From assembly GCA_025351245.1 (NCBI GenBank), contig JANXWH010000096.1, positions 1-39,004 on the forward strand: a DNA stretch of 39,004 nt, in the 5' to 3' direction. This DNA comes from Chloroflexota bacterium (lineage in GTDB: Bacteria > Chloroflexota > Limnocylindria > Limnocylindrales > CSP1-4). How positions within the stretch are numbered: the stretch's first letter is position 1; the number at the start of each line of letters is the position of its first letter. The notes under the pieces are model-generated. The model ran no database searches and was not told the DNA's origin. It was given only the letters and a program-made list of their open reading frames with translations. This document shows, in pieces, positions 1 to 39,004 of this stretch. The position numbers and the translations under genes were made by a program.

Positions 1-43
1 CGCGGCCGGCTCGCCGCCCCCCCGTCGCGGCTGCGTTCGCGCC

Positions 44-577
44 TCAGCAGCTGCTGATCACGCAGGTCCCGGCAAGCAGGTCGTGCCAGCCGCGGTGGCG
101 CACGTCGATGAGGATCCAGATGTACCCGAAATAGAAGGCCGAGCCGGAGATCCAGGAGCCGATCAGGCGCAGGATCGCGGCCCCGCCACCCACCGGGCCG
201 CCGTCGCGGTCGCGAACGACGCGGATCCCCGCCGCCCGCATTCCGGGCGTCTGGCCACCTCGCGCCCAGAACCAGGGGAAGTAGACGAGGCCGACGAGGG
301 ACGCCACGATGCCGCCGAGGATGGCGAGCCCGATCCCGCCGCCGAGCTGCGACCAGGTGGTCGAGTCCGACCAGTAGTCGGGTTGATCGCCGACACGGCC
401 GAGGATCGTGCCGAGGATCGGGAGCGCGGAAAGCACGATAATCGCGGAGACCACGGCGCCCAGGATGATCGCGTCGAGGATGTAGGCGCCGAGTCGTGCG
501 CCATGACCGGCGAACGCAAAGCCGGGGGCGGGTCCGGCGGGCTCAACGGGCTGGTGCCAGCCGGTGGGAACGGCCAC
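44..577 (-). CDS. RDD family membrane protein
   Basis: A 177-residue integral membrane protein of the RDD family, a group of small polytopic proteins whose role is mostly unknown (some have been linked to ion or compatible-solute transport). The N-terminal family signature is visible as RLGAYILDAIIL near residues 28-39, and the second as GGQTPGMRAAGIRVV near residues 107-121, where the family usually has a Gly-Lys-rich loop. Hydrophobic stretches near residues 33-55, 78-103 and 133-158 look membrane-spanning. The start is GTG, preceded by AGGAG at a normal distance. It is the last gene of the greA-lysS-serS run, 81 bp after serS, so it is probably co-transcribed; nothing ties its function to the synthetases. 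The stop codon lies in a 14-bp palindrome (44-57). Confidence 0.85.
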   Translation of the reverse strand: MAVPTGWHQPVEPAGPAPGFAFAGHGARLGAYILDAIILGAVVSAIIVLSALPILGTILGRVGDQPDYWSDSTTWSQLGGGIGLAILGGIVASLVGLVYFPWFWARGGQTPGMRAAGIRVVRDRDGGPVGGGAAILRLIGSWISGSAFYFGYIWILIDVRHRGWHDLLAGTCVISSC

Positions 578-658
578 GTGTGGAGTCTCCTGGTGCGGGC
601 AGCGCGGGACGCAGACCTCGCCATCTTCCGTTCCGGGGCTCCGCCCCCGACAGGGCCG

Positions 659-2032
659 TCAGGCAGGTGGGCGCAGGACGTCCGTCCCGAGCGAGGCCTG
701 CAGCGGCCCGGGCACGCGGACGCTGCCGTCCGGCCCCTGGTATGTCTCCAGGATCGCGGCGACGACGCGGGCAAGTGCGAGGCCCGACCCGTTCAACGTG
801 TGGACCAGCTCGGGCCTGGCGCCCGGCGCCGGTCGGTGGCGGATCGCCATCCGGCGAGCCTGGTAGTCGCGGAAGTTCGAGCAGGACGAGACCTCCAGCC
901 AGCGCTCCACCCCGGGCGCCCAGACCTCCAGGTCGTACTTCTTCGCCTGCACGAAACCCATGTCGCGGGTCGCCATGAGGAGCACGCGATATGCGAGCCC
1001 GAGCCGGCGCAGGAGATCCTCCGCCCGGCCGACCATCCACTCCAGCGCAGTGGCGGAGGCCTCTGGCGTCTCGAAGAGCACCATCTCCACCTTGTCGAAC
1101 TGGTGGACGCGCAGGATCCCGCGGGTGTCCTTGCCGGCCGCTCCGGCCTCCCGGCGGAAGCAGGGCGAGTAGGCGGCGTAGCGAACGGGCAGCTCGCCGA
1201 ATTCGAAGATCTCGTCGCGGTGGAGATTCGTGACCGGGACCTCGGCCGTGGGGACCAGGTAGAGCTCGTCGCGCGTCACGACGTACATCTGGTCTTCCTT
1301 GTCCGGGATCTGGCCGGTGCCCCGGGCGGACGCGGCGTTGACGACGGCCGGGGGCCAGATCTCGGTGAAGCCGTTCTCACGCGTGTGGACGGTCAGGAAG
1401 AAGTCGATGAGGGCGCGCTGCAGCCCGGCCCCCGCGCCGCGGTAGACGGGGAACCCGGAGCCAGCGATCTTGGCGCCGCGCTCCAACTCGAAGATGCGGA
1501 GTCGCTCTGCGACCTCCCAATGGGGTCGGCGCTCCCAAGCCGCCGTCCCGGCCTCGTCGGCCGCGCCCGGCGCTGCCGCCTCGTCGGCCGCGCCGGCAGC
1601 TCCCACGGCGGGGACGGCCCGCGGCAGGAGCTCGCCCCAGGTGCGGACCGTCAGGTTGGCGTCGGCGTCGCCGACCGGCACATCCGGGTCGGCCGGGTTC
1701 GGGATCCGCAGGAGCGCATCCTCCAGCTCGCCCTCGACGCGCCCGATCTCGGCGTCCAGCACGGCGATCCGCTCGCCCGCCGCGACCGAAGCGGCGCGGA
1801 GGGCCGCGACCTCGGGGCCGCCCGGCGCGGCGCCGCCCTTGATCGTCTCGCCGATCTGCTTCGAAGCAGCGTTGCGCTCCGCCTTGCGGGCATCGGCCTC
1901 GCTGAGCAGCGCCCGGCGGCGCGTGTCGAGCGCGAGCGCGACGCCCACGAGCGTGGCGTCCTCGCCCTTGTCGAGGGCCCCCTTCCGGATGACCTCCGGC
2001 TCCTCCCGGAGACGCTGCACCCCGACGCTCAT
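659..2032 (-). CDS. serS: Seryl-tRNA synthetase
   Basis: Class II aminoacyl-tRNA synthetase that charges tRNA-Ser (and tRNA-Sec where present) in the cytoplasm. The 457-residue product has the N-terminal tRNA-binding coiled-coil arm (about 35-105), the TAE ATP/serine loop (262-264), motif 2 around FRREAG (292-297) followed by TRGILRVHQFDKVE, and motif 3 as NGSGLALAR (414-422). The ATG at 2032 was chosen because it gives the canonical N-terminus and overlaps the lysS stop by four bases (ATGA), implying translational coupling; the open frame upstream is an Arg-rich shadow of lysS. Unusual: an Ala/Gly/Glu-rich insert at about residues 139-167 lies between arm and catalytic core where the family normally has a short linker, and it is encoded partly by a 17-bp direct repeat. 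Confidence 0.97.
   Translation of the reverse strand: MSVGVQRLREEPEVIRKGALDKGEDATLVGVALALDTRRRALLSEADARKAERNAASKQIGETIKGGAAPGGPEVAALRAASVAAGERIAVLDAEIGRVEGELEDALLRIPNPADPDVPVGDADANLTVRTWGELLPRAVPAVGAAGAADEAAAPGAADEAGTAAWERRPHWEVAERLRIFELERGAKIAGSGFPVYRGAGAGLQRALIDFFLTVHTRENGFTEIWPPAVVNAASARGTGQIPDKEDQMYVVTRDELYLVPTAEVPVTNLHRDEIFEFGELPVRYAAYSPCFRREAGAAGKDTRGILRVHQFDKVEMVLFETPEASATALEWMVGRAEDLLRRLGLAYRVLLMATRDMGFVQAKKYDLEVWAPGVERWLEVSSCSNFRDYQARRMAIRHRPAPGARPELVHTLNGSGLALARVVAAILETYQGPDGSVRVPGPLQASLGTDVLRPPA
1551..1594. repeat. 17-bp direct repeat inside serS
   Basis: GCCTCGTCGGCCGCGCC occurs at 1551-1567 and again at 1578-1594. On the coding strand both copies sit in the Ala/Gly-rich insert of SerS. 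This points to local duplication as the origin of at least part of the insert; the frame is kept. Confidence 0.85.
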
Positions 2033-3681
2033 TCCGCCGCCCCCGCCGTGTCGTGTGCCCCGGTCCCGCCGGACGCGCCGTCGGCATGATCGCGCCAGCC
2101 GGCCGCGGCGCGCAGGCGCTCCACGACGAAACCCGGCTCCAGGCTGGCGAGGAGCCAGCCCGCCCGCGGCCCGTTCGTCCGGCCCAGGAACGCCACGTAG
2201 AGGGCGCCGAACGCGCGGCCGGCCGGGAGCGCGGCCGACTCCGCAACCTCGAAGATCAGCGCCTGCCACGCATCACCGGACGGGGGCGGCGCGGCCTCGG
2301 CTGCGCGGGCAAACGCGCCGAGCCAGACCCGCTGGTCCTCGCCCAGCGCCGTGACCTCGGGCGGGAGCGCGTCTCGGCGGATCTCGATCCGGGCCCGCTC
2401 CGGGGCGTAGGAGTCCAGCCAGCCGCCGACGGCTGCGAGCCGATCCTCGAGGATGCGGCGCTCTTCGACCGAAAGGGCACTCCCCTTCTCCGCCGCCACG
2501 CGCGCCGCCACGTCGACGCCGGGGATCTGCGCCAGCAGGGCGAGGTGCGCGAACGCAGGCCGGTAGCGCGCGGCCTCCGCGGCCACGTCCGCTGCCGGGT
2601 CCAGCAGCGCGTAGCGGAAGATCCGGTCGGCATCGGCCGGAAGTTCGCCCTTGACCTCGCGGCCGGCGGCGGCCGCGGCCAGCCGATCGAACTCGTCGAA
2701 GACACGCGGGATCGCGTCCGTGCCGTCGGGATCGAACTCGATCGCCTGGTTCGGGCGCGGTCGGAGGAAGAGGAGCCGGAGCTGTTCCGGCGGGACGACC
2801 TCGACGATCTCGTGGGCGGCGGCGCCGCGCCCCTTGCTGGTGGACATCTTGCGCCCGCCGATGTTCAGGAACTCGTACGCGAGATTGCGGGGCGGCTCTC
2901 GTTCGAAGACCTCGCGGGCGATGGCGTCCGCTCGATCGCGGGAGCCGCCGGCGGTGGCCAGGTCCTTGCCGCACGGCTCGATCGTCACCCCGAAAAGGCT
3001 CCACTGGGCGGCCCACTCCAGGTTCCAGTAGAGCTTGGCGGCACCGCCGAACGGCGAGATTCGACCGTCGAAGCCGCAGCCCCGGGCCCAGGTCACGTAG
3101 TCCGGCCGACACTCAACCCGGACGGTCTCCCCGTCCCAATCGAGGGTGAAGGTCGTGCCGACCTTGCCGCAGGCCGGGCAGACCGCCTGGACCGGGAGCC
3201 AGCCAACCGGCCGCTCCACCTTCGAGACCCGACGATAGAGGTCGCGGACGACTTCTGCGCGGTCCAGGGCCGTCCGGATGAACCCGTCCACCTCGCCCGT
3301 CGGGTAGATGTCGCTCATCCAGTAGTAGCGGTCCGGGCGGATGCCAAGGCCATCGAAGATGTCGATGAAGGTCTGCGCGTGGTGGCGGGCGTATGACGCG
3401 TGGCAGTCGCCGACCTGGTCGGGGACCTGCGAGAGCGGGCGACCCATCTCGCGCTCGATGGCGTCCGGGGTCAGGAGCGCCTGGGCATCCATCGGGTCCA
3501 TGTCGTCGACGCCGTAGAGGAGCGTCGTCGGCACGCCGCGGTCGCGCAGTGCCCTGGCGATGACGTCGAGGACGACCGGGCCACGGAGACTCCCGACGTG
3601 AACCGTCCCGGAGGGAGTCTTCGAGTCGTTGACGACCTGCGGCCCGTCAACGGAGGAGGCCAGCTCGTCGGCCCAGTACAT
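2029..3681 (-). CDS. lysS: Lysyl-tRNA synthetase, class I
   Basis: Charges tRNA-Lys using the class I (LysK, archaeal-type) fold, not the class II enzyme usual in bacteria. Evidence: the HIGH-equivalent PSGTVHVGS (23-31), the KMSKS-equivalent KMSTSKG (278-284), and a zinc-knuckle-like CPACG (168-172) with further cysteines near 191 and 202. The 550-residue length fits this family. The ATG at 3681 opens the conserved N-terminus; the longer open frame is a shadow of greA. It lies 76 bp downstream of greA and its stop overlaps the serS start (ATGA), so greA, lysS and serS form one transcription unit. Whether the genome also carries a class II LysRS cannot be seen here. Confidence 0.95.
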   Translation of the reverse strand: MYWADELASSVDGPQVVNDSKTPSGTVHVGSLRGPVVLDVIARALRDRGVPTTLLYGVDDMDPMDAQALLTPDAIEREMGRPLSQVPDQVGDCHASYARHHAQTFIDIFDGLGIRPDRYYWMSDIYPTGEVDGFIRTALDRAEVVRDLYRRVSKVERPVGWLPVQAVCPACGKVGTTFTLDWDGETVRVECRPDYVTWARGCGFDGRISPFGGAAKLYWNLEWAAQWSLFGVTIEPCGKDLATAGGSRDRADAIAREVFEREPPRNLAYEFLNIGGRKMSTSKGRGAAAHEIVEVVPPEQLRLLFLRPRPNQAIEFDPDGTDAIPRVFDEFDRLAAAAAGREVKGELPADADRIFRYALLDPAADVAAEAARYRPAFAHLALLAQIPGVDVAARVAAEKGSALSVEERRILEDRLAAVGGWLDSYAPERARIEIRRDALPPEVTALGEDQRVWLGAFARAAEAAPPPSGDAWQALIFEVAESAALPAGRAFGALYVAFLGRTNGPRAGWLLASLEPGFVVERLRAAAGWRDHADGASGGTGAHDTAGAAE

Positions 3682-3757
3682 CGCGTGCGTCCCTGGCCTT
3701 TCGATCGCCGGGGCGGGGGCGCTCCGGCCGTGCGTCCCGGCGTCGCGGGGCGGGCGC

Positions 3758-4222
3758 TCAGCTGATCTTCTTGATCGCGTACGTGAAGTCGCTCCCGTTC
3801 GGCAACCGCACCGTGACCTTCTCACCGGCCTTGCGGCCGAGGAGCGCGCGCCCGACGGGCGACTCGTTGGAGATCTTGCCGTCGGCGGGACGCGCCTCGG
3901 CGGAGCCGACGATCGAGAAGGTCTCCAGGCCATCAAGGCTCTCGACGACCACCGTGGAGCCGAGCGCCGCATGGTCCGAGCGCGGGTTCTCGATGATCAC
4001 CGCGGTCTTGAGCATGCCCTCGAGGGTCTGGATCCGGCCCTCGACGAAAGCCTGCTCGTTCTTGGCCTCTTCGTATTCCGCGTTCTCGGAGAGGTCGCCG
4101 TGCTGCTTCGCCTCGTGGATGCGGGCGGCAACCTCCGCGCGGCGCACGTTCACGAGGTTCTCGAGCTCCTGGCGGAGGCCGGTCTCGCCCTCGCGAGAGA
4201 GGTACGTTGGCTTCGTGTTCAC
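3758..4222 (-). CDS. greA: Transcription elongation factor GreA
   Basis: Binds the RNA polymerase secondary channel and stimulates cleavage of backtracked transcripts. The 154-residue product has the N-terminal coiled-coil finger, including the tip DLSENAEYEEAK with the acidic residues that act at the polymerase active site, and a C-terminal FKBP-like domain ending GSDFTYAIKKIS. The GTG at 4222 (VNTKPTYLSREG) aligns with the usual GreA start and has AGAGG about 12 nt upstream; an ATG at 4282 would add 20 residues with no family counterpart. A TTGACA/TATCAT promoter at 4345-4373 would leave a leader of about 115 nt before the GTG. It leads the greA-lysS-serS-RDD unit. Confidence 0.93.
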   Translation of the reverse strand: MNTKPTYLSREGETGLRQELENLVNVRRAEVAARIHEAKQHGDLSENAEYEEAKNEQAFVEGRIQTLEGMLKTAVIIENPRSDHAALGSTVVVESLDGLETFSIVGSAEARPADGKISNESPVGRALLGRKAGEKVTVRLPNGSDFTYAIKKIS

Positions 4223-4344
4223 GGAGGGGTCAAACCTCTGGCGACCGGGCGGGTCCGCCCCGCCCTGCTTGTGATGTGGCACATACGGAAGAACCCGGGC
4301 GGCTGCCTCGCGGGTGGGCGCGCCCGAAGTCCGGTCGGGTGCGG

Positions 4345-4373
4345 ATGATAGTCCGGCCCCGGTGGAGTGTCAA
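4345..4373 (-). promoter_or_regulatory. Sigma-70-type promoter of the greA operon
   Basis: On the minus strand TTGACA (4373-4368) and TATCAT (4350-4345) are separated by exactly 17 nt. This is the best-matching housekeeping promoter in the window, placed in a gene-free segment just upstream of greA. The predicted transcript start is near 4338. Confidence 0.75.
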
Positions 4374-4445
4374 AGCGAGTGGGGGCATGTAACGCATATC
4401 CAATCGTCTGTGCCGACCTGCCGGCCTGCCGGCCGTCGCGCCCCG

Positions 4446-4558
4446 TCGCGCCCGGCGCGAGGGCCCGCAGGGTCCGGGTTATCGCGCCCGGGGAGCGAGG
4501 GCCGGCAGGGTCCGGGTTTATCGCGCCCGGGGAGCGAGGGCCGGAAGGGTCCTGGTTA
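4446..4558. repeat. Tandem repeat A, 3 copies of 36-39 bp
   Basis: Three head-to-tail units at 4446-4481, 4482-4520 and 4521-4558. Each begins TCGCGCCCGG, carries a GCGAGGGCC core and ends GGTCC(G/T)GGTT(T)A. Units differ by a few substitutions and small indels, so this is an ageing array. It lies about 70 bp upstream of the greA promoter. Confidence 0.9.
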
Positions 4559-4738
4559 TCGGCTGAGCCGATCACTTGGAGCCATCGCGTGCTCGGAAAC
4601 GAATCCGCCTCGCGATTGGCCGCGTTTCCACGCTCCGCGACAACGAATCCGATCGTGTCATCCGATCACGGGGTCGCCGGACCGCAACCCGCTGGTGTGC
4701 CAAAGCGACCGGAGAGCATCGCCGAGCCGACGGGCCGG

Positions 4739-4830
4739 CGCGAGGGCCGGCCGGCACCCGAGCGGCGCGAGGGCCGGCCGGCATCCAAGCGGCGCGGGTC
4801 AGGCGCGAGGGCCGGCCGGCATCTAAGCGG
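4739..4830. repeat. Repeat B, 3 copies of 27 bp
   Basis: CGCGAGGGCCGGCCGGCA followed by a variable CCCGAGCGG, TCCAAGCGG or TCTAAGCGG: copies at 4739-4765, 4766-4792 and 4804-4830, the third after an 11-bp spacer. The core GCGAGGGCCGG is shared with repeat A, suggesting common ancestry. Confidence 0.9.
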
Positions 4831-4898
4831 CGCGGCAAGCCGGCGGTCAGGCGCGCGATGCCGGCGGCGCGGCAAGCCGGCGGTCAGGCCGGCGATGC
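4828..4898. repeat. Repeat C, 2 copies of 34 bp
   Basis: CGGCGCGGCAAGCCGGCGGT with a conserved tail occurs at 4828-4861 and 4865-4898, the two copies differing at about two positions. The second copy runs into the 3' end of the DUF952 gene and contains its stop codon, so array growth may have reset that C-terminus. Confidence 0.85.
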
Positions 4899-5273
4899 CT
4901 CGCCGATTGTCGTGAACATCCCGTCGGGCGCGCGGTGGAACGGTGCGGCGGACCTGACGCCGGCGCGCGCGAGCGGCCCGTAGACGTGCGGGTAGCGCCG
5001 GCCCGTGTCGTCGTAGCGCCACGGCGCGCCCACGGAGGCAAGGTCCAGCTCCAGCACGACGAACGCCCGGCGGTCGGCCCGGTAGTGCCGGTTCGCGGTC
5101 GCGACCATCTGCTCGGCGCCGTCCGTGCAATGGACGAATCCGTCGGCCGCAAACCCCTCTGGCTCGTATCGGACGCCGGCCGGCCCGTCGCGCCACGCGG
5201 CCCAGCGGTCGGCCGGCAGCATATGGAGCGTGTATGGCCTTCCCGAGCCTCCCGCAGGTCGGCACTCAGACAA
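4884..5273 (-). CDS. DUF952 domain protein
   Basis: A small protein of the DUF952 family (function unknown; fold related to ADP-ribosyltransferase/Tpt1-like proteins as I recall). Typical landmarks are the N-terminal strand YTLHMLPADRW, the FVHCTDGAEQMVATANRHY segment and the HVYGPLARAGV motif followed by a proline-containing strand. The start is uncertain: TTG at 5273 lies 5 bp after the argR stop and keeps the first strand; GTG at 5342 would overlap argR by about 60 bp; ATG at 5222 would cut into the first strand. The last residues and stop lie within repeat C. It is the final gene of the hppA-uppP-argR run. Confidence 0.75.
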   Translation of the reverse strand: MSECRPAGGSGRPYTLHMLPADRWAAWRDGPAGVRYEPEGFAADGFVHCTDGAEQMVATANRHYRADRRAFVVLELDLASVGAPWRYDDTGRRYPHVYGPLARAGVRSAAPFHRAPDGMFTTIGEASPA

Positions 5274-5278
5274 CGCGG

Positions 5279-5746
5279 CTATCCCGCCGCCAGCCGCTCG
5301 AGTCGGCCGCGGAGCCGCGCGAGGGCGCGCCGGTCCGCGCACGCGATGAAGAGCGTGTCGTCGCCGGCGATCGTCCCGACTGCTTCCGGCCAGCGCGCGC
5401 GGTCGAGCGCGGCCGCGATCGCATGCGCCGACCCGGGCAGCGTGACGAGGACGAGAAGGAGACCAGCTGCGCGGAACTCCACCGGGATGTCGCGGAACAG
5501 GCGTCTGAGCCGTTCCTCGCCGGTCGGATCGGCCTCCGCCAGGCGGGCGGGTAGCGCGTAGACAGCCACGCCCTCGCGGCCCATCTTCACCAGCTCCAGC
5601 TCGGCGATGTCGCGGCTGATCGTGGCCTGTGTGGCCCGGAAGCCGCGCTCTCGGAGCGCCGCTGCCAACTCCTGCTGGGTTCGGATCGGGCGCTGCTCCA
5701 CGAGGTCGCGGATCGCCCGCTGGCGGAGCTGCTTCATGACCTCCAC
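5279..5746 (-). CDS. argR: Arginine repressor ArgR
   Basis: A 155-residue ArgR-family regulator: arginine-dependent hexameric repressor of arginine biosynthesis and/or activator of catabolism. The N-terminal winged helix contains TQATISRDIAEL (recognition helix, about 38-49); the C-terminal oligomerisation/arginine-binding domain contains GTIAGDDTLFIA, where the DD pair contacts arginine. GTG at 5746 is used; an ATG three codons later (5737) is an alternative, though the GGAGG before it is very close. It sits 21 bp downstream of uppP with no arg genes in view, so its targets lie elsewhere. Confidence 0.93.
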   Translation of the reverse strand: MEVMKQLRQRAIRDLVEQRPIRTQQELAAALRERGFRATQATISRDIAELELVKMGREGVAVYALPARLAEADPTGEERLRRLFRDIPVEFRAAGLLLVLVTLPGSAHAIAAALDRARWPEAVGTIAGDDTLFIACADRRALARLRGRLERLAAG

Positions 5747-5767
5747 GGTGCGCCCCGAGGGGTCGCG

Positions 5768-6595
5768 TCAGGCCGCGAGGAAGATGATGACGACGAGCGC
5801 CGCGAGGAGGAGCCGATACGCGACGAACACGGTCATCGGGTGGTGCCGGACGTACCGGAGCAGGACGTGGATGGCGGCCAGGCCCGAAACCGCGGCCGCC
5901 ACGAAGCCGATGGCGATCGCCCCGACATTGACGTCGGCGGTAACCTCCCCTGCCAGCAGCTTCTTGAGCTCGAAGAGCCCGGCGCCCGCGATCACGGGCG
6001 TGGCCATCAGGAAGCTGAACCGGGTTGCCGCCTCGCGGGTCAACCCCAGGCCCAGGCCGGCGCTGATGCTGATCCCGGACCGGCTGATCCCGGGCACGAG
6101 CGCGAGCGCCTGGGCGCAGCCGATCGCGAAGGCGCCCGGGAACCCAAGTCGTTCGATCCCGTCCGTCTTCCGGCCGAGCCGATCGGCCAGCCAGAGGATG
6201 ACCGCACCCACCACGAGCATCACGGCGACGAGGACGGGCTGGCGTACCTTCGCTTCGAAGTAGCCGCTCAGCAGCACGCCGAGCACGACGGCCGGCGGGA
6301 GCGTCGCCGCGATCAGCCAGGCCAGCCGTCGGTCCGGGTCACCGCGAAGCGAGCGGTCCCGGATTGCGGCGAGCCCGGCCGGCACGAGACGCGTCCAGTC
6401 GCGCCAGAAGTAGGCGAGCAGCGCGACGAGCGTCCCCATGTGGAGCATCACCGAGAACGCCAGGGAGTTGATGAACGGGTCCGTCCAACCCAGCAGGTGC
6501 GGGACCAGGATGAGGTGCCCGGACGAGGAGATCGGCAGGAACTCCGTGAGCCCCTGGACGATCCCGATCACGAGTGCCTGGAATGCGATGTCCAT
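5768..6595 (-). CDS. uppP: Undecaprenyl-diphosphatase (BacA type)
   Basis: Integral membrane phosphatase that converts undecaprenyl diphosphate to the monophosphate carrier used for peptidoglycan and other envelope polymers; it can confer bacitracin tolerance. The 275-residue product shows both family motifs: GLTEFLPISSSGH (15-27; Glu and the Ser cluster are catalytic) and PGISRSG near residue 165, plus about eight hydrophobic helices. It starts at ATG 6595 with no clear Shine-Dalgarno, 52 bp after the hppA stop, and is followed by argR at 21 bp. Pairing with a membrane pyrophosphatase is suggestive, as both handle diphosphates, but the link is only positional. Confidence 0.96.
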   Translation of the reverse strand: MDIAFQALVIGIVQGLTEFLPISSSGHLILVPHLLGWTDPFINSLAFSVMLHMGTLVALLAYFWRDWTRLVPAGLAAIRDRSLRGDPDRRLAWLIAATLPPAVVLGVLLSGYFEAKVRQPVLVAVMLVVGAVILWLADRLGRKTDGIERLGFPGAFAIGCAQALALVPGISRSGISISAGLGLGLTREAATRFSFLMATPVIAGAGLFELKKLLAGEVTADVNVGAIAIGFVAAAVSGLAAIHVLLRYVRHHPMTVFVAYRLLLAALVVIIFLAA

Positions 6596-6647
6596 GGAAC
6601 GTTGAGGCGGGTCAGCCGTGAGGGCCGGCCCGCCGTACGCCTCCGAG

Positions 6648-8873
6648 CTAGCGGATGAAGAGCGGGGCGAGGACCAGCGTGATGGTAGCCAACAGCTTCA
6701 CGAGCACGTGGAGCGAAGGCCCGGCGGTGTCCTTGAACGGGTCACCCACCGTGTCGCCGACGACGGCAGCCGCGTGCGCGTCGGAGCCCTTGCCCAGGAC
6801 GTTCCCCTGGTCGTCCTTGAGGTGGCCCGACTCGATGTACTTCTTCGCGTTGTCCCACGCGCCGCCGCCATTGTTGAGGACCGTGGCGAGGAGGACGCCC
6901 GCGATGGTGCCGACCATGAGCATGCCAGCGACCGCCTCGTAGCCGAGGAGCAGGCCGACGGCGATCGGGGTGGCGACCGCGACGAGGCCGGGCGCGACCA
7001 TCTCGCGGAGCGCGGCCCGGGTCGTGATGTCCACGACGCGGGCGTAGTCAGGCTTCTGCTCGTAGGTCATGATCCCGGGCATCTCCCGGAACTGCCGCCG
7101 CACTTCGAAGATGATCGCGCCGGCCGTCTTGCCCACCGCCCGGATGGCCAGCGAGCTGAAGAAGTAGACGAGCATCGAGGCGATGAGCGCCGCGATGAAC
7201 ACGTTGACGTTCTCGAGGTTCACCGACGTCATCAGCGTGACGCCCGGCTTGCCCGCGGCGATCTGGCGGCCCAGGATCAGGTTGACCTTGTCGATGTAGG
7301 CGTTGAACAGGAGGAAGGCAGCCAGCGAGGCGGACGCGATCGCGTACCCCTTCGTGAGCGCCTTCGTCGTGTTACCCACGGCGTCGAGGCGGTCGGTGAT
7401 CTCCCGGGCGTGCGCCTCGGCCCCGCTGAACTCGGCGATGCCGCCGGCGTTGTCCGTGATGGGGCCGAACGTGTCCATGGCCAGGATGTACGCGGTGGTC
7501 ATGAGCATGCCCATCGTCGCCACCGCGGTCCCGAAGATGCCGCCGACGTTGCGGCCGCTCGCGTCAACCAGGCCGGCCTGCTGGCCCAGCCAGTGGCTCG
7601 CGAAGAGCGCGATGCCGATCGTGATCGCGGTCACGAACGTCGTCTCGTAGCCGACCGCGGTGCCGATGATGATGTTCGTGGCCGGGCCGGTCTTGCTGGC
7701 CTCGGCGATCTCGCGGACCGGGCGGAACGAACCGGCCGTGTAGTACTGCGTGATGTATACGAAGGCGACGCTGGTAGCCAGGCCGACGACGCCGGCCCCA
7801 AAGAACCAGATCCAGGTCGGGATGCCGTTGGCGCCGGTCTGCGTGCCCGTCTGCATCATCACGTTCGTGACGAAGGCGAGCGAGATGACCGACAGGATCG
7901 TCGTGACCCAGTAGCCACGGTTGAGGATGTTCATCGGGTTCTCGTCCTCGCGGCCGCGGACGAAGAACATGGCGACGATGGTGGAGAGAAGCCCGAAGGA
8001 GCGCACGACGAGCGGGAAGAAGATCCAGGCCTCCGGATTCGGCCAGCCCGCCTTCTGCGCGACGAAGTAGACGCCGACGCCCAGGATCATCGCGCCGATG
8101 TTCTCGGCGGCCGTGGACTCGAAGAGGTCGGCGCCGCGGCCTGCGCAGTCACCCACGTTGTCGCCGACGAGGTCAGCGATGACACCGGCGTTGCGGGGGT
8201 CGTCCTCGGGGATGCCCTTCTCCACCTTGCCGACGAGGTCCGAGCCGACATCGGCAGCCTTCGTGTAGATCCCGCCGCCGAGCTGCGCGAAGAGCGCGAC
8301 GAAGCTGGCGCCGAACCCGTAGCCGACGATGAGGAAGGGCGCCTCCCTGACCGTCTCGGCGTTGAGGCCGCCGAAGGCGACGAACATGAGGTAGACGCCA
8401 AGGAGCGACAGCGCGACGACGAGGAAGCCGGAGACGGCGCCGCCGCGCATCGCGACCTGGACTGCCTCGACGAGGCTGCGCCGAGCCGCGGCGGCGGTGC
8501 GGACGTTCGCCTTCACGCTGATGAACATGCCGATGATGCCGGAGGCCATCGAGCACGCCGCACCGACGAGGAACGCGATCCCCGTCCGGATGCCGAGCTG
8601 GGGCCCGAAGATGCTCGTGTCGGCGACGTCCGCCGTCTCGAACGCGGAGATGAGGACAGCGATCCCGACGGCGCCGATGAGCGCGAGGATCGCGATCGTC
8701 GAGTATTGGCGCCGGATGAACGCGACGGCCCCCTCGAAGATCATGGCCGCGACGTCCTCCATCTCCTTCGTGCCGGTGTCGCGCCGCAGCACGTCCCGGG
8801 CGAGGAAGAGCGCGAAGGCCACGGCGATGAGCCCGGCCGGCAGGATGATGAGCTGAAGCGAGCTGGGATCCAC
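6648..8873 (-). CDS. hppA: Proton-translocating membrane pyrophosphatase
   Basis: A 741-residue polytopic enzyme (about 15-16 helices) that couples pyrophosphate hydrolysis to ion pumping. Family motifs: DVGSDLVGKVEKG near residue 208, GDNVGDCAGRGADLFES near 235, GNTTKALTKG near 500 and DPFKDTAGPSLH near 710. In the GNTTKALTKG motif the Lys and Thr match the K+-independent H+-pumping subfamily (K+-dependent enzymes have Ala and Gly/Ala there), so H+ pumping without K+ is the likely activity. The start is GTG, with AGGGAGG 13 nt upstream, longer than usual. A promoter at 9014-9043 gives a leader of about 130 nt with a strong hairpin. It may head an hppA-uppP-argR-DUF952 unit. Confidence 0.96.
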   Translation of the reverse strand: MDPSSLQLIILPAGLIAVAFALFLARDVLRRDTGTKEMEDVAAMIFEGAVAFIRRQYSTIAILALIGAVGIAVLISAFETADVADTSIFGPQLGIRTGIAFLVGAACSMASGIIGMFISVKANVRTAAAARRSLVEAVQVAMRGGAVSGFLVVALSLLGVYLMFVAFGGLNAETVREAPFLIVGYGFGASFVALFAQLGGGIYTKAADVGSDLVGKVEKGIPEDDPRNAGVIADLVGDNVGDCAGRGADLFESTAAENIGAMILGVGVYFVAQKAGWPNPEAWIFFPLVVRSFGLLSTIVAMFFVRGREDENPMNILNRGYWVTTILSVISLAFVTNVMMQTGTQTGANGIPTWIWFFGAGVVGLATSVAFVYITQYYTAGSFRPVREIAEASKTGPATNIIIGTAVGYETTFVTAITIGIALFASHWLGQQAGLVDASGRNVGGIFGTAVATMGMLMTTAYILAMDTFGPITDNAGGIAEFSGAEAHAREITDRLDAVGNTTKALTKGYAIASASLAAFLLFNAYIDKVNLILGRQIAAGKPGVTLMTSVNLENVNVFIAALIASMLVYFFSSLAIRAVGKTAGAIIFEVRRQFREMPGIMTYEQKPDYARVVDITTRAALREMVAPGLVAVATPIAVGLLLGYEAVAGMLMVGTIAGVLLATVLNNGGGAWDNAKKYIESGHLKDDQGNVLGKGSDAHAAAVVGDTVGDPFKDTAGPSLHVLVKLLATITLVLAPLFIR

Positions 8874-8968
8874 GGCTGGTGCGAAACCTCCCTGTCAGGG
8901 CAACGAGCGTCCGCTCGAGCGCGTTCGTCGCGCCGGGGACGAGGATGGCCTGGCTCGCCTGGGCTGGC

Positions 8969-8989
8969 GCCCCGCCGCGATGGCGGGGC
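8969..8989 (-). other. Hairpin in the hppA leader
   Basis: GCCCCGCC (8969-8976) and GGCGGGGC (8982-8989) form a perfect 8-bp stem with a 5-nt loop inside the predicted hppA 5' leader. It could stabilise the RNA or affect elongation; there is no U-run, and I do not recognise a riboswitch. Confidence 0.5.
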
Positions 8990-9013
8990 AGGATGGTGCG
9001 GGCAGGCCTCGCA

Positions 9014-9043
9014 GAGGATACCGTCCGGTCGGTGCAAGGGTCA
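9014..9043 (-). promoter_or_regulatory. Probable hppA promoter
   Basis: On the minus strand TTGACC (9043-9038) and TATCCT (9019-9014) are 18 nt apart. Transcription would start near 9007, giving a long leader before the GTG at 8873. The -35 box touches the inverted repeat at 9043-9071. Confidence 0.6.
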
Positions 9044-9071
9044 AACTGCATAACAGCCCGGGTATGCAGTT
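9043..9071. promoter_or_regulatory. Inverted repeat at the hppA -35 box
   Basis: AACTGCATA (9043-9051) and TATGCAGTT (9063-9071) are perfect 9-bp arms with an 11-nt spacer. It touches the predicted hppA -35 element and is AT-richer than its surroundings, typical of a dimeric regulator's operator. It is also 45 bp past the DUF2891 stop, so a hairpin at that transcript's end is an alternative, but no U-run follows. Confidence 0.55.
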
Positions 9072-9117
9072 CGGACGGCCCCAAACGCCTGGGGCGAGGC
9101 GCGCCGACTCCCGCCCT

Positions 9118-10173
9118 TCAGGCGAGGAGGAGCACCGCGTAGGCCGCCAGCCAGTGGTCAACCATGTAGTCGTCGCCCACCGCGTGGGGCAGGGCGGCCG
9201 CCGCGTGGCGCGCCATCGCGTCCCGGGCCACGGCGGCGCGGGGGTCGTCGGCGGGGAGCGCCTCACCGAGCCGGCGCCAGCACCAGGCGCGGCTCGCGTT
9301 GAGCCCGTGAAGGTGCGCGATGTGGCCGTCGCGGGCGTCCGAAACCACGGCCGGCGTGAAGAGCGCCCGCGGCTCCCCGGCGGCGATCCCGGGAAGGAAG
9401 CGGCCCAGCCAGGCCGCGAACGCGGGGCCGGGCAGGAGCTGCGCCATCAGCTCGGCCTCGGTCAGGGCGGGCGAGAGGAAGTCGAACCCGGATGGTTCCC
9501 AGCCGCCCGGGTAGTCCACGTCGCCGGCGTACCAGCGGCGGGCTGCGCCGACCAGGGCATAGAGCAGCCTCGGGTCGCCGGCGGCCGCGCGATCGCGCGC
9601 GTGGGGGAGCGCCAGCGAGATCCCGAAGGCGCTGTTCGTGTGGACCCCGTAGCGAATGGGGTACGTGGCGAGGGGAAGCCAGCCCAGGAAGTTCGCCGCC
9701 AGGGCGTCCCCGAACGGCGCGAACCGTGCCGCCCAGCGCCTGCCGTCCGGGTCGTCCCACGCCGCCAGCTCGTGGACGAGGGCGAGACCCCACCCCCAGC
9801 CGTACGGCCGCTCGCGGTTTCGGTTGTCCGGGTCGGCGATGAAGCGGGCCTCGGCGCTGAGCGCCGCCACGTCGAAGCGCGCCTCGAGTTCCGCCCGGAT
9901 GTCTGCCGCCGGGATCACGTCGGGGACGGACCGCAGGAGCCGCACCAGGAGCCAGTGCATCTCCACACAGGAGTGCCAGTCGAAGCTGCCGTAGAAGACC
10001 GGGGTGCGCTCGCGGGGTCGGCGCGGCAGGTCCTCCGGGCTGCGGACGGTGTGCCAGACGTCGGCTGGGAACTCCCGGGCGATGTTCGCCAGCGCCACGG
10101 CCGCATAGCCCGGCGCGTTGGCCCGGAGCAATGCAGGCCGGTCCATCGCGGCGCGCCCACCGGATCTCTGCAT
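9118..10173 (-). CDS. DUF2891 family protein
   Basis: A 351-residue protein of the DUF2891 family, function unknown. The diagnostic N-terminal segment is TPVFYGSFDWHSCVEMHWLL (about 57-76), followed later by RPYGWGWGLALVHEL and YPIRYGVHTNSAFGISLALP; the conserved His, Trp, Asp and Arg residues and the helical pattern suggest an alpha/alpha-barrel-type enzyme fold, which is inference. The ATG at 10173 was chosen because GGAGGAG ends 2 nt before it; the longer open frame is antisense to lepB. It has no signal peptide. The protein has no lysine at all. It is divergent from lepB across 69 bp and separated from hppA by about 240 bp. Confidence 0.85.
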   Translation of the reverse strand: MQRSGGRAAMDRPALLRANAPGYAAVALANIAREFPADVWHTVRSPEDLPRRPRERTPVFYGSFDWHSCVEMHWLLVRLLRSVPDVIPAADIRAELEARFDVAALSAEARFIADPDNRNRERPYGWGWGLALVHELAAWDDPDGRRWAARFAPFGDALAANFLGWLPLATYPIRYGVHTNSAFGISLALPHARDRAAAGDPRLLYALVGAARRWYAGDVDYPGGWEPSGFDFLSPALTEAELMAQLLPGPAFAAWLGRFLPGIAAGEPRALFTPAVVSDARDGHIAHLHGLNASRAWCWRRLGEALPADDPRAAVARDAMARHAAAALPHAVGDDYMVDHWLAAYAVLLLA

Positions 10174-10227
10174 CGCTCCTCCACCGCGCGGGATCGGTCG
10201 CGTGGGGCGTCGCCCTACGCCAGCCTC

Positions 10228-10233
10228 TATACT
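10228..10233 (+). promoter_or_regulatory. -10 box of lepB (leaderless arrangement)
   Basis: TATACT ends 9 nt before the GTG of lepB. Transcription would begin at or within a few bases of the start codon. There is no good -35 and no Shine-Dalgarno. Confidence 0.6.
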
Positions 10234-10242
10234 GCCGGACTT

Positions 10243-10848
10243 GTGACCAGACGCCCCCTCGGGTGCCTCTTCGAGATCGTCGAGACACTCGTCCTGACGC
10301 TCATCATCTTCTTCGTGATCCAGACGTTCGTGGCCCAACCCTACCGCGTCGAGCAGAATTCGATGGAGCGGACCCTGGAGCCGGACCAGTACGTCCTCGT
10401 CGACAAGTTGACGCCGCGCTTCGACCCCTACAGCCGAGGCGACATTGTCGTCTTCGAGCCGCCCGACGCCTGGTCGGAGGGGACGCAGCGCACGCCGTAT
10501 ATCAAGCGCGTGATCGGCCTGCCGGGCGACGTCGTCGAGGTACGGGATGGCGCAGTCTGGGTGGATGGCACGAAGCTTGACGAGTCGTATACGTACGACC
10601 GGCAACCCACCACGGCGGCCGAGGAGCCGGCACGCTGGGTCGTGCCCGACGGCCAGCTGTTCGTGATGGGCGATCACCGGGCGTTGTCGACGGACTCGCG
10701 TGTCTTCGGCACGATCGCGAAGGACCGCGTCATCGGGCGTGCCTGGCTGCGCTACTGGCCGCTGTCGACGTTCGGGATCCTGCCCACGCCCACCTACCCG
10801 GCCCCGGTCGGGAACGGCGACGCGAGGCCGAGCCCCGCCGTTCCGTGA
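10243..10848 (+). CDS. lepB: Signal peptidase I
   Basis: Membrane-anchored serine endopeptidase that removes signal peptides from exported proteins. The 201-residue product has one N-terminal transmembrane segment (about 12-30), the catalytic serine in EQNSMERTL (Ser40), the catalytic lysine in YIKRVIGLPGD (Lys88) and the later box VMGDHRALSTDSR. The GTG at 10243 is taken as start: it gives a short cytoplasmic head before the helix, and a TATACT -10 box lies just upstream. Its stop overlaps the next gene's start (GTGA), linking it to two polytopic membrane proteins of unrelated appearance. Confidence 0.95.
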   Translation: MTRRPLGCLFEIVETLVLTLIIFFVIQTFVAQPYRVEQNSMERTLEPDQYVLVDKLTPRFDPYSRGDIVVFEPPDAWSEGTQRTPYIKRVIGLPGDVVEVRDGAVWVDGTKLDESYTYDRQPTTAAEEPARWVVPDGQLFVMGDHRALSTDSRVFGTIAKDRVIGRAWLRYWPLSTFGILPTPTYPAPVGNGDARPSPAVP

Positions 10849-11486
10849 GCCCGCTCCTCCTCGCCGCGGGCGCGCTCGTCGCCATCGGGGCGGCGGTTGG
10901 GACAGGTGCGCGCGACGCCCGGATCGCCTCCCTTGGCCTGACCCTCATGCTGGCGGCCACGCCGTTCGTGGCAGATCCCCTGCCAGGGCCGCTGCCGCTC
11001 GCGTTCGGGGTCGTGGCCGGCATCCTGGCCGGGTTCCTGATCTTCGTCGCAGCGCGTCGCCTGCCCAACCGCGCCGGGCCGCCGCTGGGCCTCCCGGCGA
11101 CGCTCGGGGCGGCGGCGGCGGGCTTCGCAGTGGGCATCGGCGCGACCGCGGTCGCGCTGCCCCGACTTGGCCCCGACGCCGCGCTCGCAGCCGGCCTGGC
11201 TGCATGTGCCGTAGCAGTCGGGCCGATCGCCATCACGCGTGACGTGTTCCGCCTCGGCTCGGCGCTCATCGTGCTCGTCGGGGGCGCGATCCTGGTCCTG
11301 ACGGCGTTCGCAGGCACGCCGGAGCCGCTGACCGGCATCGCGGCCGGGATCGTGCTCGTCGCGCTCGCCGCGGCCCTGGCGGCCGTGACCGGCGGCGCCG
11401 TGACGGCGACGGGCGGCACCGCCGTCCCCGATGACCTGCCCGGTCGCCGGGCGGCAGCGACCCGCGCCGGCGGCGACGATCGATGA
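10845..11486 (+). CDS. Polytopic membrane protein, possibly HyfE/NuoK-like
   Basis: A 213-residue very hydrophobic protein with about seven predicted helices and a short polar Arg/Asp-rich tail. It starts at GTG overlapping the lepB stop and its stop overlaps the next gene's ATG by four bases. I do not recognise it from sequence alone. Because it is coupled to a protein resembling complex I/Mrp antiporter subunits, it may be the partner small subunit (hydrogenase-4 E or NuoK type); the pattern FRLGSALIVLVGGAILVL near residues 137-154 is compatible but not diagnostic. It contains no lysine. Confidence 0.8.
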   Translation: MSPLLLAAGALVAIGAAVGTGARDARIASLGLTLMLAATPFVADPLPGPLPLAFGVVAGILAGFLIFVAARRLPNRAGPPLGLPATLGAAAAGFAVGIGATAVALPRLGPDAALAAGLAACAVAVGPIAITRDVFRLGSALIVLVGGAILVLTAFAGTPEPLTGIAAGIVLVALAAALAAVTGGAVTATGGTAVPDDLPGRRAAATRAGGDDR

Positions 11487-13039
11487 GCGTGCTCCCGTTC
11501 CTCGCAGTCGCGATCTTGGGGGCGGTGATCGCGACGCTGCTCCGCGACATCCGTCGGCTGGGGCCGCTCGCCGGGCTGGGCGCGGTGGTCGTCGCGCTGG
11601 CCGCGGCTTCCCTCATCAACCCGGATACTCCGCTCAGCATCGGCGGCGGCGCCCTCGCCGGAAGCGACCATCTCCGCCTGGTGCTCACCCTCTGCCTGGC
11701 CGGCGGACTTCTCGTGCTGATCGTCACGCGGCTGGCGACGTGGCAGCCGTCGGCGCCCGGAGCGCTCCTCGGCGGCGCGGCGGGCATCGGTCTGGCCCTT
11801 GGCCTCGCCGGCACGCCGCCGGGCCTGCTCGGCGCGGCGGCCGCCACGATCGTTGCCAGTGTGCTCGCGCTCGGCAGCCCGGCGGCGCCGTCCCGCATCC
11901 GGGCGCTGGCGCGAGAGCTGCGCGGCGCCGCAACGAGCCTCGTAATCGGCCTCCTCGCGGCCGGGATCGTGCCCGGGGTCGCCCCGGCGTTGGGCGCCGT
12001 GCCCGCCGAGCCGGCGGCGGCCGCGCTCGTGCTCCTCGGGATGGCGCTCGTCGTGGCGCACCGGTTCGGGGCGATCCCGCTCCACGCCCGGGTCTCGCGC
12101 CTCGCCGACGCGGCTCCCTCCGGAGCATTGCCGATCCTCGCCGCGTGGCTCCCGGCCGCCTGGGGGCTCGTCATCCTCGGCTGGGCGCCGGCGGCGCTCG
12201 GCCCTTCTTCTGCCGGGCTCGGCCTGGAGCGCGGCCTCGTCGTGGCGCTCGCGCTGGCGACCCTCCTCCTCGGCACGGTCGCCGCGCTCATCCAGGACGA
12301 GGTGGAGCACGTGGTCGCCTACACGATCGTCGCGGATGCGGGCGTCGCGCTCCTCGCCCTCGCGGCGCTCGACCCGGCGGCCCGCGACGCGGCCCGCGCC
12401 TGGGTTCTTGTCTTCGCAACGACGAGGACGGCGATGATCGGCTGGACGATCGCCTTCCGGGCCGCGTTCGGGACGGGCCGGCTTCGCGACACCACCGGCT
12501 GGCTGCGCCGAGCGCCGGCCCTTGGCGTCGCGCTCGCCGGGATCCTCGTGGCCGCGGTCGGCTGGCCGGGCCTGCTGGCATGGGACGCGCGGCTCGCCAT
12601 CCTGCAGTCCGCCACCGCCGGGCCGGCGCTCCTCCTGGCCTACGCAGGATCACTGGGTACGGGGGCGGCGATCTTCCGCCTGCTGGTGGTCGGCGGCGGC
12701 CGCCCATCCGCGATCGTGGCCGGCTCGCTCGGCGAGCTTCCCCGCCTCCCGGCGCGGCCCGGGGCCGATGCCTCGGCCCCGGTGACCGACGCAGCTCCGC
12801 CGGCGCGCGCGATCGCGGCGGCGCGCGCGCTTGCGAGTCGGCTCCGAGTGGCCGCCGCGGCGGTCGGCCGGGACACGCGTCCCACGCTCGAGCTCAACCG
12901 CATCCCGTTGCGCGCCTTCGCGGTGATCCTGCTCGCGGGGCTGGCGCTCCTCACGGCAGCCGGCGCGTTCGGGATCGACGCGGCGGCGCGGGCGCCCGGG
13001 CCGGTGCTCCCCTCGCTGTCCCCGTTCGTCGCCGGCTGA
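11483..13039 (+). CDS. NuoN/Mrp antiporter-like membrane protein, lysine-free
   Basis: A 518-residue protein with about 13-14 hydrophobic helices. Two stretches look like the proton-antiporter core of NuoN/NuoM/MrpD: IPLHARVSRLADAAPS, matching the usual VPFHxWLPDAxxxAPT loop, and LIQDEVEHVVAYTIVADAGV, matching the usual LxQxDxKRLLAYSSIxHxG segment. The key lysine of that second segment is replaced, and there is no lysine anywhere, whereas antiporter subunits use membrane lysines to move protons. It is therefore a divergent homologue, possibly structural or non-pumping. A soluble Ala/Pro-rich loop (about 420-470) precedes the last helix. Its ATG overlaps the previous stop, and its stop abuts the convergent ndk stop with no gap. 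Confidence 0.8.
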   Translation: MSVLPFLAVAILGAVIATLLRDIRRLGPLAGLGAVVVALAAASLINPDTPLSIGGGALAGSDHLRLVLTLCLAGGLLVLIVTRLATWQPSAPGALLGGAAGIGLALGLAGTPPGLLGAAAATIVASVLALGSPAAPSRIRALARELRGAATSLVIGLLAAGIVPGVAPALGAVPAEPAAAALVLLGMALVVAHRFGAIPLHARVSRLADAAPSGALPILAAWLPAAWGLVILGWAPAALGPSSAGLGLERGLVVALALATLLLGTVAALIQDEVEHVVAYTIVADAGVALLALAALDPAARDAARAWVLVFATTRTAMIGWTIAFRAAFGTGRLRDTTGWLRRAPALGVALAGILVAAVGWPGLLAWDARLAILQSATAGPALLLAYAGSLGTGAAIFRLLVVGGGRPSAIVAGSLGELPRLPARPGADASAPVTDAAPPARAIAAARALASRLRVAAAAVGRDTRPTLELNRIPLRAFAVILLAGLALLTAAGAFGIDAAARAPGPVLPSLSPFVAG

Positions 13040-13498
13040 TCAGCCCTCGGGGGCGAGCGCCCAGCGATCGATCTCGCGGGCGTACTCCAGCGTCCCCTCG
13101 GGGAACCAGAGACTGAGCTCGGAGTCCGCGGTCTCAGGTCCATCCGAGGCGTGGATCAGGTTCTGGGCAACCTCGAGCGCGAAGTCGCCACGGATGGTGC
13201 CCGGGACGGCCTCCCACGGCCGTGTCGCCCCGACCATGGAGCGGACAACGCCGATCGCGTTCGGGCCCTCCACCGCCATCGCGACGAGCGGGCTCGACGT
13301 GATGAAGGCGACGAGCCCCGCGAAGAACGGCCTGTCGCGGTGGATCGCGTAGTGGCGCTCCGCAAGCTCGCGCGAGACGTGCAGCAGCTTGAGGCCCACG
13401 AGCTTCAGGCCGCGGTCCTCGAAGCGGGCGATGACGCGGCCGACCAAGAGGCGCTGGACGCCGTCCGGCTTGATGAGGACGAGGCTGCGTTCGGTCAT
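13040..13498 (-). CDS. ndk: Nucleoside diphosphate kinase
   Basis: Transfers the gamma-phosphate of ATP to NDPs through a phosphohistidine, balancing NTP pools. The 152-residue length is normal; SLVLIKPDGVQRLLVG opens the protein and the active-site histidine is His116 in NLIHASDGPETA (family NxxHxSD). The ATG at 13498 overlaps the stop of the upstream TPR-like gene (ATGA), so it is translated as the third gene of the M16 peptidase operon. The stop directly abuts that of the convergent membrane protein gene, leaving no room for a terminator between the operons. Confidence 0.97.
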   Translation of the reverse strand: MTERSLVLIKPDGVQRLLVGRVIARFEDRGLKLVGLKLLHVSRELAERHYAIHRDRPFFAGLVAFITSSPLVAMAVEGPNAIGVVRSMVGATRPWEAVPGTIRGDFALEVAQNLIHASDGPETADSELSLWFPEGTLEYAREIDRWALAPEG

Positions 13499-14430
13499 TG
13501 CGGACTCCGTTCGGGATCGGGGGCGGCGGCCGCGTCGGGGGCGGTCCCTCGCGCATCGATGGGTTCGACCGCGCCCGCGCCGGAGGACGGGGCTGGCGCG
13601 CCGCCGCGGGCGCGCGTGTCGGCGACAGCGTAGGCGATGCCGGCGGCCTCGTGGCGGCCGAGCGCGCGCAGTGCCTCCGCCCGCACGAGGAGGAGCGGCG
13701 CGCCCGGGCGCGCGGCGAGGGCGGTATCGGCCCGCTCGAGGACCTCCCCGGCGCGGCTCGGCGTGGCGCGAAGCGCGAGCACGAGCAGGACGGCCGCCGC
13801 GGCGTCGTCACCCGCGCCGAGCCGCTCGGCCGCGGCCGCGATCGGGTCGGGCACTGCCGGGTCCGTGGACGGGGTGAAGACGCGCGCGACGGGCACGCCG
13901 GCGGCAGCGGCCCCCACCAGTTCGGAGCCGGCGTTGCCCGGCCCGAAGCTCGGCCAGGCGTCCGCGCGGGGGGGGATCCCGGCGAACAGGGCGTCGAGGG
14001 CAGTCGCCACGGACCCGGTGGACCCGGCCGGGAGCGCGTCGAGGGCGGCCGCCACGTGGACGGCGGCATCGTCGTGGCGGCCGCGGACCGTCAGCCCATC
14101 CGCGATCAGCGCGTGTGCCAGGGCGCGGGCGCGCCCACCGGCGTCGTCGCTGCCGGCCGGGTCCACGTCGAGGTCATCACGGGCCGCGCCCACCCCGGCC
14201 GCGCCGGCGCCAGCGTCGAGCCACGCGCCGGCCGCCTCGGCCGCGCCGCGCAGGTCACCCGTCCGCCAGCGTGCCTCGGCCAGGTCCAGGATTCCAGCAG
14301 TGTCCAGCCCTCCGTCGCCGGCCAGTTCCTCGAGCTCGACGCGAGCCAGGCGCAACAGGCCCGTCCCAAGGTGAAGGCGCGCGAGGCGGCCGGCAGCCGC
14401 CTGTGCAGCGGCTCCGGGCCGTGCGCTCAT
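13495..14430 (-). CDS. TPR-like Ala-rich protein, function unknown
   Basis: A 311-residue Ala/Gly/Asp/Arg-rich protein. Helical pairs such as RLARVELEELAGDG...ILDLAEARWRTGDLRGAAEAAGAWLDAG and LLLVRAEALRALGRHEAAGIAYAVA resemble tetratricopeptide repeats, suggesting a protein-binding solenoid; the tail (about 280-311) is low-complexity. It has no signal peptide and no lysine. Its ATG overlaps the M16 peptidase stop and its stop overlaps the ndk start, both as ATGA, so it is tightly coupled between two conserved enzymes. No function is assigned. Confidence 0.8.
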   Translation of the reverse strand: MSARPGAAAQAAAGRLARLHLGTGLLRLARVELEELAGDGGLDTAGILDLAEARWRTGDLRGAAEAAGAWLDAGAGAAGVGAARDDLDVDPAGSDDAGGRARALAHALIADGLTVRGRHDDAAVHVAAALDALPAGSTGSVATALDALFAGIPPRADAWPSFGPGNAGSELVGAAAAGVPVARVFTPSTDPAVPDPIAAAAERLGAGDDAAAAVLLVLALRATPSRAGEVLERADTALAARPGAPLLLVRAEALRALGRHEAAGIAYAVADTRARGGAPAPSSGAGAVEPIDARGTAPDAAAAPDPERSPQ

Positions 14431-15716
14431 CGGCGAGCCGATGAGCGGCGCACCGGGAGTCGGAGGGTCGACTCGAGGGCGCGGCCCTTCCCGGGAGGGG
14501 CCACCACGGCGAGCCGGAGTGCCTCGTCGTGGAAGAGCCGGCAGGCGAGCGTGCGCACGTCAGCGACGGTCACGGCCTCGATCGCGGCGAGCGCCTCGTC
14601 GGGGGTTAGGACCCGATCGTGGAGCGCCTCCTGCGTCCCGACCCAGGAGGCCAGGTACCTGGTCTCGTCCAGGCGGACCTCCAGGCGGCCGGCAAGATAC
14701 GCCTTCACCTTGGCCATCTCATGGTCTGAGACGTCCTCGTCCCGAAGCCGGGCCAGCTCCGCGAGCACCGCCGCGATCGTCGGCCTGATCCGCCCCGGGT
14801 CCACGCCGGCATAGATGGAGAGCACGCCCGCGTCGCTGTAGGCGACGATCGAGCTGCCGACGTCGTAGGCAAGCCCCAACTCCTCGCGGACCTCCAGGAA
14901 GAGGCGGCTCGACATGCCGTCCCCCAGCACGGCGTTGAGGACGGAGAGCGTCCATTGGTCAGGATGGTCGCGTGCGAGCGCCGGGACGCCAAGCACGAGC
15001 TGCGCCTGGGTGGACGGCCGCGACGCGCGCAGCGTCCGCTCGCCGGCGGGGATCGCGGGCGCCGGCAGGTACCCCGGCGTGGGCCCGCCACCTGTTCCGA
15101 AGGCGCCCGCGGCGAGTGCGACGACCTGGTCGTGGGGAAGGTCGCCGGAGGCCGCGATGACGACGTTGGACGGCTGGTAGTGGGTCTGCCAGAACTCGTG
15201 GATTGCGGGCGCCGGGAGTGCCCGGACGCTGTCCTCCGACCCCGCGATCTCGCGCCCGAGCGGCGTGTCGTCGAAGATCGCGAGGTCGAAGAGGACGTTC
15301 ACGTGCTCCGCGGGGTCATCGAGGTACGAGCGGATCTCCTCGACGATGACATCCCGCTCGTTCTCGATCTCTGCCTCGTCGAGGTTCGGCCGGGCGACGA
15401 GCTCGCCCAGGACCTGCATCGCCGTCGCCGCGTGGCGCGTCGGGACCCGGACGTAGTAGACCGTCGACTCGCGGTCAGTCGATGCGTTGAACGTGCCGCC
15501 CAGGCCCTCCACGGCCTCCGAGAGGGCTCGCGTCGTCGGATACGCCCGCGTTCCCTTGAACGTCAGGTGCTCCATGAAATGGGCACAGCCGGCCTGCCCG
15601 GCCGCCTCGTGACGCGAGCCCGCCAGGACGTGCGCCTCCACGGTGAATGACCGGGCACCCGGCAGTCGCGCGGTGATGACGCGCGGCCCGGCAGGCAGCG
15701 CGGTTCGTTCGAACAT
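14427..15716 (-). CDS. M16 family zinc metallopeptidase
   Basis: A 429-residue processing-peptidase-like protein (M16B/PqqL/YmxG-type). The inverted zinc motif HFMEH (46-50, HxxEH) and downstream Glu in ERDVIVEEI (about 126) are intact, and GLAYDVGSS in the C-terminal half matches the substrate-binding region, so it should be active alone or as a homodimer. The ATG at 15716 gives the family N-terminus (MFERTALPAGPRVI); a longer frame to 15803 is unsupported. A TACCCT -10 box 7 nt upstream and no Shine-Dalgarno suggest a leaderless mRNA. It is the first gene of the M16-TPR-ndk unit and is divergent from the nucleoside transporter operon. Confidence 0.94.
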   Translation of the reverse strand: MFERTALPAGPRVITARLPGARSFTVEAHVLAGSRHEAAGQAGCAHFMEHLTFKGTRAYPTTRALSEAVEGLGGTFNASTDRESTVYYVRVPTRHAATAMQVLGELVARPNLDEAEIENERDVIVEEIRSYLDDPAEHVNVLFDLAIFDDTPLGREIAGSEDSVRALPAPAIHEFWQTHYQPSNVVIAASGDLPHDQVVALAAGAFGTGGGPTPGYLPAPAIPAGERTLRASRPSTQAQLVLGVPALARDHPDQWTLSVLNAVLGDGMSSRLFLEVREELGLAYDVGSSIVAYSDAGVLSIYAGVDPGRIRPTIAAVLAELARLRDEDVSDHEMAKVKAYLAGRLEVRLDETRYLASWVGTQEALHDRVLTPDEALAAIEAVTVADVRTLACRLFHDEALRLAVVAPPGKGRALESTLRLPVRRSSARR

Positions 15717-15723
15717 CGGGCGA

Positions 15724-15729
15724 AGGGTA
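15724..15729 (-). promoter_or_regulatory. -10 box of the M16 peptidase gene (leaderless arrangement)
   Basis: TACCCT on the minus strand, 7 nt before the ATG at 15716. No recognisable -35 and no Shine-Dalgarno. The same hexamer stands at the same place before the MFS gene at 38365. Confidence 0.5.
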
Positions 15730-15783
15730 CCGGAATGCGACCCTCCCCGACGCCGACGGCCCATCCGCCGGGTCGCGGGCGGG

Positions 15784-15789
15784 TATCCT
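15784..15789 (+). promoter_or_regulatory. Possible -10 box of the nucleoside transporter operon
   Basis: TATCCT, identical to the hppA -10, about 117 nt before the BMP gene. No -35 is visible. The leader would contain a hairpin with a CAGGGG/CCCCTG stem and end in a strong GGAGGAGAGG Shine-Dalgarno (15889-15898). Confidence 0.35.
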
Positions 15790-15905
15790 TGGCCCGCGCA
15801 CACACCCGGGGACGGGGCCAGCGCTGCGCGGCAGGGGCGTCCCCTGTCGCACGGGTCAACGGCCGCCCAGCGGGTCTGGTGATCGCACGGAGGAGAGGAC
15901 GAAGG

Positions 15906-17189
15906 ATGGCTAGCCGACTCCTGAAGCCGCTGTCGCTGCTCGCGGCAGGTGCGCTCATCGTCAGCGCCTGCTCATCGGGCGGCGCGAGCGCCAGCCCCGC
16001 GGGCCCGAGCGCGAGTGCGGCGGGCGGCGCCAGCGCCGCACCGGCAAGCGCTGCTGCCTGCGAGGCCGGCGCAGCAGCGGGGACCCAGATCCCGGATGTC
16101 GTCGCCGGCAAGTTCAACGTGGCTATGGTCCTCATCGGGCCGCACAACGACGGCGGCTGGAGCCAGGCCCATTACGAGGGCCTGGTCTACCTCTGCGAGA
16201 ACATGCCCGACTCGCACGTCGCCTATATCGAGAACGTGCCCGAGGGCACCGACTCTGAGCAGGTCTTCCGGAGCCTCTCGCGGAAGGGCTTCAACTTCAT
16301 CGTCGGCACCTCCTTCGGCTACATGGACCCCATGGAGACCGTGGCCAAGGAGTTCCCCAAGATCACGTACCTCCACCTGACGGGCTACAAGTCCAACGGC
16401 ACGAACTTCGGCAACTTCTTCGGCGCGATGGAGGACTTCAAGTACCTCGCCGGGATGCTCGCCGGGTCGCGCGCGAAGCTCGACGGCAACCCGAAGATCG
16501 GGTACATGGCCACGTTCCCGATCCCGGAGGAGATCCGGCTCGGCAACGCCATCATGCAGGGCGTCAAGAAGACCTGCCCCGAGTGCAAGATGGACGTCCG
16601 GTTCATCAACACCTGGCACGACCCGGTCAAGGAGAAGGAGGCCGCGGCGTCGCTCTTCGACGCCGGCGCGCAGGTGGTCTTCACCGGCGCGGATACCGGC
16701 GCCGTCGCCGACGTGGCCCAGGAGAAGGGCAAGTGGGGCGTCACCTACGACCACCCGGCGTCGTGCAAGGTGGACCGCTGCCTGACCGCGCCCTACTGGA
16801 TCTGGGGCCCGGAGTACGTCCGCATCGCCCAGCAGGTCAAGGCCGGCACGTACAAGGCTGGCTACGAGTACTTCGACGCCGACTCGAAGGCAATGGGGCT
16901 CCTCGGGTTCATGGACGGCGAGTCGCCGCGAACCGGCGTCAAGGATCTGCCGGCCGCCGACGTCCAGCTCGTCAAGGACACCCTTGCGAAGATGCTGAAG
17001 GGTGAGTTCACCCGCTTCGACGTCTTCGCCGGCCCGATCACGGACAACACCGGTAAGCAGGTCCTGGCGGCGGGCCAGAAGCTCAAGCAGTCCGACCTTG
17101 ACCAGTTCCCGCCCGGCGCACCCGGCAATGCGTGCACCGTCTGCATGAAGTGGTTCGCCCAGGGCATCAACGGCGAGCTGCCGAAGTAG
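15906..17189 (+). CDS. BMP-family nucleoside ABC transporter lipoprotein
   Basis: Extracellular solute-binding lipoprotein of the BMP/PnrA family, which captures purine nucleosides (some members bind other nucleobase-like ligands). The 427-residue precursor has a lipobox IVSAC with Cys22 as lipidation site, then a low-complexity Ala/Ser/Gly linker (23-60). The fold begins FNVAMVLIGPHNDGGWSQAHYEG, and WIWGPEY is the typical ligand-site segment. Extra cysteine pairs (CPEC, CKVDRC, CTVC) probably form disulfides. It starts at ATG 15906 with a strong Shine-Dalgarno, unlike the leaderless genes around it, in line with high expression. It heads the transporter operon and is separated from the ATPase gene by a hairpin. 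Confidence 0.94.
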   Translation: MASRLLKPLSLLAAGALIVSACSSGGASASPAGPSASAAGGASAAPASAAACEAGAAAGTQIPDVVAGKFNVAMVLIGPHNDGGWSQAHYEGLVYLCENMPDSHVAYIENVPEGTDSEQVFRSLSRKGFNFIVGTSFGYMDPMETVAKEFPKITYLHLTGYKSNGTNFGNFFGAMEDFKYLAGMLAGSRAKLDGNPKIGYMATFPIPEEIRLGNAIMQGVKKTCPECKMDVRFINTWHDPVKEKEAAASLFDAGAQVVFTGADTGAVADVAQEKGKWGVTYDHPASCKVDRCLTAPYWIWGPEYVRIAQQVKAGTYKAGYEYFDADSKAMGLLGFMDGESPRTGVKDLPAADVQLVKDTLAKMLKGEFTRFDVFAGPITDNTGKQVLAAGQKLKQSDLDQFPPGAPGNACTVCMKWFAQGINGELPK

Positions 17190-17201
17190 CAGCCTGAGAT
17201 C

Positions 17202-17240
17202 GAGGCCCGCGACGACCCGCTCGTCGCGGGCCTCTTCGTT
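17202..17240 (+). terminator. Hairpin between binding-protein and ATPase genes
   Basis: GAGGCCCGCGACGA (17202-17215) and its exact complement (17221-17234) form a 14-bp stem with a 5-nt loop, followed by TTCGTT. It lies 12 nt after the lipoprotein stop. The T-run is poor for a full terminator, so partial termination or 3'-end protection giving excess binding-protein mRNA is likely. Confidence 0.75.
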
Positions 17241-17262
17241 CCACGGAGCCCAACGGCATCGC

Positions 17263-18840
17263 ATGACCCCCGAACCGGTCGTCCCCGACCCGCCGCTCGC
17301 GGTCGAGATGCGCGGAATCGTCAGGCGCTTCCCCGGCGTCGTCGCCAACGACGGGGTGGACTTCGACCTGCGCGTCGGCGAGGTCCACGCCCTGCTCGGC
17401 GAGAACGGGGCCGGCAAGAGCACGCTCATGAACGTGCTCGACGGGCTCTACCGGCCGGACGCCGGCGAGATCCTCGTGTTCGGCAGGCCGGTGGAGTTCC
17501 GCTCGCCGCGCGACGCGATCGCGGCGGGGCTGGGCATGGTCCACCAGCATTTCGCGCTCGTGCCCACCCAGACCGTGACCGAGAACGTCCTCCTCGGCCT
17601 TCCACGGCCGCGCTTCCGCCTGGATGCACGGCGCTACGACGACGAGGTCGCCGACCTGGCGCGTAGCCACGGCCTCGCCGTCGACCCCCGGGCGCGTGTC
17701 TGGCAGCTCTCGGTTGGCGAGCAGCAGCGGGTCGAGATTCTCAAGATGCTCTACCGCGGCGCCCGGATCCTCATCCTCGACGAGCCGACGGCGGTCCTCG
17801 CGCCCCAGGAGGCGGCCGACCTGTTCCGCACGCTGCGGTCGATGGTCGCCGGCGGCGCCTCGGTCGTCTTCATCAGCCACAAGCTGGCCGAGGTGGCCCA
17901 GATCGCCGACCGTGTCACGGTGATGCGGCGCGGGAAGGTCACCGCGGCCGGCATCCCCACCGCCGAGACGACGACGGCCGGCCTGGCGCGCCTGATGGTG
18001 GGCCGCGAGATCTTCGAGACGATCGAGCGTGCGCCGTTCGCCCCGGGACCGGTCGTGCTCGCGATGCGCGACGTCGAGGCGGAAAGCGACCGCGAGCTCC
18101 CGGCGCTGCGAGGAATCTCGCTTGACGTCCGATCCGGCGAGATCCTCGGCGTCGCCGGGGTCGCGGGCAACGGCCAGTCGGAGCTGGCCCAGGTCCTGAC
18201 GGGCCTGCGCCGCTGCTCGGCCGGCTCGATCACCGTCGACGCCGTCGAGGTGGGTAACAAGACGCCCCGCGACACGATCGTCCAGCACGTCGCCCACGTG
18301 CCGGAGGACCGGACCGGCGTGGGCACGGCGCCGAACCTCTCGGTCGCCGACAACCTGATCATGAAGAGCTACCGCGAAGCCCCGGTCGCCCGACGCTGGT
18401 CGATCGACACGGGAGCAGTGCGCCGCTTCGCGAACCGGCTCCGCGAGACGTATGCGATCGCCGCGCCGTCGGTCGATACGGAGGCCCGCCTGCTGTCCGG
18501 CGGCAACCTCCAGCGCCTGATCCTCGCCCGCGAGATCGCGTCGGCGCCGCGCCTGATGGTGGCGGTCCAGCCGACGCGCGGCCTCGACGTCGGCGCCATC
18601 GCGACCGTCCATCGCCTCCTCCTCGACCAGCGCCAGGCCGGGTCGGCCACGATTCTCATCAGCGAGGATCTCGACGAGATCCTGGCCCTTGCCGACCGCG
18701 TGGCGGTGATCTACGAGGGCCGCCTGGTCGGGCTCTACGACGCCGCCGAGGCGGATATCGGGGAGATCGGCCTGCGCATGACCGGGGGCATGACGCCGGC
18801 GGTGGCAGAGCCCGGCGCCCCGCCGGTGAGCGTCGCGTGA
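17263..18840 (+). CDS. Nucleoside ABC transporter, double ATPase subunit
   Basis: A 525-residue protein with two fused ATP-binding domains of the sugar/nucleoside (CUT2-like, NupO/YufO) class, energising uptake. Domain 1 has Walker A GENGAGKST (46-54), Q-loop MVHQHFALV, a signature-like LSVGEQQRVEI and Walker B ILILDEPT. Domain 2 has a degenerate Walker A, GVAGNGQSE, lacking the Lys, but an intact signature LSGGNLQR, as is common for this class. ATG 17263 follows the hairpin by about 20 nt, and the Shine-Dalgarno is weak. Its stop overlaps the permease start (GTGA). Confidence 0.95.
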   Translation: MTPEPVVPDPPLAVEMRGIVRRFPGVVANDGVDFDLRVGEVHALLGENGAGKSTLMNVLDGLYRPDAGEILVFGRPVEFRSPRDAIAAGLGMVHQHFALVPTQTVTENVLLGLPRPRFRLDARRYDDEVADLARSHGLAVDPRARVWQLSVGEQQRVEILKMLYRGARILILDEPTAVLAPQEAADLFRTLRSMVAGGASVVFISHKLAEVAQIADRVTVMRRGKVTAAGIPTAETTTAGLARLMVGREIFETIERAPFAPGPVVLAMRDVEAESDRELPALRGISLDVRSGEILGVAGVAGNGQSELAQVLTGLRRCSAGSITVDAVEVGNKTPRDTIVQHVAHVPEDRTGVGTAPNLSVADNLIMKSYREAPVARRWSIDTGAVRRFANRLRETYAIAAPSVDTEARLLSGGNLQRLILAREIASAPRLMVAVQPTRGLDVGAIATVHRLLLDQRQAGSATILISEDLDEILALADRVAVIYEGRLVGLYDAAEADIGEIGLRMTGGMTPAVAEPGAPPVSVA

Positions 18841-19970
18841 CCACGCAGGCGCCTGCCCGCGGGCCCGGCCGCGCGGGCAGCCTCCTGCCCTGGGCCATCC
18901 GCCTCGAGCGGCGCCTGGAGGTCCCGCGGTGGCTGCCCGTGGTGACAACCATCGGCGCCGTCATGGTGGCGCTCGCCATCAGCGGGATCGTCCTGTGGGT
19001 CGCGGGCGGCGACCCGATCCCGACCTTCATCCACATCGTGCGCTCGTCGTTCGGGAGCCTCGGGGTCCTCTCCGACACGCTTGTCAAGGCGACGCCGCTC
19101 ATCCTCACCGGGCTCGCCTGCGCGCTCGCCTTCCGAATGCGCCTGTGGAACATCGGGGCCGAGGGCCAGTTCCTCATGGGCGCGTGGGGCGCTTCGGCCG
19201 TGGTGCTCATTCCCATCGTGCCGGCGGGCACGCCGTCGATCGTGACGATCCCCCTGATGATGGCTGCGGGGATGATCGTCGGTGGCGCGTACGGGGCGAT
19301 CCCTGGCATCCTCAAGGCCTACCGCGGGGTCAACGAGATCATCGTCACCCTGATGCTGAACTACGTCGCGGCCCTCTGGATCTCGTACTGGGTCTTTGGG
19401 CCGTGGAGCGAGGGGGGCTTCCAGCTCACCGCGCAGTTCCCGCACGAAGCCTGGCTGCCGCGCCTCTCCGACTACGCGGACGTGGTGCCTGCCTTCTCCG
19501 GGCTGACCGTCCACCTTGGGCTCGTCTTCGGCCTCGTGGCGGCGGTCCTCGTGCGCTTCCTCCTGTCCCGCAGCCGCCGGGGGTACGAGATCCGGCTCAT
19601 CGGCGACAGCCCGCGGGCCGCCCGCTACGCCGGGATCAACGTCGCCCGTAACACCGTCATCGTCTTCGCCATCTCGGGTGCCCTGGCCGGCCTCGCGGGG
19701 ATGAGCGAGGTCTCCGGCGTGGTCCACCGCCTCCAGCAGGCCATCTCGCCCGGCTACGGCTTCACGGCCATCATCGTGGCCTATATTGCGAAGCTCCACC
19801 CGTATGGCGTCATCGTCGCCGCGATCGCGTTCGGGGCCCTGATCCTGGCCGGCCGCGAGATCCAGCCGTCCGGCATCCCGGCCATGATCCAGGGGATCAT
19901 CCTGTTCTCGCTCATCGCAAGCGAGGTCGCCCTGCGCTACCGCGTCCGGCTCGAACGGCGGGGCGCCTGA
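18837..19970 (+). CDS. Nucleoside ABC transporter permease 1
   Basis: A 377-residue inner-membrane permease (NupP/YufP-like, BPD_transp_2 family) with a cytoplasmic Arg-rich N-terminus and about 8-9 helices. Family landmarks: ALAFRMRLWNIGAEGQFLMGAWGA, YRGVNEIIVTLMLNYVA and the EAA-like cytoplasmic loop GYEIRLIGDSPRAARYAGI that docks on the ATPase. It starts at GTG overlapping the ATPase stop and ends with a one-base TGATG overlap with permease 2. It pairs with that gene to form the heterodimeric channel. Confidence 0.94.
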   Translation: MTTQAPARGPGRAGSLLPWAIRLERRLEVPRWLPVVTTIGAVMVALAISGIVLWVAGGDPIPTFIHIVRSSFGSLGVLSDTLVKATPLILTGLACALAFRMRLWNIGAEGQFLMGAWGASAVVLIPIVPAGTPSIVTIPLMMAAGMIVGGAYGAIPGILKAYRGVNEIIVTLMLNYVAALWISYWVFGPWSEGGFQLTAQFPHEAWLPRLSDYADVVPAFSGLTVHLGLVFGLVAAVLVRFLLSRSRRGYEIRLIGDSPRAARYAGINVARNTVIVFAISGALAGLAGMSEVSGVVHRLQQAISPGYGFTAIIVAYIAKLHPYGVIVAAIAFGALILAGREIQPSGIPAMIQGIILFSLIASEVALRYRVRLERRGA

Positions 19971-20938
19971 TGGACCCCACGATCATCCTCGCCGCCGGCG
20001 TGGCATCAGGGACCGTCCTCCTGTTCGCGTCCGTCGGGGAGATCTTCGCCGAGCGCGCCGGGGTCCTGAACCTGGGCATCGAGGGCATGATGCTCATCGG
20101 CGCGGTCGTCGCCTTCGGGACGGCGGTGGCGACTGGCAATCCGTGGCTCGGACTGGTCCTGGGCACCCTGGCCGGGGGGCTCCTGTCCGTCCTCCATGCC
20201 ATCATCACCATCAGCTTCCAGGCGGAGCAGGTGGTCTCTGGGCTGGCGTTGACGTTCCTGGGCACGGGCCTGGCGCGCGTCCTCGGCGAAAACCTCTCCA
20301 AGGCCGGGGCGATCGCGCTGCTGCCCACGGTCACCGTGCCGGGCCTCTCCTCGGTGCCGGTGATCGGCCCCGTCCTGTTCACCCAGCAGAGCGTGATGGT
20401 CTACGTCGGCTTCGCGGTCGTGCCCATCGCGTGGTACTGGATCGGCCGCACGCGGCCCGGGCTGCACCTGCGGGCGGTCGGCGAGAGTCCGGCCGCCGCC
20501 GACACCCTGGGCGTGGACGTCTACCGCCTGCGGTACGCCTACGTGATCATCGGGGGCCTCTTCGCGGGCCTCGCCGGCGCGACGATCACGCTTGCGGTCT
20601 CGCCCGGGTGGTTCGGCGACCTGACGACCAGCGGCCAGGGCTGGATCGCGGTCGCGCTCGTGATCTTCGCCCAGTGGAGCCCCGTCCGGGCGGCCGTCGG
20701 TGCCTACCTCTTCGCCGCGATCCGGCGGATGCTGATCGACATCCAGGGCCCCCAGGACCTCTTCGGTGTCCCGAACCCCTTCTTCCACGACCACTCCCTG
20801 ACGTTCTTTTTGGAGATGGTCCCCTACGTCCTCATCATCGCCGTGCTCGTGGCGGTGTCGGGCGAGGCGATCCGCAAGCGGATCGGGGCGCCGACTGCGC
20901 TCGGCATCCCGTACGTGCGGGGCGAGCGCGGCCACTGA
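19970..20938 (+). CDS. Nucleoside ABC transporter permease 2
   Basis: A 322-residue permease (NupQ/YufQ-like). The sequence AERAGVLNLGIEGMMLIGAV is the hallmark of this subunit; PGLHLRAVGESPAAADTLGVDVYRLRY is the ATPase-docking loop, and GQGWIAVALVIFAQWSPV a conserved late helix. It starts with a TGATG overlap with permease 1. It is the last gene of the transporter; the next gene converges with only 19 bp between stops and no obvious terminator. Confidence 0.95.
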   Translation: MDPTIILAAGVASGTVLLFASVGEIFAERAGVLNLGIEGMMLIGAVVAFGTAVATGNPWLGLVLGTLAGGLLSVLHAIITISFQAEQVVSGLALTFLGTGLARVLGENLSKAGAIALLPTVTVPGLSSVPVIGPVLFTQQSVMVYVGFAVVPIAWYWIGRTRPGLHLRAVGESPAAADTLGVDVYRLRYAYVIIGGLFAGLAGATITLAVSPGWFGDLTTSGQGWIAVALVIFAQWSPVRAAVGAYLFAAIRRMLIDIQGPQDLFGVPNPFFHDHSLTFFLEMVPYVLIIAVLVAVSGEAIRKRIGAPTALGIPYVRGERGH

Positions 20939-20957
20939 GCCGCCGCCGGGCGTGCCG

Positions 20958-21389
20958 TCAGGCCTCTTCGTCCTCCGGGGACGCGAGCAGCTCCATCTGG
21001 ACGAACCCGCTGGTATCGAACGCGAGCTGACCCGGCGCCTGGGCCCCGGGACCGCGCTCGTCGAGCGGCGCGTATTCGAGGACGACCCGTTCGTCGCCCT
21101 CGACCAGCGTGTAGACGATGAGCCGGTCCGGCCGTGTCTCGAAGTCCAGGTGCTCGAACGAATCGACGTTCAGGCAGATCGAGACCGGCGTGAAGTAGCT
21201 CGACGTCTCCGGCTCGTCGATCACGACCCGCTCCACCCATCCGGTCCCCGACGCGACCAGGTCCCGGCCACGGAAGTAGCGATACGAGACGGTCTGCTTG
21301 ACGAGCGGGCGGAGCAGGTTGTGGATGTCCGTCCGCGACGCGACGATGCCGCTGTTCACGTAGAACTTCGCGGGGGTCGGACGCGCCAT
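20958..21389 (-). CDS. Conserved-looking hypothetical protein
   Basis: A 143-residue soluble, mostly beta-strand acidic protein that I do not recognise. It begins MARPTPAKFYVNSGIVASRTDIHNLL and contains charged strands such as LIVYTLVEGDERVVLEY; the tail ends with an acidic patch (SPEDEEA). There is no signal peptide or membrane helix. The start is well supported: AGGAG lies 7 nt before ATG 21389. It is divergent from coaX, with a palindrome cluster (21496-21518) between, and convergent with the transporter operon. Confidence 0.8.
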   Translation of the reverse strand: MARPTPAKFYVNSGIVASRTDIHNLLRPLVKQTVSYRYFRGRDLVASGTGWVERVVIDEPETSSYFTPVSICLNVDSFEHLDFETRPDRLIVYTLVEGDERVVLEYAPLDERGPGAQAPGQLAFDTSGFVQMELLASPEDEEA

Positions 21390-21495
21390 CGAGCATCTCC
21401 TGCCGTTCCGCCGCCTGCTGAGCGGGGCGGGGACCGGCCGATGGTAGCGCAGCGCGCGGCGCCGGATGCGACTCGACGAGTTGCGATTCGGAATC

Positions 21496-21518
21496 GTCCC
21501 ACGGGACTGTCCCGGGAC
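21496..21518. promoter_or_regulatory. Alternating GTCCC/GGGAC palindrome cluster
   Basis: GTCCC-AC-GGGAC-T-GTCCC-GGGAC makes three nested dyads: GTCCCACGGGAC (21496-21507), CGGGACTGTCCCG (21502-21514) and GTCCCGGGAC (21509-21518). It lies between the divergent hypothetical gene and coaX, 38-60 bp upstream of the coaX -10 box, a plausible position for a regulator site. No regulator is known. Confidence 0.5.
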
Positions 21519-21555
21519 GGCGACCCGGGCGCACCCGCCGGCGACCGGCCGGGCC

Positions 21556-21561
21556 TATCAT
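21556..21561 (+). promoter_or_regulatory. -10 box of coaX (leaderless arrangement)
   Basis: TATCAT, identical to the greA -10, with 6 nt before the ATG at 21568. No -35 match and no Shine-Dalgarno. Confidence 0.6.
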
Positions 21562-21567
21562 CGCCAC

Positions 21568-22368
21568 ATGCTCCTCGTGATCGATGCCGGCAATTCCCAC
21601 GTCTCCGTCGGCCTGGCCCGCGATGGCGCCCTGATCGCCTCGCGGCGCGCGGCGAGCCGTGCCAGCGCGACCCCGGACGAGCTCGAGGTCCTGCTCGAGG
21701 GCCTGCTCCGGCTTGATGGCCAGGGCCTCGCGGGGGTGGCGGCCGTCGCGATCGCGAGCACCGTCCCCGCGCTGACGGATGCCTTCGAGGCGATCGCGGC
21801 ACGACGCGAGATCCCGTGCGCGGTCGCGGCGGCGGGCACGATCCCGATGGCCGTCCACGTCGACCGGCCGGGCGACGTGGGCCCGGACCGGCTCGTCAAC
21901 GCGTATGCCGCCGCCCACCTCCTTGGCACGCCCGTGATCGTCGTCGACTGCGGGACCGCCACCACGTTCGATGCGGTCGATTCGCAGGGCGCGTTCGTCG
22001 GCGGCGCGATCGCGCCGGGCCTCCAGCTGGGCCTGGAAGCCCTGGCCGCGCGGACCGCGCGGCTGCCGCTCGTCGAGCTTCGCCTTCCGGACGGCATGAT
22101 CGGGCGCGACACCGCCTCCGCCATTCGGGTCGGCACCGTGCTCGGGCACCGGACGATGATCGAGGGCGTTCTCGGCCGCATCCGTCGCGAGCTGGCGGCG
22201 GGCGCGGGGATCGCCCCACACGACGTCCGGACCATCCTCACGGGCGGCCTGAGCGCGCTCCCCTGGGCGCGCACCATCGAGGGCCTGGACGGGATCGATC
22301 CGGACCTGACGCTCAAGGGACTGATCCACTTCCATCGTTCGGTGACCGGGGACGAGGCGCAGGCGTGA
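21568..22368 (+). CDS. coaX: Type III pantothenate kinase
   Basis: Phosphorylates pantothenate in the first committed step of coenzyme A synthesis; type III enzymes are insensitive to CoA feedback and use a monovalent cation. The 266-residue ASKHA-fold protein has the phosphate-1 motif LLVIDAGNSHVSVGLA (2-17), the GPDRLVNAYAA motif and the VIVVDCGTATTFDAV phosphate-2 motif with GGAIAPG. The ATG at 21568 directly precedes the first motif, and a TATCAT -10 box 6 nt upstream suggests a leaderless mRNA. Its stop overlaps the coaBC start (GTGA), putting consecutive CoA steps under one promoter. Confidence 0.96.
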   Translation: MLLVIDAGNSHVSVGLARDGALIASRRAASRASATPDELEVLLEGLLRLDGQGLAGVAAVAIASTVPALTDAFEAIAARREIPCAVAAAGTIPMAVHVDRPGDVGPDRLVNAYAAAHLLGTPVIVVDCGTATTFDAVDSQGAFVGGAIAPGLQLGLEALAARTARLPLVELRLPDGMIGRDTASAIRVGTVLGHRTMIEGVLGRIRRELAAGAGIAPHDVRTILTGGLSALPWARTIEGLDGIDPDLTLKGLIHFHRSVTGDEAQA

Positions 22369-23711
22369 ACCAGCCCGGGCGTCTCACCGGTCGCCTTGTC
22401 GCGCTGGGCATCACGGGCTCGATCGCGGCGTTCAAGGCGGTGGACCTCCTGCGCCTCTTCCGCGCCGAGGGTGCCGATGTCGTGGTGCTGATGACGCCGT
22501 CGGCGACGCGCTTCGTGGCCCCGCTCACGCTCGCGGCGCTCAGCCGGCGGCCCGTGGATGCGGACGTGCTGGACCTGCTCCCGGACGGACGGATCGGCCA
22601 CGTGATCACCGCGGACGCGGCGGACGTCGTGGTCGTTGCGCCGGCCACCGCCCACTGGCTCGGCGCGATGGCGCATGGGCTTGCCGCGGACGTCGTCACG
22701 GCCACCTGCCTTGCCACGTCCGCGCCGGTCGTGGTCGGGCCGGCCATGGACGGCGAAATGTACGCCCACCCCGCCACCCAGGCGAACGTGCGGATCCTCC
22801 GCGAGGAGTTCGGCTACCGGATCGTGGAGCCCGAGACCGGCGGCCTCGCCTCCGGCCAGGTCGGAGTCGGCCGCCTCGCCGCGCTCGAGCGGATCGTGGA
22901 CGCGGCGATCGACGCGATCGGCGTGCGTCCGATCCGGAAGCCCGATCCCGCCGACCGGCCGCCGCGCCTCCCCGACGGCGACGATGCCGCGCGGGACGCC
23001 GACGACCTTGTCGGCCGCCACGTCGTGGTCACCGCGGGTGGAACGGCCGAGCCGATCGACCCGGTCCGCTACATCGGCAATCGGAGCACGGGCGCGATGG
23101 GCATCGCCGTCTGCGAGGCGGCCCGCGACCGCGGCGCCCGCGTCACGCTCATCGTGGGCACCGCGAGCGTGGCCCTTCCCCAGGGAATGGCAATCGTCCG
23201 CGTCGAGACCGCGACGCAGATGCGTGACGCCCTGCTGGAGCAGCTGGCGTCCGGATTCGACGCCCTGATCATGTCCGCCGCGGTCGCCGACTTCCGGCCC
23301 GCGGCGCCCTCCGTCCTCAAGCTCCCCCGCACGCCCGCCGGGCTCAGCCTGGAGCTCGTCGCCAACCCCGACATACTCGCCGAGATCGGCCGCCGCGTGC
23401 GGGGCATCGGGGAGGACGGCGCGCCCGTGCCCCCGGCCCTGACGCCGGCGCCCGTCCTCGTGGGCTTCGCCGCCGAGACGGGAAGCATCGTCCGCGCCGC
23501 CGCGAAGCTCGCGACCAAACGCGTCGACTTCGTCGTCGCCAACGACGTCGCCGAGACCGGCTCGGGCTTCGGCACGCCGACCAACCGCGTCACGATCCTC
23601 GCCGCCGACGGCACCGAAGATGCCCTGCCGATCCTCCCGAAGCGGGAGGTCGCGGAGCGGATCCTGGACCGGGTGGGTGCCGCGCTGGCGGGACGGGACG
23701 CGAGCGAATAG
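22365..23711 (+). CDS. coaBC: Phosphopantothenoylcysteine synthetase/decarboxylase
   Basis: Bifunctional CoA enzyme: CoaB joins cysteine to 4'-phosphopantothenate and CoaC (FMN) decarboxylates the product to 4'-phosphopantetheine. In 448 residues, the CoaC half shows GITGSIAAFKAVDLLR (15-30), VVVVAPATA and PAMDGEMY; the CoaB half begins VVVTAGGTAEPIDPVRYIGNRSTGAMG and contains LVGFAAETG and AKLATKRVDFVVAN. In the CoaC flap GLASGQVGVGR a Ser replaces the Cys found in the E. coli enzyme; I recall this variant in Thermus-like bacteria, so it is probably functional. It starts at GTG, overlapping the coaX stop. Confidence 0.96.
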   Translation: MNQPGRLTGRLVALGITGSIAAFKAVDLLRLFRAEGADVVVLMTPSATRFVAPLTLAALSRRPVDADVLDLLPDGRIGHVITADAADVVVVAPATAHWLGAMAHGLAADVVTATCLATSAPVVVGPAMDGEMYAHPATQANVRILREEFGYRIVEPETGGLASGQVGVGRLAALERIVDAAIDAIGVRPIRKPDPADRPPRLPDGDDAARDADDLVGRHVVVTAGGTAEPIDPVRYIGNRSTGAMGIAVCEAARDRGARVTLIVGTASVALPQGMAIVRVETATQMRDALLEQLASGFDALIMSAAVADFRPAAPSVLKLPRTPAGLSLELVANPDILAEIGRRVRGIGEDGAPVPPALTPAPVLVGFAAETGSIVRAAAKLATKRVDFVVANDVAETGSGFGTPTNRVTILAADGTEDALPILPKREVAERILDRVGAALAGRDASE

Positions 23712-23788
23712 AGCCGGGCACGCGAGCGGACATTGCGGAGCGCTGTTGACAGGCGCGTCCTGATCCCACTCACCGGAACGTGCTGTTT

Positions 23789-23854
23789 GTGCGCCACAGC
23801 CGGTTGGTAAGTCCGTCGTGGCCACGCTCGCATTACCAACCGGCTGTGGCGCAC
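23789..23854. repeat. 66-bp concentric palindrome (22-bp arms)
   Basis: A perfect 22-bp inverted repeat: GTGCGCCACAGCCGGTTGGT plus AA (23789-23810) against its complement at 23833-23854. The 22-nt middle contains a second palindrome, CGTGGCCACG (23817-23826), on exactly the same axis, with 6-nt non-pairing segments on each side. ACGTGCTG stands outside both arms (23778-23785 and 23858-23865), and TTGACAG further out on each side (from 23746 and 23874). It lies 77 bp past coaBC at the edge of the inserted secreted-protein pair. No T-run follows either arm. Confidence 0.9.
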
Positions 23855-23962
23855 GAGACGTGCTGAGATCCCCTTGACAGATCCTGCGAGGGGGGGACTA
23901 TTCGGCACCAGCCGATTGATTGATCGGACTCAGCGACGCGCACGATAGGGGAGCCAGATGGC

Positions 23963-24892
23963 TTGGGCGGGCTTGGGGCGAGGATGGCGTCAGCGAGCGT
24001 CGCCGCGTCGATGCTCGGACTGCTCCTGGCAGGAGCTCAAGCGAGACCCGTGGCCGCGACGAGCGGGTTTGATGTCCAACAGGGTTTGGACAGCTGTGCC
24101 GTCCCGACGGCCGCGCAGATGCAATGGGCATGGGGCAACACGCCCTTCTGGTCGTGGGGGTACTACCTCGGTGGTGCAACCGCCCCCCACGCCGGCTGTC
24201 GCCCGTGGACCGCGGCGGAACTGGCCCAGGCGCGTACGATCGGATGGGGGTTCATGCCGGTCTGGGATGATCTCCAGGCTCCGTGCAACCAGAACATGTC
24301 TCAGCACATCAGCACGAATACGACGACAGCGCGTAACCAGGGCGTCTCTGCTGCCACGAACGCTGCCGCGGCAATGCAGGCTGCGGGGTTCGCCGGCTAC
24401 GACCAGGTATGGCTGGATATTGAAGCCTACACTGGCTCTGGCGCCCCGGGGTGCACCGGAACGGCTCTCGCGACAGCGAGGGCCGCGGTAAAGGCGTACG
24501 TTGACGGCTGGTCGAGCACACTCGGAGCTGACTCGGGCGTCTATGGATCCTCGTACGGTTCCTTCGCGGACGACTGGGCGACGATCGCCCATCCGCCGGC
24601 AGAGGTGTGGCTCGCGGCGTGGGGCTCCCCGGCTGCCAATCCGAACACTGTCTGGAATCTCCCGGGTGTTCCCAACGGGCACTGGTACGTCGACCAACGA
24701 GTGCACCAGTACCGAGCTCATGTCGTCAACTACAGCGTTGTGGGCAACGCCCAACAGCAGACCGGTAGCTACGATGTCGACTGCCTCGCGGCATGGATGG
24801 ATCAAGGATCTCCATGGGACAACAATGGCGACGAGTCGAACGAAGGCAACTCGATCAACGCCGAGGCCGTATGTCTGGGGGCGCCTCAATGA
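23963..24892 (+). CDS. Secreted DUF1906 glycoside-hydrolase-like protein
   Basis: A 309-residue exported protein with a DUF1906 (Rv2525c-like, GH25-related) TIM-barrel domain, a family associated with cell-wall or envelope polysaccharide. A signal peptide covers about residues 1-33 (Arg7, then SVAASMLGLLLAGAQA). The domain starts GFDVQQGLDSCAVPTAAQMQ and includes WSWGYYLGGATAPHAGC, GWGFMPVWDDLQAPC and YDQVWLDIEAYTG, whose Asp and Glu are candidate catalytic residues. TTG 23963 keeps a positive n-region; ATG 23984 is the alternative. Codon use is looser (more A/T at third positions, many Asn/Gln/Ser codons) than its neighbours, hinting at transfer. Its stop overlaps the next start (ATGA). Confidence 0.85.
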   Translation: MGGLGARMASASVAASMLGLLLAGAQARPVAATSGFDVQQGLDSCAVPTAAQMQWAWGNTPFWSWGYYLGGATAPHAGCRPWTAAELAQARTIGWGFMPVWDDLQAPCNQNMSQHISTNTTTARNQGVSAATNAAAAMQAAGFAGYDQVWLDIEAYTGSGAPGCTGTALATARAAVKAYVDGWSSTLGADSGVYGSSYGSFADDWATIAHPPAEVWLAAWGSPAANPNTVWNLPGVPNGHWYVDQRVHQYRAHVVNYSVVGNAQQQTGSYDVDCLAAWMDQGSPWDNNGDESNEGNSINAEAVCLGAPQ

Positions 24893-26115
24893 ACCGATCC
24901 ATCTCGCCTCGACAATGCCTGATTGTCGCCATCTCGTCCCTGTTCGTGGTCACCGCGTGCGTCGGTGCGCCCGCGCCGGTGCCCGTCCCGAGTGGGAGTC
25001 CTGAAGCCTCCGCAGCGGCGACGGTTGCCCCGCCCCCGACGCCGACGGGCAGCATTCCGACGACTGCCCCTGTTGGCACGGGCCTGCTCGACGCTGGCCT
25101 CGCTCCAAACGGGATCGGCTGGGCGATCACGAGTCATGGTGTCGAGGTGTCGACGGACCGCGGGAAGACGTGGTCATCCGCGACCCCGCCGGGCGTGGAC
25201 CCGACGTCGATCAAGTCGGTCGACTTCGGCCTCTGGCCGACGGTCCACATGGCGGCGCCCGAAGGTGACCACGTCCGTGTGTTCGCTAGCGCGGATGGCG
25301 GCATCACCTGGACGTCCACGACCGGCCCGAAGGACGGCGCCCCCGACGGCTTCATGGACGCGAAGGTCCAGTTCATCGATGCGAAGAACGGCTTCGTCGA
25401 GGCCGTCTTCGCGACGAACACCTCGCAGAGCCTGGCGGAGCTGCTCCGCACGACGGACGGCGGGACGACCTGGTCCCCCGCGAACCTGCCGGTCGCCGGA
25501 CCAATCGAGTTCGGCAGCCCGACCGATGGCTGGCTCGACGGCGGCACGCTCGGCGGCCAGCTCTTCCGCACCGGCGATGGCGGCCGAACCTGGACGGCCG
25601 TGAAAATCGCGGTGCCGACGGCTGCCGCAGGCCACAACGCATGGCCGTTGCTACCGGCGATCATCGGCGACCAACTGACGATGCCGGTCGTCTTCGCCGT
25701 CGATGGTGGCGGCACGACGCTCCTCGGCGTGTACGTCAGCCATGACGGCGGGACAAACTGGGACCCGGCCGAACCGCCGACCATGCTCTCTGCCGACGGC
25801 TCTGGTGGCGCGATCGGCGCGGCGCCGGGACTCGTGCTCGCTGCCTCATCGACGGCGAAGGGGTTCATGTCGATCACGACGAGTCCCGGGTCGGGGGTAG
25901 CGCCGGTCACTCGGGAGCTTCCGTCGACCCACGGGAGCGGCTCCGCGACGAGCGCCACGGACACAACGTCCCAGGATCTCCATGTTCTCGCGGACGGCAC
26001 GGCTTGGTCGCTCGAGATGTATTCCGCATGCCGGGCCATCAAGGACTGTTCCATCATCAACACCCTATGGGCCTCCAGCGATCGCGGGGCAAGCTGGTCC
26101 GAACTTCATCCCTGA
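24889..26115 (+). CDS. Asp-box (BNR/sialidase-like repeat) lipoprotein
   Basis: A 408-residue lipoprotein: signal sequence with lipobox VTAC (Cys24) followed by a Pro/Ala/Thr-rich linker (about 27-62) and a beta-propeller built from Asp-box repeats. At least six are visible: DRGKTW, DGGITW, DGGTTW, DGGRTW, DGGTNW and DRGASW. Such propellers occur in sialidases and Ycf48-like assembly factors; no sialidase catalytic Arg triad or Tyr/Glu pair is evident, so a binding or scaffold role at the cell surface is more likely. Its ATG overlaps the stop of the DUF1906 gene, so the two are translationally coupled and probably act together on the envelope. Confidence 0.85.
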   Translation: MNRSISPRQCLIVAISSLFVVTACVGAPAPVPVPSGSPEASAAATVAPPPTPTGSIPTTAPVGTGLLDAGLAPNGIGWAITSHGVEVSTDRGKTWSSATPPGVDPTSIKSVDFGLWPTVHMAAPEGDHVRVFASADGGITWTSTTGPKDGAPDGFMDAKVQFIDAKNGFVEAVFATNTSQSLAELLRTTDGGTTWSPANLPVAGPIEFGSPTDGWLDGGTLGGQLFRTGDGGRTWTAVKIAVPTAAAGHNAWPLLPAIIGDQLTMPVVFAVDGGGTTLLGVYVSHDGGTNWDPAEPPTMLSADGSGGAIGAAPGLVLAASSTAKGFMSITTSPGSGVAPVTRELPSTHGSGSATSATDTTSQDLHVLADGTAWSLEMYSACRAIKDCSIINTLWASSDRGASWSELHP

Positions 26116-26384
26116 CGCCGAGCGGTCCTACCTGAACGCCGCCTTCGCGGCGATCCAACCGCGAGACCGCCTCCGGCGGCATGGTCGGATCGCCGCCACC
26201 GAGTCCGCGGCAGCCGCAGAACAGGACGCCGGACACGGTTGCGATGACCGGGATGGCGTTCCGTGGAACGCATTGCGGTTCCTCCGACGGGCGCCGCAGT
26301 GGCGACGCCGGTCAAACGCGCCGCGCTGGACGCATGCGCCGATCGCGGGCACACTTGACGCTCCCGCAGGAGAGAACAGCAACC
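26116..26384. other. Intergenic segment before panB
   Basis: 269 bp between the Asp-box lipoprotein and panB. Frames on both strands (for example an Ala/Arg-rich 84-residue minus frame) show no domain or start signal. TTGACG (26354-26359) could be a -35 for panB but no convincing -10 follows; GGAGAG precedes the panB GTG. Otherwise I see nothing. Confidence 0.5.
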
Positions 26385-27305
26385 GTGAGCAGCACGTCCG
26401 ACACCGCGCGCCGCCTGACCGTCGTGGACATCGCCCTCATGCACGCCGACGGCGAGCGGATCGCGATGCTGACCGCGTACGACTATCCGACGGCCGGCCT
26501 CCTCGACGAGGCTGGCATCCCGATGCTCCTCGTAGGCGACTCGCTGGGCCAAGTGATGCTGGGCTATGAGACCACGGTCCGGGTGACCATGGACGAGATG
26601 CTCCACCACACGAAGGCGGTCGTCCGCGGCGCGGAGCGGGCGCTGATCGTGGCCGACATGCCGTTCCTCTCCTATGCCACGCCCGACGACGCGGTCCGCA
26701 ACGCCGGGCGCTTCCTCCGCGAGGCCGGGGCGCAGGCGGTCAAGGTGGAGGGCGGGGTTCGAACCGGGCGGGTCATCGAAACGCTCGTCCGGGCCGGCGT
26801 TCCCGTCATGGGACACATCGGCCTGACGCCCCAGGCGATCAACGCACTCGGCAAGGTCCGCGTCCAGGGCAGGACCCGCGAGACCGCCCGCGCGCTCCTC
26901 CACGACGCGCTCGCGGTGCAGGAGGCGGGCGCGTTTGCCGTCGTGCTGGAGCTCATGCCGGAGCAGCTCGCGGCGGCCATCACGGCGCGGCTGCGGATCC
27001 CGACGATCGGCATTGGGGCGGGTGCCGGATGCTCCGGCCAGGTCCAGGTGGTGACGGACTTCCTGGGCCTCGGCTCGTTCCTGCCGCGCCATGCGAAGCC
27101 GTACGCGGACCTGCGCGGGGTGATCCTCGCCGCCGCCGCCGCCTACCGGGCGGAGGTCGAGGCGGGAACCTTCCCGGGGGCCGCCCAGGCGACCCGGATG
27201 GATGATGCGATCCTCGACGAGGTCCTTGGCCACGCCCCGGACGACCGGACCGCTCAGGGACCGCAGCGGATCGACGCCGGGATCCCGCTCGATCGCGACC
27301 TCTGA
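26385..27305 (+). CDS. panB: Ketopantoate hydroxymethyltransferase
   Basis: Transfers a hydroxymethyl group from 5,10-methylene-THF to alpha-ketoisovalerate, the first step of pantothenate synthesis. The 306-residue TIM barrel shows MLTAYDYPTA, LLVGDSLGQVMLGY (metal-binding Asp), MPFLSY, AVKVEGG (substrate lysine), GHIGLTPQ and IPTIGIGAGAGCSGQVQV. GTG 26385 is preceded by AGGAGAG and starts VSSTSDTARRLTVVDIA; the longer frame to 26181 is unsupported. The C-terminal tail (about 275-306) is longer than minimal PanB and charged. panC follows after 10 bp. Confidence 0.95.
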   Translation: MSSTSDTARRLTVVDIALMHADGERIAMLTAYDYPTAGLLDEAGIPMLLVGDSLGQVMLGYETTVRVTMDEMLHHTKAVVRGAERALIVADMPFLSYATPDDAVRNAGRFLREAGAQAVKVEGGVRTGRVIETLVRAGVPVMGHIGLTPQAINALGKVRVQGRTRETARALLHDALAVQEAGAFAVVLELMPEQLAAAITARLRIPTIGIGAGAGCSGQVQVVTDFLGLGSFLPRHAKPYADLRGVILAAAAAYRAEVEAGTFPGAAQATRMDDAILDEVLGHAPDDRTAQGPQRIDAGIPLDRDL

Positions 27306-27315
27306 TCACCGCCCC

Positions 27316-28146
27316 GTGGACGTCGTCCGCAACCGCGCCGAGCTGCGCCACGCGCTCGCCGCACTCCCCCGCCCGCTGGGCCTGGTCCCGACGATGGGCT
27401 GGCTCCACGCCGGCCATCGCTCGCTGATCGCGCAGGCCCGCGACGAGTGTGGCGCGGTCGCGGTCTCGATCTTCGTCAATCCCCGCCAGTTCGACGATCC
27501 CGCCGACCTCGCGAAATACCCCCGGGGCGAGGCCCGTGACCTTGCGCTGTGCGCCGATGCCGGCGCGGACCTCGTGTGGGTTCCCTCGGTCGACGACGTC
27601 TACCCGCCCGGATTCGACACCTCCGTGACGGTCGATCGGCTCACGCTCCCGCTCGAGGGCGCCGCCCGGCCGGGCCACTTCGCGGGAGTCTCCTCGGTCG
27701 TTGCGATTCTCTTCGGGGTCGTCCGACCCGACCGGGCCTACTTCGGCGAGAAGGACGGCCAGCAGCTCCGGGTGATCGACCGGATGGCCCGCGACCTGGG
27801 GATGACCGAGGTCGTTCGCTGCCCAACCGTGCGGGAGCCGGACGGCCTTGCCCTCTCGTCCCGCAACGTCCACCTCGGGGCGGATGATCGGGCCGCGGCG
27901 CCGGTCATCCATCGCGCGCTGCTCGCCGGGCGGGCAGCGTGGGCGTGCGGCGAGCGCGACGCGGCGGTCATCCGTGGCCGCGTCGTTGACGTCCTCGCCA
28001 TGGAGCCGCGCGCGGACGTGGAGTACGTCTCCTGCGCCGACGACGCGACGCTGGCCGAGCTGGAGCGGATCGAGGGGCCCGCGATGCTTTCGCTCGCGGT
28101 GCGGTTCGGCGCCACTCGCCTCATCGACAACATCCGCCTCGGCTGA
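27316..28146 (+). CDS. panC: Pantothenate synthetase
   Basis: Condenses pantoate and beta-alanine with ATP hydrolysis to AMP and PPi, giving pantothenate, the substrate of CoaX upstream. The 276-residue protein has the HIGH-type PTMGWLHAGHRSL (25-37), FVNPRQFDDPADLAKYPR, GHFAGVSSVVAILF, GEKDGQQLRVI and LALSSRNVHL, which corresponds to the KMSKS region. The GTG at 27316 is the only start keeping the N-terminal strand. Only two lysines remain, in LAKYPR and GEKDGQQ, the latter a known catalytic residue in the family. panD is not in the window. Confidence 0.95.
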   Translation: MDVVRNRAELRHALAALPRPLGLVPTMGWLHAGHRSLIAQARDECGAVAVSIFVNPRQFDDPADLAKYPRGEARDLALCADAGADLVWVPSVDDVYPPGFDTSVTVDRLTLPLEGAARPGHFAGVSSVVAILFGVVRPDRAYFGEKDGQQLRVIDRMARDLGMTEVVRCPTVREPDGLALSSRNVHLGADDRAAAPVIHRALLAGRAAWACGERDAAVIRGRVVDVLAMEPRADVEYVSCADDATLAELERIEGPAMLSLAVRFGATRLIDNIRLG

Positions 28147-28233
28147 CGGAATGGAACCAGGCGACGCCACGCAGCGTCACCGGCGTGGGCGACGCACCCT
28201 CGCGCCGCCATCCAGCAGCCGTGGGGTGAGGTG

Positions 28234-29220
28234 ATGGCTCATCGGAGCGTCCAGGAACTCGCGGGGACGCGCGTCGCCATCGGGTTCGGCAGCCTCCTCG
28301 TCATCGCGGCGCTCCTCGCCGCCAGCTGCAGCGGCTCGGCCGGCAGCCCCCTCTCCGCCGTCGGCGCTCCCGTGAAGGAGCCGGCCGCGGCTGCCACCCT
28401 CGTCCCCGCACCGGCAGCTCGCGATGGGGCGCTCGGCTCCACGAACAGCGGGACGACGGGCGGCGGCACGGCGCAGAGGGGCGCCAGCGCGCCGGATGGG
28501 AGCGGTCCGCTCATCGTCCGCACCGGCCAGCTGGACCTGCAGGTCGCGGATATCGAGGCGGCCATCCACGCCGCCGAGAGCGCCGTCACGGCGGTCGGCG
28601 GGTACGTCGCAGGTTCGCAGCGCAGCGGCGATGCCGACAAGGCCTCCGCGAGCGTCATGTTCCGGATCCCGGCGGCGCGCTGGGCCGACACGCTCGATGC
28701 GCTTCGGAAGCTCGGCGTGAAGGTCCTCGGCGAGCAGACGTCAAGCCAGGAAGTCACGGCCCAGGTGGTCGACCTGGGCGCCCGCCTCGCCAACCTCCGG
28801 GTCACCGAGACCGCGCTCCAGGCGATCATGGAGAAGGCAACGAAGATCCCGGATGTCCTGGCGGTGCAGGAGCAGCTGACCGGCGTCCGGCAGCAGATCG
28901 AGGAGCTGACTGCCCAGAAGCAGACCCTGGAGAACCAGGCTGCGCTCGCGACGCTCACGCTGAACTTCACGCCGCCGCCGGCCGTGGCCGTCACCCAGGT
29001 GCGCGAGGGATGGGACCCCGCCCGGGAGGTCGACCAGGCCGCCGCGGCCCTCGTCGGCATGGGCCAGGGGCTCGCCGGTGCCGGGATCTGGCTCCTGATC
29101 GTCGGGCTGCCGATCCTCCTGATCGTGGGGCTGCTGGCGCTCATCGCGCTCGTCGTGGTCCGGCGGTTCCGCCGCGCAGCACTTCCCCCCACGGCCATTC
29201 CGCCCGTCGCGGAGGCGTGA
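28234..29220 (+). CDS. DUF4349 lipoprotein with C-terminal anchor
   Basis: A 328-residue envelope protein. The N-terminal export signal ends in a lipobox-like LAASC, followed by a Gly/Ala/Thr-rich linker. The DUF4349 region (about 95-255) begins LIVRTGQLDLQVADIEAAIHAAE and includes a coiled coil (ATKIPDVLAVQEQLTGVRQQIEELTAQKQTLENQ). A strong transmembrane helix (about 285-312) and a basic cytoplasmic end follow. Related Gram-positive and Chloroflexota lipoproteins have no defined function. ATG 28234 is preferred over the adjacent GTG 28231 because GGTGAGGTG precedes it. It follows panC by 87 bp, and its stop lies 10 bp from that of the convergent ABC permease gene. Confidence 0.87.
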   Translation: MAHRSVQELAGTRVAIGFGSLLVIAALLAASCSGSAGSPLSAVGAPVKEPAAAATLVPAPAARDGALGSTNSGTTGGGTAQRGASAPDGSGPLIVRTGQLDLQVADIEAAIHAAESAVTAVGGYVAGSQRSGDADKASASVMFRIPAARWADTLDALRKLGVKVLGEQTSSQEVTAQVVDLGARLANLRVTETALQAIMEKATKIPDVLAVQEQLTGVRQQIEELTAQKQTLENQAALATLTLNFTPPPAVAVTQVREGWDPAREVDQAAAALVGMGQGLAGAGIWLLIVGLPILLIVGLLALIALVVVRRFRRAALPPTAIPPVAEA

Positions 29221-29230
29221 CAGCGGGCCC

Positions 29231-30007
29231 TCAGATCTCCTGCCGACGGAAGGCGATCCCCGCCGCACCCAGGGCAAGACAGACGAGGGCCAGGTTGACC
29301 AGGATCGGGCCGCCCAGGTCGCCGCTCGGCAGGCCGAGTGCGAGCGCCACGGCGGGCGTGGACAGCCCGGTCGGAGTGTAGGCGCCGATCCCCGGGATCG
29401 CGGCAACGATTCCCGCCACGAGCAGGGCCACGAAACCCGCGCCCCCGGCGACGAGCGACGACCGCGCCAGGACGGAGAACAGGAACGTCACGCCGCCGAT
29501 CACGAGCAGCGAGAGCCACAGCACGACGCCGCTTGCCACGAACCCGGGGAGGGGCAGCGCCTCGAACAGCAGGGCGGTGTACAACCACGCGAGCGCGTAC
29601 CCCGTCGCGATCCCGGCCCCCAGCAGCAGCGCGATCGCCACCGCCTTCGCCATGATGAACGCGCCGCGCCCGACCGGCTTCGTCAGCACGAACCCCGCCG
29701 TCCCGCGCTCCTTCTCGTTCGCCACGGCGCCCATGCTGACGAGGATCGCGATCAGCGCGCCGAACTGGCCGAGGTTCTTCACGAGCTGGGCGACTGCGTC
29801 CGCCGTGGTCGGCGGTGGCATCGTGATCGTCAAGCCCGCAGCCTGCGTGCCGGCCATCTTGATGATGTCGGGCAGGAGCTTCGCGAGGAGCGGCGACATG
29901 GCGCCGAACGTCGCGAGGACCGCCACGACGACAACCAGTCGAAGCGTGCGGAGCTGTTCGCGCACCTCCTTGCCGAGCAGCAACCGGAACCCGCCGGGGC
30001 CGCTCAC
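29231..30007 (-). CDS. ABC-2 type transporter permease
   Basis: A 258-residue permease with about six helices. The N-terminal amphipathic segment (LLLGKEVREQLRTLR) precedes helix 1, and the cytoplasmic loop NEKERGTAGFVLTKPVGRGAFIMAKAV is typical of the NosY/YxlG-type ABC-2 family. The GTG at 30007 was chosen because it overlaps the ATPase stop (GTGA); a longer frame is a shadow of the ATPase gene. It forms the channel for the ATPase encoded just upstream. The substrate is unknown; small exporters of this kind often handle antimicrobial compounds or help envelope homeostasis. Confidence 0.92.
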   Translation of the reverse strand: MSGPGGFRLLLGKEVREQLRTLRLVVVVAVLATFGAMSPLLAKLLPDIIKMAGTQAAGLTITMPPPTTADAVAQLVKNLGQFGALIAILVSMGAVANEKERGTAGFVLTKPVGRGAFIMAKAVAIALLLGAGIATGYALAWLYTALLFEALPLPGFVASGVVLWLSLLVIGGVTFLFSVLARSSLVAGGAGFVALLVAGIVAAIPGIGAYTPTGLSTPAVALALGLPSGDLGGPILVNLALVCLALGAAGIAFRRQEI

Positions 30008-30972
30008 GCCCGCACCTCCCCGGCCGTCCCGACGAGCGCCAGGAATACCTCTTCGAGGGTTGGCCGAACCCGTTCGAAGCGCGCGAGCCGGACCCCCGAC
30101 ATGACAACGAGCGGCAGCACCTCGGCCGCGGCGCGTTCGGCGTCGGTCACGAACACCCGGATCAGGCCGTGCTCGACGCGCACGTCGCGCGTCCATGCCT
30201 GCCCGCGCACCGTCGCGGCCAGGGCGGCGACCGCCGCATCCTGGTCCGGCTCGGGGTCGAGCTCCAGGATCGGTCGGGCGTGGCTCGCAAGCAGCTCGTG
30301 CATCGGCGCCTCGGTCACGAGGCGGCCGTGGTCGAGGATCCCGACGCGATCACAAACCCGCTCGACGTCGTTGAGGATGTGCGTGCTCATGAAGACCGTG
30401 CACGTGCCGCGCAGGCGGCCGATCAGCTCCAGCACGTCGCGCCGTCCAGCCGGGTCGAGCGAGCTGACCGGCTCGTCGAGGAAGAGGACGGCTGGCCGCG
30501 GGAGCATCGCCTGCCCGATCCCGAGGCGCTGGCGCATTCCGCCCGAGTAGGCGCCGATCCGGCGGTTCGCCGCGTCGACCAGGCCAATCGTCTCCAATAC
30601 CTCTTCCACGCGCGCGCGCAGGGGCGCGCCGTCGAGCCCGTGCAGCCGGCCCACGAATGTCAGCAATTCGCGCCCGGTCATCCACCCGTAGTAGCGCGGG
30701 TCCTGGTCGAGCGCGCCGATGCGCTCGGCGAGGGCGCGGCCGCCGGTCGTGGCGTCGATCCCCGCGACAGTCGCGCTCCCCGCCGTGGGCCGGGCGAGAC
30801 CCGTCAGGAGGCGGAGGGTGGTGGTCTTCCCCGCGCCGTTCGGCCCGAGAAAGCCGAAGACGCAGCCGGCAGGGACGTCGAGATCGAGGTCATCGAGCGC
30901 GACGTCGAGCCGGTAGCGTTTCGTGAGCCCGCGGGTGCTGACCTCGCCGGGCGCGGCTGCGGCGAAGTTCAT
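30004..30972 (-). CDS. ABC transporter ATP-binding protein
   Basis: A 322-residue ATPase of the CcmA/drug-exporter type. Walker A GPNGAGKTTT (about 43-52), signature YSGGMRQRLGI, Walker B AVLFLDEPVSSLDP and the H-loop MSTHIL are intact. An extra C-terminal domain (about 220-322) follows, as usual in ABC-2 exporters. ATG 30972 overlaps the PLDc_N gene stop, and its own stop overlaps the permease start, so stoichiometry is set by translational coupling. The order PLDc_N protein, ATPase, permease recalls yxlEFG of Bacillus subtilis. Confidence 0.95.
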   Translation of the reverse strand: MNFAAAAPGEVSTRGLTKRYRLDVALDDLDLDVPAGCVFGFLGPNGAGKTTTLRLLTGLARPTAGSATVAGIDATTGGRALAERIGALDQDPRYYGWMTGRELLTFVGRLHGLDGAPLRARVEEVLETIGLVDAANRRIGAYSGGMRQRLGIGQAMLPRPAVLFLDEPVSSLDPAGRRDVLELIGRLRGTCTVFMSTHILNDVERVCDRVGILDHGRLVTEAPMHELLASHARPILELDPEPDQDAAVAALAATVRGQAWTRDVRVEHGLIRVFVTDAERAAAEVLPLVVMSGVRLARFERVRPTLEEVFLALVGTAGEVRA

Positions 30973-31169
30973 ACGTCCTCGCGGCCGATCGCGAAGTAGA
31001 GAATCGGGCCCAGCAGGCTGACGAAGAGGATCACGAGCGCCCAGATCGCCTTGTTGCCGCCGCGGACGTGGCGCTCGTCCTTGAGCAGGTCCCGGATCGC
31101 CAGGCCAAGGAGGGCGAGCTCGAGGATGAGGATCGGGAGGATGAGGAGAACGATCTGGCCCGTGTTCAT
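30969..31169 (-). CDS. PLDc_N domain small membrane protein
   Basis: A 66-residue protein with two helices (about 6-28 and 43-62) separated by KDERHVRGGNKAIW and ending GPILYFAIGRE, the signature of the phospholipase D/cardiolipin synthase N-terminal domain in stand-alone form. YxlE, a similar small protein, lies beside an ABC exporter in B. subtilis and modulates its sigma factor; a regulatory or accessory role here is inference. It overlaps both neighbours by four bases (ATGA). Confidence 0.9.
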   Translation of the reverse strand: MNTGQIVLLILPILILELALLGLAIRDLLKDERHVRGGNKAIWALVILFVSLLGPILYFAIGREDV

Positions 31170-31786
31170 TCGGCGCTCCCTGGGATTAGGCCCGCCGGCT
31201 TCGGGTCGGCGGGAAAGAGAACGGTGGCGAACAGACGAGCGGTCCGCCCGTCGCCCGGCACGTTGGCCGCGAACGGCATCACGGCGGCATTCAGCGCGGC
31301 ACCCATCGCGGCCAGCTCCGAGTCGCTGAGCTGGAGGACGACCTCCCGGTAGCCGGCGCCGTCCCGCGCCAGGTCCGGCGCGCCGGCTGCGACATACCGC
31401 CCGAAGGCGCCCAGGAGGCTGGCTACGAACGAGGCGAACCAGCGCAGGTGGTCGTCCGGCGTAGCGTCGGCCAGGTCCGCCGGCCCGAGCGACGCGGCGC
31501 CCGGACGGAGGACGAAGCGGCGCTCGACCGCGCCGCGCGTGCGGCGCCCCTCCGCAGGGGGCGTCCGGGGCTCCTCCACCACGGCAAGGATGCCGCCGCG
31601 CCGGAGCGCGTTGAGATGCCGGTAGAGCGTGGCGGGCGGGACGCCCGGCATGCGTTCCTGGAGCTCTGCCGCGGTCATCGGGACGCCCGCCGCGAGAGCG
31701 ACGATGAGGCGCATCCGGACGGGATGCAGGATGAGGTCGGGGCCGTGCGTCCGAGCTGGCGTGATGGCGGAGTTGTTATCATTCAC
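31166..31786 (-). CDS. HTH transcriptional regulator (ArsR/HTH_20-like)
   Basis: A 206-residue regulator with an N-terminal winged helix: ILHPVRMRLIVALAAG, then MTAAELQERMPGVPPATLYRHLNALRRGGIL (about 52-82, recognition helix around TLYRHLNAL) and a wing with EEPRTPPAEGRRTRG. The C-terminal half (about 115-206) is a helical effector or dimerisation domain of unknown ligand. The GTG at 31786 was chosen because it lies 10 nt after a TTGACA-N17-TAGCGT promoter; the frame to 31825 would start inside the -35 box. A 24-bp palindrome covers the transcription start and this codon, so the protein probably represses its own operon, which includes the PLDc_N, ATPase and permease genes. Confidence 0.88.
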   Translation of the reverse strand: MNDNNSAITPARTHGPDLILHPVRMRLIVALAAGVPMTAAELQERMPGVPPATLYRHLNALRRGGILAVVEEPRTPPAEGRRTRGAVERRFVLRPGAASLGPADLADATPDDHLRWFASFVASLLGAFGRYVAAGAPDLARDGAGYREVVLQLSDSELAAMGAALNAAVMPFAANVPGDGRTARLFATVLFPADPKPAGLIPGSAE

Positions 31787-31798
31787 GATAGTGATAAC
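31775..31798. promoter_or_regulatory. 24-bp palindromic operator over the regulator's start
   Basis: GTTATCA (31775-31781) and TGATAAC (31792-31798) are perfect 7-bp arms around a 10-nt spacer. The dyad overlaps the end of the -10 box, the predicted transcription start and the GTG, the classic layout for a self-repressing winged-helix dimer. It is strikingly AT-rich for this genome. Confidence 0.75.
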
Positions 31799-31825
31799 GC
31801 TACGCCCGGTCCGAGACGGTGTCAA
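31797..31825 (-). promoter_or_regulatory. Promoter of the regulator-ABC operon
   Basis: On the minus strand TTGACA (31825-31820), 17 nt, then TAGCGT (31802-31797). The predicted start lies about 3 nt before or at the GTG at 31786, so the mRNA should be leaderless or nearly so. Confidence 0.7.
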
Positions 31826-31867
31826 GCCGAACCGGCGACCGTGCGTCGCCGTGCCGGGGAGCGTCCG

Positions 31868-32056
31868 CTACGGGCGCGCTGGGGCGTTCGCGAACGGACT
31901 CGCGAGGACCGCGAGTGCGATCAGCGCGAACGCGGCGAGGAGGACGAACGCGAGGCGGCGGTTCCGCCGTTTCACGCCCGTGGACGGCGGCGCCGCGGTC
32001 CCGGGGCGCGGTCGTCGTCGACGCCGAGACGTGCGCTGGCCGCCACGGCGGCTCAT
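31868..32056 (-). CDS. Small Arg-rich single-pass membrane protein
   Basis: A 62-residue predicted protein: a strongly basic N-terminal half (SRRGGQRTSRRRRRPRPG and VKRRNRR) followed by one hydrophobic helix (about 36-54) and a short tail. The basic head should stay in the cytoplasm, where it could bind RNA, DNA or acidic lipids. Its ATG overlaps the stop of the upstream gene (ATGA), the main evidence that it is real. Family not recognised. Confidence 0.6.
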   Translation of the reverse strand: MSRRGGQRTSRRRRRPRPGTAAPPSTGVKRRNRRLAFVLLAAFALIALAVLASPFANAPARP

Positions 32057-32658
32057 CCGCGCGGCGTCGTCTTCCGCTCGACGAGCGCGATCGCCTCCTT
32101 GAGACGCGCGATGGTCTCCGGATCGACCGCGTCCGGCTCCAGGTACGGGCCCAGCCGCTCCAGCACATCGCTGACGAGGCCCAGGAAGACGCTCGCATCC
32201 GCGACAAAGAACTGCGGCTCGTTGTTGTAGCGAACCAGCGTCAGGCGGCCCTGGAGGACGCGCCGGTCCTCGATGTGGGCGATCTGGGTGGCGAACGTAT
32301 GGCCCTGGATGCCATCCGGGTTGTTGAGGAAGTTGAGGGCATTGTCGATCGCGAGGCCGAAGCGGGCCCGCCACGCCACGAGCCGCTCGTGCACCTCCGG
32401 AGAGATCCGAACCTCGGCCACTTCGTCGAAGACCTCTGGCGTCACCGTCAACAGGCCGACCAGCGTGCTGCCGGCGCGCGCGCCGAGCATCACCTGGAGC
32501 GACCGTTCCAGCGTGAAGACCTCGGAATCGAACCGCGGGCTGGTGATGACGTCGGTGAGGAGATCCTCGACGTTGTCCAGGACGGCCGTGTCCGCCATCG
32601 CGGTCCCAAGGTGGCCGATCTCTTCCTTGAACAGGAACTTTTCTTCGTGGTCGAGCAT
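32053..32658 (-). CDS. Uncharacterised helical protein
   Basis: A 201-residue soluble acidic protein that I do not recognise. It starts MLDHEEKFLFKEEIGHLGTAMAD; the middle carries PEVHERLVAWRARFGLAIDNALNFLNNPDGIQGHTF, and the rest is amphipathic helix and strand. There is no signal peptide. Unlike many unknown proteins here it is not Ala/Arg low-complexity and keeps lysines, suggesting real constraint. ATG 32658 is preferred over GTG 32673, which lies upstream of the presumed transcription start: a TACCAT -10 box ends 6 nt before the ATG. It is coupled to the small basic membrane protein downstream. Confidence 0.82.
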   Translation of the reverse strand: MLDHEEKFLFKEEIGHLGTAMADTAVLDNVEDLLTDVITSPRFDSEVFTLERSLQVMLGARAGSTLVGLLTVTPEVFDEVAEVRISPEVHERLVAWRARFGLAIDNALNFLNNPDGIQGHTFATQIAHIEDRRVLQGRLTLVRYNNEPQFFVADASVFLGLVSDVLERLGPYLEPDAVDPETIARLKEAIALVERKTTPRG

Positions 32659-32664
32659 GCCCGG

Positions 32665-32670
32665 ATGGTA
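32665..32670 (-). promoter_or_regulatory. -10 box of the 32658 gene (leaderless arrangement)
   Basis: TACCAT on the minus strand with 6 nt to the ATG at 32658. No -35 match and no Shine-Dalgarno. Confidence 0.5.
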
Positions 32671-32788
32671 CACCGGGCGAACACGCGCCCCGGCCAGGGG
32701 TGCGTGTCGGCACGGCCGCCCCGTGCGGGACGACCGGCCGGACGAGGGTCACCCGCGCGGCCGCGCAGCCACGCGACGGCCCGCGCGG

Positions 32789-34423
32789 TCAGTGGCCGCC
32801 GTCGCCGAGACGGTCGAAGATGTTCGTCGTGACGCGTGCCACCCGTGCATCGGTGGGCGTGGTGCGGCCCCGGTAGGTGTGCTGGCCGAAGGTGTCGAGG
32901 GCCCAGCTCCACTGGAACGTGCCCGCGGAGACCACTGTGCCGCCCGCCGGCGTCGTGTAGACGGTCGCGGTGTGCACCGTGGGGTGACCCGTGGGGTCCA
33001 CTCCCGACTGGGGTGTCACGACTGGGCCCTGCGCCCAGACCTCGACGCCCGGCGGCGAGTCGGCCGGGTGCAGCGTGTCGTACTCCTGCCCGACGAGGCT
33101 CACGAAGCGGTCCCCGTCGCGGACGCCCGTCCCCTCGTAAAGCCAGTGGCCGGAATTGACCACGATCCAGTCGGCCGGGCTGCGGACCGCGTGGCCGTAC
33201 ATCTGGCCGATGACCAGCGATTCCGGCTTGCTCACGGGCGCCTGCCGCCAGTAGCACGTCGTCAGCTCCGGGTGCGTCGCCGTGATCGGGTCCCTGGTCG
33301 TCGATTTGTAGCAGATCATCCGGCGGCCGGGCCCCAGCGGCGATGGCTCGAGCCGCATCTGCCAGTAGATGCTGTTGGCGACGAGGAACGCGGCACTCGC
33401 ACCGGTCGCCAGCGTCGCCTCCAGCGTGTCGCGCATCGGCCGAGACCAGTACTCGTGGTGGCCCGCGAAGACGAGGAGCCGGCGGCCCCCCACGACCTCA
33501 GGGTGCATCTCGAAGTCGATGTCGGCGCAGTACGCCACGTCGCGGCCGTGGCGCTCCTGCCACCGGACGAACGCGGCCTCCCAGCGCGGGAGGTAGCCGG
33601 CCCCGCCGGCCTCGGAGTACGGCCGGTCGAAGCTGATCTCGTGGGCCCGTTCGACGGTCAGGCCGTGGAACTGGCCGGCCGGGATCGTCCCGTAGAACGA
33701 CGGGCCGTGGTGGTTGTAGGCCTGCCACGTCGCGGCCGCGCTCACGTACAGCACCGAAGCAGGCGCCACCGCGCCCGGCCGGACGATGAAGACGGCCGAG
33801 CCGGCGGTCCCTGCCGTCGGCTCGAGGACGACCACGTACATGCCGCTGGGCCAGTCGGGCGGGACCTGGATTCGCAGCACCTCGGGCCACGGCTCCTCTG
33901 AGCGGCCCGAGGCCGCGTCGACGACGGGTCCCGGCGAGAGCTTCGCGCGGAGGCCGCGGTCAACCCGCATGAGCCGTCCGCCCTCGCCCCCGTACCAGCC
34001 GATCCGGTACCAGCGGGCATCGAGGCGGGCATCCCCCCGGACGCGAAGGCCCAGCGAGTCGCCCGGCGCCACGGACGTCCGGTCCAGGTATCCGAGGACG
34101 GTCGCGGCGGTGCTGAGGCCGGCCTTCCAGCCCGGGTTTCCGGGCCGCCGGTTCTCGTCGGCGACGGCGCTCGGCAGGCGCGAGGGAAGCGGTCCAGGGA
34201 GGCTCGGGGACGGCGAGCCCGTCGCCGGCGAGGCGGGCGGCACCGAGGCGGCCGAAGACGGCGACGCGGAACGCAAGGGGCCCGTCCGATCGGTCGGGCC
34301 GCAGGCCACCAGGACGAGCCCGGCCGTTGCGGAGAGGAAGGCGCGCCGGGAGAGCCGACGGCCGGCGGGATCGCTCCCGCCGGCCGTCGGTGCCGTCTCG
34401 AGGTCGGACTGGCGTGCCACCAC
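32789..34423 (-). CDS. Tat-exported DMFase-beta-like protein
   Basis: A 544-residue protein resembling the C-terminal domain of the N,N-dimethylformamidase large subunit (DMFA2_C type). It has a twin-arginine signal (SRRAFLSATAGLVLVACG) with a possible lipobox, a Ser/Pro-rich linker, a beta-rich domain (about 120-225, including WYRIGWYGGEGGRLMRV) and a glutamine-amidotransferase-like core with VLYVSAAATWQAYNHHG, RPYSEAG, DVAYCADIDFEMHPEVV and VFAGHHEYWS. Dimethylformamide use is not implied; most stand-alone homologues are uncharacterised exported proteins. The start is uncertain: GTG 34423 or 34420 (TTG 34429 possible), none with a clear Shine-Dalgarno. It begins 22 bp after the glutamate dehydrogenase stop. 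Confidence 0.85.
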   Translation of the reverse strand: MVARQSDLETAPTAGGSDPAGRRLSRRAFLSATAGLVLVACGPTDRTGPLRSASPSSAASVPPASPATGSPSPSLPGPLPSRLPSAVADENRRPGNPGWKAGLSTAATVLGYLDRTSVAPGDSLGLRVRGDARLDARWYRIGWYGGEGGRLMRVDRGLRAKLSPGPVVDAASGRSEEPWPEVLRIQVPPDWPSGMYVVVLEPTAGTAGSAVFIVRPGAVAPASVLYVSAAATWQAYNHHGPSFYGTIPAGQFHGLTVERAHEISFDRPYSEAGGAGYLPRWEAAFVRWQERHGRDVAYCADIDFEMHPEVVGGRRLLVFAGHHEYWSRPMRDTLEATLATGASAAFLVANSIYWQMRLEPSPLGPGRRMICYKSTTRDPITATHPELTTCYWRQAPVSKPESLVIGQMYGHAVRSPADWIVVNSGHWLYEGTGVRDGDRFVSLVGQEYDTLHPADSPPGVEVWAQGPVVTPQSGVDPTGHPTVHTATVYTTPAGGTVVSAGTFQWSWALDTFGQHTYRGRTTPTDARVARVTTNIFDRLGDGGH

Positions 34424-34439
34424 CGCCAATGCTGGCGGT
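34422..34439 (-). other. Hairpin between gdh stop and the next start
   Basis: ACCGCCA (34422-34428) and TGGCGGT (34433-34439) form a perfect 7-bp stem with a 4-nt loop covering the likely GTG start of the DMFase-like gene. It could end the gdh message or mask the downstream start. No U-run follows. Confidence 0.5.
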
Positions 34440-34445
34440 TCGGCT

Positions 34446-35711
34446 TTACGGATACAAGCCCCGCATGGCGGTCGCGTCGGCAACGCGCTGAACGGCGACC
34501 AGGTAGGCCGCGGTCCGCATGTTGACGTCCTCGCGGATGGCGATGGCAAGCACTTCGCCGAAGGAGCGATCCATGATCTCCTTGAGCTTCGTGTTGACGA
34601 TTGCCTCGCTCCAGTGGTCCCGGTTGAGGTCCTGGACCCATTCGAAGTAGCTGACCGTGACGCCGCCCGCGTTGCAGAGGATGTCGGGGATGATGAAGAC
34701 GCCCTTGTCATGCAGGATGGCGTCGGCCTCCGGTGTCGTCGGGCCGTTGGCGGCCTCGGCGACGATCTTCGCCTTCACGCGGCCGGCATTTGCTGCGCTG
34801 ATCTGGTTCTCGAGCGCAGCCGGAATCAGGACGTCGCACTCGACTTCGAGGAGCTGGTCGTTCGAGATCGCCTTGGCGCCGGGGAAGCCGGCCACCGTGC
34901 CGTGCTCCTTCTTCCAGCCGATGACGCGATCGACGTCGAGGCCGGCCCGGTTGAGGATCCCGCCGCCCGTGTCGCTCACGGCGATCACGGTGGCACCCTC
35001 ATCGCGGATGAGACGCGCCGCGATGGAGCCGGCATTGCCGAATCCCTGGACCGCGACGGTGGCCGTCGTGAGGTCCATGCCGAGGTGAGCCGCGGCGTCG
35101 ACGATCGTGTAGACGGCGCCCCGCGCGGTCGCCTCGTTGCGACCCTCCGACCCGCCGAGGCTGATCGGCTTGCCTGTCACCACGCCCGGGACCGTGTAGC
35201 CCTGGTGCATGGAATAGGTGTCCATCATCCAGGCCATGACCTGGGCGTTCGTGTTGACGTCCGGGGCCGGGATGTCGCGCTCCGGGCCGATGAGGACGCT
35301 GATCTCGGTGGTGAAGCGCCGGGTGAGCGCTTCGACTTCCTTGAGCGAGAGCTTCTTGGGGTCGACGATGACGCCGCCCTTGCCGCCGCCGAACGGGATG
35401 CCGACGACCGCGCACTTCCACGTCATCCACATCGCCAGGGCCTTGACCTCGTCGATCGTGACGCCCTGGTGATAGCGGATCCCGCCCTTGGCCGGCCCTC
35501 GACCCAGATTGTGCTGGACGCGGTAGCCGGTGAAGACGCGGACCGTCCCATCGTCCATCTTGACGGGGAATGTCACGGTGAGGGCGCGGCGGGGCTCGCG
35601 CAGGACTTGCCGGAGGCCCGGGTCCAGGTCCAGGTGCTCGGCCGCGAGGTCGAACTGCTGCTGGGCGACGGCCCACGGGTTGATCGTCGCGGCGATCTGC
35701 TCGGTGGTCAT
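34446..35711 (-). CDS. gdhA: Glutamate dehydrogenase
   Basis: A 421-residue hexameric-type enzyme interconverting glutamate and 2-oxoglutarate plus ammonia. Substrate-domain motifs: GYRVQHNLGRGPAKGGIRYH and VGIPFGGGKGGVIVDPKKLS (catalytic lysine in the GGGKGG loop), then ERDIPAPDVNTNAQVMAW. The nucleotide domain has VAVQGFGNAGS with AVSDTGGG; an acidic residue at the end of the second strand favours NAD+, though I cannot be sure. IVAEAANGPTTPEAD and FIIPDILCNAGGVTVSYFEW are family hallmarks. The ATG at 35711 follows AGGAGGAT by 9 nt, a strong Shine-Dalgarno. The next gene, of unrelated type, follows closely. Confidence 0.96.
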   Translation of the reverse strand: MTTEQIAATINPWAVAQQQFDLAAEHLDLDPGLRQVLREPRRALTVTFPVKMDDGTVRVFTGYRVQHNLGRGPAKGGIRYHQGVTIDEVKALAMWMTWKCAVVGIPFGGGKGGVIVDPKKLSLKEVEALTRRFTTEISVLIGPERDIPAPDVNTNAQVMAWMMDTYSMHQGYTVPGVVTGKPISLGGSEGRNEATARGAVYTIVDAAAHLGMDLTTATVAVQGFGNAGSIAARLIRDEGATVIAVSDTGGGILNRAGLDVDRVIGWKKEHGTVAGFPGAKAISNDQLLEVECDVLIPAALENQISAANAGRVKAKIVAEAANGPTTPEADAILHDKGVFIIPDILCNAGGVTVSYFEWVQDLNRDHWSEAIVNTKLKEIMDRSFGEVLAIAIREDVNMRTAAYLVAVQRVADATAMRGLYP

Positions 35712-36059
35712 GGAGCGGAGATCCTCCTGCTCGGTCGCCCGGAACGCGGGGGGCGACCGCTGCGATCGCCGCCCCTCCGGGACGGCCACGCTGCCGCCTC
35801 CGGGACGGCTGCCGGTCGGGACGTTGCGGGCCCGTGCGCGGGACCCGCCCCTCCACGACGGAGTGCTCAACGTGGGCCCATCATCCGGCCCTTCCCTGTC
35901 CCGCCGCGAGTGCCGAACGGGGACGCTGGCCCCGGGCGGAATGGCCCGGAAGCTGGCGGCAATGGTACCGAACCCGGCCCGTATCCGTCCCGCAACCATT
36001 GGTCCGGGTCCCGGGCAATCCGTCCCGCGCGATGACCGCAGGGGCTGCTACTGCCCGCG
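35712..36059. other. Intergenic segment between gdhA and degV
   Basis: 348 bp, very GC-rich. It should hold the gdhA promoter and the degV 3' end, but I find no convincing -35/-10 pair, hairpin with T-run or reading frame with a domain. The only clear element is the gdhA Shine-Dalgarno (35721-35728). TACCAT occurs near 35965 on the minus strand without a matching -35. Confidence 0.5.
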
Positions 36060-36911
36060 TCAGCGCTTGAGCAGGACGACTCCCCCCACGGCGCCGGGGC
36101 CGACGTGGGGACCGACGGACGCGCCCACGGTCTCCACGCTCACGTAGGCAGGGTCCACGCCGCCCGGGAGCCGCCCAACAACCGTGCAGCGGAACGCCTC
36201 GAGGTCATCCGCGCCCGTGTGGAGGATCGCGATCCGCTCCACCGGCCGCGACGTCAGCAGCTGGATCACGCGCTCGCGGGCCTTGGCGCGGGTCCGGACG
36301 CGATCCGCGGTTTCGACCAGGCCGTCCACGACCGTGATGATCGGCTTGACCGAGAGCATCGTCCCGATCGCCGCCCGGGCCGGGGAGAGGCGGCCGCCCT
36401 TCCGGACGTACTCCAGCGTGTCGAACGCCACGTAGAGGTCCAGGTCCGGAGCCCGTTCGCGGAGCGTGGCCGCGACCGCCGCTCCGGTCCGGCCGGCCGC
36501 CGCCAGCTCGACCCCAAGCATCACAAGGTGGCCCACACCCATCGAGACTGCCATCGAGTCCACCACGTGGATCTCCCGGCCCGGGTGCTCCTTCGCGCCG
36601 ATCTCGGCGCTGGCAAACGTGGCGGAAAGCCGGCTGCCGATCGTCACGCAGACGACCGACTCCGTGCCCGCGGCGAACGCGTCCGAGAAGGCCTCCGCGA
36701 AGGCGCCGGGCGTCGGGGCGGCGGTCGTCGGGAAGGGGGCGTCGGGCGCGAGCATCCGGGTCCAGAAGTCGGCAGTCGACAGGTCCACGCCGGACCGGAA
36801 CTCCTGCGTCCCGAACCGGACGAGGAGCGGCACGACCCGGATCCCGAGCTCGGCAGCGAGCTCCGGCGGGAGGTCCGAGGCGGAATCGGTGACGATCGCG
36901 ACCGTGGGCAT
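36060..36911 (-). CDS. DegV family fatty-acid-binding protein
   Basis: A 283-residue cytoplasmic protein of the DegV/FakB family, which binds a single fatty acid and, in Gram-positives, presents it to the FakA kinase for phospholipid synthesis. Visible: AIVTDSASDLPPELA (5-19), VPLLVRFG, TTAAPTPGAF (the TSxPS-like ligand motif), VVCVTIGSRLSATFASA, VVDSMAVSMG, and EYVRKGGRLSPARAAIGTMLSVKPII. ATG 36911 follows a purine-rich GGAGGAAGAGGGAA. No fakA-like gene is in the window. It lies about 165 bp downstream of the MFS gene. Confidence 0.94.
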   Translation of the reverse strand: MPTVAIVTDSASDLPPELAAELGIRVVPLLVRFGTQEFRSGVDLSTADFWTRMLAPDAPFPTTAAPTPGAFAEAFSDAFAAGTESVVCVTIGSRLSATFASAEIGAKEHPGREIHVVDSMAVSMGVGHLVMLGVELAAAGRTGAAVAATLRERAPDLDLYVAFDTLEYVRKGGRLSPARAAIGTMLSVKPIITVVDGLVETADRVRTRAKARERVIQLLTSRPVERIAILHTGADDLEAFRCTVVGRLPGGVDPAYVSVETVGASVGPHVGPGAVGGVVLLKR

Positions 36912-37078
36912 GGCGAGTTCCCTCTTCCTCCGCGCGCTCGCGCGGGCGGGACGGCTGGGACGGGCTTCGGACCGCGGCTGGAGGCGTGATACGAGTGGGG
37001 CGGCGCATGCGGGGCCCGATTCGCGCTCATTTGAGTCGGGGCAGACCACCGGCTTGCCCTCCGCGTCCGGGCTCGGGC

Positions 37079-38365
37079 TCAACCCCCGGGGGCCGGGCTG
37101 GGCCCGCCGACGAAGCCCAGGTGGTGCTCCACGCCGCGAAGCCGCCAGAGCGGCACGACCGCGATGGCGAGCATGACGAGCGTGACGACGAGCAGGCCGT
37201 CGATCCCGCGCAGGTCGGCGGCGACACCGCCCACCAGGCTGCCGGTGATCTGGCCGAGCGCCAGGAAGACCGAGTAGAGGCCCATGATCGCGCCGCGGTC
37301 GCGCGGGTACGGTTCCGACATGTCCGCGAGCAGCCCAAGCGCTGCGGGCGTGGCGCCGGCGAGGACGAACAGGCCGCCCACCACGGGCGCGATGAGGACG
37401 AGCGTCAGGGCCACTGGCAGGTCGGCGCCGTGGTTGATCGCGACGGCGGCCGCGACCAGCACCGCGCCACCGCCCAGGCCGTAGAAGATGATGGTGGTCC
37501 GACGCAGCATCTTGAAGCGGTTGCCCCAGTAGACCAGGCCGGCGAAGAACACCAGCATCCCGACCGCCAGCCCGGCGCTCACGAGGAGCGGCGACGCGCC
37601 CGCCATCAGCTGCTGGTCGGCGAACCGGGGGTCGGGCGCCTTCACGAGCTGGAAGATCGACTGGGAGGTCCACAGCCCGATGGCGGCATTGACCGCGATC
37701 CAGGTCGGTGCCAGCAGCCAGACGTGGGCGCCGGAGAGGATCTCGAGGTAGCGCGCCAGGCTCCTTCGCTTCTCGTGCTCGTGGCCGCCGTGCTCCGCCC
37801 GCGGGTCGGCGACGCCGAATCGATAGATCGCCCACGAGCAGCCATAGATGACGGCGTTGACGAAGAAGGCTTCCCGGTGGAGGAGCGTCCAGAGCGGCCC
37901 CGCCGCCACGATCCCCGCCCCCAGGCCCGCGAGCGTCGCGGCCTCGAAGCGCGCGACCGCCTTCCCGCGAAGGCCTTCGTCCCCCATCGTCGCGATCGCG
38001 AGGAAGCCGAGGATGGAGGGAACGCTCGCCGCGGTTGATGCGCCCTCCAGCCAGCGCGTGGCGCCCAGCAGCCAGAGGTTCGTGGTGAGCCCGGTCAGGA
38101 TGACCGCCGCCGCCCCGAAGGCGGGCCCCAGCTGCATGATCCGGTGATACCCGAAGCGATCGGCCAGCGGCCCGAAGAACGGGGACAGGATCAGCTCGGC
38201 CGCGAAGAAGGAGGCGGTGAACACGGCCACCGTGAGCGACGAGATCTCCACCCCGCCGTGCTTCGGCAGGTCCGCGAGGTAGTAGACCAGCATGGCGCCG
38301 GTCAGGCCCGTGCTGAAGCGGAGCGTGAGCGTCCCGAGGATCACGGACCAGAGGGAGCGTGCCAT
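37079..38365 (-). CDS. MFS transporter
   Basis: A 428-residue secondary transporter with about 12 helices and a charged, His-rich central loop (ADPRAEHGGHEHEKRRSLARY, about 190-210). The cytoplasmic loop between helices 2 and 3 reads FGPLADRFGYHRIMQLGP, close to the MFS signature GxLaDrxGrr; a related DRGAIMGLYSVFLALGQITGS lies in the C-half. Substrate unknown. ATG 38365 was chosen because it starts just before helix 1 and a TACCCT -10 box ends 6 nt upstream; the frame to 38392 would begin upstream of the promoter. It is divergent from the gamma-glutamyltransferase gene across 53 bp. Confidence 0.9.
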   Translation of the reverse strand: MARSLWSVILGTLTLRFSTGLTGAMLVYYLADLPKHGGVEISSLTVAVFTASFFAAELILSPFFGPLADRFGYHRIMQLGPAFGAAAVILTGLTTNLWLLGATRWLEGASTAASVPSILGFLAIATMGDEGLRGKAVARFEAATLAGLGAGIVAAGPLWTLLHREAFFVNAVIYGCSWAIYRFGVADPRAEHGGHEHEKRRSLARYLEILSGAHVWLLAPTWIAVNAAIGLWTSQSIFQLVKAPDPRFADQQLMAGASPLLVSAGLAVGMLVFFAGLVYWGNRFKMLRRTTIIFYGLGGGAVLVAAAVAINHGADLPVALTLVLIAPVVGGLFVLAGATPAALGLLADMSEPYPRDRGAIMGLYSVFLALGQITGSLVGGVAADLRGIDGLLVVTLVMLAIAVVPLWRLRGVEHHLGFVGGPSPAPGG

Positions 38366-38371
38366 CGGTGC

Positions 38372-38377
38372 AGGGTA
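38372..38377 (-). promoter_or_regulatory. -10 box of the MFS gene (leaderless arrangement)
   Basis: TACCCT on the minus strand, 6 nt before ATG 38365. It is back to back with the TAGAAT of the divergent gene; the hexamers are 27 bp apart. Confidence 0.5.
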
Positions 38378-38404
38378 CCCGGCATCGGCCACGCCGGGCA
38401 GCCC

Positions 38405-38410
38405 TAGAAT
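38405..38410 (+). promoter_or_regulatory. -10 box of the ggt gene (leaderless arrangement)
   Basis: TAGAAT, 8 nt before ATG 38419. No Shine-Dalgarno and no clear -35. Confidence 0.55.
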
Positions 38411-38418
38411 GCTGTCAC

Positions 38419-39004
38419 ATGGATCCCCTCCGGCTGCTCGCGCCCACCCCGCTCGCTCGCGGCGGCTCTGGCGCCGTGGTCGCGCCGCATCACCTGGCCA
38501 CGGCGGCCGGCCTTGGCGTCCTCCGGGCAGGCGGACGCGCCGTGGACGCGGCGATCGCGACGAATGCCGTCCTGGGTGTCGTGATGGGCGAGGCCTGCGG
38601 CCTGGGTGGCGACGCGTTCTGGCTCGTATGGGACGAGGCGGCGGGCACGCAGACGGCGCTCAACGGGTCTGGTCGTGCCCCCGCGAGCGTGGACCCTGCA
38701 GCCCTCCGGGCTCGCGGGCTGGCGACGCTTCCCTATCGCGGGCCGCTCACGATCACGGTCCCGGGTGCGGTCCGATCGTGGGCCGACGCGCACGCGCGCT
38801 GGGGGCGCGTGCCCGTGGACGCGCTGCTCGCCCCCGCGATCGAGCTCGCCCGGGAGGGTTTCCCGGCAGACGAGCTCTTCGCCCGCGCGGTCGAGGGATC
38901 CGCCCGGGTCTTCGACGCGGAGCTCGGGCCGCTGGCCCGCGGCTGGCACGCCGTCTACCGACCCGACGGTCGGCCATGGCGTCTCGGCGAGCGCGTCCGC
39001 CTGC
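38419..39004 (+). CDS. ggt: Gamma-glutamyltransferase family protein (5' part)
   Basis: The first 195 codons of an Ntn-hydrolase that runs off the window. The family opening is clear: GAVVAPHHLATAAGLGVLRAGGRAVDAAIATNAVLGVV, then GEACGLGGDAFWLVWDEAAG, ALNGSGRAPA and ITVPGAVRSWADAHARWGRVP, followed by LLAPAIELAREGFP. These lie in the N-terminal subunit; the autocatalytic Thr is beyond the edge, so activity cannot be judged. There is no signal peptide, unlike E. coli periplasmic GGT, suggesting a cytoplasmic gamma-glutamyl or acylase-like role. ATG 38419 is set by the TAGAAT box 8 nt upstream. Confidence 0.93.
   Translation, partial: MDPLRLLAPTPLARGGSGAVVAPHHLATAAGLGVLRAGGRAVDAAIATNAVLGVVMGEACGLGGDAFWLVWDEAAGTQTALNGSGRAPASVDPAALRARGLATLPYRGPLTITVPGAVRSWADAHARWGRVPVDALLAPAIELAREGFPADELFARAVEGSARVFDAELGPLARGWHAVYRPDGRPWRLGERVRL

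Follow-up and report, generated by a model that had tools for sequence, protein, structure and literature searches.

A 72-bp palindrome at a Chloroflexota coaBC-panB junction as a probable Mutator-superfamily mini-transposon

A concentric palindrome within a 39,004-nucleotide stretch of a Chloroflexota genome (the whole of which we call the window) is with high probability a non-autonomous mini-transposon (MITE) of 72 bp, in which two 25-bp terminal inverted repeats (TIRs) surround 22 bp of interior, an identification that we regard as secure on sequence grounds. Comparison with related genomes shows that its ends also bound the members of a transposon family, that autonomous members of this family encode a predicted DDE transposase resembling those of the Mutator/IS256 superfamily and carrying a zinc-finger tail, and that the family, as read from its flanks, inserts upstream of TTGACA (-35) motifs with a short and constant spacing. 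Our best call for the element is a Mutator-superfamily MITE. The family is apparently undescribed so far, and its transposase lineage scores far under the thresholds set for named families.

Anatomy of the palindrome

The preliminary description of this site gave it a concentric anatomy, and every component was recovered. Two 22-bp arms (23789-23810 and 23833-23854) pair without a mismatch across all 22 core bases and enclose an inner palindrome, CGTGGCCACG (23817-23826), which shares their axis and is flanked on each side by a 6-nt unpaired segment. Copies of ACGTGCTG lie at 23778-23785 and 23858-23865, exactly 3 nt beyond the arms, and TTGACAG occurs once on each side of the palindrome in the same orientation (23746-23752 and 23874-23880). 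No other perfect stem in the window is as long (the runner-up has 16 bp), the palindrome folds as a very stable hairpin (z -5.1), and the arm is found twice in the window even with three mismatches allowed, against an expectation of 0 from shuffles. The stem is followed by GAGACGTGCTGAGATCC and not by a T-run, in agreement with the earlier statement that this is not an ordinary terminator. Two other short-looped, perfect inverted repeats in the window, of 16 bp at 34355-34390 and of 14 bp at 17202-17234, may be terminators.

The bounds of the element were refined by its relatives, whose inverted repeats start 3 nt further out, at positions equivalent to 23786 and 23857. Since the register of the target-site duplication (TSD) is constant across elements, we delimit the window element at 23786-23857, 72 bp with a perfect 8-bp duplication outside. 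The left TIR (23786-23810, plus strand) reads TTT+GTGCGCCACAGCCGGTTGGTAA and the right TIR (23833-23857, minus strand) reads CTC+GTGCGCCACAGCCGGTTGGTAA, both 25 bp long and both matching the ends of transposase- and cargo-bearing elements in relatives. The right end terminates in C, the family consensus, and the left in T, while family ends mostly finish in C. Between the repeats lies the 22-bp interior (23811-23832), about two helical turns, which includes the inner palindrome. The two TSD copies stand 3 nt outside GTGCG, as in ten other elements, and an unoccupied site would be expected to read CCGGA-ACGTGCTG-AGATCCCCTTGACAG, with a single ACGTGCTG. With arms and duplication both perfect, the element is young-looking.

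Transposon ends and transposases in related genomes

The element's own genome (2.9 Mb, 94% complete, a fragmentary assembly of 243 contigs) contains the arm in the window palindrome and as two single ends on contigs C239 and C48, the former (L003) adjoining a Fic gene and a tRNA-Ile. Of the 107 family genomes, 21 hold ends with two or fewer mismatches, which are often paired in inverted orientation at distances of 0.6-5 kb, and public records place the hosts mostly among uncultured Chloroflexi bins. The preliminary description had proposed searching the arms against the genome and its relatives: they recur as TIRs of larger elements, and conservation as a lone coaBC terminator was not seen. 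We found no TIR in viral contigs, no DNA match in a plasmid collection, where the transposase was matched by its zinc tail alone, and no Rfam match in the window.

A weight matrix gathered 50 distinct ends, and in 13 paired ends we compared the 8 bp starting 3 nt outside GTGCG. Eleven of the 13 pairs agreed at 7-8 of 8 positions, always over 8 bp and in the same register. Eight duplications are identical (ACGTGCTG in the window, GGCCAACC at L067, GCGTCGGC at L113, CTCGCCAC at L116, GGCTAAGC at L117, CGGCCGAG at L128, CCCTCGAT at L132 and TGTGCGGC at L178) and three match at 7/8 (L115, L123, L131); the flanking 8-mers are unrelated at L107 and L130.

Three elements in three genera make up the 72-bp class (the window, G024:C158 and G141:C39), each with a perfect TSD and each present at one copy per genome, and a covariance model found no further 72-bp copies in the 107 family genomes or in 400 phylum genomes. 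Compared on the minus strand, the window interior matches that of G024 at 15/22 positions (P about 2e-4) and, less clearly, that of G141 at 10/22. The inner palindrome is not conserved in the two other elements and is probably incidental. Searches with the joined flanks of four elements returned no clean empty site; matches end short of the junctions, and in the nearest homologues the promoter region differs.

L248 (G002:C211) and L067 (G040:C63) have flanks 99-100% identical across bins of different genera, and G002 lacks the element-bearing stretch of L067, the gap falling between two copies of a 15-bp repeat; either mis-binning or recent transfer followed by deletion could produce this arrangement. 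L111 and L112, from Chersky isolates labelled Cellulomonas and Chloroflexi, have the same sequence in the region of the end; this suggests that contigs were mis-binned, and the Acidobacteria record L107 may be another such case.

Intact transposase ORFs of about 630-670 aa lie between family ends at L113, L114 and L178, and broken ones at L115 (one stop) and L116. In Pfam the transposase matched MULE (E 3.6e-5) and Transposase_mut (0.0044) weakly and, in the relatives' proteins, DUF4379 strongly; in NCBIfam the nearest named families were IS1249 (2.4e-6) and IS256, both weak. The MULE, Transposase_mut and IS1249 scores are all below curated cut-offs, and among NCBIfam matches listed up to E 10 there was none to ISKra4 or ISLre2 models. 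Residues D178, D254, C275xxH278 and E360 are conserved across four diverged transposases (39-60% identity), an arrangement of D, D and E with C(2)H that we take to be the DDE pattern and signature of the Mutator superfamily. An AlphaFold model of the transposase has a mean pLDDT of 54, too poor to confirm an RNase H fold. A literature search found, within the collection it covered, no report of DUF4379 paired with a transposase.

The family also carries passenger genes. Larger elements with a transposase and cargo bear an amidase gene (L113) or a GH10 glycosidase gene (L115), the latter within a 5-kb element (L115:1340-6368) that combines the one-stop transposase gene with its passenger inside a 7/8 TSD. 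Others have no transposase and carry single genes, lipoprotein-like at L067 and small membrane-protein-like at L117 and L131; L107 (Fic gene) and L130 (RibD_C protein) have neither transposase nor matching duplication. At L107 (285-1609) the Fic-domain gene sits between two identical 29-bp transposon ends, and the own-genome end at L003 likewise has Fic beside it.

The fragmentary own genome yielded no match to the transposase, so the window element either moved in trans or is a fossil. We infer movement in trans, in which a family transposase from an element since lost or unassembled would have recognized both ends and excised the mini-element, and pasting it in ahead of a glycosidase-like gene's promoter, with an 8-bp stagger, would have created the ACGTGCTG repeats. 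The palindrome itself would represent the two ends of a transposon after an internal deletion that removed nearly all the DNA between them. In G001, of the same genus, this end is fused directly to the C-terminus of the transposase (residues 569-643); this is an internal-deletion relic and illustrates a plausible route to the mini-element. A more ambitious interpretation, which we consider improbable, holds that the 72-bp elements of the three genera are one old lineage of minimal transposons of selected constant length, kept at one copy per genome because their placement directly ahead of -35 boxes turns them into portable regulatory or insulator elements, and that the transposase defines a new branch of Mutator, one with a zinc tail and a preference for promoters that mobilizes single passenger genes as well.

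The target rule and the coaBC-panB junction

Reading outward from the ends, TGTCA[AC] stands exactly 14 nt off in 16/50 ends, compared to a mean of 0.009 and never more than one in shuffled flanks, and the motif lies at 14 nt in 9 of the 11 TSD-bearing elements. As the motif is found on one side only and outside the duplication, it belongs to the target. At L132, TGTCAA-N6-CCCTCGAT sits further upstream, beside extra copies of the duplication. This locus (L132:250-380, G141:C39) has three CCCTCGAT copies upstream of the 72-bp element, with exactly 6 bp between TGTCAA and the first of them; insertion and excision may have recurred at this one target and left the copies as footprints.

In the window, TTGACA at 23874-23879 (plus strand) is the probable -35 box marking the target, although it lies 16 nt from the element end and the family standard is 14; we conjecture that a 2-bp change in the adjoining C-run would account for the difference. 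GACTAT (23896-23901, plus strand) follows at a spacer of 16 as a possible -10 box. The pattern.A...T occurs at spacers of 16-18 in 8 of 17 target flanks, the window GACTAT included (shuffles give 1.7, with 1/5000 reaching the observed count), and a test for a strong -10 consensus by mean score gave no significance. The TTGACA flanks are likely promoters. The left TTGACAG has no -10 partner, and its orientation relative to the element and its distance are wrong for the target rule; it is probably incidental, with only the downstream copy fitting.

That coaBC and panB are normally adjacent, as the preliminary description supposed, was borne out in genus mates, where the two genes overlap or abut. 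In the window they are about 2.7 kb apart, and the interval holds two genes, one glycosidase-like and rare, the other with BNR repeats (23963-26115). The former, an Rv2525c-like glycoside-hydrolase-domain gene outside the element (23984-24892, plus strand; Pfam PF08924, E 2.7e-15), has relatives in 2 of the 107 family genomes, its own included, and is presumably driven by the TTGACA/GACTAT promoter.

The position of a very stable hairpin between same-strand genes and near a putative promoter could also be read as a host regulatory feature, whether a large operator or an insulating or terminating hairpin between coaBC and the inserted gene. We think this very unlikely, because the site has an 8-bp duplication, its arm recurs as transposon ends at unrelated loci, no T-run follows, and conservation does not extend to the inner palindrome. 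A host origin is thus strongly disfavoured, and neither the operator nor the recombination site offered in the preliminary description gains support as the origin. A host role may have been gained after insertion, and we infer that any effect of the MITE on gene expression would be secondary to that event.

The preliminary description also placed the palindrome at the edge of an inserted gene pair, and one could suppose that a larger transposon, of which it forms one end, brought the two genes (23984-26115) into the junction. The pair is lineage-specific, the junction is a tight one in genus mates, and family elements do bear passenger genes. Nevertheless, both inverted ends and both TSD copies fall within 88 bp, the palindrome has a tight 8-bp duplication of its own, and the panB side shows no third family end (the best other sites in the window have 10-11/29 mismatches). 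The chance that the palindrome is such an end is slighter still; the mini-element precedes the putative promoter of a foreign gene and is not its carrier into the junction.

Relation to known mobile elements

The MITE assignment draws on TIRs at the exact ends, an 8/8 TSD, the lack of coding sequence and ends held in common with the autonomous elements L113, L114 and L178. Against the whole reading stand the 16-nt spacing to TTGACA, the T at the left terminus, the missing transposase match in the fragmentary own genome, the failure of the joined-flank searches to return a clean empty site and the poor transposase model. The 72-bp element is present at a single copy per genome, multiple copies being usual, though not strictly required, for MITEs. 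A REP/BIME moved by a REP-associated tyrosine transposase would likewise be palindromic, intergenic and short, yet we regard it as scarcely credible: there is a single palindromic element in the genome, its arms are too long and without a GTAG/CGTC-type tag, an 8-bp TSD is not expected from REP transposases, and its ends belong to DDE-type elements. The earlier suggestion of a mobile palindromic unit therefore stands in its MITE-like form and fails in its REP form. An integron attC or tRNA-linked attachment site was rejected, as the window contains no tRNA and the tRNA-Ile at L003 is not known at other copies.

Prokaryotic Mutator-like elements, as described by Guerillot et al. 2014, have inverted repeats of 18-39 bp with a terminal C and direct repeats of 8-9 bp (PMC3942029). 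Two lineages, TnGBS/ISLre2 (p-MULT 3) and, within p-MULT 4, that of ISKra4, choose sites 15-17 bp upstream of sigmaA -35 boxes and use either orientation if their inverted repeats are nearly identical (PMC3942029). Our family resembles both lineages in its 8-bp repeats, its near-perfect inverted repeats of about 25 bp with C as the usual last base, its insertion some 15 bp ahead of a -35 motif and the passengers of some members (PMC3942029). The direct and inverted repeats fit Mutator-like (p-MULT/IS256 superfamily) elements, and the fixed distance upstream of the -35 is a property of the family, the window copy being at 16 nt. In contrast to ISKra4 and ISLre2, the family transposase matches IS1249/IS256 weakly, and because no member matches an ISKra4 or ISLre2 model we keep the family out of both. 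Its DUF4379 treble-clef tail also sets it apart from the promoter-targeting p-MULT elements, and the p-MULT elements described in the portions of that source consulted include neither 72-bp mini-elements nor cargo elements that have no transposase (PMC3942029).

Like prokaryotic MITEs such as Coxiella QMITE1/2, the element combines TIRs and a TSD with a non-coding interior and would be mobilized in trans, but it differs from usual MITEs in being single-copy per genome, GC-rich and constant at 72 bp in three genera (PMC10969869). Prokaryotic MITEs span 50-500 bp, with Coxiella QMITE1 down to 39 bp, so the 72-bp size alone is not new (PMC10969869). Mobile insertion cassettes and Tn3-derived TIMEs are also non-autonomous, with inverted ends able to mobilize passengers, as the Fic, lipoprotein and membrane-protein elements would do here, although they depend on other transposase families (PMC4133298).

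The insertion event explains an odd palindrome and points to a family of transposons, apparently not described before, in a Chloroflexi group that has received little study. As a very small natural substrate, the 72-bp element could inform minimal end requirements. The target rule places TTGACA at exactly 14 nt, so sharply that sequence is enough to recognize it, and one more transposase branch beside the few known to aim at promoters would help to locate the targeting determinant. Insertions of this family would also mark promoters in uncultured genomes.
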